Shown one piece after another: positions 1-64,000 of a DNA stretch of 64,000 nt. Positions within the stretch are counted from its first letter, which is position 1. Each line of letters opens with the position of its first letter. Below the pieces are notes generated by a model, which was not told the origin of the DNA, did no database searches, and saw only the letters and a list, made by a program, of their open reading frames with translations. Both the position numbers and the translations under genes were made by a program. Where the stretch lies: the NCBI RefSeq assembly GCF_000003815.2, contig NC_049980.1, forward strand, positions 8,665,431-8,729,430, read 5' to 3'. The stretch is from Branchiostoma floridae (Eukaryota; Chordata; Leptocardii; Amphioxiformes; Branchiostomatidae).

Positions 1-148
1 TTTGGTTCAGTCCAACCCAATATACATTTATTCAACTTGGTACTATACATTCCGTGTAATGTTGATTATTGAAGCATCAGATATCAATATAAACACCCGC
101 ATCTTTCCAAGTTGGTGCATGTCAGGTTTATCATTTGAACATCGTTCC

Positions 149-605
149 TGTAACAGTGGGGTTCTAGCGCTGCCAAACTGACCACGCCAACAGCTCTTGA
201 GCTTTTGGTGTTGTGGTTAGCACGTTGGATTTGTGATCCGGCTGCCCGAGTTCGGCGCAGGTTCGAATCCCGGGAGTCGGGATGTTGTTTATTTCTGTTC
301 TTACTCGCCCCTCTGAATTTCTACAATGGTTCCCACGCCGGCCCTGTGAGTAACAGGCTAGTATGTGCCACACAGGGATGTCGATCTCGGAGATTCGAGG
401 ACGAATCTTGAAAAGAAAAGGGGGAGTAGTGTAACAGTGGTGTTCAAGGACTGCTAAACCGAAGACGCCTAATGGCTTAAGCCTTTTGGCCGAACGGTTT
501 GCACGTTCGATTTGTGATCCGGCTGCCCGGGTTTGGCGCGGGTTCGAATCCCGGGAGTCGGGGTGTTGTTTCTTTCTGTTCTTACTCGCCCCTCGTATTT
601 CTACA
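149..605 (+). mobile_element. TRIM-like miniature LTR retrotransposon with tRNA-like LTRs
   Basis: Two direct repeats, 149-325 and 430-605 (177 and 176 bp), both begin TGTAACAGTGG and end TTTCTACA, the TG...CA ends of LTRs. TTCC flanks the whole unit on both sides (145-148 and 606-609), a 4-bp target duplication. One base inside the left LTR is TGGTTCCCACGCC, which looks like a tRNA primer-binding site. Just before the right LTR is a purine tract (AAAAGAAAAGGGGGAG, about 411-426). The 104-bp interior codes for nothing. Each LTR holds a tRNA-like stretch: a box A-like segment (TGGCCGAACGG near 486-496 in the right LTR), an anticodon-like hairpin GGATTTGTGATCC in the left one, and a perfect box B GGTTCGAATCC. 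I first read these as two SINE copies. The PBS, polypurine tract and shared TSD favour one LTR element carrying an internal Pol III-type promoter. It does not encode any protein, so it would need enzymes from elsewhere. Confidence 0.7.
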
Positions 606-2958
606 TTCCTATGAGAAATGAAAAGTCCCAGCATCGTAAAATTCACTGAAACAGGAACATATAAACAGACTGCATTGTGACTCTATGGCAAGCCAAGCCC
701 ACCTACAGTAACAGTACAGCAGATAATACGTCTTTGGTTGATGTGCTCTTGCTGAACATCCGATGACATGTTGAAGAAAAAAAAATGGTAACGTAAATTA
801 TATGGTAACGTAAATTATATTTATGCTTTTAATGATAAATAAAATTTTAACAAACAGCTCTGGAAAGACTAACTCTGCAGGCAATTACTAATTATCTGGG
901 AGCATTCTTTCCTATGAGTACAAAAGTAATGATCTTTCTATAATTCTAAGGGACTTATTATGGTAATGTAAATTATATCAAAAAAGTGACAAACGGCCTG
1001 AGATTGGCGGTTATAGTCATGTTTCCAACATTCGTGTTTTATGTGTTCTGTCATTTGTTTATTACACAACACCACTGTTTAGCAGATAAAACAGTGAAAA
1101 CATTATCGGAAAATGTCTTTTCGTAAGCGAATTACACCCAACAGAAGTTCGGTAACGTAAATTATACCAAAGTTGGCGACAAGAATAAAACGGCATCTGA
1201 CGTAAAAAGGTCGTCTGCTGGACAAGTTCATCAACACGTGACAAGCCGGCCTAAGTGGTTGATGTAAATTATGACTGAAAATTTAAAGAACTAACGTCTT
1301 TTCATTATCAGAATGCCACGATATTCACCTTTATAGCATTTCCGACACGTGTTTTTAGCGTGTTTCTAAGCAAAACCTTACCCGGGACGACCAAAAGGCA
1401 ACTAACAATGGTGGGAAAACATTGCTTAGCATATTACTATCATGTACTTGTAACGGAAAAGGGCAAAATACGTAGTCATTGTGTCTTTAAAGAAAACTGT
1501 GGCCCGCTGCTTATGTGCGACAGCAATTTGCCCCTTTAACGAGGAATGGGCGTGCAGTGGAATGTCCGGTTTTGATCACTTTATTGTGTTCTGGACAAGC
1601 TATGGTCACAATTTTTGGTTGGTAGATTGTACCTATGGTCAGGAAGAAGTGATTATGAATTCATATAGATAAGGCTGATAAGAGACTTTTGCATACCATT
1701 TACATTGTAATGAGACAAAATTACTCAGCAATCTGCAGGTACAATGTATGAAGTCGTAGAACTGTAAAACTTAGTTTCATACTAACAATATCTGCCAGCT
1801 GTAAGTTTCTTCTTCAACAAAACTAAGTTGCATTTATCTTTTGCTTCATCATGTCCCTATTCGGATCGTTCAAAAAGAGTGTAAATTTTAGAGGGTTAGG
1901 CACTGTGATGGTATGCAGTATCAGCTAGGAATTACTGTAAATGCATTTCAGTTTGTGGGATTTAATTTCGGGTAGTGGAAAAAAGGACTTTTCTCGGTGG
2001 TTTTAAATTCGCGGGAGCACCATGCACTGTTGTCTCTTAATGCCATGGAAAAATGTTCGCGGTGGTTTTAAGTTCGCTGTGAGCTGCCACCGCGAAAATG
2101 TAGTTTCTGCATTTACAGTTACTGTAGTAAGGCTTGTTGGCGCCGGTTATGTCGTCTCGTCTGTACCAGTGAGACAGATTACCAGTGACCTGTGCCGCTG
2201 TGCTTTCAATTTGTATTCTGTGAAGCAGGCAGCTGGGGATAATTCCATCCCGACGGTTTCCATTGATTTTTGTCCTGCCAGACTTCCGTATTGTGGAATA
2301 TGTAGGCACTGGGTTATATCAAGAGCTTTTCCCAGAGCTGGCTTCTCTTACATTGATTCTTCCTCTCAGGTTTGGTTGCACATGTATAATGCATTGTATT
2401 GCTTCCTGTATTTTTATGGTCACCTTGTTAATTCTTATTTATCATCAAGTGTTATACCCTCAAGAGTGACGTCAATGGGAAATTACTGTTTTATATCCTG
2501 TTTATGATGGACATTTCAGTGTTACTGTATGTACAGTATTAAGAGCTTTTGCCAACTTTATACATAATGATTGTATTTACTGGTCTACATGTATGCAACA
2601 TTGTTAGTAGTACCACTGCATGTGGAAATTCACCAGGAAATAAACACAAATCATGTCATGAATCTTATTTTGAAATTTTGTGTATTCTGATGTCTTTTGT
2701 ATCATTCCTTTTCGCTCCCGAAAGCTGCCCGGTTTGGAAATGTGACCTAAGCCTTTAAAGCATGCACTCAGTATTTTGTAAGAGTATGGCAGTTGAACAC
2801 ACACAGACACCACTACCAGTTGACTAGCTCCCTGCTGTAGTGATTGAACAAAGTTGTGTGGCCCTATTTGTGTGGCTATTGAATTGGAATCAGCACTCAC
2901 CTATGCCCCATCTGGACTTTAATTCTTGCAAATAACATGAATTTTTTTGTTGCTGTAG
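606..2958. other. Noncoding stretch upstream of first LRRC49 exon
   Basis: I see no convincing coding exon here. It is AT-rich and probably an intron of LRRC49, since the first recognisable exon at 2959 starts mid-codon. A TGGTAACGTAAATTATA-type motif recurs at about 785-820, 959-978 and 1151-1165, suggesting an old degenerate repeat. A CTGTAAATGCA inverted-repeat element lies at 1935-2118. Longer open frames, for example 2022-2507, overlap that element and have no recognisable family. Confidence 0.5.
1935..2118. mobile_element. Tc1/mariner-type MITE, CTGTAAATGCA family, copy 1
   Basis: The element starts CTGTAAATGCATTTCAG and ends with the inverse, ...TGCATTTACAG, flanked by TTA on both sides (TA being the likely target duplication). 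Internal blocks of the type GTTCGCGGTGGTTTTAAG are arranged as inverted copies, so the whole unit can fold back. Two relatives occur at 12681-13047 and 22313-22518. There is no coding capacity. TA duplications with short perfect ends suggest mobilisation by a Tc1/mariner-superfamily transposase. Confidence 0.7.
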
Positions 2959-5900
2959 CTTTGATGACATAGCGTGTCTGGGCGAGTCTGCGTCCCTGTC
3001 GGAGGTGTCGTTGGACGGAAACCCACTGGCACAGGAGGCCTTCTACAAACAAACCATCCTCAAACACATGGTGCAGCTCAGGCAGCTGGACATGAGGAGA
3101 ATATCGGTCAGTACGCAGCACGTCTTGAGTCTCCAAGCAGACCCTACGGTGCCTAAAGAGATAGTTTCAAAGCTGGCAAAGGAGTATAGCTGGCCAAAGG
3201 GAGATAGCTGGCCAAAGGGAGTCAAACGGGCACCGGTGCCGCTATACTAAGTCTCTTGCCAGCTTTGATACCATCTCTAAGGCACCGTAGGGTCTGCTTG
3301 GAGACTAGCACGTCTTCTTGTCACTTTTCTTTTCTTTGCATGGTATAATACCAGTTAACTGGCTTGGTGTAACATGCCAGTTTTGTATCTTTTTAGAGTT
3401 GTTAAAAAGTAAAAGCTATACAAGATTGCAAGTATGTAAAGGATATGGAGAGTGAGGGTGCACATGTAGAAAAATTGATGACAGTGTTGTTTAAATCTTT
3501 TTGCCCTTTAAGCCCCATGCATGCCCTCTTATCCTTAATGGACAGTTCAAGCGACCCTACCAAAAACCGTGGAACCGGTTACAGATGGTTAGTCTCTTGT
3601 ACCCGGGTGCCAGCATTGTCTAGTATAGACCACCTGTACGAGGGTAGTTTTTCTGTATAAAATGTGCAAATTATATGTATTAGTTAGCAATGGTGTGCAA
3701 ATTAGTTAGCAATGGTGGACACTGGAGATACAGCACTCAATGTAGGATAGGACGTTAGATGGAGGTCCTGTGTTTGAGGAGAGCCACACCTAGATCACGT
3801 TTAAGATCCCACCACACTTAGAGTAGGGGTTCTTCCCAATGTGAGTGGATCATAACCATACAGTTACACCCAGGGCAATTGTCATATTGAGGTCACCTGA
3901 GTGGTGCCGAATGGCAGCTCGCTCCAGACCCTTACGATTCAGCCCCGCCGGATGATAGTCGGTACCTCACGCCCCCCTCAGTGCTCTACAACAGCGTCCT
4001 GGCATATGAAAATCTGCCATCCCAGCTGCAAAGGACAGGTTAGACATAGAAGAAAAAAAAATATATGTGGTCTGGAGAAACTCTTAGTAGTTAAAGCCAA
4101 TATGTGTGTGGGGTTTGCAAACAGCATGGCAGCATCCAAAAGAACTGTCGAGTTAATACGCGCTTCTAGGGAACTAAAACATGGATCTTCGCTTTGAAAC
4201 TCTAACAATCTAACTTTTAGTTTACCAATCCGCTGGACAGTTGGATTTATGATTAGTCCGGTACCACCTGTTACAACTTCTGAATAATGAATTGGATGGA
4301 ATGATATTGGTTCATATTACAAGTTAGCCAATATTAAATCCTAATGCTAATTCAACACAAAATTATTTCAATTCAGCTATAAATGAATTTATGTAATGAT
4401 GATTTCTTGTGTGTAAACCAAATGCAACCAGTGCCTTTATGTATAGAAGGCACAATTCAGCTCTTGGCTGACTGCCTTTTTTTATCAATTATTTTAACCA
4501 CTTTGATTGATTGATTGACTTTTTTAAAGCAAACATAATCTTTGTCCTTCATTTGCAAAGTAAACAAGTTTGGTCGTGTGGTAGTCTGGTAGTCACACAA
4601 GCACTTTGCAAAGTGCGTTGGGGTAATACTATTTTTTATTTGAAGTGCACTAAGTCTGATGTCTCTAGCAACAAAAAAACACAGCCTGTCCCTAGATCCC
4701 TCTCCAAGCACCATTATAAGAGCTGCATCTACTTCAAGAGGCTTTCTAATGCCAATGTACTTTTGAACCGGACTGTACCAACACTGCATCATTTTGGGGG
4801 GCTTTTATTCCAAGAAAAACACATTTCCAAACAATGCAAACAACTTATTCAAACTTCGGTTAACTGCTGTTTGGCAGCTCTCGTTGGGAGATGGTTTACA
4901 GGTTGAACTTCCCGAAGGCAAATTCCGTTTTCGTATGTATTTCAACCATTTCTGACTTAGTAAACTTTGTGTTTTGTACAGTCACCTTTTTGTACTGATA
5001 AGTTCAGAAGCTGCTCACTGGACTGTGTCCTCTCTAAGCAGCCAAATATCAGTTTCCAATCCTTCATTCCAACCCACTGAGTACATGATCCAGGCAGGCA
5101 GCCGGCCAAATCATTACTGCAGATCCAATTCATAGCAGCGATTTGGTCTAGCGTTATAGCGAGTGTGTGCGTGGAATCAGGATGTCGAACTTGAACTGGG
5201 AACGTTACTGTGTGTATCGCCTGCACTACAGGTCCTGGGTGATAGGAAACTATGTAAGTTAACAACAGGCTGGGAGAGAACCTCTCAGGATTGTTGTTTT
5301 ATGCATAGTTGGGAGAGGCTTGGCTCTCATAAGATCATTTATAGTAGTTAAAACGGTTGTAGAATAGTTGGGGATGTAATAATCACAGAGCTACCCCTAT
5401 GTGGCACAGTATCTGTAGTTTTGGGTACAATTTTTTATAGTGTTAGTCAGATTTTGATTTACATGTTTGGCCTTTATTGATTCTGTATGATCATAATCAA
5501 TAGAAAGTGATTACATTTAAAGCTTGCCATGAATACACAAAAACTTGCCATGATGAATGTATGAAAAAAATGTCTTTAGTTTCTTGGTTTCCTGTTTTCA
5601 GTCCCTCTAGTGAAGAGTACATTGTATGACACTTTCTATAAGTGTAGTAAAATTTTGTGCTTCAAGTCTTCTCTTATTTAGATGATAAATGTTGTATATT
5701 TTTCTGTTTTTGCCCACCATAGGAAGAGGAGAGGCGAATAGCAGCAGTGATGGCTCGGAAAGAGGAAGAGAAGAAGAGAGAGACCAACAAAATGGCCATC
5801 ATCAAGGTCAGTGAGAGGTCATGCTGGAAAAAGTGCAGCTGGATTACAAAATTTCTGGGGAAGAATTTCTGGAAATGAGGTTTTGGCCCATTTTGGTGGG

Positions 5901-8900
5901 ATTAGAGGAAATTTTTCAGATCAATGCCAAAATTTGTATACCTGTATCTTGACATTACAGGGAAATATTTATAACATGGGAAGCTTTACATGTAGATATG
6001 TACTGCTTTTATTTCTCTTAAACTTTTTACACCAGATTTTCTTACTCATGCATTTTCTAGACTTTATGTATATTCCTTCATGTATATCCATTCTCACTGC
6101 AATGTCATTCACAGCCATGATTGATTATTGTAATACAAACAGTGTACATATTTTCTGTCTGTCAAAATATGTTTATATACTTTGTTTTGCCTGTCCTATC
6201 AGTAGTGATCATCCGATCTCTTTGTTGATGTTAGCCACCACTTAGTGGGAGGAAAGATATACAACTCTAATGGTAAGCTGTCCTGTCGGCTGAGTTCTGT
6301 GCTGTCTAATGATCATGATCTTTCCTCCTTTCAGGAGAATAGAAAGTTGGCTATCCGCAATGCTGCTAGACAATGGCAGATGACACAATTGCCTGCCTTG
6401 TCAAAATCTTCACGCTTCCACCCCGACAACCAGCCTCCTGTAAGAGCATGCGTACCCGCCATGATGCCACAGACTTACTCACACACACTTGTGGTTCACT
6501 CATGTCTGCAGTTATTATTGCAAACCATTCACAAATACCGTCGTTCTTGGAAAAGAATATAAAAAAAACAGGTTTTGGTCAGGGCCAGGGCTGTCTTTAG
6601 CATTGAATTTTTTTTCTGTCCTACCCATTAGTTGAAGCCCATGTTGTTAATATCTGTTGTTAAATTTTAACCTAATTAACATACAAAACTAAATCTTCAT
6701 CAATTTCATTTAATGAAGTTCCATCCCAACAAGCAAATTTCTATATTTGGGACTGAGAGAGGGGTCCTGGAGACATTGGGTTATAATCCAAAAAATATTG
6801 CTTTTCACACAGTTGGACACATTGACTGATTAATTGCAGTGAAAACAGTGCTTGGTAAACAACAGTTACTCCATCTGCTGGGCATAATGAGAATCGCATT
6901 TGTAAAATTATTCAGTTAATGGAAATCGAATCCCAGCTCAGGCACTAAACTTTCTGCATTGAAAGTGTTTCACTTGATGCCCCTCTCCAAAACAGAAGTA
7001 CTTTGCTCCTTCATATAAATTCTAGCAAGGCTTGATTTTTTTCCTCACTGCATTTCATCAAAAAAACTTTTCCACACATAAAGGAAACAATACTGACATC
7101 TGTGAGCCACAAGGGATGTAAGACTGTGGATGTATGATCATGGCGTTGGTGGTCTTCACCTTTTCGTGGTTCTGCCCGTCGAGACGTACCAGACCCCAGG
7201 AGTTTTCCCAACCTACCCTCCAACTACATGTAGCAGTAGGAAAATTAACCCAGGAAAAGTACCATAGCTTTTGGTGTGATCAGTAGAAGAGCTCAGGTTT
7301 GAACATTAGTCTACTTTTCATTCTAGTAGGTCCTATTAATCTGGACCCCGATGGTTTTGAGCTGTGGAGTGAACTAGGCGTAGAATATACCCTGGGTCCC
7401 AGGCTGGAAACACTGTTGACTGGTACTAACATCCAGATTTTACACCACATTCATCCAAAACCCCCTCCTAAAACTGGTAAGTTCAACCTAACACAAACCT
7501 AGCATCAAAGAGGTGGCAGAATCGTGAAAAGGTTCGCATTTTTCACCACATTCTGCTGGGTCGTGTGAGTACGGTACTGACGGAGTAGTGACGTTGTGTT
7601 CCAGGAGAAGAGGAGGCTCGCGATCAACAACGCAGCCAGGAACTGGGAGGCGAACCAGTCCGCCGCCCTGTCGAAGATAGGTCGCTTCCAACCTTTGCCA
7701 CAGAAGGACGCGGTCAGGAAGAGGGGCAGCCAACCGGAGGATGAGGAAAACAGGAACCTCCCGCCAAACTGGCAGGACACGTCATCAAAGTGAGCCATAA
7801 ATCTCATACAATTTTTATGGTCTTTTGTGAATGGCAAGTAACCCGCTAGGTCACCTTATCCGCAGGGTAATCTATATCCGTTGTTTTCAAATACAGGGAT
7901 ATGAAGTTGACCGACAGTTGTTCCAAATTGAAACGTAAAAATAATGCAATTTAAAAACACTGTCCGTTTGTTTGACATCCCTAAATGCACTGTTTAAAAA
8001 AAAAATGGTTATAAGTCGCCTAGGGGATAAATTGATCTAGTGTTGTATTTCATACTCTTAGATTTAGCATTTCTAGAACTGGAACATTCTAGTAGACTAA
8101 GTACAGACTGTTTTTACTACATTGTATTTGTGTCGAAAGATTTGGTGAGGACTCTGAACTCTTTCTGCAGTACTTTGTAGGAAGGAACTAACTCAGTCTC
8201 TGTTCTTTATAACAGAAGCAGTCAGGATAGCCTCTCTGGGGATGCCTGGGTCGCAGGGGAAGGGGCAGAGGGCAGAGGTGAAAGGACAACATCCCAGTCC
8301 TCCTACAGGAGTGAGTCACAGACATCTGTCAGGTCTACAGACAGACCAAGGTGAGGAAAACTGAAGTTGTGTCACTCAGTCTGTAGGCCAAAAATAAGGC
8401 AAAGGTAGTCCGATAGCCTTTTTGAGGAACGCCTTAGAACGTATTCGGTGGTTCACTTGAATTGTTTCTCAAGTTTGTTGAAAGTCCCCGCTAAGCCCTG
8501 AAGAGCTGCAACCACAACGGTAGATTCGGACATCTGCGGCCGGCTTACTTGCTACCCGGAAGTAAGTGGATTTGGTGGCGGCTTCCTTTTGCGTTGTTGA
8601 TTACCGCTAGAAATGTGACCAAATGAAACAGATGTGTTGAAAATAAGTTAAAAATGTCAATCTGCCTGGAGATTTTAAAGTTCAGAACAGTTGTTATTTT
8701 GGCACCAAAATATTACAATATATCCCTTTAACTGCTATCCCCCCAGGAGTCCAGACAGTATTTCCAATGACATTGGTCAGTCCCACCTGGCGGAGCTGGA
8801 GGGGGAGGTGCTGCACCTGTACGGGGCGGGCGCGCTGGACTCGCTGGACAGGAACTGGGGCATCCAGGCCGCCGGCTCCGTCACCGCAGTGTCCTTCCAC

Positions 8901-11895
8901 TTCATCGACTTCGACCACATCTCCAGGCAGCTGCACAAGATCCGCAACAGGTTCCCTAATGTGCAGGTGGGATGTTCTGTTCAATGCATACTGTTCTTCC
9001 ATCTACTGTGCCCAGCTATGGTCTTAATACAGTGGAAGCCGCTTAATTGCACACCCAATTGACCAGCAAATATCGTGCAATTATCCATCGTGTGCGATAA
9101 TGCAAAGTTACCCAGTTGGACCGCACCGCCAATTGACCGAAGTGTGCGTTTATCCGACGTGCAATTAACTGGCTTCCACTGTATACGTTCAGCAACATTC
9201 GCAAACTACGTAATCTATAACAATGCCTTCAGGATTTTGTTCGGTCATAGAATGAGTGCAAATGCTAGCCAAATGTTTCTTTCATGTGGGATAGACACCT
9301 TTGAAGCTTGACGAAGAAAACCAACATACGTATTTGTACAGCACGTATAACATCATCTCTCGGTTATTCCATTCAGATATCTACTCTCTCCAGCAAGATT
9401 TCTCCAGTGTCACTGACAAAAGACGCCGGATGGCCGTGTGAAAAGTCCGACCGTTTCCAAAATCATATCCAGTTGTTTGAGTAACAGCTTTTTGGCATAT
9501 CTTATTACCTGGATGTCTAACCTTCATTGATGTAGATCAATATGAATTGAACTGTTCTGCCATCTTGTTTCCAGACATTGATATTCAATGAGACCAACAT
9601 CAGTAACCTGCAGCAGTTCAACACCCTGGCCTCGCTGCGACGGCTGGACAACCTGACGCTGGTGCCGGAGGGCAACCCCGTGACTCAGTTCACCCTCTGG
9701 AAGCAGTACGTGCTGTTCCGCCTCGCGCACTTCTCTCTCAGGAAAATCAACGACACAGAGGTGAGCCCACGTTTTTCTCAGGAGAGTTACATTGTTGTAG
9801 TTGTGTCTATAGCAGAAACTGTCCTTTCATTCCAGGACAGAAATTTTCTTGGAAGGAAAAAGTATCTCACCCTGTCAAAAATAATCAGAACTTCTTGACA
9901 TGAAATTGCTGAAGATGTATTTTTGGAAGCTTGAAATGACAGATTTTTTTAGCAATAAAAGTCAATAACGTGGACACCCCAAACAACGAGTAGGACATAA
10001 AATGATTTAACACTGTAATGTGTCAAGTATTGTTTTGTTGGGCTCAATAAGGCAAGGGCATTAATATTGATAAGCATGACAGGTCAGTAGTGCAATGGAG
10101 TAATTAAGCAGAGGTGAATCTAGAGGAGTCTCTATGAGGCAGATTCAGCTCTGCATAGAAGAATGTAGAACCCAAACCTGTAGATGAGTCCATCTTTGCT
10201 CCTCCCCAGGTGACTAACTCAGACATGGTGAATGCAGAGAAGATGTTTGGTACCCTGTCCCACATCACCACCTCCCAGCTTCCACAGTCCAGACTACTCA
10301 CTCTGCTGGGAGAGACAAGGTCTGTCTGTTTGTTTGTTTGCTTGTTTGTTTGTTTTGCAAACCAGGTGAACCACTTCAAGGCATAACACACCAGGTTTGT
10401 ACTAAAGAGTACAAGCTGTATACCCAGACAGATTTATTTGATCCACTCACATCGGGATGGACCCCTACTCTTTTCAGTAAGTAGTGGGATTTTCTATGTG
10501 CTTAGGCGAGTGTCTTCTGCGTGGCCATTTTCTAATTCTAACTTCTAGGTACTTAAAGCTGATTATAATTATAACTCAGGCTGTCTTACTACAATGTTGC
10601 AGATTGTTTTAAATTTGCAGAAGTACATGTTTGTAAGAACTGGTCACCAAGGTAAATGTTCAAAGTAATTGTATCAACAATTTGTACCAATAAATAGGTT
10701 AGCATTAGTCAAAGTCAGCTTTGTCTCGTAAATGCTGTTTGCATGTTTGCTATGCATTTTGAATGTTTGAATTGACTTTTGAATTCAAAATTGAACGCTT
10801 TTTGAATAAGTTTCATAAGTTTTGAATACAGTTTGTTGCTATCTGAGGTTTGACTGTAAGCTAATATGTTTTGTAGGAGAAAGAAGCTCGGCATGGTGAA
10901 CGAACGGTTCAGGAAGTCGGAAGGTGAGGATGGGAAGAGCGAGCGAGCGTCGGAGTCGGTCGGACGGGCCGGCCTGCAGTACATGTGTGAGGACCTGGCC
11001 AAGGACAAACTCAAGGTCAGCTTCTGGTGTACTTAGGGTAGTTGATGCTCTTTTCTAAGTACAGTGAAACATGCTGTAGTGACCACCTCTACATAAAGTT
11101 CATATGGCAGTTGGGCCACACCACATTTATTTGCTGCTTCTCAGATTTTTAAAGAAAAATATCAGACCGACAGGTAAATAAAGATAGGTAAGAAAAATTT
11201 GTCAAAAATTAATTTTTTCACAAGGTCTGGACTGAAGATACATGGCTTAAATAACAAAACAAAAAAACAGCCTGAGGAGTTTAACGGCACGTTTGGTGTC
11301 ATTACTGTGATTGGTACTCTTTTCTAAATACAGTCAAAAATGCTCTAGTGAGCACCTCTACATTAAGTCCGCCTGGCTTTTGTGACTACATTGTGTCCTT
11401 GTTCTCCTCACTAAACAAGAATGGCAGTAAAAACATTATTGAAATAGCAACGATTGTCTCTTATAGTCTTACAAGAGGTGAACATAAGGCAAACCAAGCC
11501 TGGGAAAGAATAGACTGGAAGGATTGTTTAGCCCTGTTGTTTGGCAGCTTTTTTTGCTGCATTTTTATTTTTTTGGCTCTTGTGCATTAGTCTTGGGATC
11601 TCCAGACTGAGGATGTCATCCATAAAATTAAGCGAACGTGGCCTAACTACCGTGCTAATCTTGTGTCTATCCTATCCTGTAGGAGCAGACATCCAGGACC
11701 AAGTTCTCCCACTCGTACATCAAGGAGCTGACTAAAGAAGCCACCATGGGGAACAAGAAGCAGCAGGCTGTTCAGCAGGTGTGGCAGTACCTGTTCAGGG
11801 AGATGGTGCAGAAGTGTGTCCATGACATGACAGACTCCCACAGATACATGAGGGAACTCATGGACGACTTCGAGGGGAAGAAACAACAAAGTTGA
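2959..11895 (+). CDS. LRRC49: LRRC49 (leucine-rich repeat-containing protein 49), C-terminal part
   Basis: Ten exons: 2959-3106, 5723-5806, 6335-6439, 7605-7789, 8216-8350, 8747-8966, 9575-9760, 10210-10319, 10877-11015, 11683-11895 (stop TGA 11893). All junctions are GT-AG and in phase, giving 507 residues if every exon is used; human LRRC49 is about 690. The N-terminal repeats lie beyond the left edge. The first exon ends the LRR region (LDGNPLAQEAFYKQTILKH). Next come a charged helix (EEERRIAAVMARKEEEKKR) and RRLAINNAARNW. The following block (LYGAGALDSLDRNWGIQ ... HFIDFDHI ... NLQQFNTLASLRRLDNL ... TLWKQYVLFRLAHFS) I recognise as LRRC49. In vertebrates LRRC49 is a subunit of the tubulin polyglutamylase complex acting on centriolar and ciliary microtubules (family knowledge). 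The exon at 6335 duplicates the start of the one at 7605. A MITE sits 21 bases after the first donor. Confidence 0.88.
3128..3306. mobile_element. Mutator-type MITE with about 50-bp TIRs, copy 1
   Basis: Long terminal inverted repeats run from AGTCTCCAAGCAGACC (3128) to its inverse ending at 3306; about 50 bp match on each side, including CTACGGTGCC. A 10-bp duplication, AGCACGTCTT, flanks it (3117-3126 and 3307-3316). Between the arms are two tandem copies of AGCTGGCCAAAGGGAG. Long TIRs with 9-10 bp duplications are typical of MULE-derived elements. It lies 21 bases downstream of the LRRC49 exon donor at 3106/3107. A relative is at 47359-47511. Confidence 0.75.
6335..6439 (+). other. LRRC49: LRRC49 duplicated cassette exon
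   Basis: The exon runs from a TTTCAG acceptor to a GTAAGA donor, 105 nt, phase 0 at both ends. It encodes ENRKLAIRNAARQW followed by ALSKSSRF. The next exon (7605-7789) opens with EKRRLAINNAARNW and then ALSKIGRF, so the two are tandem copies. Because this copy is a multiple of three while the 7605 exon ends in phase 2, it can be skipped or included in frame, but it cannot replace the second copy. It should therefore behave as a cassette exon. Confidence 0.75.
7847..8040. repeat. Degenerate relative of the TTCACCTTTATTCG MITE
   Basis: The left part (GTCACCTTATCCGCAGGGTAA then TATATCCGTTGTTTTCAAA) matches the intact element at 12001-12200. The right end near 8012-8040 (CCTAGGGGATAAATTGATCTAG) is a weak inverse of the left end. 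The limits are approximate. It lies in the LRRC49 intron between 7789 and 8216. Confidence 0.45.
9030..9181. mobile_element. Pogo/Tc1-type MITE with CAGTGGAAGCC ends
   Basis: A 152-bp unit starts CAGTGGAAGCCGCTTAATTG and ends with the inverse, TTAACTGGCTTCCACTG, flanked by TA on both sides. The interior repeats AATTGACC and GTGCAATTA motifs. TIR style and TA duplication fit a Tc1/mariner-pogo derivative. It sits in an LRRC49 intron and codes for nothing. Confidence 0.7.
11041..11380 (+). repeat. Direct repeat of about 65 bp in an LRRC49 intron
   Basis: GATGCTCTTTTCTAAGTACAGTG with CATGCTGTAGTGACCACCTC (11043-11100) recurs as TTGGTACTCTTTTCTAAATACAG with ATGCTCTAGTGAGCACCTC (11310-11362). The core resembles ends of pogo-like elements, but here the copies are in the same orientation, so this is either a tandem pair of fragments or a short duplication. 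Confidence 0.5.
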
Positions 11896-12000
11896 TAACC
11901 TACATTAACATCTATCTGACAGGTTACATAGATTGCTGCTTTCCTCAACGAAAGTAATCATCATCATTACTAAAGTAATGCTTACTAAAAGTAACATTAG

Positions 12001-12200
12001 TTCACCTTTATTCGTGGGGTAACCTATATCCGTTGTTTTTAAAAGAAGGTATTTTGGGATATGAAGTGGACAGTGGTTTTAAATTGCAACAATCTTAGTT
12101 TGTAAGAAAAATATTAGAAATATTGCAGTCGACTTGAAAAACCTTACTATCCAGTTTCTTTCACAACAACGGATATAGGTTACCCGCGAATAAAGGTGAA
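12001..12200. mobile_element. 200-bp MITE with TTCACCTTTATTCG ends
   Basis: Inverted ends of about 36 bp run from TTCACCTTTATTCGTGGGG, with TATATCCGTTGTT inside, to the inverse AACAACGGATATA ... CGAATAAAGGTGAA. TTAG flanks both sides (11997-12000 and 12201-12204). Fragments of the same family occur at 7847-8040 and 17008-17035. I cannot assign a superfamily from a 4-bp duplication alone. Confidence 0.7.
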
Positions 12201-12680
12201 TTAGCGTTATGTCTGAGCCAAGGTTTTACATCCAAACTGACAAATATATATCTTTACAAAGTCTTATGTATCAGAGACATATGCAAATCATACCATCATA
12301 TCAAACTTGTATGTTCAAAATGTTTGTCTGTTTCCTTTATAACACAGTCCTAGAACACATTGGACAAGATATAAGAGGTACAGATTAAGTGGAATGGTTC
12401 CTTCAGATATAAAAAGAGTTTATTTTTTCCATTCTTCATTTAGGTAAGGTATCAAACTGTTGCATTCAAGCAAACCTTGTCTCTCTTTCCATGTATGGTC
12501 GTTAAGTTGAAGTACCTCGATCACGTACCCATGTTTTAATGGGTTACAGTGCTCATAGAATTCTTGGCTCTACGACAGACATAACTATGCAAGTCTTTTA
12601 TAGAGTTGTAAATATTCTACACTTCTCTCTCTCTTATATAACCATTAGGAATGTATTACGTCCTTAGACGAGATAAGTTA

Positions 12681-13047
12681 CTGTAAATGCATTTAAGTTT
12701 GCGGTGTTTTCATGTTCGCAGCTTGCAGTGGAGGTTTTAGTTAAAGACGCTAAAAAAAAGTTTTTGTTCTGTCTTCTGACTGCCTACCCACTTGTACATG
12801 TGCTACATGTACACACTATACATGTGTTGGCCGGCAACAATTTAGTCTGCTCGTATATGTAGCACCTATGGCTTTGCTCAAGTGCTAGTTGGTTGTTTTC
12901 AACTGTCTGTCTGTGTTTTCACTACTGTACGCATAGAACTATGGACTATATGACTGTAGCACTATTGCAAAGTCAAAACAACCATGATCACCCTACCTTC
13001 TCCTTACCGCAAAATTTAAATCACTGCAAACTTAAAGGCATTTACAG
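12681..13047. mobile_element. Tc1/mariner-type MITE, CTGTAAATGCA family, copy 2
   Basis: Starts CTGTAAATGCATTTAAG and ends ...GGCATTTACAG, flanked by TA. It is longer than the other copies because about 200 bp of unrelated sequence lies in the middle. It falls in the LRRC49 3' region and codes for nothing recognisable. Confidence 0.65.
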
Positions 13048-13619
13048 TAGTTATTTGACCACTGCACCATTCAGGGATTAACAGTAAGATAGATATTAGT
13101 ATACTGTAGTTAAGGACGTTTTTAAAACCTCCTTCATAATATGTGCATTTTGCACTTGTGATATACCACAGATTCACAATGTGATCTTTGATATCTTTAA
13201 AATTGATAAATGACAATTGCTGCTAATATATGGTGGAACATGTATATAATATGATATAAGATATGTGACGTGCAGTGGTAACTTTATAAGTGTTATGAAG
13301 GAAACAATACTGATATGTCAGCAATATCCATATTGATGTTACATTATGAATTTCATACAAGTACACACTCAGTATTCTTTGCTATCATATCAATATTTTG
13401 TTTTTTGCAATCCATTTGAAATTATTGCTTTTACAGTGAGTGCTGGGAAAGTTGTAAAAATTCGTTTTCACAGCATGCCTAGCATGAACCATATTTCCCA
13501 TCTGGTTTAATAAAATATGATTTGAAATCAATTCGCTCTTCAAATTGTGGTGAATTTTTTTGTCCTGCAATCAAAGTAATGCATAAGCTATAAACTACAC
13601 AAAGTGAACTGTGTTGTGA

Positions 13620-13870
13620 AATATAGTTGCTGTTGTGATTTGTTTAAATCGATATTTTCAGTGGAGGTAAAAAGACTGGTAATGTCCATGGTGCTGATCA
13701 CGTCATCGGGACAGAGAACTGTCCCTGTACTTGTACAGCAATCTGCTAGGTGGCGCCTCTGCACTGACAATGAACTATAACGTTACATCCAGTACGATTG
13801 TCACGACTTGAACACGGCGCTTTTACTAGCTCTATGTTACTCTGCATACAGAGATGAATTTGAATATATA
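13620..13870. repeat. Dispersed repeat of about 240 bp, copy A
   Basis: It matches 16375-16610 in the same orientation. Shared blocks are GTTGCTGTTGT, ATTT(A/T)CAGTGGAG, TAATGTCC, GGTGCTGATCACGTCATC, ACAGCAACCTGCTAGGTGGCG-like and a TTACTCTG tail. No terminal inverted repeats are evident. It includes a CTGCTAGGTGGCGC motif at 13743-13756 that resembles a CTCF core. This copy lies just past the stop codon of the CRT-like gene. Confidence 0.6.
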
Positions 13871-13967
13871 TTCATATATGAAACATGAAAATGGGTGATG
13901 ATACTAAATACTGTTATTGATGTGTTACTGTTAAAAATAAGTACAATTTTTGTGTCTCCCATCGAAG

Positions 13968-16900
13968 TTAAATATTAGCATATTGGACATGTGATGTGAT
14001 AAGTGGCGTCTTCTCTGGGTCTGTCTTCTGCGTGCCGGCATCGGTGGAACGTTCTGACGGTCTGTAGAGACAAAAGTAATCCGTTAATACTCAGGACAAC
14101 ACGGTGGACTTTTCGGGTTCACCAGAGGGACGTAAGACTATTTGCTGACCTACTAGTATTCACAGCGCTGCACCTGTCCCCGCGCGCCACAGACAGGTGG
14201 TCAGTTAACTCAATTTTGGAGGATAACCAATCAGGGGAGTTATGCAAATGAGCACGTATGCTAATGAGGGCAGGGGTATAAAATGGGAGATATATTATAA
14301 AGGCGACAGTTTAACTTTGGGGAGGAACAGCAAGTGGTGGTTGGGAGAAACAGGCGAAAAGTCGGGTAAAATTGGGAAGGGAATTGGGATGTTGAGATGT
14401 AAAGAGGAGGGTAGTATTTTTTTTACCGACAACGGAGATTTACTTTAAGTTTAAGGCGTTTTGAGTGACATTCATCACTCTTCTTTAGCATCACTAACGT
14501 TAGAATAAACTGGCGGAAACAAATTCAGTACAAGTACATCTACCGGTAACGTTAACTACTAAACAAGTTGACAGTAGCTTTTCCTATGGTTTTGTCTTAC
14601 CATGATGAGAACCTACCTAAACGTGATTTACATTTGCATGCGATCATTACATGTTCAATCGTTTTTTCTAGTAAACCTCCGTTTTTATCCAGTCGTAGAG
14701 ATTAAATTGTATTTGAATATTGTTTACCTGTGTGTAGCCTTCAGATCACATAAACGTAACTTGTAACTTAGGTGCACCTTTTTCTACCTTAACCTCGCCG
14801 TAAAATGATGCTTTTCCGACCGATATGACTCACCCGGTGTTGTAGAAGTAGATGGAGGGCACCATGAGGGCCAGTGCGCCCAGGGAGAACCAGGTGGCGT
14901 TCCCGGTGTTAACCTGGAAGTGGAACGGGTCCTCTTCAAACAAGGTCCAGAAGAGGAACCCTAGTGGCGTCACGAGGGACTGCAGCGGGGTAGAAAATAA
15001 AAACTCACTGAATGATAAGAGTCGAGAGGAACATCTATTGTAATTGTACATTATTAGCTTTGGTGGCAACCTTGTTATAGTTTACTGGCAGTACCACACA
15101 GGCTAATACGTTAAATCCGACTTCATTCCCTTTTGAAATAAAATCGAATTCATTGTACTGGAGAGCGCATAAAACTGAATAACCCAAGTGTGGCACTCCA
15201 TATCTTAGACAATAGAACCACAGCACGCTAGCCTAGAATCCAGACAGTTTCCGGCCTACACAGGCCTACCCTAATTCTGGTAGACCGACAAGTCCAAAAC
15301 CCTTAGGAAGCAGTGGGAGTCGTGGGAAGCCTTACCGAGACCAGTGCGAGCATTGTGGCGCCCTCGGCGTGCCGGAGTAACAGGCCCCCGCCGAAGTAGC
15401 TGACGGCGTACCCCAGGATGAAGACGGTCCCTCTGGTGCCGGGTTCGCTCGTGCAGCCCCGTCCGCCGAAGAAACAAAGAAAGCCAAAAGCAACACTGTA
15501 GGGAGGAAACATAGACGTTATTTTTTCTAGCATTTTCTAGATGTAGATAGATGTGAATAGGCACAATCGCTTTGTGGAATTCAATGATCAAGCCTTTGCT
15601 TGTATTTTCTCTCCGCCCATTACTTTCTGTTAACTTTCCCTTTATTCTTGGCCATTGTGTTTTCTAATTATTAAGTTTTCACGCTGCAGTGTCATCAACG
15701 TCTCATCATACCAAGAAATCTTCTGACGACATCTGCCGAAATTTCCTTACATCCACAAAAAGAAGAAAATTCTGAAAAGAAATGTTCAACTGTAAACAGT
15801 GTCTGAAAAAACTCCGGGGATTCTATTTGCGGCCCTAATATAATATTCCTCATGAAACGAAAAGGAATCATTCTCACTTTTCGCCGAAGTCGTGTATGTC
15901 TGCGCTGTTACCGAACCCGGGGATGATGTCCGTCCAGAACAGCGCGGCTGCGCACAGGAACTGGTACACGGACTCCCAGAACAGGAACCAGATGAGGCTG
16001 ATCTGCTCCCGGCGTGCTCCCTTCGTCATCTTCATCACCTTCTCCTCGATCACGTTCATCGCCGCCGCAGGCACCTATAGGGGGAAAGTGACGCGGTAAC
16101 ATGACGTCACTTTAAAGATGGCCATGCACTAACCTGAAAACTGTGGTCTTAGTACATTGCTAAACTTTCCAACACGCGGATCATATTTCCAACGACCACT
16201 GTTACCCTTTTCATAGAGAGGAGAAAGAGTTACAGACAAGTGATCTTGTTAACACGTGATCTTGCGGATACGTGACGTCAGCAATTGAATTGGTCAAAAT
16301 ACGAAGAACTTCCTTTACACATACATGTAGTACCTCCTGTCTCTTACGGCATTCATAATTCAACATAAAACGCAGTTGCTGTTGTAAGTTGTCGACAATT
16401 ATATTTACAGTGGAGTGTGTAAGAAGAACATGTGTAATGTCCTTGGTGCTGATCACGTCATCCGTACAGGCAGCTGCCTTTGTATTTCTACAGCAACCTG
16501 CTAGGTGGCGCTTCTGTACTGATTACTCTAACGTCATGACTTGACGACAGAATCGACTCACAACACTCGCACTAATTTACTCTGTATTCCTGTTTACAAA
16601 ATGAGTCTGAATTATGAAAATTGCTGTACTGTTATGAGGGCCATGAACGCAACTGAAGTTCCTTTGCCGACACGGATAATAAACATAGCCAAACTACAGG
16701 AAATTACTTAGTATCTAATCACAGACAGAAATGTCACATCATGTACTCACGAAACCGATCATGAAGCACAGAGGCCAGAGCACGCCGGCGACACCCTTGG
16801 CGCCCGGTGCCTTGTCCGCGCCCAGAGCCGGGATCATCTTCGGTAGGAGGCACACGAACAGGGACAGCAGGACCAGCATGGAGCAGATGAACTTCCTCTG

Positions 16901-18587
16901 TGTGGGCTTCCTCCTCAGAACCAAGAGTCTGTGAAAAAATTGAAGGGAACGTTTTAGGTTACTACCCGTCCAAATAGATGGAAGGCGACATCATTAACGC
17001 TAGTTCACCTTTATCGATGGGGTAGCCTATATCAATTCAATAATCAGTTCAATGATTTATTGAAAATCAAAATTCGTACCCGATCGGATACAATGTCCTT
17101 CATGTCAATATGGTGCCGAAGACGAATACAAAGATTCGTGAATATGATCGAATATAGATCTTACACACCCTAGCCAAATACATTGTACCGTGTACAACTG
17201 CCAAGCAAATAAAAGTTCATTCATGATTGAAATGATGACTGAAATCTGTGTGCACTACCCTCACCTCAGTAAAGTGATGGGGGTGCCAAATGCATTGTAC
17301 CGTGTATAACTGCCAAGCAATAAAGTTCATTCATGATTGAAATGATGACTGTGCACTGCACGCACCTCAGCAGTATAGTAATGGGAATGGAGAAGTTTCC
17401 CAGGATGGCCTGTAGGTACGGAGCCGTTCTGGACCCGCTGGAGGCGTTCACTACCAGCACTCCGTTCAAGGCGTCAAACAGCCCCACTAGGAACAGCAGG
17501 GTGTGCGGGAACTTCAGGTCCGTCTCGGTGATGTGACCTGTGTGGTGGCAAAACTCATGTTACTTCTTATCTTTATTTACTACGATTGACATTGATGCAG
17601 TTATCATAATGTAAGACAAGAAGTAGTCTAGTGTTGGATGTAAACATAGCCTGTAGGAGACCACTTACCCAGGAGAAAAGCTCCCGCTAGACACACGCCA
17701 AAGAGGACGACGAAAGAGAAGCTGGCGAATGAGAAGACGAAGTACGGGACGATGTGAGGCGCTGACGTGCCGTTATGTGACGTGCCGTTTGACGTGGCGT
17801 TGGGCAGGCCTGGCGTAGCGGCGTCTATCCACAGGGGCAGGGCGACGTTCTGCGTCACCTGAAGAGGATTATGTTTTTAGGTGAGTAGAAACGATAAAGA
17901 TGAATGAACGAATGGTTGATTTAGTTTCCTATGAAACCTTGCAGTCTTGCAACTGAAATACGCTTTACTTACAACGAGTTAAAAGTTATACCATGTATTA
18001 ACAGTTCAAACTTGCATGACATATAAAACATTCCGTTACCATAACATAATTGAACAGACATAAAAATGCCTTTGGTTTGAGTAGTCAATTGCGTTACATA
18101 TAAAACAGTTATTTAACTAATACTGACTAATAATGTATCAAATAGTCCCCATTCATTCAGATCGAAAACACGTTAAGATTATTGAGCGCTAGCCGTCGTT
18201 GAGCAATCGGACAAGGTAGCAAACAGCTTTCAACAGGTGGGTATCTGTACCTATTTGTACGACGTTTGACATTTCTAAGTTTGTGAGAGTTGGGATAGGA
18301 TGTCTGGGTAGTGGTGATGATTAAACCATTCTGTGGTCCCTCTATGTGCCACCTTTCCGCTTCGCTGCCATAACATAGACTTGATCATTTATAACTTACA
18401 CTAGTGTAATGTTAAAAAGAATGACCTTTGAGCATTTCAGAGACCTAGAATTAAGGAAAACGTCACCTACCAGTCCAGCCACAGCGAGGAAGGCAAAGAT
18501 GATGTTAGCTACAGAGACGGAAACTTCCCAGCCACAGCAAAATGTCAGCCGGCGGTGCCGTGTGGTGGTCTGGGCACGTCTTTCCAT
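13968..18587 (-). CDS. CRT-like (chloroquine-resistance-transporter family) membrane transporter
   Basis: Eight exons, in transcription order: 18587-18471, 17858-17669, 17537-17366, 16928-16751, 16074-15878, 15495-15336, 14979-14834, 14061-13968 (TAA). Every junction is in phase; 1254 nt give 417 residues, close to the 424 of Plasmodium CRT. There are about ten hydrophobic segments. Family-like stretches are GLFDALNGVLVVNASSGSRT, YLQAILGNFSIPITILLR, WESVYQFLCAAALFW with GFG, and FILGYAVSYFGGG. The first loop has three N-glycosylation sequons (N59, N63, N68). The tail holds E403-KTP-L407-I408, an acidic dileucine signal usual for lysosomal sorting. CRT proteins belong to the drug/metabolite transporter superfamily and export amino acids, peptides or cationic drugs from acidic vacuoles in protists; the substrate here is unknown. 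I chose M18587 because a likely 5' UTR acceptor (TTTGACAG) lies just upstream. A different drug/metabolite transporter family remains possible. Confidence 0.75.
14157..14425 (+). promoter_or_regulatory. Promoter-like dispersed cassette (E-box pair, CCAAT, octamer, TATA), copy A
   Basis: In order: CACCTGT and its inverse ACAGGTG about 25 bp apart (14172-14200), CCAAT (14227), a perfect octamer ATGCAAAT (14242-14249) and TATAAAA (14277-14283). Downstream is a purine-rich, noncoding transcript-like stretch ending in T8 (about 14418). A diverged copy with the same order lies at 59226-59475. Copy A sits on the plus strand inside the last intron of the minus-strand CRT-like gene. Octamer plus TATA spacing recalls histone, snRNA or Pol III type 3 promoters, but I see no histone ORF or known snRNA, so the function is inferred from motifs only. 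Confidence 0.5.
16375..16610. repeat. Dispersed repeat of about 240 bp, copy B
   Basis: Second copy of the repeat at 13620-13870, here in the CRT-like intron between exons 16751 and 16074. It keeps GGTGCTGATCACGTCATC and CTGCTAGGTGGCGC (16498-16511). It is clearly diverged from copy A, so this is an old dispersal or duplication. Confidence 0.6.
17174..17398. repeat. Tandem duplication spanning an exon-intron boundary of the CRT-like gene
   Basis: Two copies with a period of about 112 bp (starting 17174 and 17286) share CATTGTACCGTGTA, CTGCCAAGCAA, AAAGTTCATTCATGATTG and AAATGATGACTG. The copied piece includes the end of the exon that stops at 17366 and its donor. The decoy donor in the other copy (exon side ending at 17265, GTGAGG) fits the consensus better than the genuine one (GTGCGT). 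Confidence 0.65.
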
Positions 18588-19512
18588 CCTGGATACGTAG
18601 CGACTGTCAAAGAAAACAAAAAATGACGACCGCAAGCTGCTGGTAGTAACGTTAGGTGTAGACGCTTTCCTGCCCAACTAGAACGTTGGAAGATACCGGC
18701 TTTTTGTAGGCAAAAGTCTTCAAGGTTCAAGTACAAAACACTCTGCTACGGTACTGGAAACTACTACCACGTCTGGCTGCAGGCGCGCCTATCATTATGT
18801 ACTGAGTCAGGTGTGATAAACGGTATATGGGAAGTCACCCGGTAGGTATGATGAAACAACAGGAACTCTTGCGAAGCAGGTCTTGTGATGTTCATGTGTT
18901 CAACACTGAATGAATTAATGAATGACATCATTGTTCAAAAGAGCCATGCCTTTACAGGTTGGATTGCATGAGGAAGCAACCGGGGAAGGGGATTCATAGC
19001 ATGACATTATGGAAAAAGTGGCTGAATTAATAATCTACTTCAAATATTAAAGCAGAGCGGTCTTTGACGCCTAAGAAACCCCTCCCCTGACTCAACTACT
19101 TGCACTATCATTTCGTTCTTATATCTTTAGTCGATAGCTTGGTATGATTTTAATACGAGTAACGCCGTGGTGTTATCAGAATGAGCAACAGTATGGGACG
19201 TGCCCTTGAATGTTGACAAGTTACGTAACGTATTTGAGAACAATTGATAATTGATTTTGAATAACATTAGATTCATTTTGATATTCTTTATCAATATATT
19301 CAACCACGATATAACTGTCAATGTGTATTCCTACAGTTTGTATGTGTGTGTTCCGAAAACCCTACATGTTGGAAGTACATTGCAAGCCCACCTGTATTGC
19401 AAAGCTTGACTGTTGTGTTGTAACGCTAATGTTGTTTGTCAAAGTGACGGCCGGTCACACAAGAATCACGTGTACGCCCACATGGCAAGGTTACCTGAGG
19501 ACATATTATGAC

Positions 19513-19541
19513 CAAGGAGGTTGAATTATTCAACCTCCTTG
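19513..19541. repeat. Perfect short palindrome
   Basis: CAAGGAGGTTGAA and its exact inverse TTCAACCTCCTTG are separated by TTA, giving a 13-bp stem with a 3-nt loop. No flanking duplication is visible and no gene is adjacent. It may be the collapsed remnant of a foldback transposon. Confidence 0.6.
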
Positions 19542-21148
19542 TTACTCTTGTTATGACTCACCTGGAACACGTGACCGCGGGTAGCCCATTCGCCTACAGC
19601 TGCAGCTCACTGGACTGCCGAAAGTTGCTGCGTTCTAAATTGGATGTGTGTTTCTCTCGAATTAATAATGGAATATCATACAAAAGTCACATAGGTGACT
19701 TAAAAAACACCAAAACACACAAAGCGTAAAAATCGATGAAATACGCAGCGAAGTCACCAACTGCTTCAGTTAGATACCCGCTGTATACGAGCGATCGCTG
19801 TTGTTATTTATATCCGGGGTATTCGACGGTTGGTGCCTACCAGGACGTCAGTAGATTGAATTAAAGATTGATATTTAAATTAGCAGATCAAATTACTGTT
19901 TAATATGTAAATCAATCTTTTGCCAAACACCTGCTTTTTGCCTACCATTGCGTCACCGTGACATCATTATTTGGAACCAAGGAGCTATCGGTTGGAACCC
20001 ATCGAAAAGTTTAATAAAGAGTGCGCACTACAGATTCCTGACTGTCTCAGCACATTTTGTTTGCACTTGGGAACAGAGAGTTCCACAACCATATATTCTA
20101 TAGGGTAATATTTGTAATCTGAATTGTAAAAAACTATCAGTTGTCGGAATATTTACAAATCAATTGATCATGATTGACTCAAACCACCCTGATGTTTTGC
20201 TCAGCAGATAGACTTTTATTCTCTTGTATGCAGGGAGAGGTATGTAATATTGTGAATTCAGGAAAAAGGACATTTCTGCATTTCTGAGTTTATCTGCTAA
20301 ATACTGAGGCCTAAGTTTTAATCTTCTGAAAATGATGTCTCATCAAGATTGCATCTTAAGGATGTATGACCATGGCAGTTGTACAATAACAGTTGTTGGA
20401 ATCCACCAAAGGTACTGGTATAAATGTCGTCAATTGACTGTCATATCTTACTTCCAATCTACAATATCAAAGTCATAACTTACCAATTCATAACTACTTT
20501 TCAACTTCTGCCATCTTGGATCAAAGAGAAATTTGTCTTCCAAAATCTTCTAATCCCCCTCTGTTGACTTGGTTTACAGTAACAATTAAGTGTTACCTTT
20601 AAGATAACCAAAAATCACTTTACAACTACGATGAGTCTGTCAAGTAATTAATTACAGCTCATTATTTGTAGAACATGGTGATGGACCTGAGACACATTTT
20701 TACCAAAATTCCATTTTATCATTATACATGGAGTTGCTATAACCAGACAAAACTGCTTTTTTTGCAATTGCATGAATTGTCTAGTTCATTGTTTTTTCAA
20801 TTCTTGTGGGTGTAAATACACTATGGCAAGGAATGCATTTGCATATAGAATACTGCATATGTTATGATGTAATGGCCACAGTTGATTTTCTATAAGTCTT
20901 GTGTCGACAGGCACATACCTACCAAACACTGGTTCATAATTGTACAACAATGTGAGCACATTTTCACCACATAAACATTTAAATTCATTTTACTCAATGT
21001 GTACTACATCATATGCAATCTCATGTAACTCACAGTACTTCACAGATCACCTTCATTTCATCATACACAATGTATAAGTCAATGTAAGGAAGCCTAACCT
21101 ACCATTGTGCTTTTTATCAGAGTGAAATAATAAAATAGTGGTAATTTT

Positions 21149-21154
21149 TTTATT
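21149..21154 (-). terminator. Possible polyadenylation signal of the HECT gene
   Basis: TTTATT on the plus strand reads AATAAA on the minus strand, 213 bases past the HECT stop codon. It is the nearest such hexamer I found; the downstream GU-rich element was not assessed. Confidence 0.4.
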
Positions 21155-21366
21155 TTGACTTGTTTAGTAAGAATAAATTTTACAGAGCCACTTGTCCTAT
21201 TTACATAGGCTGTGATCTCTTACATAAATTTACACAAAATTAAGGTCTATCATCACATAAAATCTAGCTTGATTGTACATGGCATATTAAAAAGAACTTG
21301 ATCATTAATAAAAGTTCAAGTCAGTACAGCGTATTAGTAGCTTAAGCTATAATGTTCAAGTCATTT

Positions 21367-24300
21367 TCAAGTCAAGTTGTACTCCCACGCAGCACTGTCC
21401 TCCAGTAGAGTCATCCACACATGGTTGAACTCCTCCTGAGTAGAACACTCCTGGAACGTGGGGAGGGCGATCTCGTTAAAGCAGGTGTGGGACTCGATGC
21501 CGCGCACCCCCGGGTCCACTCGTACCTTTATCTGGTCCATACTGAGGAGATTACTCCCCGTTACGTACCGTAGAAACTTCCTGCAGACATCCTCGTTGGA
21601 GTTGTACAGAAACGACGTCAGCATGGAGAAAACCCTCGGCCCCTCCCCCCTCTGACTCTGAGTGGTTAGTTCCAGTTTACCGATGATGTTGTTTGCGGTT
21701 GGCTGCAGCGACGAGTACAAAGCGTGGATGTCCTCCGTGGTCACCTGTTTGAAGACCTCGGCACTCGCTTCCCCGAAACCGGACGCGATGCCCAAAATGG
21801 CGGACTTTGGTTCCTCGAAAACCTTGAACTCTGCCACACGGTGGAAGATCTCGGGAAAATCTTCGAAAGTTGGCACCGTCTGAATCTCACAGTTGATGAG
21901 GAAGTCTCTGAGCTCTGTCTTGTTGGACTTGAAATTTTCCGGTGTGTAGTTGTCGAACAGGGATTTGAGCATGGTTCTCTCTGTTTCTGTCAGTGTGTTG
22001 AGGAAGGCCTCCTGGACGGCTGGCTTGGCTGGTTTCTTGTCCAGAATATGCAAAGTGATGACCTGAACAAAGACACAAATGTAATGCTTAGTCTGTATCT
22101 TTTGCTTATTACTTTGAAGTACCATTCTTTGTATCCTCCGTAAGTGTCACAGTTACTAGAAACTAAGTTTCTAGTACATGTGTACCATTTGCTGCAAGCA
22201 CTATGAAGTGACTGTCTTCAGGCACAGGCTACGTTTTTAGCAGACTGATACCAGGCCGACAGCTGGTGTCTTTGGTGGCTCTGTATCTGTATCTGTGTAT
22301 CAAAACACAGTACTGTAAATGCATTTAAGTTCGCGGGGATTTAATTTTGCGGTAGCGGGAAAAAGGACTTTTCTCAGTGGTTTTAAGTTCGCCGTAACAC
22401 CATAGACTGCAGTCTAATACCATGATAGAAAAATGTTTGCAGTGGGTTTTTTTTCAGTTAAGAGGTCGCCGCAAAAACCGCGAACATTAATACACCGTGA
22501 ACATTTCTGCATTTACAGTATATGCACCAATCTAATCTAGAACTCTTGGTAGTTTAGCCCAAGCCAGTTTTGGCTAGCCCTGGTCAAAACTCCCACAGGC
22601 TAAACATCCCCGGAACACTAATTTGATTGGCAGGTATATCGCCGCTACAGTTGCCAGCCCGCATTGTTGGTCTGGCACCCAGGGTTGGCAGAGGTACACG
22701 TATGAAATATACACTTTTCAAAAGATCTACAGGATCTACATCATATGATTTGAGAGCCCAACACTGTAGTCTTACCTCAGGGATGACATCCACAGGGTAG
22801 TGCCCAACCAGCACATAGCAGTGACACAGCGCCCTCCCCACGGCCTCCCAGTACCTCTGGTTGTACTCGGGGGTGGAGATGGGCAGGCGAACATCCGACC
22901 CTGCCGTGGACTTCTGCTTCACCGCCTCCCAGAAGATGGTGAACATCTCCCTGCTGACTCCCTTCACATCCACGGATGGCTCACCCTGCGGTGATGGGAA
23001 TGAACATAAACTATGAGCCATGATCTGAGCGAAGTCTGACATGTAATAGACTGTGATCTGTGCTTTGATGCAATTTGAGCATTAACTACATGTAGGTTGC
23101 CTATATGGAGCATGTCACCGGAACGTACTGCACCTGCGCGAACCCTGGTGTTTTGGGGCTTGGTTTGGTCAACGTTGCATTGAAATACCGCTTGTTGCAC
23201 AGTATATGTTAGAGACATGGTTTCATGTAAAACGTACACGGGATTTTACCCTTATATACGCACGTACTTTCTTAAAACTCTCACGGGGATGCCCTAACAT
23301 CGGCTCCCGGTCCATCCGCCTTGCCGTGGTGTGAGAGCCCGAATGTACCAATCTCCCAGTCCCGGGGTAGGTGCCACATTCCTACTCTGTAACCTCGAAT
23401 GAGGGGGTGGAGCTTGGGTAGTCGCTAAAGGATGGACCTGCAAGCACCCCAACCCAAACCAGCACGTCTCCATCTCCATGGTGCCGCTGGAGAAGGCGGG
23501 TGCCCAAAGTGCGTGGGTCCCAGGCCGCATCCTGCGATCCACCTTAAACAAATTCACGCAAAGGCTTTCATGCCAGAACTAACAGTCTCAACCTACTTCC
23601 ATCACTCCCAAAAGTCCCGTGGCGATGGTACTCTGGATGACGGGGACAGGCCTGGTCAGCTGGAAGTCTCTAGTCCGGAGCCACACACTGGCGGCACCTG
23701 TGTGATGGTCGTCCTACCCTCAAAGCTGTGGTGACGTGGTAGCTCGGCAGCTGCAGGTGTGACTGGGCTGGCCTTTTTAGGAGTACTGCAGCCCACTCCA
23801 AATGGAGAGACCCCTAGAAAAGGTGGGGTAAACATCGGTCACCACAACCTCCCCTGACTGGCAGACCGTGGCCAGTGGGGACCTACTTCTGCGGTCAACA
23901 CCCGAGAAGAAAAGCTAAACCTAAACCTAAATTGAACCCTTTCAAGGTGGGGGCTTGGAATGTGAGGACCCTCATAGACCATGATGATACAGAGAGACCA
24001 CAACAACGTACTGCTCTTGTGAGTCGAGAACTTGATCGCTTCAACATTGATATTGCTGCCCTCTCCGAAACAAGACTTGCTGGAGAAGGAAGTCTGTCTG
24101 AAGCTGGAGCTGGGTACACTTTCTTCTGGAAAGGGAAAAGTGCTGAAGAGCGGCGGATCCATGGCGTAGGCTTTGCGGTCAAGAGTTCAATTGTGAATCG
24201 CTATAACCTGGTCCCAACCGCTATAAACGAACGTCTCATGACCCTCCGTGTGCCACTCCCCGATAATAACCACCTGACTCTGATTTCCGTCTATGCACCA

Positions 24301-27300
24301 ACCCTTGACTCTGAGGATGATGCCAAGGAGTCTTTCTACGCTGTGCTGAACCGTACCATCCAAGCTGTCCCCAGCAGAGACAAGCTCCTCGTGCTTGGAG
24401 ACTTTAACGCCAGAGTGGGTCGTGACCACAAACTCTGGAAGGGCATTCTGGGCAAGCAGGGTCTTGGCTCATGCAACTCCAATGGACTTCTCCTTCTTGG
24501 CCTATGTGCTGAAAATGAGCTGGTCATCACCAACTCTCTCTTCCGGCTGCGAAATCGTCACAAGACCACGTGGAAGCACCCGCGGTCAAAGCACTGGACT
24601 ATCCTCGACTACATCCTGACCCGGTCACGTGACCGGAGTGATGTCCTAGTGACCCGCAGTATGCCCGGTGCAGATGATTGTTGGACAGATCACCGCCTCC
24701 TCATATCCCGTCTCAGACTTCGACTGCGTAACCTTCCTCGCCACAACAGGCCAGTAAAGAGGGAACGTCGCTTCAACGTCGCAAGGCTGAAGACCCCGGG
24801 AGTCCAGGAGGACTACTCCAACCGTCTCACAGAGCTCCTGGGTGAGGCACCACCATCAGACCAGTCGGACTCTGTAGAAGTGGACTGGTCCGTGCTTCGT
24901 GGCAACATCAGCAAGGCTGCAGAGGATGTTGTTGGCTACTGCAGTCGCTCCCATCAAGACTGGTTCGATCAAAATGACTCCGATATCCGAGATCTGATAG
25001 ACCTGAAGAGATCTGCTCGTCTCGCATGGGAGAACCGCCCTACCCGCGCCTCCCTTCGACGCTTCAAGAAAGCAAAGCAGGAGTGCCAGTGAAGGGTCCG
25101 AGAGATGCAGAACCTCTGGTGGCAAGACAAGGCAAAGGAGATCCAGTCCTATGCAGACAACAGAGATCTCCGGCGCTTCTATGCAGCAACAAAGGAAACT
25201 TACGGCCCTCGTCGAGGAGGTACGAACAACCTCCTGACTGCAGACGGAATGACAGCCCTTACAGACGACTAAGCCATCCTTAACAGGTGGAGAGAACATT
25301 TTCAGACACTCCTAAACCGCCCATCGTCTGCGGCTGAAGACTTGCTCCGTAAGGTACCTCAACACGATGTTAGGCAGTGGATGTCTCTTCCCCCATCTTA
25401 TGCTGAGTTCCAGAAGGCGTTGAACCGCATGAAAGCATGGAAGGCCCCAGGTCCTGACAGCATTCCACTGGAGCTCATCTCTCATGGGGGCATAGCTGTA
25501 CAGACAAGGCTATTCATCCTGATCCTGCGCATGTGGGAGATGAAGGTTGTACCTGCGGACCTGAAGGATGCCACCATCATCACCATCTTTAAGAAGGGGG
25601 ACCGCTCCATCTGCGGAAACTACCGCGGTATCTCTCTCCTGAGCATTGCTGGAAAGATTTTCGCACGGATTCTGCTAGACAGGCTCCTGACTGTTGCCGA
25701 GGAAGTCCTTCCTGAGTCACAGTGCGGTTTCCGACCATCTCGTGGTACCACAGACATGATATTCTGTGCCCGCCTACTTCAGGAAAAATCCCGCGAACAG
25801 CGACAACCACTCTTCTTGGTCTTCTGGGACCTGGAGAAGGCATTTGACAGCGTCCCAAGACCAGCTATGTGGGCAACCCTGAGGCGTTTTGGCTGTCCTG
25901 ACCACTTCACAGACCTTGTGCAAGCCCTCCATGATGGGATGACTGGTCGTGTGGCTGTAAAGAACACTATGTCTGAGCCATTTGCCATCACTACTGGCCT
26001 GAAGCAAGGCTGTGTTCTGGCGCCAACCCTCTTCTCCCTTTACCTTGGGGCCATGATCCACGAGCTCCCCGACAACGCCTCCGGTATCCAACTTCGTTAT
26101 AGAATGGATGGAGGCCTCTTCAACACCGGACGCCTTCGCTCCCGCAGACACACCACTTCCTTCACGGTACGGGAGCTGCAGTACGCTGATGACAACGCAA
26201 CTCCTGTGGATACAGTCGACGCTCTTCAGAGTACTGTCGATGTCCTTGACGGTGCTTACTCCCGCTTCGGTCTCACTTCCAACATAGGGAAGACAAAGAT
26301 GTGCACAGGGAGCTCCGGGGCATCCTCCTCCTGACACTAGTAACATCCGACTCCGAGGTGAAGTACTAGAGACAGTGAAATCATTCCCCTACTTGGGAAG
26401 CTTCCTCTCAGATGACTGTACGATGCAGAAAGACATTGACAATAGGATTCGGGCTGCACATGCAGCTTTCGGGAGGCTCTCCAAACGTGTCTTCCTAAAC
26501 CATGACCTCAGTCTTCAAACAAAGATCATGGTTTTCCAAGCCATTGTCCTGTCTACCCTCCTATATGGCTGCGAGGTGTGGGTCCTGTATCTGAGAGATG
26601 TGAAAAAGCTGGAGCGTTTCCAACAGCAAAAACTCCGTGCCATTCTGAAGATAAAATGGCAAGACCGTGTCTCCAACGAAGCTGTCCTTCTCCAGGCCAA
26701 GCTCCCCAGCATTGAGACTACGATGGCGCAACATCGTCTCCGCTGGGCAGGACACGTCAAAAGAATGCCTACAACTCGACTTCCTCGCCAGATCCTATAT
26801 TCCCAACTAGAATCCGGCACAAGGTCGCGAGGAGCCCCCAAGCGTCGGTTTCGCAACCAGTTAAAGGCTACCCTCCTTCGTTGTGACATTGACCACACTA
26901 ATTGGGAGAGTCTCACGGAGAACCGGTCTGAGTGGAGACGCACCATAACGCAGGGGACTGATCACATGGAGCAGTTACGACGCTCCGAAGCCGAGACAAA
27001 AAGACAACAACGCAAAGAGAGACTACTACTTCCTCGCTCCCCACCCACTCTGCCCTGCACAAAGTGTCCCAGACTGTTCCACACTGCCCTGGGACTGAGC
27101 AGCCACCTCAGACACCGCCACCAACAATCAGCAAATGAGACTGGATGGACATGAACTAATGCTCGGTCACGAGCTGACGCCGATGATGAGCATGTCTATA
27201 CTTTTCGCGCAGGCGCAGTACGTCCCGGTGACGTGCTCCTATATGGGAGTCTGGGCCTACACAAATTGCCCTGATTGGCTAGTGAGAATTAGCCATTGTC

Positions 27301-30300
27301 ATCTGATTGGCTGGTGAGAGTAGCCAGCTATTTCACTCCTGAGTTGAGCTAGGAGGTTGCACATGTATTAGACTAATCAGTCAGTTCATGCCATCAATGA
27401 CCGTCCAATGACCCTATGAGTTTGTGATCTTGAGTTGTTTTTGTTATTAAGTATGAGTTGTTATTCTTTTGAGTGTTCCTAAGTTGCTTATATGATTTAC
27501 AAATCCGAATTGGATTATTGCTTTGTTATGTGCAATCCTATGTTAGCAGTTATCTTTTGTACTTTGAGTTATTATTATTGTTATAGGGCTCCATTGGAAA
27601 TCAGTTACTACGTTAACTGAAGGGACTACCCTAAAGATCAATAAATAAATAGAATAAATAAATCAGGTATGTGTACATGTTCATGCTGGTTAGTCTCTCT
27701 ATAGTTGTAGATTGTTGTACTTAAACAAACTATCTCAGTAGTGATACCATCTACAGCTGGTATTACATTAGATGCCCAACCTACCAGTTAGTATTTTTGG
27801 TGCTTGTAACCAGTACTTGTTCTTACCTTGAATGTGACCCTGATCTGATGTGTCCAGGTCCTCTTGTCTGTGTCAGAGTACAGACCGATGACGTCTGAGT
27901 GGATGGAGTCCCGGCTCACGGTCACGCTGTGCTTGTGGTAACCTTGGTTCATGGCCAGCTGCTGTCTCAGGCTGTCCAGTAATGCTGTCCCTCCTGAGAT
28001 TGAACTTCCTGCTGATACACCTGGGGCTGTGCTCCTGGGGAAAAAAAACACTGTAGTTTAATCTTAGTTCTCATAGACTTGATTTTGCAGTAGGAGAGAA
28101 AAAAAGCCATTTGTAGTGTTTCAAGTATACAGTAGAAACAACGTTAACTGTTGCAATGTAGTGTAAGACAGAACATGTGTTTGCACTATGAGGGTACGGA
28201 CACCACTGGGGGTACAGACACTACTGGGAGTACAGATACTACAAGTATCCGTACCCCCAGAAGTGTCATTACCCCCAGAAGTGTCATTACCCCCAGAAGT
28301 GTCCGTACCCCTAGTATTGTCCGTACCCCCAGTAGCGTCCATACCCCCAGTAGTGGCCCTACCCCCAGTAGTGTCCGTACCCCCAGTAGTGTCCATACCC
28401 CCAGTAGTGACCCTACCCCCAGTAGTGTCCGTACCCCCAGTAGTGTCCATACCCCCGGTAGTGTCCGTACCCCCAGTAGTGTCCGTACCCCCAGTAGTGT
28501 CCATACCCCCGGTAGTGACCCTACCCCCAGTAGTGTCCGTACCCCCAGTAGTGACCCTACCCCCAGTAGTGTCCGTACCCCCAGTAGTGTCCATACCCCC
28601 GGTAGTGTCCATACCCCCGGTAGTGTCCGTACCCCCAGAAGTGTACAGACACTTCCTGGTTTTAATGTTCACCTGTCAGACCGTCATTGCTATGGCAACG
28701 TCATTTTTACCAGTCTTGTTAGACATGGACTCCAACACACACTGTGCTGTACTAACCTGAGTGGAGGCCGGGTGAGACGACCAAACCGAGAGGAAATGTC
28801 TTCAACAGTCTCATCTGGTGCAGGATAGTCAACTCTCCTCAGAACTATGGGAGATTGAGACAGAAACACAAGAGAAGTTAAACGGCTGTGAGAGATGCTT
28901 AGAGTTCAATATTCAATAGTTTCAGTTGGACACTGAACAGGACTACATTGTATTTCCTAGGAGAAGTTGAATAGGCCACCTACGTCAGAGCCCATCAACT
29001 ATCCCTCAACAGAGATGGGCGCTGAAACTGTTTGCTGGCACCTCTAACCTGTTGGTGTCGTTCCACTTCCGGTCTGGTTACGCGACATTGGTGTTGAGCT
29101 CAAAGTCCAATTATTTCAAAGTATCATCAAGATCTACTCACAAACAAAATATCCAGACAATGAATCCATAAGTTACTGTTCATCCACAAGTTTGGACTCC
29201 AGGCTAAGACAAGTGAGTGTCATAAGAATTTAAGGCATGAGAAGATGAGAAGCACAAGTACCTCTGCACATGACACAGATGGGGCTGAGCCCAGTGTTGA
29301 CGTACGTGCACCTGTGGCACACCCAGGTTATCCTGTCTCCTTCGTCTGGAAGGACAAGACTTCTTTCAGTAAAAGTAGTTACACCACAATCATGCATTTC
29401 ATCATTATATATCATAATCATGTAGTCCCCTCAAAAGTGGAGATCCTGTAAGCAAATCATTTTTAAAAAGAACAGGTGAAACTGGATAGGTAAAACTTTG
29501 GGATGCAAAGAAGCAGGAAGAGCACACATACACGGGGCAGAGAGATGTCGAGAACAAGGGCAAAGGAAGTAGCAAGGATAAAAGCAAAGACGCCAGAAAT
29601 TTAAAGGAGTGGAGGTTGAGGGAAGGCCATAGGGTAGACATGGAAAACACATGTCCATGTAAGTCTCTTTACAAATATGGTAGGACATATTGGAAGACCC
29701 AAACTATGTCAGTGCAGAAATGTCCCACTTATACCCCATATCAATCCTCCAAACCTAACATGTTAGACGTCTTCTGCACTGTAGCCTAGGACTACATTTT
29801 GAGTTCTATAGGATATGGACACATTGACACTACAGCAGCTGCTATGGATATGGAAGTGACACATGATCTCAGCGCTAAGAAATGATACTGCTCATCTCCT
29901 CAATATTTCCTTTCATAACATCAGAACATGATTACTGTCCCTGCATACCTGCGCTGTCCTCTGTGATGCTGTCCTCTGGGGCACTGCTGTACTCCTCCCC
30001 ACTGTCCTCAGAGGAAGGTCCGACAGTCTCCCTCTCTGACTCTGGCTGTAGTGCTGAAATAACAGTTGTGGTTAAACATATTCCTGCTAAAACAAGAATT
30101 GTTTTGGTCCAGATTAGGTCTTTCTTCTTATACTAAATTCCCAAAATAGGTTTATCTGGTAAATAGCATATATTCTAACTTTGCCCTAAAAATTTTACTG
30201 AAAGTAAGCCAAGTTGTTGTGTATTCGGTTACCATCCCGATAGAAATGGAATGGATTCTCTTTTCTTTTTTTTCTTTTTTCTTAACTTAGATTTTGGCTG

Positions 30301-33300
30301 AAGTGTCTTAAAAAATAGTTTAAAAACCTAAAACTGAATTGCTTCAGGCCCTGTTTTTTTTAATATCATGCATCTTTATCATACAATTATACATAATCTA
30401 ACCACTGAGATATCATGATCAGATGGAAAATTTTATATTGGTTGCCAGGGGTACACAAAAAGATACTAGGTTCTGTCAGCTTTTGGTAGACTTGGTCGGG
30501 CTACCGGGAACATACTTTTTTCCAGGCCTAAGAAAACTCTCATTTCAATGTTGTGACCCCTTGCGCAAAATGAACAGTTCTACACTTATTTTTACACAAG
30601 ATTTAATCTACTGCAAAGTTGCCAGCTAGGGATGCTTGTAATGCAATTGGCAAAATTAACAACACATTACAGACAGACTACCACAAATTACTTAGAAAGT
30701 CATAAAGGTGGTGATACATACCTATGTTCTGAAGAGTTGAGCCCAAAGAAGGAAGGTTACCTATGAAACTGGTGTTTCTACTGTCTGTAAAACAAAGGAA
30801 AGTCGCATCATGAAAATCAAAGACAGTAGCAAAATGTTGGTGTGATATATAGGTAACCTCATCCCTATTCTAATAATACATTGTTATGCCACTGTGACAG
30901 CAAAATTTCTGTTAAAACTCTGTCTTGCCATCCCTCTTCTTAAGCTGCATTAAATGCATATTTCAATACATTTACTAGCTTTTCTCTACTAAGACTAAAT
31001 ATGAACAGACCTTTTGAAAATTAGCTAGAATCTCTAGAAACTTACATGTACCCAGAGTCTCTCCTGTACATATTCTCAACCGTAGCCTTGCAATCCTTAG
31101 CTGTAGTCTTGCAAAGTCCATCTATGACCTGGGCCTTTAGCAAATAGACACAGCTACTCTGCTGATAACACTGCTACATACTAGTACAGTCACTCAAGTC
31201 TTATCCTGGTAATGTCACCCATGTAAGTAACCTCTTGCAACATGATAACCAACAAATGAGTCATTTCCTGTGAGGACTGCTTTAAACTGACCAAAATCAT
31301 ATTCCCAGGTTGAAGATCCCTTGGGATCAAATTTAAACCAACAACAATCATAGGGCCCACATCAATTCTGTATATCAATTCTGAATTTTGAAGACCATAA
31401 TAAATTGTACAGATGCAAAAGAACTAAAATAATGTATTAAAGCTTCCAGTAAAAAATAACGCAATTGTATGTTGGACACTCACTGTAACACATCTCGCAG
31501 TGGTGACGCCATTCTTCATTCAGGTAGGTACACTGCACGCATGGCCAGAGCGTACTCCCACCTGCAAAACAAAATCAGTTCTCAAGCTTCTTGTTCATAG
31601 CTTCAGTGGTTTGTGACCCTGTCTTTAGATCTGTGTCAAGAGTTTGGGAGTTCAAATCAAACTGTAAGTGTGTTCAAGCAGCTCACCCAACATGGATGCT
31701 ACTGGAAATGCCTCCAGTCCTTATAGGACATGATGTTAAGCTGATGCCTTTGGTTCATTGTACTTGTCAAAAAGAGCTAAGTGTAATCACAATGTACTTG
31801 ACGAATGTGTGAACATGTTTCTACCATTGGGGTGACATTAGGATGATCAGATTTCCTTGATGAGATGAAACCTGACAGATCAACTGCTAGTGAATGTTGA
31901 GCCAAGGGAAAATTAGCCAACCACAAGCCACACTGTGGTGAACTTATTCCAGTGGGACTATCTTATGGCAATGGAGGGATCATATTTCACTTCAGCAACA
32001 CAATCAGGGATCAAGGTTATCATAGCCTATTTATACTTCCTGTTCCATGAGTCAGATTTGTACAGATGACACAGAAATGGTTTGCATAATGTGTATTACT
32101 GAATCCGCCTAAGTACTTGTTTGTCTGAAGAAAATAACATTTTCACTAAATCACTTGTCGAATGAGTACTCTGAATCTTATCATTCTTTTCCCAAAATAA
32201 CAATGACTTCCTATGATATTTTACAATCTTCATTTTTGACAATCTTCATTTTTGTTCATTGACAACTTGTGTAGAACAAGTTGCCATGCGCAATGTAAAT
32301 ATCAAGCCTTGTCTTCATGACATCTCAATAGCCTTATCTATGGTAATTAATATGTAATCACAAAGAGATCAATTCCATATACCTGCTACATTTCCTGTCT
32401 CCTGAGTAGTGTCAGTAGGCATGACTGATTCTGGGTCCTCTAGGGGTTTGGGGACATCTTCTGCTGTACCCAAGTCAGTAGATGGAACGTCCTGTTGGTC
32501 AATGTGCCAATAGAACATTGTCACATTATTTTTCAAAATCAAAACTCACAAAGTTCAAATTTATTAGGCACCTGCAATTTTCAAAATCTATTAGACTTAT
32601 TAGGCACCTGCAATTTTTATTCATTGTTTATCAGCACATAAAACAAAGTTGGTTGGCTTAATAGATCACAGACATAGAACCAGGCTTTTAGCTAGAATTT
32701 TATATTAGGGAGTCCAAACTTATTGGTGAGTCGCGGTAAGTGACTATTGTAGGGTAGTCTGGGGGCATCCACCTTCCATGGTGCAGAGTTTTTGATGATT
32801 TTAAGTTAAAAAAGTGCATTCTTAGGTATCCCGGCCAAGAGGCAAAAATACTGTTCCAGAGGTCACAGTAGAAGACTGTGACCACAGATGACCTGGTAGC
32901 ATCCCTGGTCAATCAGAATTTCATGCTTGTCAGACATTTTCTCCCCAGTGTAAGGGCGTCCAGGGGCATCAAATTTCTTGTTATTCTAAGAAAAGTGCGT
33001 CCAGATGACGTGTTGACGCATGCCTGGCTAAAAAGCCTGCATAGAACCTGCAAACTCTGAAGATTATTTGAACTACTGTAATTTGCATGTAACGTTATTT
33101 GTGGTCATATGATGCAATCAAATCCCATATCAATTAAGGTACATGGAAACCAAATACTTAGTTCAAACTAATATCAATCATAAAAGCAAAGTAGAAGAAA
33201 TAAAGACCAAAATTTTTTAGTAGATATAAAGAAAACATGAGGAAAAAGCAAATCAGAAGGAAGTGCTTTCAAATCTCTTACTTAAAAAAAAAAGTCATCC

Positions 33301-36300
33301 TAAAGTTACACCCACCTGCAGATGAAGTGATTCCATCCCACCTATCAACTCATCCATCCCTCCATCCTGTCCTGGTGTGTTCCTCACCCCTTCCCCACCC
33401 TCAGCTCTACCTCCAGCCACCCCATACTCATCACTGGGAGGCAGCACCATCCTCTCATCATCATTGGTATCATCCTTCTGTTCTGACGGTGTGGGAGTCT
33501 CTTGGGGGTTGCTAGCATCTCTCTCTTCCTCATCACCAGACACACCGCCACTTGCATATTCTGTGACACTCTCAGTCTCTACTGTAGGCACTTCAGGTTG
33601 TTGACCTTTTGTTAAGTCCGTGTCTTCAGTTGTCCCACCTTCACCATAAACAACAAAGTCACTAAGATCAGGTGATGTCCTCCCACTTTCATCTCCAGAG
33701 TCTCTCTTTTCGTCCCCCGGGACTTCATGTGATGATGCTGGAGAATCTGATGGCACAGTAGTTGTCTGCCTATCCCCCTGTGTAGCCCCGTCTACTGTAG
33801 GTGACTGAATGGAACCAGCACTGGTGTCTCCTAATGTTGGATATAATGGCACATGGGATTGGTGACCAGGATCTTCAGCAGCAGGTGGATGGTTATCAGA
33901 GGGGTATGCTGGGTAAGTTTGCGGTACCGGACCCGTGCCTTTAAATCCCTGCACAGTAGGAGGCTGTGACCCGGGGTATGATACAGGTGGTGCAGGGGGA
34001 ACTGGAGGTAAAGGTGCTGGTGGATGTGGTGGTTGTTGCTGCATGTAGTTCACAGGTGGAACAGTAGGGGGCACTGGTCTAGGGACTGGTGGAGTCATCT
34101 GTTGTGGCTGACCTTGCCGAGCTGCCATTTGCTCTGCAAAGAGGGACAAAGAGTTACGATCCTTTAATGGTACAAGTAGCATATTCATTTTGAATTAAAG
34201 CTCTGTGTTCAACAACATCACAATAGTTTGATACAAGAATAGTGAGTGAGTGAGTGTATTAAACTTAGATTGACTGAAATTCAAATATTTACTCTCATCC
34301 ACCCTCATTCTTGTGCTCTGAAATTGTCATCTTTAAAAAATATGAAGATTTACATTAACAATTATATCCTGTACAAGAATAAAACTGATCAAAACTTGTG
34401 CATCAAGTGTAGTAAGTGAATATGATGACTAGCACAAAAATCTTCCCGTTCAAAATCATTTACATAAAGGATAGTTTCAGATATGATTTATATTAGCATC
34501 AAATTTATGGTTTAGAAGATGAAATGATTGTTAAGTGATTCATATATTGATGTTTCTTCCTAATATTCTCATTTTGTTCATATTTGGCCGACATTGGAGC
34601 CTCTTCCAATCAGCTATGGATTTGATCAATTTGAAATTCTTCAGTTCAGAGAAAACAACGGCACCTAGTGGCGGTGCTGACGGTATAACTGCTGCGGACT
34701 GTACTGCAGTGTAAGGTGGAGGGGGGTCCTGTACCAGGGTGTAGGGTGGGGGGGTTGGACAAGACTCTGATGATAGAAACAAAATGTAACACCTGTATTG
34801 TCACTGTAACAGTTACATCAATAGTCTCAAGCTATTTGTACATACAACACAATTGCTAAAAAGGATATCTAGTATATTTTGACTATGTTAATTACAGTAG
34901 TTTAGATTTAAAAATGATATGTCCTCACTAATGTAATGTAAACTGGTACATTGTACTTGAGAACGGTGAGGGGTGGCGCTTCAGTTGATAAGAGAAATTT
35001 ACCATTATGAGTTGCCCGAAATTTGATCACACCAAATAATATATAGATGCTGAAAAAAATCATATTAGAGATTATGATATTGCCTTACCTTGTTGATACT
35101 GGTTTGCCCGTTGCTGGGCCCTTGCCCTTGCTAACTGCTCATACCTGGAAAAGACAGAAACACTCTCCTCTTATTACTGAGGCTCCGTCTGTTCATGGTA
35201 TGAACTTTAGCAAATCTTTAGCAAATCATAAAGATGTCACCTTAACTCAACGTTTGCAAATGCATCTGTAAGCGGTGACACCTAGTGCTACAATGCAATG
35301 TGGACCAGTCAGAATTGCCCTGAGGAAGGTGGCAAATGGTCACCTAGTTGGAATAATCAAAGCACTTTACATTCCTGCATATAAAGTTGACAACATTGTC
35401 TAAGCTTCAAAGCCTGGATTTTTACATGTTTAAAACTTATATGGCAAATAATACATTCAGCTCCTATATTGTTTTCCAACGTAATTTATAAAATGACACA
35501 ATTCAAAGTCAAAAGAGTGTTTGTGAATTGTTCCTTTGGAAAAAAATCCTTAATAAAATAATGTATGTACAGTATACAAACAGGTGTCACCATGAGCTAG
35601 TCTCAATGTGTATAAATAAGAGCCACAAGATATCTCTCACCTGATTTTCAAGCTTTCTTTCAGCCTCTCGGCCTCCTGAATGGCCTTCATGCCAGCTGGA
35701 GACCTCATGGAGAACAGGGGCACCACAAGCTCAGGTTGTTGTTCCTACAAATCAGACACAAGGAATTAAATTCATGTAAGCATTGATCTCAAATATCTCA
35801 ATTTCATGTCTGTTCATGATCTACAAAATTTGAAATGTAATAGGTGGGGGGATGGTAATGTAAAGATACTGAGTCAAAGAAATGAGGAACGGTGCTCTTA
35901 GAATCAATCAAACAAATGCTAATATCACAATAAAAACAGGGTCAAGTAGCCCGTTACGGATTTTCAAACCTACAACAGTCACAAAGAGCCCCATTTACTA
36001 CATGGGGACCTTACTGACTAATGAAAACAGACTTTAATTCTGAAGAACACTGTAATTCTTATTTGTAACAATGTAAATTGCAAATGTTTTTAAGTAAATC
36101 TTGTAAACCAGTCTGTTTAAGGCTGCCCTGAGGCCTGCCTTTGTTGTTCTTGAAATATGAACCAGTCATCATCATCAAATGATCACAGTAACACGCTGGT
36201 TTCAATTTCTACCATCTTACTACTAGTGTGGGATACTCTGAAAAGCGCAAAATTGCTTAGAATACTAGGGATGCTATGTGTACGGCNNNNNNNNNNNNNN

Positions 36301-37103
36301 NNNNNNNNNNNNNNNNNNNNNNNNNNNNNNNNNNNNNNNNNNNNNNNNNNNNNNNNNNNNNNNNNNNNNNNNNNNNNNNNNNNNNNTTGATAGGCTGAGA
36401 ATCAGACTAATCGCATGTAGTACACAAAGGCCTTCTCCTCATCCCCCACCTGCCCTGCTGCCTCAGCTGCTGCAAACAGCTTCTTCGCTGTTTCTGCATG
36501 TCTTAAAATATCATACAAAAACTCTTTGAAAACATTTCAATATCTATCAGACATCTTCCTCAAAGCTTCTAACTGGATCTACTTCTCGCTGCTATATGTA
36601 GCCAATGTAGAAATTACAATCAGTATGACCTACCAACATGATGAAATTATTTTCAGATATTCTACAACTATTCCACTGTATAAGTACTTAGTACGTTGTA
36701 TCCTAGAATTGCACAGACCTATGACCCCAAATGCAATGTAGTTAATACATGGAAATTGTGATTGAAATAGAAGGGGAACAATGAATTAAATATGTCTGAT
36801 GTTTGGCTTATGATACTACAAATTAAACTATGTAAGTTTGAACATAATGTATTTGTTTCATGTCCAATGAGTTCCAGTCAGTAGGCTAGAATATACGTCT
36901 GCAATGAACCATTCATTCACTCAATACAATTAGCCAAGCAAAAGCGTCAGACCATGGTCGTTGAAGCTTAATGTAAAACTTCATGACGAATATAAAACAT
37001 ACTTCAATATCCAGCCTCCAGCCTTAAACTCCACGTCTGCCAGTTGGTGGAGGGAGTCAAAGTCATTGGCCAGGTACAGCGTCTTCTTGGGCTGCTGGGT
37101 CAT
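21367..37103 (-). CDS. HECT-type E3 ubiquitin ligase with USP8-like N terminus and two NZF fingers
   Basis: Fifteen exons: 37103-37003, 36501-36408, 35744-35641, 35144-35089, 34766-34665, 34133-33316, 32491-32383, 31561-31484, 30784-30722, 30053-29949, 29345-29262, 28844-28757, 28034-27827, 22985-22776, 22062-21367 (TGA). They total 2916 nt, 971 residues, in phase throughout. Residues 1-100 resemble the USP8 dimerisation region: KKTLYLANDFDSL near the start, KHAETAKKLFAAAE with DEEKAFVYYMRL, then EAERLKESLKIRYEQ. PPPY occurs at 124-127 and 134-137 and PSAP at 147-150. A proline-rich then acidic linker follows. NZF fingers are at 467-486 and 551-570, both with the W-x-C-x2-C-T-Y-x-N spacing ending C-x2-C. 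The HECT domain fills about 610-971, with GVSREMF, FLRYVTGSN and catalytic C934 in HTCFNEIALP. HECT enzymes form a thioester with ubiquitin before transfer. Substrates are unknown. The donor at 36408 (GTCTGA) is weak and next to a gap, so an exon may be missing. Confidence 0.78.
22313..22518. mobile_element. Tc1/mariner-type MITE, CTGTAAATGCA family, copy 3
   Basis: A 206-bp unit starts CTGTAAATGCATTTAAG and ends ...TGCATTTACAG, with TA on both sides. Internal blocks GTTCGCGG, GAAAAAGGACTTTTCTC and GTTTTAAGTTCGCC match copy 1 at 1935-2118. It lies in the HECT intron between exons 22776 and 22062. Confidence 0.7.
23286..27663 (+). mobile_element. Decayed non-LTR (LINE) retrotransposon, antisense in a HECT intron
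   Basis: The plus strand carries an apurinic-endonuclease plus reverse-transcriptase polyprotein from 23875 to 27154. Endonuclease landmarks: FKVGAWNVRTL, ALSETRL, VLGDFNARVG and CWTDHRLL. RT landmarks: KAPGPDSIPLEL, FKKGDRSICGNYRGISLL, QCGFRPSRGTTD, DLEKAFDSVPR, QGCVLAPTLF and the catalytic LQYADD. A C-terminal C2H2 finger (CTKCPRLFHTALGLSSHLRHRH) ends it. The 3' end has AATAAATAAATAGAATAAATAAAT (27640-27663). The limits are approximate, as I found no target duplication. I do not assign a clade. It sits in the 4.8-kb HECT intron between 27827 and 22985, in the opposite orientation to that gene. Confidence 0.8.
23875..27154 (+). pseudogene. LINE endonuclease-reverse transcriptase ORF, broken
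   Basis: The reading frame is open from 23875 to a TGA at 25090, then resumes in the same frame and meets a TAA near 25270, and continues as RT from about 25342 to 26334. Homology then moves to another frame (26375-27154), implying a frameshift near 26310. With two in-frame stops and a frameshift, this copy cannot make a complete enzyme. The catalytic motifs themselves are intact in each piece, so the insertion is probably not very old. Confidence 0.8.
28190..28651. repeat. 18-bp minisatellite with an orientation switch
   Basis: About 22 tandem copies of an 18-bp unit, ACCCCCAGTAGTGTCCGT, run from about 28243 to 28651. The first 50 bp (28190-28242) are nearly three units of the inverse sequence, so the array is head-to-head around 28243. 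Units vary mainly at GTCCGT/GTCCAT/GACCCT. As 18 is divisible by three, all frames stay open, which produces artificial open frames encoding hexapeptide repeats on both strands. It lies in the HECT intron between exons 28757 and 28034. The G5 runs on one strand every 18 bases could form G-quadruplexes. Confidence 0.85.
36287..36386. other. Assembly gap (100 N)
   Basis: Exactly 100 N, the usual placeholder for a gap of unknown size. It lies in the HECT gene, 22 bases from the 3' edge of the exon 36501-36408, between it and the exon at 35744. Confidence 0.95.
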
Positions 37104-39442
37104 CTTGTCTCCGTGAACCTTAAACTGTACCACCCAAGACTGGGAGGAGTCCTGCGCAAAAGAGACCGATGAAGAATCATCTGGCACATTTAGCCAAGGT
37201 AGATTTGAAGTTGGCATCATCCTTTTTGTACGAGGTATAGGCTAAAAGCTGCTCCTCACTCTAGGTTAATATGCTCTTCCCACAGTAATACTACACATAG
37301 AACCCTTAAGTAACCTTACAGTCATTCTTATGATGATTTACAGACACAAAAATTCCTTAAGCCCTTTGGATTATGGCCTTTCTGAGTCATTGGTAATTCC
37401 AAGGACAGTGCCATTGTAAATTGGGGGGAAAATTCTATCAGGTTTTTATGTTAATGAAATTATACTGATGACTTTGTCCAAGTGGAATAAAAACTTAACA
37501 GTAGCAATTTCTAAAACAATTTCTAGAGTATACATGAGCATTTTACAGTTAAAAGATGTTCTATTTATTGCTTTAAAATGCAAGTAAAATCTCCCACATG
37601 GACACTTCCACTAACCTATCTGCCTTACCCTAATGTCATTGTATGATAGAACAGAACATCACATGAGTGATGACCTAACACACAACGGGTCCCCTGACAA
37701 TTAGGGCCCACAACAGTTGCCATGGCAACATTACGTTAAACACAACAGCTGGGATTCCCGACACAAAAGATATTCGCATTATACCGGCAGTCATTCATTC
37801 ACACTGTAGCTGTCACTGGTAGTGTAACATTTTAATTTAGGTCAATTTGCACAATCTGACAAAACTTTGTTGCCTGGATTTTCTTAAGACATTGCATCAT
37901 AACAATTGTTTTTAGATATCCGTGTGTTAAACTGCAGCTATATAATGTCATGATATATGCCATGTATGAAATATGATGTTTTAGATCCATATCAGCTCAT
38001 GCCTGGTACAGGGTTGGACTGTCATGTCACGCAATCCCCATATCAGTGATGTCATAGTACAGGATGAATAATTGATAAGAGTGCTTCATGTCAAAGCCCA
38101 TTTTCTTCAACATGTCAAACAAGCTCATTAAATTTTTGCTCATGATTCCATGCAAATGACATTTCCAGATGATTCCTATGATTTCAAAAATTTAATATTA
38201 GTCACATGACACAAGTGGTATGGCTTGGATTTGTGTTCTAATCTAAAGATGAATAAGTGCCAAATATTGTGCTATAATTGAAATTACATCTTTTGATTCT
38301 GTGTTTCTATCGTTGTACTGTACCACCGATCTTGTGCCCTTGGGAAAGGCACTTTACCCGACTTTCCTCACCTAGCTCAGGTGTAAATGAGTACCTAGCG
38401 GCGACTAGTGGCAGTGTCAGGCCTTTGTGGCAGTGGCAGGCCTTAGGGGCATGTTCGGGCATGACGCACCCGCCATGACACATGAGTCAGGGGTAGGAGG
38501 AACCCCTTGCATCCTTGGTCGGAAGTCCTCCTAGGAGACGGAAACTCCAAATAACAAACCTGCATCTGCTGGGGCCGTTTTACATGTGGCATTCAATTCT
38601 GTCCCTGTGAGACTTAGTGTGCCAGTAGACGAGAGGGTGGAGAAGGGCATGCACATCCCTCCTTCCCCTTAAAAAGTCGCGTGCAGGCCAGACAGAGCAA
38701 GTATTAACTGTCTGCCTACCATTGTCTTCCGAGACAGATGGATGCCAACATTGTTGTACTAGGAGCTTATCTGACATGTGATCTCACTGAGTGTTGCGCA
38801 TGTACATTGGTTTGATAATATCAGTCGCAACACATTGTGTTTTCAGTCTCGGATATTCAAGTTTTTCATTGGCGCCATGTTGGATTACCGTTTATGTTGA
38901 AATGTTGCTACTATAATCCAGGTCACCAGGGGATAAAAGACATCAATGAAAAGGCCTGCAGCAATAATTTGCCAGAAAACACCAGGTACAAAACGACTTC
39001 ATGTTTTTACATGGCCGGCATGACCGTGATAAAGGAAACTGAAAATGTCTGTACTTGTAGTAAAGAAAAAGCAACTGACCATGACAACAGACAAACTTTA
39101 ACGAACTCAAAGAAGATTCTCTGTCTCATGGAGGCATGGAAAAATCTTAAACATATAATCTTACTTAGATCTAAAGTTATCAAGTTATCATCATGCATGG
39201 GGAGGGGGGGGGGATTATGCCTGGCCTGGTGATCATGATGATGATTTTCTGTACTGCATTTCTTAGTACAAATGTACTAGGATGTTTGTCTGACATAACA
39301 GGTATTACAGGTCTATGCCCAGAGTTTAGAAACTACAGAGAATTGGCGTGATTTCCGTATTACCTGTCTTTAGCGAGCGGGAAACATTCTGACACCGAAG
39401 TTTCGATCGGAAGATTGCAGGAGAACTTCAAAACACTTCTTC

Positions 39443-39473
39443 ACTTCCGGGTTGGTGCATCACGTGACGTCAT
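39443..39473. promoter_or_regulatory. Candidate promoter: ETS site plus overlapping E-box and CRE
   Basis: ACTTCCGG (ETS-type) at 39443-39450 is followed by CACGTGACGTCA at 39461-39472, where an E-box CACGTG overlaps a full cAMP-response element TGACGTCA. Surrounding DNA is richer in CpG than its neighbours. It is 1.2 kb upstream of the NTF2-like start codon and 2.3 kb from the HECT start, so it could serve either gene or both. Confidence 0.4.
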
Positions 39474-40111
39474 CGGAGCGCCCTACAAAACATATTAAAT
39501 TTGACCGCCGTATTCGTGCAAGTTTCTTACCGTGTTTGGGACGCGTTCGATTGTTGTCTCCTCAAAAATACAATCATTGCGATCAGTGTATGACGATGAT
39601 ACCATTTTTAGTCGGCCGCATCATCGGTCATTGACCTCAGTTAACCCCATGACATTTCAACTCTTGCGGCAAGTTGCGCTCCGCAGGAGATGACCTACAT
39701 GTGACTGTGTGTATTGATTAAAACTTTAAAGGTTGTTTTATAGACCTTCCTGCCGTGAGATAGTTTTCACGCCGTACGTGGAAGATTGCCTGTAGCTGTC
39801 TGGATGTAGTACCGTTGTCGTCGGACGTAATTTTGCTTTCCTGGGCCAAATTCTTGTGGTAAGTTGTGTAATAAATTTAAGGGGAGGGGCGGGTTAGTCA
39901 CAACTGGTGGTATACACCAGCACGTTGTTGTAAGCACTTGCAAGTTACTGTGTGGGAATCGGGATGTCCTAAGTCGAGGCATGCCTGCTTGAGTGTCTAT
40001 ATGCAAAATGAGATGCTGTGGTATGTGGAAATATGAATTTTTAACGGTTTGCAACGTTTGTTTATAGCAAGGCCATTTGAAAACTTTTATTTACTACAAT
40101 TTTATAAAACG

Positions 40112-40282
40112 ACAAGAGGGGCGAGTAGAACAGAAAGAAACAATATAATATACAAATATCCTGACGGACCCGGGAATCAAACCCTGGCCGTCAGATCACA
40201 ACCCTAGCAGCGTAACCAATCGACACAAAAAGCCTGACAGGCGTTTGGCACAGTTAGGGCTACTTGAACCCCCACTGTTACA
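40112..40282 (-). mobile_element. Solo LTR related to the TRIM at 149-605
   Basis: On the minus strand it begins TGTAACAGTGGGGGTTC at 40282 and carries the same tRNA-like core, with a box B-like GGTTTGATTCC, followed by GTTCTACTCGCCCCTCTTG. The far end has diverged, so its terminal CA and target duplication cannot be placed. It shows that the LTR exists as a dispersed unit apart from the complete element. Confidence 0.6.
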
Positions 40283-40487
40283 TTTAACTAAATTGATGGA
40301 AGATGGAAATTGCTATCTTTGGAAATGGCGGTGAACACTGGTTTCGAAGACTCGTACGTTAGATTGTATATAGGAGGGAAACAGTTGCCATCGAGGAGTT
40401 CCATAGTTTGGCTGTAAGGAGGAAAGAAGCTGTTGCTTTAGAAGAACTTTGAGACTGTACTGGTAATTGAACAGTGGTACAACTAAC

Positions 40488-40610
40488 TGAGGCGACTAGG
40501 CATGGAAGGACGCATTTACTTGTATATCATATACTAGGCAGGAGGACTCAGTACTAGTTTATGATATTCAAGTAAAATATGTCCTTCCATGCCTAGTCAC
40601 CTTGGCTGTA
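40488..40610. repeat. Foldback element in the NTF2-like 5' region
   Basis: GGCGACTAGGCATGGAAGGAC with ATTTACTTG (about 40490-40525) and its inverse CAAGTAAAATATGTCC plus TTCCATGCCTAGTCACC (40568-40603) make arms of about 32 bp around a 45-bp loop. It could be a small MITE. It lies just 5' of the first coding exon at 40681. Confidence 0.6.
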
Positions 40611-40680
40611 TAGTGACTTTATATACTCTGAGCCTAACCTCGCATCATCTATGATCATTGTACTTTCAGGTCCATAAGAA

Positions 40681-41959
40681 ATGGGACACTTCAGGCGGGC
40701 AATTAATGGAGTCGCCATCTACTATGTAGGTCTCCAGGGCTACCTGGTCTACCATCTCAAAACAGCGCCCCCTAACAATGTGCAACCAAACTGGAGCGAT
40801 GGCAGTAAAGGCATGTTTCACTCAGGGATGGAGCCCATGACAGACAAACCCAAGGTAAGTTGAGGTGATACATTCAACCTCTTCACCCTGTGATCCCCCT
40901 GTTCCTATAAAGATGGTGTGTCTGGCCTAAAAGGGGAACTAAGCTTGTAATTGAAAAGCAGACTATACTGTGCTAATTATACCTCAGTCAAGGTTCTTTT
41001 AGTTTTACATCAGTCCAGCTGACTTTCCCGAGAATGGATTTCAAGGAATTCTTCAACAAATTAGACAGAATCAAATGGGCATTTAAAAGTTACGGTCAAT
41101 CTTAAGAAGGTATATAATATATCAGATATATCAGAACTGATTGGGACATGGCCCCATGTGATGTCACCAGTTGGGTTGCCATCAGCACAGTGTAAATTTC
41201 AAACTGTGGGAGAGCCCTGAACTATGATGGACTCTGACTATGATGGAGCTTGACTCTGTGTAGAGTGTAGTCGTAGTAGTAGTATGAAGTAGAGTGTAGT
41301 TAGCTGGTCAATTACAAGTTTATCTGCCCTTTAAGATGGTTATGCCAGAATAATTAATGATTTTGCATCAAGTTAAGTGCGGTAGAATATGTTTTAAAAA
41401 GAATGAGCCATGAAGTAAGATGTAAAACATGTATCATACTGTTTTTCTATCACAGTTGGAAAGTGCCACCCCAGAGTCCAGGGAGCCCATGGTACAAGCC
41501 GTCCTCAGCCTGTACCAGTGCAAGCCTTCGCTGGGGGCGATGGAGTTCTACGCTGCTGATGCCACAGTTGAGGACCCTTGCTTCCTCTTCAAGGGGAAGA
41601 CAGAGATTGCAGCTGCCTGGTACAACATGGTGAAGGTCATCCCCACATCAGAAACACTGAGCTACAAAGTCGACCATTCCGAAGACTGGGTTCGCATCTG
41701 GATGAACCAGAAGTACTGCCTACGCGGTATCGGACTTGACATCACGCTACCGTCCGTTGCGTACCTAACGTTGACAAGGACTGATGATGGGAAGGAGCTC
41801 ATCATTAATCACACAGATGAGTGGTACGGGAAACCCCTCCTGGAGAGGAGCAATCACTTTGGGTTTGAGCTGATAGGCACGACGGCTCGGGCTTTCCGCA
41901 GGGCACACGGTTGGGTCGCAACACGTTACAGCTGTGCACCCAATGTTAGAGAACTGTAA
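40681..41959 (+). CDS. NTF2/SnoaL-like domain protein, two exons
   Basis: Exon 1 is 40681-40854 (ends AAG/GTAAGT) and exon 2 is 41456-41959 (CACAG acceptor, TAA stop); 678 nt give 225 residues. The N-terminal 30 residues (MGHFRRAINGVAIYYVGLQG) combine basic residues with a hydrophobic stretch and could be a membrane anchor or targeting segment. The rest resembles the cone-shaped NTF2-like fold: YAADATVEDPCFLFKGKTEI, then W-Y-N-M-V helices, then beta strands with WVRIWMNQKY and HTDEWYGKPL. This fold is used by many enzymes and scaffolds, so no reaction can be assigned. The ATG opens the exon two bases after a likely 5' UTR acceptor (CAG at 40669-40671). AATAAA at 42022-42027 ends the transcript. 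Confidence 0.75.
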
Positions 41960-42021
41960 TATGTGTGGAAATTTGCTGTATTTTGCTACTGTATCTACAG
42001 ATTGTAGAATTATGAATATGG

Positions 42022-42027
42022 AATAAA
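42022..42027 (+). terminator. Polyadenylation signal of the NTF2-like gene
   Basis: AATAAA lies 63 bases after the stop codon at 41957-41959, a normal distance for a short 3' UTR. The next gene (FAM199X) converges from the other side. Confidence 0.7.
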
Positions 42028-42300
42028 TGGAGCTTGAACGATGAAATTTAATGCCATTTCTCAATTTATTGAAATGTGTTGAGTGTGTACCACACCATTT
42101 TCTCTTTCCACTATATAAGAATGTCGAGCGAAGAAATGTGGAAATACATGCGAGTCAGTCTGTGTAACACAAACTCAGCTGCCCAGGGCTGTAACTGGCG
42201 GATGTTGGGTGGGCTGCTATAAGCAAGATTTAATCAGGCTACATACATGTGAGTGTGAGTGAGCAAAACAAATGAACAATCTTGTGGAGTGTCATCTGCA

Positions 42301-44561
42301 TTTATTCAGACCTTGTAAGGGTAGACCTAATACATCTGACCTGAAAACACAATCTGTTTCACATTACAAAACTTCATTGATTTCTGTGAGTCGATTCCTC
42401 ACAACAATGATTGTTTCCATGTTACAAAAATGTAGTCACTGTTCAGAGCATGTTGCAGCATGAGAATCATAGATTATCCCAGACAAAACAAATAAACCCT
42501 TCCCCCCTGTTAAACTGAATGAATTGTCCCAGCTACTGAGGACAACTGTGTCAACTGAGCCACAAACAGGTTCTTCTTTGGTACTGTCTCAAATGTCCCT
42601 CCTGCAATGCTTGCTGTTGAAACATTTTACACTTTTTTTACGAACTCCAATGTACCATCAAATGTGATGCTAACTTAAACCATTGGAGTATCAGGGATTG
42701 GGTACATTCAATGAAAGAGAACACTAAATGTATACACATGTATGGCTAGTGGAAGAGTTCTTGAGAAGTACATAAAGCCAACATTCATACAACTATCTTC
42801 AAAAACAACTCAACTGAGCACAACTTAGCTTTCCTTTAAACAATCTTGACAAGAGGAATTCATGTTACGGATAAGGATAAGCTTTTGATGCAGCAGCTTT
42901 CAATTTGGAGGGGCAACATAAAAAGCTTTCATGACCAAAAGATATGAATACAAAGAGTTGAAGGGAATTTCAACTTGAGTTGTCAGTGTTTAACTTCGGC
43001 ATGAAGCTGTTAATTCAACACCCTTTGCTGTAACTTAAAACTGTGTTTAGTACCAGATACCCATGACAAGTTCACTGACAAACAGACAATGCATGCCTTT
43101 AGACATGAGTTTGCATGCCAATGTTGCCTGAAACAATGCAGAGGACATGTCAAGTCAGAAGGAGGCATGATTGCAACACTTGCACCAACAAGACTTTCGC
43201 ATGTAGTTCTGTCTCCAAACTCTTGTACCTTTTCCAATACAGCAGTCTTGGTCAACAGTGTGATTTGAGTTTTGTGGTTTTTACAAGACAAAACACACGT
43301 GAGCAGTGGTCTGAACTCAACAGAAATCTTGAAGTTACCAATTGTATTTTGAAAAGTTTCTAACTTTACACACACACCTATTACCATGCATTTGTTTTCA
43401 AAATAATCATAGCTGAAACTGTGGGCATCAATAACTTGCAGTTTTAACTTATGATCCACTGCTCGGGAAGTCACATGTTCTATCTGTAAAACAGAAGTTG
43501 TGGGTTCCTCATTCCTTGACAAAGACTGGAGTTGGTCAGTAGAAAATTTCGTTTGTACATGTAGTAGAAAACTCTGATTTTAGGTCGTCATCTTGCCTCC
43601 CTCCAGCCTGACATAGAAAATGCTTGGCAGGTACCACCAGGAACCCAGCATCTAGTTGTCACATTTTGTTTCTACTGTTGGACCTGGTCAGTATCTGGCC
43701 ACAAGCTTGCAGAGATGTTAAATCGCTGAAATTCATCGTCATAGAATTCATGGCCTATGCAAAGTGTGCATCCCTCTGGATAGCACGGGTATGATAGTTC
43801 TTTTTTACTCTTTCATATCAGTTAATATTGAATAAATACTACATATTTGGTTCAGGTAAGTACATCTTTTGTCTTTATCCAAGAGGGATGAACACAATGC
43901 AGATGACCATGTTCTGTGTGGTAGTTAAGTCATAGAGAGATACTGTAGCCATTTATTGCAGAAAGTCATCATCACGTAACAAACTCAGCGTTCGAAGAAA
44001 GGTTTGAGTAGAAAAGAATTCTTAAAAAAATGATGATACAAGTCATAATAAATGTGATGATCTTGGAGTCATAATTTTTGTAGAGCTCTGATGTCGGCCA
44101 TTCTCAGTTATCAAGAAGAAATGATAGCTTTAGCAAACAGAATCCCAAGCAAACATAAGTATCAAAGACCCAACATACATCAGTTTTGTTTGGTACTAAG
44201 CTAGGGTGGGTCCAGATTTATTCCTTTGACTTGGAGCATCTCTTATAGAATATCACAAATTCAAAGATAACCCTTGCTACTGTGTGCAGTGACTTTTGAA
44301 TCATCTCGCAATACACAAATTCTGCAGCCTTGCCAAACTAATACACAGAGCAACTTTCGTATAAGAGCAATCATCTGAAATTCCCAACCTCTACTGGAAG
44401 ACTACAATGCTCTGTTGATACCGAAATGAAATGCTACAGGTTTCTTCTAATTTGGTACCATGTTGAGAACTTTCTGCAACAATGCAGCACAATGGGATTG
44501 CAACTGGACAGACTTGTCAAAAACAAATTTTATGGTAGCAAACTCCCACGGGAGCGTGATG
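42301..44561 (-). other. FAM199X: Probable FAM199X 3' UTR
   Basis: A 2.3-kb stretch follows the FAM199X stop codon with no coding exon. TTTATT at 42301-42306 reads AATAAA on the minus strand and is the last such signal before the convergent NTF2-like gene ends at about 42040. Long open frames such as 43010-43522 on the minus strand have no family resemblance and are probably chance. The UTR assignment is inference from position. Confidence 0.45.
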
Positions 44562-47500
44562 TCATCCAAGTATGTCCACATCTAGACTCTCCTCCTCCTC
44601 TTCTTTTACCCTCTGCAAATTAAGGACCTGGCAGAAAAAGTACAATAGAAATGTAGTATTAGACATTTAATAGAACCTATAGTATTATCCACCCGCGACC
44701 GCGAGTGATAGTATTATCGTATTTGCAAATCCCTACATTGTTCTCATTTGGATATAAACATGAAACTAAAACACTTTTACAATAATGCAGAATTTTTTCT
44801 CGGTGGCCTTTAGTCAGGCTACTGGCTCGCCCTCTAGAACTATGTGCGAGTAAAAACAACCGTACGTCTACTTGGTTTTGGGACCAGGTCATTAACAATC
44901 ATAATTATACTACATGTATACCATTAGGCTTGCCCTTTAGTATTATGTGCGAGTAAAAAAATGCTCATATTTACAATATACAGCTAACATGCTTAACACA
45001 GTTTTAAGCTCCGTTAGGCTTCTGACTGAAAAAAAAGAAGAAATAAAAAGAACACACCACAATGTTTTCCCTACCATGGTACTTCATAAGGCCACACCAA
45101 TTTAATTTCTTGGTTCTCGGATTTCCCGGTCCATGTTTTTCCAATTTTGAAAAAAAAATTGGTCCCAAGGAAAACAATATACTCTTAGGTCCCTGAAATA
45201 AACGTACCGGGACATTTATTTTTTTCAGCCACAAAATCCACCCGGTGCGTTCTTATATTGGACGGTACGTTTATTAAGTTTTTGAAAATTAGAACAGGGA
45301 CCCCTGAAATAGTGAAAATTTGGGATTTTTTGCCCATATTTCCTTGTTTTTTTTTGTTGTCATATAAGCCTCATCTGTTCACCCCAGACTTTTTGCAAAA
45401 TTTTATTTTTCATTTATTTTCCACCGGCCGACCCAATATTTTTCTGCAAAAAAAACGAGAACCAAGAAATTAAATTGGTGTGGCCTAATGAGTAATTACA
45501 TACCTCCTCCTTGCCAAAAAATCCACTTCTTTTCTCCTTCATGGCCTGTCTGTGTTCTTTCTTCTGTCTCTGTCTCAGTGCTTTCAGCTGGTTTCTTCTT
45601 TCACGAGATTGTCTCTACAAGGGGAACAAGTACAGGCTTTGACTGTGAGATTCTTACTTACGCAAGGCAAAGACACAAACTTTTAGCTTTGATACCTCTT
45701 CATGTTTGTAGTTGTAAAGTTAAAGCTTTGTTCCAACAGAACACAAAGAAAGGAACTCACCATAAAGTTTTGGTCAAACTTGTTGACCTTCTTCAGATGT
45801 AGGTTCCCATCTTTGCATGGGAACAAAGCTTAAACTTTACAACTATGGATCCTACCAACACAGATGAGCTTTCATTCAAACTTTACTTTGTGTACGGATA
45901 TACTTTATAAAGTTTGAGATGGTAACATAATGTTCATGCGATGCTTAACTGACCTTTGATTCCTTAGTCTTCTCCGCCTGAGTCATGGCGTGCACATGGC
46001 CATCGCTGGAGCTGCTGCAGCCACTGCTGCTGGACTCACTGCAGCTGCTGGAGGCCGAGCTGCAGTCTTTACTTCTCTTGTCTATACAAGTCTTCACATA
46101 GTTCCGCACCTGCTGCAGTTTCTCATCATCTATCACATCTAGATCTGCATGGGAGGAGAAACGTGGGTTAGTACAGTCTTTACTTCTCTTGTCTATACAC
46201 GTCTTCACATAGTTCCGCACCTGCTGTAGCTTCTCATCATCTATCACATCTAGATCTGTGTGGGAGGAGAAACGTGGGTTAGTACAGTCTTTACTTCTCT
46301 TGTCTATACACGTCTTCACATAGTTCCGCACCTGCTGCAGCTTGTCATTGTCTATCACATCTAGATCTGCATGGGAGGAGAAACGTGGGTAAGTACAGTC
46401 TTTACTTCTCTTGTCTATACACGTCTTCACATAGTTCCGCACCTGCTGAAGCTTGTCATCGTCTATCACATCTAGATCTGCATGGGAGGAGAAACGTGGG
46501 TTAGTACAGTCTTTACTTCTCTTGTCTATATATGTCTTCACATAGTTCCGCACCTGCTGAAGCTTGTCATCGTCTATCACATCTAGATCTGCATGGGAGG
46601 AGAAACGTGGGTTAGTACAGTCTTTACTTCTCTTGTCTATACACGTCTTCACATAGTTCCGCACCTGCTGCAGTTTCTCATCGTCTATCACATCTAGATC
46701 TGCATGGAAGGAGAAACGTGGGTAAGTACACTACAAGACTGTTTCGTCTTGAAAGGATGTTTAAGAAAAATGTCACACTAAGAATTTGAGACTGTCTTCA
46801 ACAGGTAATGCTGGTTATATACAGTGCTGCATATCTGTACACCAGAACTGGACTTTTTCGGTTAAAAAAAGCAGAGAACCTGTTCTGGAACAAAAACTGT
46901 CTTTCGCTCATACTCTCTTTTTATTGTAAACCTTCTAAAACCCCCTTCATAGATTGTAAAATTTGTGCTGGAAACAAGATAAAAACATTGCTATGTTTGT
47001 TTTTATTACTTAGCTCTTGTGTTTACTACTTTATTAACTCTATAATTTTGCATGTAATAACATACAATGTAACATGTACCTGACAAAAGTATTTCTAGCA
47101 CACATGCCATGGCATGGGTTCAAGTCCGGACTTAAGTAAACATGAACCTAAACCTCTGGACCTGAACCTGAACATGAGATTAGGTAAGTAGCACTAGTTG
47201 TATTTGACTGTTTGCAAGCCTTAAAGCCAACATCTCATATCACAGTAGAAGTTGGTAGTTATAACTTGCAGTGTTTTTCTGGCACCACTGGTAAGACCTT
47301 CAGGCAATAACGACACTGCAGGAAGACCTGCTGTGGTGCGTTTGGCAACATCTAACCTAATCTCCAAGCAGATCCTACGGTAGCATACGATAGTATCAAA
47401 AGCTGGCAGAGGAGTGAAGCTGGCTTAGGAGCGTGTTTCGCTACCGGAGCAAATGACTATTTCCTGGCCAGTTTGGTACTCTTATGCCATTGTAGGATCT

Positions 47501-50500
47501 GGTTGGAGATTACATCATACCATCATTTTTATCTTCTGTATAGAATCTTTAAAAAAAACTTGAAAAGGTAACTTAATGCTTCCATTCAACATTACTTTTG
47601 GCTAAGGCCATGTCAAGTCCATTATATGGATGACATCCCAAAACTGATGCGGGCACGTGAAAAAAAATGTTCGTTGAATAAAAAGTTGCCTTCACTACTT
47701 AGATTTAGTCTAAGTGGTCAGAAAGGTTTGATCAAATAACACGCAAGGTATAGTATACCACAATAAATTCTTCATTTGTGTTCTTTTTACATCTTCTTCT
47801 TTAACTTTGAAATTGGCTTAAGCATTCTAAGACATCAGTTTTCCAACATTTTTTCTTAGCAATATAAAGCATACATTTTGCAGATAATTTTATGTAATTT
47901 ACAAATAACTTATTCTGTAAACAGACAAAAATTGATGTACCAAATCAATATGGCCTTATCTTTTGAAACAGCATGATGATGCATTTGTACATAAAATAAG
48001 TTTACAAGGTGATTAACCAAATGTAGGATGGGTCACTTTCCAACCCATTTGAAATAACTGTCAGTTGGCATTTCAATGGTTCAAAAGTGGTGTTTAGAAG
48101 CCTTACCTATGACAAACTCGCTGTCTGTGGGGTGGATTTTGGCATCAGGACTTATGATTCGTATGACCTCCAGCTGTTCCCGTAGGCCCATGCTGTTACT
48201 GATCACGTGACTCAGGGTCTCCACCACGCTGATCTGTTCTTCATCCGACATGTCAGTCCTGCAGAGGGCGCGGGAAAAACTGTTATCTTCTGTGGCATCT
48301 CGCAGGTAAGTGATATACCTTACATACTGTGGGAAATCCCAACTTAATCCCTGACAAATCCACAACTACCACACACAGGATTATTGTAGGACATAACAAT
48401 TGTTGGTATCACATTAAAAGAAAAGTTCTATCATAATAGCATTTACCAAAGTTACTATCCACAGTTGGAAGTTATCGATGTCTATAAGCAGGGCTCGAAA
48501 TACTTTTTTCTGTATACCTGAACTGGTGCAGTTAACATTGAAAATTACCTGCACCAAACAAATCTTACCTGCACCACTCTGAATTCAGGAAATATGGATC
48601 ATACTAAAATGGTTCAGGAACCATTGCTATTTTTTCTTTCACACTTAACAGGTAGTAACAGTCAATGCTGCTAATAACAATCCATATACACCTAAATCAT
48701 AGCATACATAATGTATAAAACCCAGTACATGGACCAGTGCAGGTAGACACCAGAAATACCTGCACAGCTCCAATTTTACCTGCACTAACCTGCATATGCA
48801 GGTGGTATTTCGAGCCCTGATAAGATATAGTCATTGCTTTGTGAGTCAATCTGCATGCCAGTGACTTCAATAGCCTAATGCAGGGCTCGCAATTCAGACC
48901 CACTTATTCTTAAAATTCAGGTGCGCAACAAAATGGGTGCACAGCATACAAGTAGCATAAAGTAGAATGTCAGCAAAAAACTAAGTGCACCAGTGCGCCC
49001 GTGGACAAAAATTAGATGCACAGCACCAAGTTTGGGTGCACAAAACTGCACTCATGTGCAAGATATTTCAAGCCCTGTAATACAGGTATGATTGCAAATA
49101 TGATTTAATCAATAAAAATATAGTACATGTTGTGTATGCCTATGAACCAGCTCTTCTCAAAGGATCTATACTCTATATGATGGAATAGACAATCTAGTCT
49201 AGATTTGTATGGTATGTAACCAAACATCGGACCACCTACCATGGGACGTTGTCCAAGTGTTTTCTCTTCTTCTTGGGAGGGCTGGGTGGGTTTGGTAGGA
49301 TGGGGATGCTCTCTGTTTTGTTGTTGTCATTACTCTGTGTTGCATTCACGTTGTTGTTTGTCACTTGTAGGTCCAGGTCACTGTCTGACAACTCAAAGGT
49401 GCTCAAAGAAACATGGTCTGAGAGGGAGAAAAAGAGACAAATATGCACATGAACAAGATGATCACTGATGATGTCTAGAGATACGATCCAAATCAAAGAT
49501 TCCACGCAAGTATCATTTCTTCTCAGAGAATTTCTACCTGCTTAATCACAGGTTTCTCACCGGTACAGTTAAACATGGGGGTACCTATGATAAAATTTGG
49601 GCCCCAACATGTTTCAACGTACGTGGAGGGCTTTTCTGTTGTTTGGTAAGGTTGGCATAATTTCATTACAATTGGCCATTAAAATTCAGGAAACAGTGTT
49701 CCTGACGGGTATAAACTTGCCAGAATGCCCCAGACTACCCTACAATGTCCACACCTGTGCCAGTTGCTATGTTGCTTCCACATACTAAAATTCCCCCTAC
49801 GCTGTGAAAAAGTCCTGGTAAGAACCTGCCTTGTAGCATGATAGATAATACAAACCTACACGTAACTGTAGTAACTGTGTCATCAATGTACAGAATGACA
49901 TAGAATGCAATCTCAACAGTGTATCAATGTACAAGTCCTTCATACTCAGTCCGTCCCACCTGTTGCGTTTCCATCTTCCAGAAGGTTCAAGATGGACGTG
50001 TTTAAGTAATCTGACTCGGACCCGCTGAAGAAGTTATCCGAGATGCCTCCAACATCGATGATGGTGTCCTCATCCGCGTCGTACTCGGAGCTGGCGACCG
50101 AGGTCGAGCAGGACGCGCTGTTTCCCGTCGACAGGTTTCTTCTGTATTCCTGAGTCACCTGTTTCTCTTGTTTAACTCTGTGGAAGTAAATAAATACAGC
50201 AATGTATGTTGCAAACGCTTCACATGGAACAGCAGGGCTTGAAACACTAGCCTCCATAGCAGGCTCTTGGGGCCTCTTTTTCGTTTTTGCAATGTACAAA
50301 AAGACATGGCCAGCAAAAGTATATTATGAGCAAAAAAAGCAAGAAAAAAAGGCCCAGAAGTCTGCTATGGAGGCTATCGAAACTGTGGTTGCATCTAGCT
50401 AATCTTATAGGCCATAGAATGAAGAACTATGTACCCTACTAGTATACAGACTATTCTTCATACTAAATGTCTGAATAAGCAATAGTACCTTTCTTGTACA

Positions 50501-53273
50501 CAATATTCTTGGAATGAAAGTGTTGGATGCCTTAATGGATTGCTTGCTTGCTTATAATATTGAAGTTAAGAAGAGAATTAAAAGATTCAAGTTCTGAAGA
50601 GAGGCTGTAAGGTTTAAGATTATATTTTACTGACATTCTACTTGATGTTATGTATGCTATGCATCCAAAATTCTTTCAGTGCACTCAAATTAGTAGGTTT
50701 GCGGCACCAATTCTCAAAAATGAATTTGCAGCCCTAAACAGCCGTCACTTTCAAGAGGAAATGCATGCACAAATGTAACCTGTCATATATCTGAATTTTG
50801 AAAAGTACTAGTAGAGTGGAAGAGCAACTATTTCTGTCATGGAAACATCAGAGCAAGGGAAGAGACGTTACCTCTCTATCTCTGCCTCTATTGCCTGGAT
50901 GTCTGCGTCCAGGTCCCCTGTGTCCAGGTACTTGTGGTACACATGAGGGGCTGCCTCTGGTTCTCTGGGTGGCAACTGGGAGCCCCATGGGCTGAAAATT
51001 AACATAGATATGCATAAGAAAACATAGTCTTACTCATGGAAACTGAAATAGAAGCGATGGCAACAGAGCACTTGGAAATTGGCACAGATTCATAATTCTT
51101 CAATCCTCTGTCAAGTCTGTGTCTGGATCAATATCATGTTTCACCAATCAATCATTTAAATATGCTTTTGTTTTTTTAATGTTATCAAAAGGAAAGGCAT
51201 CAAGTAGTGTGAATTACTAATTCTGATTCTAATACCAGTACTGATGATGATGATGACCATGTTGAACTTTGGTCAAGCAATTTGCAATAATGCAAAGTCT
51301 AACACTGCACAAGTTACAATACATTTATAGGTCAATGATTACAACTATCTCAATAATGAGGGTAATTATCCACTTAACCTAGCCCATGCCCTGAAAACTG
51401 ATAATTGTTCTTAACAAAGGGGTATAATTTTCACACAAAAGAACTCCTCAATTTGAATGATGACCAGACAAACGTCCTGTGATAAACAAGTTGTTCCTTC
51501 CTTCAAACTAGCACAATTATGTTACCATGGCAATGACAAGCAAGCCACCAGGAATAACCTTTAGCCTTTTCAGAGTTTTCTCTGCTGCCTTAGTCTGGCA
51601 CCAATGCAAATTTGCTGTCAAAAGGTTAACTCAGCATGAAAGATAGCAAAAGTAATTACCCAAATCAATGATACATGTGCACTTTCATTAGTAATGTGAG
51701 TAATAAAAGGTCTCAATGGGTTTTCATTACCAATGACAATACACTTGTGAGGTCTTTTATGGCCATGTTTTAAAACTTCCTGCATTATTTTTGTATCTTT
51801 CATATCACCAAGGAGATTCCATTCTTGATTTCTTGATTTGTTCTGTTATAGAGTTCTAATTTTGAACTGCATCTAGTGTAAATTCCATATACCAACAGGA
51901 AAATCAGAACAGGAAGATAGAACAGATAGAAGACCTGTTGATATTCAATGAATTAAAACTTTTAAAATGCAAATGAGGGTCAGACCACCAGTTGAGGGCA
52001 ACAACACACAAAAAGCATGCAGCTATTGGTCAGTACTCAATCTGGTGCCAAGTTGAGTTTACAGTCATGTCATGTTTACTTGTATCCTGGCTACACATCA
52101 ATGCTGATGTGTACTCTACTTCTGCAGTGCCCACCCTTGGACCAGAGACCAAGCTTACTACTAGCATGACTATGTAACTTGAACTTGCTGAAGCACACCC
52201 TTGAAACAACACTGACATATCACGGTATGTCTGAGTTAAATAAAAAGACAATTTTTCAGAAACACAGGCAATTGGTAGCTATGAAGATGTTGGAACATAC
52301 ACTTGTAGCTTTGATTATTGTGCACATGAAAACATAGTTCCATAAACAGTGGTGTACTAAAAGGTTGTATTTTCTCTTTAAAAAAATCATTAGTTTATGG
52401 GCAATAAAGTTTGATAAATTATATCAGTAAGTCCACAACTTTACTCTTTAGAATTCTTTCTTACCCTGCTATCAATATTCAGTACAACTATAGTTTCATT
52501 TTTCTTGATTTAAAAAAAGAAAGAGAAGAAAACAATTGCCAAATTAGCCGGTATTAGTGCTTTGTTATCATTCTAGCAAGGCTCCTCTGTGACAAGATAC
52601 TAGCAATCATGCAAATAAATCCTGTAAGTGTCCACAACTGGTGTTAATAATTAGAAAAGACGATTTGGAGCATCTCAAGTCTCGGTACGTTTTCTCTGTA
52701 ACGGTATATTCAAATAGTTTGTGTGAGGTTGTGAACATGATACTATGGAGAAACAAAACAAATATTCTCATTCCAATTTGCATATTGGTGTATCAGAATG
52801 TTGTGTATTTCTTGCAACACCACAGGTAAATTCATAAATTTGTGACCCGGTGTAAGGTAAGGCGATGTGGGCTTTGGGAGGGGGGCGTAGTTAGCCGTTT
52901 TCCAATCAATGAAAAAAAAAAAATTTGTTCCCGCAAAAATTACCTAAATCTGAACAACATTTCCACGCTTAGCCTAGAAGAGGCTCTTGCTGAAATACAC
53001 CAACAGTATGTTGGAAAGAGAGAGAGAGAGAGAGATGGAATAAGTCTCGTTGTCCGTGTTGACTATGCGGTTCCATTTGTAAGAAGCGGTCTCCATGTGT
53101 GAATCATGTGCTAACATATTTCTGCCGGCCTGTCGCCATTTTATCCAGGATCCCAGGCGGCAACTTCCTCTGTACTCGTCGAGAATACCTCACATAGAAA
53201 CACTGTACCAGAAAACCAATGTGATAGGTACATACCTTGCCACAGCAGTCGTTAAGGTCGGCTCCATAAGCAT
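44562..53273 (-). CDS. FAM199X: FAM199X orthologue with an internally amplified exon
   Basis: Eight exons: 53273-53236, 50991-50872, 50177-49960, 49417-49240, 48258-48107, 46699-45954, 45614-45504, 44627-44562 (TGA). They total 1629 nt, 542 residues, in phase throughout; with one repeat copy it would be 357, near the roughly 388 of human FAM199X. Recognition rests on TSVASSE, a basic cluster PPKKKRKHLD (likely nuclear signal) followed by NVPW, MGLREQLEVIRIISPDA with PTDSEFVI, DDEKLQQVRNYVK, a serine-rich tract, RQKKEHRQAMKEKRSGFFGKEE and a final acidic EESLDVDILG. The molecular function of the family is not established to my knowledge. Exon 46699-45954 contains six in-frame 37-residue copies of the DDEKLQQVRNYVK module where vertebrates have one. 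Start M53273 is favoured by phase but the first 12 residues have no family support. Confidence 0.85.
45089..45487. mobile_element. About 400-bp MITE with AGGCCACACCAATTTAATTT ends
   Basis: Terminal inverted repeats of about 31 bp: AGGCCACACCAATTTAATTT with CTTGGTTCTCG at the left, and the inverse CGAGAACCAAG with AAATTAAATTGGTGTGGCCT ending at 45487. It lies in the last FAM199X intron, its edge 16 bases from the exon boundary at 45504. The target duplication is not clear. Confidence 0.65.
46034..46699 (-). repeat. FAM199X: Six-copy 111-bp tandem repeat inside a FAM199X exon
   Basis: The marker TAGATCTG recurs on the plus strand at 46140, 46251, 46362, 46473, 46584 and 46695, exactly 111 bp apart. 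On the coding strand each unit is a 37-codon module. Between copies lies a perfect splice-acceptor region: TACTAAC (TACTTAC in one copy), a pyrimidine tract, then CAG just before ATCTAGATG. The same acceptor occurs once more at the true intron edge 5' of copy 1. The acceptor sequence is translated as TNPRFSSHA between modules. Potential exon starts are 46699, 46588, 46477, 46366, 46255 and 46144, all in the same phase. Confidence 0.9.
47359..47511. mobile_element. Mutator-type MITE, copy 2
   Basis: Starts AATCTCCAAGCAGATCCTACG and ends with the inverse ...TGTAGGATCTGGTTGGAGATT, matching the family at 3128-3306. Flanks ACATCTAACC (47348-47357) and ACATCATACC (47512-47521) agree at 8 of 10 positions, an aged 10-bp target duplication. 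It lies in the FAM199X intron between 48107 and 46699. A fragment of the same end appears at 63412-63440. Confidence 0.7.
48489..48819. mobile_element. CAGGGCTCGAAAT-type MITE, copy 1
   Basis: Begins CAGGGCTCGAAATAC and ends GTATTTCGAGCCCTG-like (...TATTTCGAGCCCTG), flanked by a perfect 5-bp duplication ATAAG (48484-48488 and 48820-48824). The interior repeats ACCTGCACC motifs. It is in the FAM199X intron between 49240 and 48258. Confidence 0.75.
48881..49077. mobile_element. CAGGGCTCGAAAT-type MITE, copy 2
   Basis: Begins CAGGGCTCGCAATTC and ends ATATTTCAAGCCCTG, flanked by TAATG and TAATA (4 of 5 bases). It inserted 61 bp from copy 1 in the same intron and has a different interior rich in GTGCACC. 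Confidence 0.65.
50241..50382. repeat. Foldback element in FAM199X intron 2
   Basis: GAAACACTAGCCTCCATAGC with AGGCTCTTGGGGCCTCTTTTT and the inverse AAAAAGGCCCAGAAGTCTGC with TATGGAGGCTATCGAAAC form arms of about 40 bp. An adjoining CAGGGCTTGAAACAC (50233) resembles the ends of the family at 48489, so this may be another branch of it. Confidence 0.5.
53019..53034. repeat. GA microsatellite
   Basis: About eight tandem GA units in the first FAM199X intron. Too short for length polymorphism to be assumed. Confidence 0.7.
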
Positions 53274-53875
53274 TTTCTGTGTTATTTTGGGTTTACACTT
53301 GCCGTAGGAGAAACAAAATGTGCCCACGTCCTGGCAAGCGCCACTGGGAGCGCGTTGCAGGAATACCGAGTCTAGTCGCGGGCTTTGGCTCTCCCTGTCT
53401 GGTCTCGTCTCGCGTTAACCCGTCGGCAAGAAAATATCAAACTAAGTCCGGAAACATAAGGACAACCCCCTGTTCCCGCCTGCACGTCCAAATCACGACA
53501 ATGTTGCCTAAATCTCGACAATTCCGGCAACAAATTCCTAACAGGCTGGCAAAATTCACGCCCGAATATTCAACGTGGAACAAAGAAACCGGAAGTACTA
53601 TTAATATCGTTCCCGGGAAAATAGAGTCACGTGGACTTCTTTGCGTGAAGATGCGAGAGGTGTACTTTTCAACATGGGAATGAAATCTCGTGTTTTATAC
53701 TCACGTGATCAAGCCACGAGAGTTTGAATGAAGATATTTTCACTTCCGGGGTCACTGGTGTTTCTATCTCCTGTTCTGTGATTGGTCAGTCAACTGCACA
53801 ATCTATAATCTGATTGGTCGGACGAATAGCACAGCTGTAAAATCCCCCGGATGTGCCACCTCTACACTTTCCAAG
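53274..53875. promoter_or_regulatory. Bidirectional promoter of FAM199X and KRTCAP2
   Basis: The two start codons point away from each other with 602 bp between them. The interval holds two inverted CCAAT boxes (GATTGGTCAG at 53782 and TGATTGGTCGG at 53811), ETS-type sites (CCGGAAGT near 53590, ACTTCCGG near 53743) and an E-box CACGTG near 53702, with no TATA. The KRTCAP2 start lies in CCAAGATGGG, which also matches a YY1 core. This layout is usual for housekeeping pairs. Confidence 0.6.
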
Positions 53876-56800
53876 ATGGGTGAGTAAAGGAGTAGAAGTT
53901 TTCTCTCCTCCTTAGTTTCCTCTCTTGTCCGGGAACAGGACAATTTCTGATCATGGAGTGCATGGTGGTTGTTTGCAAAGGTATAAGGAACGCGTGGAGT
54001 GAATATTGAAGCTGTGTGCAAGCTCTGTATTTCGCTAGATTGTCGCAAACAAGTGTGGCCATACGTCGTGGGAGAAGTTGGTGGGAGTAACCCCTTGCGC
54101 TTAGTTTTGGCTCTCTCTCGATATTAAAGCAAGGTGTTATGCACGATGTAGCCTAAATAGCCCGTGTACTTATATATGTGGTGGAGAGCAGAAAAAAACA
54201 GCAACTCTGGTCTACAAAATGAGAAGCAGTGGCCCTGCGACACTGCGTGAAGGAGACATGACTGCGTTAGCAGGGAGGAATGTAGAAATTATTTTGCGTG
54301 CACAACTTAGCCATAACTTACTGACATGTTGCTCCTTGTGAAAAGTGGTTCCATGTGTTGTTTCTTTTTTTTCCAGCCGTGCCCACTTCTGTGTCCTTTC
54401 TACTGGCATCCACCCTGTGTATCCTGCTATTTGCAGGTAGGAACAAATTTTTAAACATTTGCACATAATGTAAAATTACGATATGTGAATCAGATGAGAT
54501 AACCACTTGCCAAGACTTAAGAACTCAGAACAGAGCTTTAGCCACAAGGATTCGATGTTTTTTCATAAAGTTTGCTTTAGATTCAATACCACATCATAGA
54601 TTAGGATGGACTGTACATGTAGTATGCACAAGGGAACAGCATTCTAGATATACATGCACTGCCTAGCTTCATGCACACACGCACACATTTGTAACATACA
54701 GTTTGTATTGTATTCACATTACTACGTAAATGATAGTTTCAGTTGGGCATGTGCAGTTTCAGTTGGGCATGTGCAGGTCAAAGGCCCCCAAGAAGAAGAT
54801 GTTGATAAAACATCTCTTGACAGTGGTATGCAAATCAACTGAACAAGAACTGTTTTCATTTCAGGTGCCTTAAACTTTGACCTTTCCCATGCTTGCTAGG
54901 AATGGTGATCAAGCTTACACTATAGTCTATGCTCTCATGATCTTATGTATTACATGCTGTCCACAGGAATGCAGATGTACAAGGTCCAGCTGGCCTCCAA
55001 GGAGTGGCTGACTATCCTCGGAGGTTTCCTGGGCTCCAACCTCTTCATCTTTGTCCTTACCGTATCCTTTGCATATAAGTATGATAAGCTAGTGATAAAG
55101 GATTGAGGTACATGATCTTTGTGAGACCTCAGGTGGTGCCTATCTACCTTCCCAGAATGCATCAATACACATCCAACAATTCACACCCCAGATGTGCTTA
55201 CTGTGGCCCACAATCATATGGATTTTCTATGATACCCTTTCAAAATACAGCATCTAGTATAATATTATCAGTATATTTNNNNNNNNNNNNNNNNNNNNNN
55301 NNNNNNNNNNNNNNNNNNNNNNNNNNNNNNNNNNNNNNNNNNNNNNNNNNNNNNNNNNNNNNNNNNNNNNNNNNNNNNATATTGTTTTTGTATAATTGTC
55401 GACAAATATCATTTTCTTTACTTTTCCATGAGTGCTTTTTAGTGCTTTTGTGTTTATCCGATGCGCAAGTAGTATAGCATCATCAATTAATGCTGTTTTG
55501 AAAAAAACACTGCTATTTGGTGAAGTTTGGGAACAATTTTTGACCTGAATATTACATCAATGTTTATCACACAATTTATAAAGTTGTAGGCAAGTAAGAA
55601 AGATCAAGACGTTCTCATGGACTAATTGAGTGTGTTAACAATTCAAGAATTTAAAAATATACTGATAATATTATACTAGATGCTGTATTTTGAAAGGTAA
55701 CATAAGAAATCCATATGATTGTGGGCCACAGTAAGCCATCTGGGGTGTGCATTGTTGGATGTGTATTGATGCATTCTGGGAAGGTAGATATTCACCACTT
55801 GGTGAGACCTCAAAGTATGGTAGGATTTTTGGCGGCCAATGGCTTGTTATGGTGAAACTACTGGTTTTATTACTTCTATATATAAAGCTATGGTCAGAAT
55901 TTTGGTAGGTGGCTCTCATGGTCAGGAAGAAGTTAGTTTGGGCCCCCAGCAGCTTTTTTTGGTACTGCAGAGAGTGTTTAAGTTTGCAGAGTTTGAAACA
56001 GAATAAGTCCAAAAGGGATAGATGATTTTAATGATTTTTTTACCTGTAGGTAAGACCAACATAATGGTTTGTAACTTGATTGGCATAATCAAGGAGAAAA
56101 TTTACAATTGTGCTAAATAACAGAAGCTTTATACTCGGTACATGTATAACCTTGACTGAATCTTCACCAGGCCACAAGCAACTTTGAAAGTTGGCTGTTT
56201 GGTCGTGGCTTCCAAGCCAAGGTGTTCCCAGAAGGTGAGGTTTACTTGTCCTAGACAATAATTATATGAATCTTCAAGGTATCTTGAAAGTCAACATAAG
56301 CAAACATATTATTAGTGGGGCTCACATTACAACCTTTGTGGTCATAATAAAGGAAGGGATAGAAAATAAGCAAAAGGGCTATATCTTAGAGATTCTTAGT
56401 TAATTCTTATGAGAGTAATTAGATTATTTTTGTTCTTGTCTGTGTCGACCCAGTAGGAGACCAGATTATCATTTAAGTCTTTGAATATGGACTGAAATAA
56501 ACACAGTTATGATACAAATGACCATCTTAGCATTCACAGTGTCAAAGTGGTAATCATCCACAAAGGCACTTGATGATGTATCCTAACAAGATGAATATGT
56601 TGTTTTCCTTTCAGTTCTGTTTGCTCTAGCTGTTGCCATGTTTGCTTCAGGACTGGTACACCGAGTGTGTGTCACAACATGGTGAGTTTCCATTCAAGAC
56701 TAACTATTTTTCAGTTCCTAGCAATAACAGATGATGCATATGTATATCTTTTTTGAAGAAGATGGAACAACCAATAACTATACAGATACAGAATTGACGC

Positions 56801-56936
56801 CATGTCCTTTTGTCCCCACTCTAGTTTCATCTTCTCCTTGGTGGCTCTTTACTACGTAAACAAGGTCTCAGCATCCAAGTACGCACCAATCGCCACTCCC
56901 AGCAAACCTGCCAAGGAAACAAAGAAGAGGAAATAG
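53876..56936 (+). CDS. KRTCAP2: KRTCAP2 (keratinocyte-associated protein 2, oligosaccharyltransferase subunit)
   Basis: Six exons: 53876-53879 (only ATGG), 54377-54436, 54967-55061, 56171-56234, 56615-56681, 56825-56936 (TAG). They total 402 nt, 133 residues, in phase; the human protein is 136. Landmarks are [46 protein letters not shown] and [26 protein letters not shown], nearly the same as vertebrate KRTCAP2, with a basic C-terminal TKKRK as ER-retention-like tail. Several hydrophobic segments span the ER membrane. In vertebrates the protein is a subunit of the STT3A-type oligosaccharyltransferase that attaches N-glycans during translocation (family knowledge). The 4-nt first coding exon is real in form (GTGAGT donor) but should be confirmed by transcript. 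Intron 3 contains an assembly gap inside a large inverted repeat. Confidence 0.93.
55132..55801. mobile_element. Long inverted-repeat element in KRTCAP2 intron 3, spanning a gap
   Basis: Arms of about 150 bp (55132-55278 and 55655-55801) are inverted copies; shared blocks include ATCTACCTTCCCAGAATGC, CAATACACATCCAAC, CTGTGGCCCACAATCATATG and TCTAGTATAATATTATCAG. An 11-bp direct repeat, GTGAGACCTCA, flanks the unit (55121-55131 and 55802-55812). The centre is the gap plus AT-rich sequence. Long TIRs and a roughly 10-bp duplication fit a Mutator-type non-autonomous element. Confidence 0.75.
55279..55378. other. Assembly gap (100 N)
   Basis: Exactly 100 N at the inner edge of the left arm of the inverted repeat at 55132-55801. 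Hairpin-forming DNA often breaks assembly, so the gap is probably a consequence of that element. Confidence 0.95.
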
Positions 56937-59225
56937 ACTCGCCCTTAGCAGTGGTCCCAACAGGCCTGCACACCCCCTGTGCTGTCTAGTGGTTCATGCT
57001 GCCTGAAGGATTCTTGGGAAAACTGGACCACTTGATTTAACATTTTGGGGGTGGTCAGATCTGACAGACATTGCTGTAAGAGTAGTTACTCCAATCCCCC
57101 TGCCTGTTGCTACAAAAATAGATGAGTTTGAATACTGCTTTGGCTATGTACTTTAACAATACAATAGGAAACATTCTGAAGGAATATTAAATAAGAATCT
57201 GAAATACATTTGTAGAAAAGCATTTTTATTATTACCAAGGGTAATTTCTGGTCACATTCTGGTATCTAAACCAACAGAACTGAATGCTTCAGTTGTTAGT
57301 AAATGCACTGTTTGTATTCCATCTCATCTAGATGACAACTGGCAGCTAGGGACTTTTTATCAATCAAAAACCTAAAGACTTTTCCTAAACTTCTCTTAAA
57401 TCATCTAGCAGTAAGCCAGTCGGAATAGATTTTATAGCAAAGGCTCTCAGCCAGCCTGCACGTCTCTCTCATTATGAAGAGCCCTAGCGCTAAATTAGTG
57501 TTTTTATGACATATCATCATCTATTGCTAGATACCCCACCTAAACAGAACATGTACATTTTGTATAAAGAGTGGGTTGTAGATTATGTACATTCTGTGTT
57601 GGGAAACGAGTGCACGGTCTTCTGTACTAGTTCCTGTATGTGGCTAGCTTAACAGAAACATTACTCCAACTCTTTCTACCAGGACTTCTGCACCAGTCAG
57701 TGTCAATCTTCAAGAATGGTGCCTCTAACTCATTATAGGGGGATTGCATTTCTAAGAATCACATGTTAAGTTGACAGATGTCTGTTTAGCATAACTGATT
57801 TTGGTGTCATATCTACCTCGACCTACTCTTTGTTGAATTGCATGTTTTGGCTACACAAGCGAGGTTATCCCCGACGATGGTTGATAGACATCACTTATGT
57901 ACTTAGATATCAGATTCCTCTATTATTCCCTTACATGAAGACTGGAGAAGTTGCTGCATAATGGTATTCCGGACAGCTGTCCTTTGTGTTCTACATGGTC
58001 GACACTTTTTATTTTCAAATGAACACATCAAACTTACTGACAAAAAAGAGCACAAAGGACTGCTGTCTGAATGTCTCAGCCCCCTTATAGATGACATTGA
58101 CTTTGAAAAGATTGGGAGGGTCCCTAACGCTAAGATAAGTATATGTTTTATGTCCCGTGGGTATCGCTATATTTTGTATGATGATTTGTCCTCTTTGTTT
58201 GTTGCTGTTTGTAACATTCCAATGTTTTGTTCATTTTTTGTTTTGGTTTTTTTGGATAACAAGAAAAGACACAAAAAAAGAAAAAGAAACTATGTAATCA
58301 AAAAAGTGATTTTCTAAGCAAACAAAATAATACTTGATAATTGCAGATGTTGGCTCTGGTGTGTTTTCTTTACTCTCCAAGCAGAGGTTGAGTCGCGGGG
58401 ATATAGTAGTCGGAAAAATTACATGGACAATCGTCTTAAGAGAGTGTGTTTTCTTGGGTTTTACGCAGTGATCAAAGTCTTACTACTGTAGGACAGATGT
58501 TACAGTTTAGTTGTGTAGTATAGAAGGGACAAAATGGGAATACGATTATAGTGCAACCTGAAATCATTGAAAAACCTCTTTCCTTGAAAAGTTTGGCCCA
58601 ACCTGGAAACTTTTTGGGTTAAAAGGAACAGGCAGGGACTATGCTTTCCCATTTTGGTCAAAATTTGCTCTGTTCAGCAGTTAAGTTGGCGTGCGGAATG
58701 ATTTAAGTTGTTCGGTCATAGGTATCAGGAGAAAACGTGTCAAACACAAAGTTGAGGTTTCTTTAATTAAGCGAGCATTCGAGTTTGAGCCGATCAACAC
58801 CGTTTTTTTAATGGTGATATAGATGACCCATGTGACTTTCTGGTGAAGACAAAATTTTTAACATTGAAATTGGGGTTAGTAATTTTCATGCTTTTCTATG
58901 GAGAGGTCTAACTTATTTGCCATGTATGGATAGGGGATCCATGTCAAATATTGGGACGGGCGTGTAGCTGCATTTCTAGAAGCTGTTGCTAGGTGGCACT
59001 AGTGAGGGGGGTCTGTACACCAAGCTGAGGGGACAAGGAATGAAAACGGTGTGGTGAAGAAGTTAAAACGTTGTCATCTCGAATGTCGATCCTTTCAGTC
59101 TCTGGAGGATATTGTTGATGACAAAGTTAGATTTTGATAAAACGTGACAATTGCAATTGCGCTTTCGGCCAGGGCACACATGGTGTAGGCTCTGTTCAGC
59201 ATCGGTCCGCCGTGACGTCAGGCAC

Positions 59226-59475
59226 TCATAGCGCTACACCTGTCATCGCGCACCACAGACAGGTGGTCAATTAACTCAATTTTTGAGGTAACCAAGCAGG
59301 GGAGTTATGCAAATGAGCACAATGGCAAGGGGTATATAAATATATCACAAAATGCACACAGTTTGACTGGGGAGGGAAAGCAGAAGTTGGTTGGGAGGAA
59401 CACTGCCAAAAGTCGGGTAAAATAAGGATAGTAGGAAGGTAATGGAGATGTGAAGAGGAGGGTAGTAGCTTTACC
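59226..59475 (+). promoter_or_regulatory. Promoter-like dispersed cassette, copy B
   Basis: Same order as copy A at 14157: CACCTGT and inverse ACAGGTG, CCAAG in place of CCAAT, octamer ATGCAAAT (59307-59314) and TATATAAA (59333-59340), then GTTTGACTGGGGAGG, AAAAGTCGGGTAAAAT and GAAGAGGAGGGTAGTA. The conserved promoter motifs and the conserved downstream body suggest the whole unit, not just a promoter, was dispersed. This copy lacks the T8 run at its end. No gene starts just downstream. Confidence 0.5.
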
Positions 59476-59900
59476 CCACCCAACCAACCACACTCTTTCT
59501 TATAGCTTGGAAAAGTATTCACCTCGCTCTCTGGTCAGGGATGGGGACTTTTTCCACACTCCTATCATTGAACATTACTCCATAATTTGTCTTGCGCGGG
59601 GGATGTGTGGCGTTGTGAATTTTCCACTGTCAACTTTGGTGCCTTTGCTCAAATATAGTTCAGATCACAAAATACAATACGACAAACACGACATCAAGCA
59701 CCAATCGTAAAGGGCATTCGAAAATGCTGAGACTTTCTCCAGAAGTGATCTCTACGCTATGAGACGAGTGCCGTGCATGTGCGCCACCTAGCAATTTTGT
59801 GTCAAATTACAAGGCTTTACACTTATTCACTCAAACTATTTTAATCAATTTCAACATCAATTGGTGATGTTTTCATGGAGTCATCGTTCTTCAGACCTGA

Positions 59901-59906
59901 TTTATT
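59901..59906 (-). terminator. Polyadenylation signal of the MCT-like gene
   Basis: Plus-strand TTTATT reads AATAAA on the minus strand, 193 bases after the MCT stop codon at 60099. Confidence 0.55.
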
Positions 59907-60098
59907 TCTAACGTAGCCGTAGAATTGTTTTTGTTTCCGGATCATTAATTCAGACAGTCACTGAAACGTCGGTTCACGTCAGGGCTGTATGTGGTTATAA
60001 ATGAAGATCTTTGTTTCACATGGGAGGGCAGAGTTACAAAGGCTTTCCATCGTCTTCAAAGATATATTTCACTGTATTTATATGGTTTTCAGAAATGA

Positions 60099-63086
60099 TC
60101 ACACAGAGGTTTCACGCGCAGGTACCAGTAGAATGCCAGTTTCAGCCTTCTCGGTGTCGCCCATGTCCGTCAGTGACCCCGAAGTGTCCGTCGGTCGTTT
60201 CTTCCTGAGTCGCAGAAGGAACGGCAAGAGTCCGGCCAGTAGGAACCCAGCGCCTGCCTGGAGAAACGTGGCGTCGTAACTTTTGGTCTCGTCGAACAGC
60301 CAGCCTGGACAAACATACAGGGTTTAATAGCATTATTACCTTCGCCAGAAGGTTATGTTTTAGTGTCTGTCCGTCTGTCTGTTTGTCAACATGATAACTA
60401 GAGAAGACCAGAATGGAGTGTTGGGTATGTGGACTTGGTGAGACCTGGAAATATCAATCCCTAGATTCGCTGGCGGCTTGTTACGGAACTGCCGTGGATC
60501 TTCCTGTTTTTGTATCTTTTCATCTGAAGATGTCACGGTCACCACGTCATAGTGGTAGATAGCTCTAATTTATGGAAAGAAGTGGCTTAAATTTTAGCTC
60601 CCTACCAGCTTGTTCTGGAAGTGCAGGAGCATTTCAAGAAGGAATTGGTTGTTAAGATACTGTCCTGTAATACTGCATGTCTTGAACCAAAGGTATGCCT
60701 AAGTTCATTTGAAATATTTTCAGCTTAAGATGCATCAAATGCCTTAGTATTCATCTTTACTAACCTGCAAATGGCGGTCCAGACAGCGACGCGAACCCCT
60801 GTACGGACATCAAAATTCCAATTGCACTGGGAAGACGTTTCGGGCCTACGAGTTCGGCAAGACACGTCAGTGAGATCGGGATAAAGGCACCATAGAACAC
60901 CCCGTGCGCGATAGCGTACGCCACGAGCGCCGGGTACGTCTTGGCTAGGGGAGATAGAAGGTTGGAGATGCCCAGCAGACACAGACTCAGTCCAAACTGA
61001 TCCAATCGGCCGAACCTGGAGTTGTCCGGAACGGCCCCGACTGCCAACCGACTGACCATGTCTGCGATAGAGATGACAGAGAGGAGAGAGGCCGCGGTGT
61101 AGTCCTCGATCTGTAGGTACTTGGCGCGAGGAACGATGTACAACGGCGGCACTATGAGACAGAACGAAACTATAAACATCGACGTCAAGAACAAGGCCAC
61201 CGCAGGTATCTTCATAACTTTAAAATCCATCTGTGCCCAGAAAGTTTTGAGAAAGTCCATTGTAGCTGCTGACCACTTCTTTGTCGTGTTAGTTTCCAGA
61301 ACGGTGTCCGAGTTGGTCATTCCGTTCTTCCCTGGCTTCTCAGCAGTCTTAGGTCCATTTTCGACTTTCCTGTCACTGTAGGCCTCGAGAGGTCTGATCA
61401 ATGCCCCCGCTACGACCATATTGAGCATGATGCCGCCTATGATGAGCAGAGCTCCCTTCAGACCATAGTCGTCCATCAGATACTGGAAGAGCGGTGGGAA
61501 CGACATGGAAGTGACACTGGAGCCCAGCAGGGTCAGGCTGTTGGCTAGAGCGCGTCGTTTGGTGAAGTACTGCCCGACAATCGCCATGGCGGGACTAAGA
61601 GTGAGGGCATATCCAAGGCCTGTTTGGAACAACAAAGAAAGAGTTATCATTAGCCTCATTTGCAGACCTCTAGCGGCGATTTGACAGGTCACTGAACGAA
61701 TTTGATAGCTATTTAATTAGAGAACGATTTTTTAAATTTACTTTTACATCTTGCACCAATCTTGTTGTTAAGGGTTACGCAAATCCATTTTTGCTCGCTG
61801 TCGTTCGGTGAACGCCGTGTAGTGGACACACCATACACACATGTATGGGATATAGGTTGGTTAGTCTAATGATATTTCACGTCATGAAAGCCCATCTGTG
61901 TTGGTAGTAATCATGATAGTACAATGCTAAACTTTCTTGACGTAAGCAATTGCAAATGGTCAAACGCACAAGGAAGTTTATAACGAGGGGGGGGTCTCTG
62001 TTCACTGATGAGTGTTCTGATGTATACCTAGCTCCTTTATACATCTTACAAAGCAGTCTTGTTCAGTGTCCAGTATTCTGACTTTGTGCAGTGAAACGTT
62101 AAGGCCCGTTGATTCAATGTGGTTGTGTTGAGAGACTTCCAACGACAATGGACTTGGGCATTTGTATTCAAAGAATCTAATTGAGTTCTAAACTTCCCTG
62201 CACGTTTGACCAATTGCTGACGCAACGTATCCGCACGATCACGTGATAATGGGTCGCGGGGTTGTAACCTTGCGCGACTGAGTTTACGTTCTGAAGTGTT
62301 TGGTCATAAGTATTGATCCTGAAGTAGGCGAAAGTGCACGTGGTCATTGAAAATTTGATCCGTGTATACCTTTGGAAGAAAGTTTAGCATTGCACTATGG
62401 TATTTCACATCAATTGCGAAACAGAAAAACTAGAATTCGGCCATCAATGTTGAGAAATCCACAAGACCGACCTGTCAGACATCCTATACCCAAGTACAAG
62501 TGAAACATGCGGGTCGCGAAACCGCTGATGATGTAGCCTGCAGCCGACAGCACCCCTCCCAGCATGACGGTGGGGCGGAAACCTATGGTGCTCGCCAGGG
62601 CTGTACCAACCGGAGCTACGGAGAAATAATGAATGAATGAAGAAGACCTTTATTGCACATTTATCACAATCGCACAATCTTCCCCACCAACCTCTGAGAA
62701 TAAACACAATGGACCCAACAAAAGTATCTGTCTGGGGCGTCTTGGTGCGAATTTAAAAACAAAACAAACTCACTGACAAGTTGTTCCAGAAGTAAAACAG
62801 AATGATGACTTTACTGCTTGCACGATATCGTAAATACAATCAGGTGCGTGAAAATGCTGATGTTGAACTCACATAGGAAATACGTGACGCTCATCAGAAT
62901 AGAGGTTATCCACGCCGTCTCCGCCGAGCTGGCCTGGAACTGTCGGCTGAACGTCAGGAAGAAAACCCCGAGGGAGCGGAAGATTCCCGCCGTACAGCCA
63001 CTGACTATAAACGCGCCAACCACCACCATCCAACCCCATCCGCCGTCCGGGGGCTGGGGGGAGCTTTGGGGGGTCGGGCTCGTCAT
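60099..63086 (-). CDS. SLC16-family (monocarboxylate-transporter-like) protein
   Basis: Four exons: 63086-62873, 62615-62472, 61619-60765, 60304-60099 (TGA). They total 1419 nt, 472 residues, in phase, the normal length for the family. It opens with the MCT signature DGGWGWMVVVGAF at 14-26. There are twelve predicted membrane segments: two in exon 1, two in exon 2, the rest in exons 3 and 4. A hydrophilic loop at about 197-236 separates the halves. D306 and R310 (ADMVSRL) match the TM8 Asp and Arg that are essential in MCT1. The TM1 lysine of MCT1 is replaced by R37 (GIFRSLGVFF). MCTs move lactate, pyruvate, thyroid hormones or amino acids; the exact substrate cannot be read from sequence, and the K-to-R change makes classical proton-lactate transport less certain. 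It resembles the MCT12/13 group by overall impression only. Confidence 0.88.
60336..60375 (+). repeat. Fragment of an ACCTTCGCCAGAAGG-type repeat
   Basis: ATTACCTTCGCCAGAAGGTTATGTTTT followed by TGTCTGTCCGTCTGTCTG is a sequence type I know as a common dispersed repeat in marine invertebrate genomes. It lies in the last MCT intron; its other boundary was not found. Confidence 0.4.
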
Positions 63087-64000
63087 GGTGTCTCCCCAGG
63101 GGGTCTAAGTTAAACCTGGGAGTAAAGCGACTTGGGCGAAACAAAAGAGATGGTGGAACATGGCACGTTTGGCTTTACAGTATTTGTATTTCAGTTGATC
63201 TCCCTGTGGTCCTATATAAATTCATTTCTGGTACAACCATGAAGACAACCAATGCATGGGGAGCACTAGGTGCTCGTGATCTTAAAATAAGTAGTTGGTT
63301 TTAACCCTCCGACTTACTTATTTCGGCGATATAAATTTACCATACCTACGGTATGGTGGAGTGAAAATAATAATGTATACAGCGCCTTTCCTGACTACAC
63401 ACGGTGATGACTAATCTCCAAGCAGATCCTTGGTGGCAAAATCCCGACGGGACTCAAGGCTAGCATGTCTAGAAACAAACCGTTACTGTGCCATGTAAAG
63501 AAGTACATATACAGGTTAAAGGTTAATTAACAACGCTGTTTAACAAGTATTTACAATAGTTTTTCTCCACTCTATTAGTTCTCTGTCAGTTTCCACAGGA
63601 TTGTCAACGTTCCTAGTTTGTATCTTCTGCAGCATATTTTACCATAGAAAATGTTCTTCTTGTTAGTGTTAACGTTACATATTCATTTGTCAGAGGGCAT
63701 ACCTTTGTAACAGGACAGCGCGGCAGAGCAGGGTTCAGGCACGGGTTGAACTCTAACCCCGGCCCGTCCCGTGTACATAAAACCGCACTGGAGCGACGAC
63801 CTCTGATACCGAGCTATTTGCTTTTGGACAGACGAGGACAATGTGGCACTGCACTCAAGCTAGTAACTTATATTAACAGTGCCACGTACACAGTACTGAC
63901 AGAAGGTAAAGGTAGTATTTTCTTTTACATCCCCGACCGAAGTCAGGTACCCATTTTTACACCTGGATGAAGCGAGGAAGGTCGTGTAAAGTGCGGTTCC
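63087..64000. other. 5' flank of the MCT-like gene to window end
   Basis: It should hold the MCT 5' UTR and promoter. A fragment of the Mutator-type MITE end (CTAATCTCCAAGCAGATCC) lies at 63411-63429 without its partner. The last 100 bases (ATCCCCGACCGAAGTCAGGTACCCATTTTTACACCTGG) resemble a dispersed repeat rather than a coding exon. No other gene is recognisable. Confidence 0.4.

Follow-up and report, generated by a model that had tools for sequence, protein, structure and literature searches.

The window, i.e., the entire stretch of 64,000 nt which was analysed, carries on its minus strand a FAM199X gene, very probably of an amphioxus. The exon model is a reading of the sequence. In the order of transcription it begins with an exon of 218 nt at 49960-50177, supported by reading frame and splice sites; the gene start lies further upstream and is not part of the model. 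The next exon (49240-49417; 178 nt) is equally defined by reading frame and splice sites and has no Pfam match of its own. It is followed by an exon of 152 nt at 48107-48258 (donor TAG/GTAAGG, phase 1) which encodes the first part of the conserved FAM199X core. Then comes the exon which is the subject of this report. Downstream of it are an exon of 111 nt at 45504-45614, corresponding to positions 265-304 of the FAM199X profile, and the start of the last coding exon at 45005-45025, which reads SEA and then the native stop. The two exons adjoining the array exon had been proposed in an earlier note on this DNA and the spliced reading frame places them exactly there.

The assignment to FAM199X, also made in that note, is borne out by Pfam. 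The spliced protein with a single module scores 151.4 bits against PF15814 (E 4.4e-44; cut-off 27), the protein with six modules 171.8 bits (E 2.7e-50; cut-off 27). By score the six-module protein still is a FAM199X member. The profile itself has one module: the upstream exon matches positions 115-168 and one unit matches 169-196. The claim that vertebrate FAM199X has one module thus agrees with the profile, on which alone it was checked. Where the profile has one module between flanking conserved segments the locus has six; this single module is a feature of the profile and not a stated criterion of the family. A search of the assembly (513,431,437 bases in 431 contigs) gave one match for the upstream exon and six for the module, all seven at this locus; these counts are lower bounds.

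Several other elements are present in the window. Inverted repeats of 41 nt, 93% complementary and 326 nt apart, lie at 45084-45491 in the intron after exon 45614-45504 and resemble a small terminal-inverted-repeat element. The intron just after the array exon has an inverted repeat of 26 nt at 45709-45845 (96% complementary, 85 nt between the arms), which could shorten the effective length of this intron, and the intron before the array exon has one of 33 nt at 47358-47512 (85% complementary, 89 nt between the arms). More distant are an 18-bp tandem array at 28244-28644 (22.3 copies, 89% matches) and a reading frame on the minus strand at 60760-61716 which matches the major facilitator superfamily transporters (PF07690, 90.9 bits).

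At 46063-46730 Tandem Repeats Finder reports an array with a period of 111, 6.0 copies, 95% matches, 0% indels and a score of 1203. An array of such a score is not a chance product. The segment which stands here in tandem measures 111 bp: 29 nt come from the 3' end of a FAM199X intron and 82 nt from the start of the exon behind it. On the minus strand the array is preceded by the native intron end at 46700-46728, with a TACTTAC motif, a pyrimidine tract and CAG, which is the acceptor of unit 1. Units 1-5 (46145-46699) are five complete copies of 111 nt. In each, 82 nt of module sequence derived from the exon come first and an acceptor piece of 29 nt derived from the intron comes second; the latter consists of a branch-point motif, a pyrimidine tract and CAG. 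Five copies of the intron end accordingly sit between the six modules. The module of unit 6 continues into the native, Ser-rich exon tail (45954-46144; 191 nt; donor AAAG/GTCAGT; profile positions 168-228), and this stretch probably is the ancestral exon.

The earlier note had described six exact units of 111 bp. Six entries do exist on the minus strand, yet only five units are complete in the exon, since unit 6 runs into the native tail, and exact they are not: the module parts differ pairwise by 2-6 nt (mean 4.5%, 15 pairs). The five duplicated acceptor pieces differ by 0-3 nt (mean 4.1%). The reading frame is open through the whole array. The linker TNPRFSSHA, the one which had been given, occurs in three of the five linkers derived from the old intron end; the other two read TYPRFSSHA and TNPRFSSHT. 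The RNA fold of the array exon was calculated, without a control, at -196.8 kcal/mol and does not enter into the conclusions.

How did this array originate? The array is bordered by native intron before unit 1 and by the native exon tail after unit 6, i.e., the unit joins an intron end and an exon start and has native sequence on both sides. At the exon-to-intron junction a TG is common to both parent sequences, so a simple tandem duplication at a homology of 2 bp can explain the array. Both observations support a tandem duplication across the intron-exon boundary, the origin initially suggested. A single tandem duplication would have come first, with growth via repeat-to-repeat exchange thereafter. 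Units 1 and 6, which are farthest apart, differ by only 2 nt, likewise units 2 and 3 and units 3 and 4, and a C at module position 23 is common to units 2-4 alone. Growth from the middle of the array would fit the similarity of units 1 and 6 and the C of units 2-4; it is not proven by them. For the Chinese lancelet a SNP polymorphism of 4.39% is given in PMC4284660. The divergence of the units is close to this value; if the DNA is that of an amphioxus, the array therefore is young or has been kept alike by exchange.

The acceptors enter at 46699, 46588, 46477, 46366, 46255 and 46144 on the minus strand, all six precisely as predicted. Every one of them has a branch-point motif at a distance of 24, and the absence of AG between motif and acceptor, which had been claimed for all, was confirmed by eye in six of six. 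TACTAAC, supposedly present in every unit, is found at four acceptors; 46699, the native intron end, and 46366 have TACTTAC. Acceptor 46255 ends in CACACAG. Variation within the acceptor piece is confined to positions -25, -9, -5 and -4 and spares the branch A as well as the tract and the AG. Using an approximate matrix the six acceptors are at the 98.9-99.3 percentile of 3,998 AGs on this strand, the five other acceptors of the gene at 98.2-100.

The six acceptors do enter in the same phase. This had been attributed to the unit length of 37 codons, yet it holds whatever the unit length because the same module position is entered each time; divisibility of the length by three is needed only when translation continues from one module to the next. 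All six acceptor choices are open to the native stop. When boundary-crossing duplications were modelled at four exons of the gene, the frame remained open in 32-33% of cases for three of the exons and in 0% for the remaining one; for the array exon, the intron end used in the model consists of array sequence beyond 29 nt. The open frame therefore is no great coincidence. The comparison with NAGNAG-type tandem acceptors has to be abandoned: in these the AGs are a few nt apart and share one branch point, whereas here 111 nt separate one acceptor from the next and no branch-point motif is shared. According to PMC9225289, the choice between human acceptors separated by more than about 20 nt is typically made at the first step, and separate branch points are used.

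Each unit also contains a strong donor-like site, CAG/GTGCGG, on the minus strand, which the earlier note had not mentioned. The same 9-mer is present in all six units, at 46659-46667 in unit 1 and at 46548-46556, 46437-46445, 46326-46334, 46215-46223 and 46104-46112 in units 2-6. Together with the acceptor of the next unit it bounds a potential mini-intron of 76 nt. By an approximate matrix it scores 9.12, the 99.3 percentile of 3,960 GTs, compared with 8.26 for the array exon's own donor and 7.79-9.75 for the five donors of the gene. Combining six entry points with all subsets of mini-introns between adjacent units, we enumerated 63 isoforms. Those with at least one mini-intron are truncated without exception (57 of 57); the six without any are open. 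The mini-intron join reads CAG ATC TAG. On this reading the array may be a ladder for the protein and may equally be a trap. Frame-keeping intron gain was considered and rejected, as the donors are weak or the introns measure 18-54 nt (units 1 and 2). As a separate observation, the site in unit 6 (46104-46112) could join the exon starting at 45614 in frame, with loss of the module end and the Ser-rich tail.

Since the repeat covers just the last part of the conserved FAM199X core, profile positions 169-196 of 320, we rejected the notion that the units are complete domains. The core piece encoded by 48107-48258 plus 46062-46144 (minus strand) resembles the ET domain of the BET proteins (PF17035), just under the cut-off of 24.5: the 85-aa piece formed by the upstream exon and one module reaches 24.0 bits (E 4.3e-5), the full one-module protein 20.6 bits (E 0.0005). 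The 32.9 bits of the six-module protein are taken as raised by the repeats. In a PDB search (E up to 10) BRD3 or BRD4 accounted for five of the seven matches listed, with a best E of 0.2, and macroH2A for two. The array reading frame alone had no BRD match in PDB; its one match, mL80 (E 0.081), is not significant. In the library searched, no paper mentions both FAM199X and the bromodomain. If the ET likeness is right, the repeated module presumably matches the last helix of the ET fold, and any additional modules would extend the protein by helices and linkers rather than by whole domains.

Other domain matches did not withstand scrutiny. Against the BEN domain (cut-off 23.2) the array scores 53.9 bits (E 2e-14), yet a single unit reaches 16.8 and the 85-aa piece 14.0, and BEN is absent from the matches of the one-module protein; the array score is taken as a sum over repeats. 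The same applies to DUF6160, RusA, COMPASS-Shg1, UBX and Sedlin_N, for which the array passes the cut-offs and no single stretch is significant.

Are the upstream modules translated? By hand count nine changes were inferred in the modules, with positions 29 and 56 counted twice; six are silent and three are replacements. With an expected silent fraction of 0.19-0.27 the excess of silent changes has a P of 0.0025-0.0135. Without the change private to unit 6, five of eight are silent (P 0.009-0.035), and when sites are counted once four of seven (P 0.03-0.085). These thin numbers suggest, for now weakly, that the upstream modules are translated. Gene conversion from a constrained copy could also yield a silent excess.

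The array exon measures 746 nt from the first acceptor and 191 nt from the last; the introns flanking it measure 1,407 and 339 nt. In the human data of PMC9225289 upstream acceptors are preferred overall. The upstream bias is described there as significantly less when both introns exceed 250 nt, the sites closest across the exon being favoured, and exons between longer introns as efficiently included only below about 500 nt. Human splicing rules may fail as a guide in this organism. With a confidence somewhat short of even, we favour a mixture of acceptors which is rich in the last one and in which the upstream modules would be confined to longer in-frame proteins, a minority of the products. 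Since a branch-point motif and an acceptor came with every copy, six sites could compete for one donor, that at 48107. Acceptor 46144 would be the likeliest single source of the main product, with an exon of 191 nt and the ancestral one-module protein, because both flanking introns exceed 250 nt and an exon of 746 nt is beyond the size with which exon definition copes readily. The upstream acceptors would give rise to the minority of longer proteins, with the old intron end read as a linker of nine residues. With the acceptor carried along, the duplication could have arisen at little cost to the ancestral protein. A ladder of one to six modules in the protein, generated by acceptor choice as initially suggested, is possible in principle, all six choices being open. 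In its full form, tissue-dependent, with a unit number that varies between individuals and with mini-intron splicing as a brake on expression, we regard it as quite unlikely.

Plain exonisation would mean that the native acceptor 46699 is nearly always used, that six modules are translated and that the inner acceptors are silent relics. We consider this a serious though fairly unlikely alternative. It agrees with the overall preference for upstream acceptors in human (PMC9225289), with the open frame and the silent excess, and with the cDNA of a BRCA1 duplication which, as reported, held the whole duplicate including its intron part (PMC11839443). Yet the primers used in that work amplified the altered arrangement only, and its authors state that other transcripts could not be quantified. 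The first acceptor does have the highest score of the six, 10.55 versus 9.76-10.22 for the inner ones (approximate matrix). However, the inner acceptors fall short of it by no more than 0.8 bit, four of these five have the better branch-point match, and a 746-nt exon between introns of 1,407 and 339 nt speaks against its constant use. The opposite extreme is an array which behaves as part of the intron. Splicing would then go to 46144 alone, units 1-5 would be removed and the protein would stay as it was. The exon-definition preference (PMC9225289), an exon of 191 nt and the ancestral exon context retained by unit 6 all point in this direction. It is nevertheless unlikely in view of the silent excess and of the lack of any frameshift or stop in units 1-5, an argument which is itself weak with about 13 inferred changes.

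Tandem mini-introns, in which the CAG/GTGCGG of a unit joins the next acceptor, bring in a stop and lower expression via nonsense-mediated decay, have in their favour that the donor-like site occurs in every unit and outscores the exon's own donor, and that an intron gain in a potato RdRp gene is a precedent (PMC4974935). Their constant use would be harmful, given that all the enumerated isoforms which contain them are truncated; exon pieces of 35 nt would be left over, and the 9-mer also does no more than encode Gln-Val-Arg within the module. We hold this to be very unlikely. That the array is an artefact of assembly or haplotype merging, the real alleles having fewer units, appears exceedingly improbable. 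The length of a Sanger read is near that of the 668-nt array. If the assembly used here is the published one of B. floridae, it goes back, as described, to Sanger reads of about tenfold coverage, and HaploMerger2 was used to merge two haplotypes (PMC7269912). The copy number rests on one assembly. Against an artefact stand the private differences carried by the units and the search of the 513-Mb assembly, in which, among the best candidates scored, no second copy of the array, neither a second haplotype nor a paralogue, was found. The event most likely is a young duplication across an intron-exon boundary, and splicing would yield a mixture in which the short form is abundant.

Six near-identical acceptors facing one donor amount to a natural version of the classic splice-site competition experiments. 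Exon definition predicts use of the last acceptor, intron proximity use of the first. The locus also suggests that a splice acceptor carried along by a coding duplication can soften its effects from the very beginning. In the duplicated-acceptor minigenes of the 1980s near-identical acceptors reportedly compete for one donor, and the FAM199X array would be a natural, six-fold version in an endogenous gene. Within-gene duplications are said to form a general class in which splice sites may be included; here the result instead is a repeat ladder of acceptors.

Two documented cases come close. In BRCA1 a partial duplication of exon 10 likewise sets an intron end and an exon start in tandem (395 nt of intron 9 and 1,617 nt of exon 10), and the intron part appears in cDNA (PMC11839443). 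Transcripts which keep such an intron piece can thus occur, as far as this report goes. Unlike the FAM199X array, the BRCA1 duplication is described as single, large (2,012 bp), out of frame and pathogenic. Closer is the potato RdRp gene PGSC0003DMG402000361 (Ma et al., 2016; PMC4974935), in which a boundary-crossing tandem duplication likewise copied branch site, pyrimidine tract, acceptor and exon start. There, according to the source, one extra copy was made, and a new intron arose through activation of a cryptic donor in the exon (106 RNA-Seq reads). FAM199X in contrast has five extra copies, and a comparable pairing would break the frame. Our non-exhaustive search of the literature on duplicated acceptors, boundary-crossing duplications and repeat-borne acceptors found no closer precedent, which is weak evidence. 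The kind of event is known from the potato RdRp gene; a ladder of six steps would be a new form of it.
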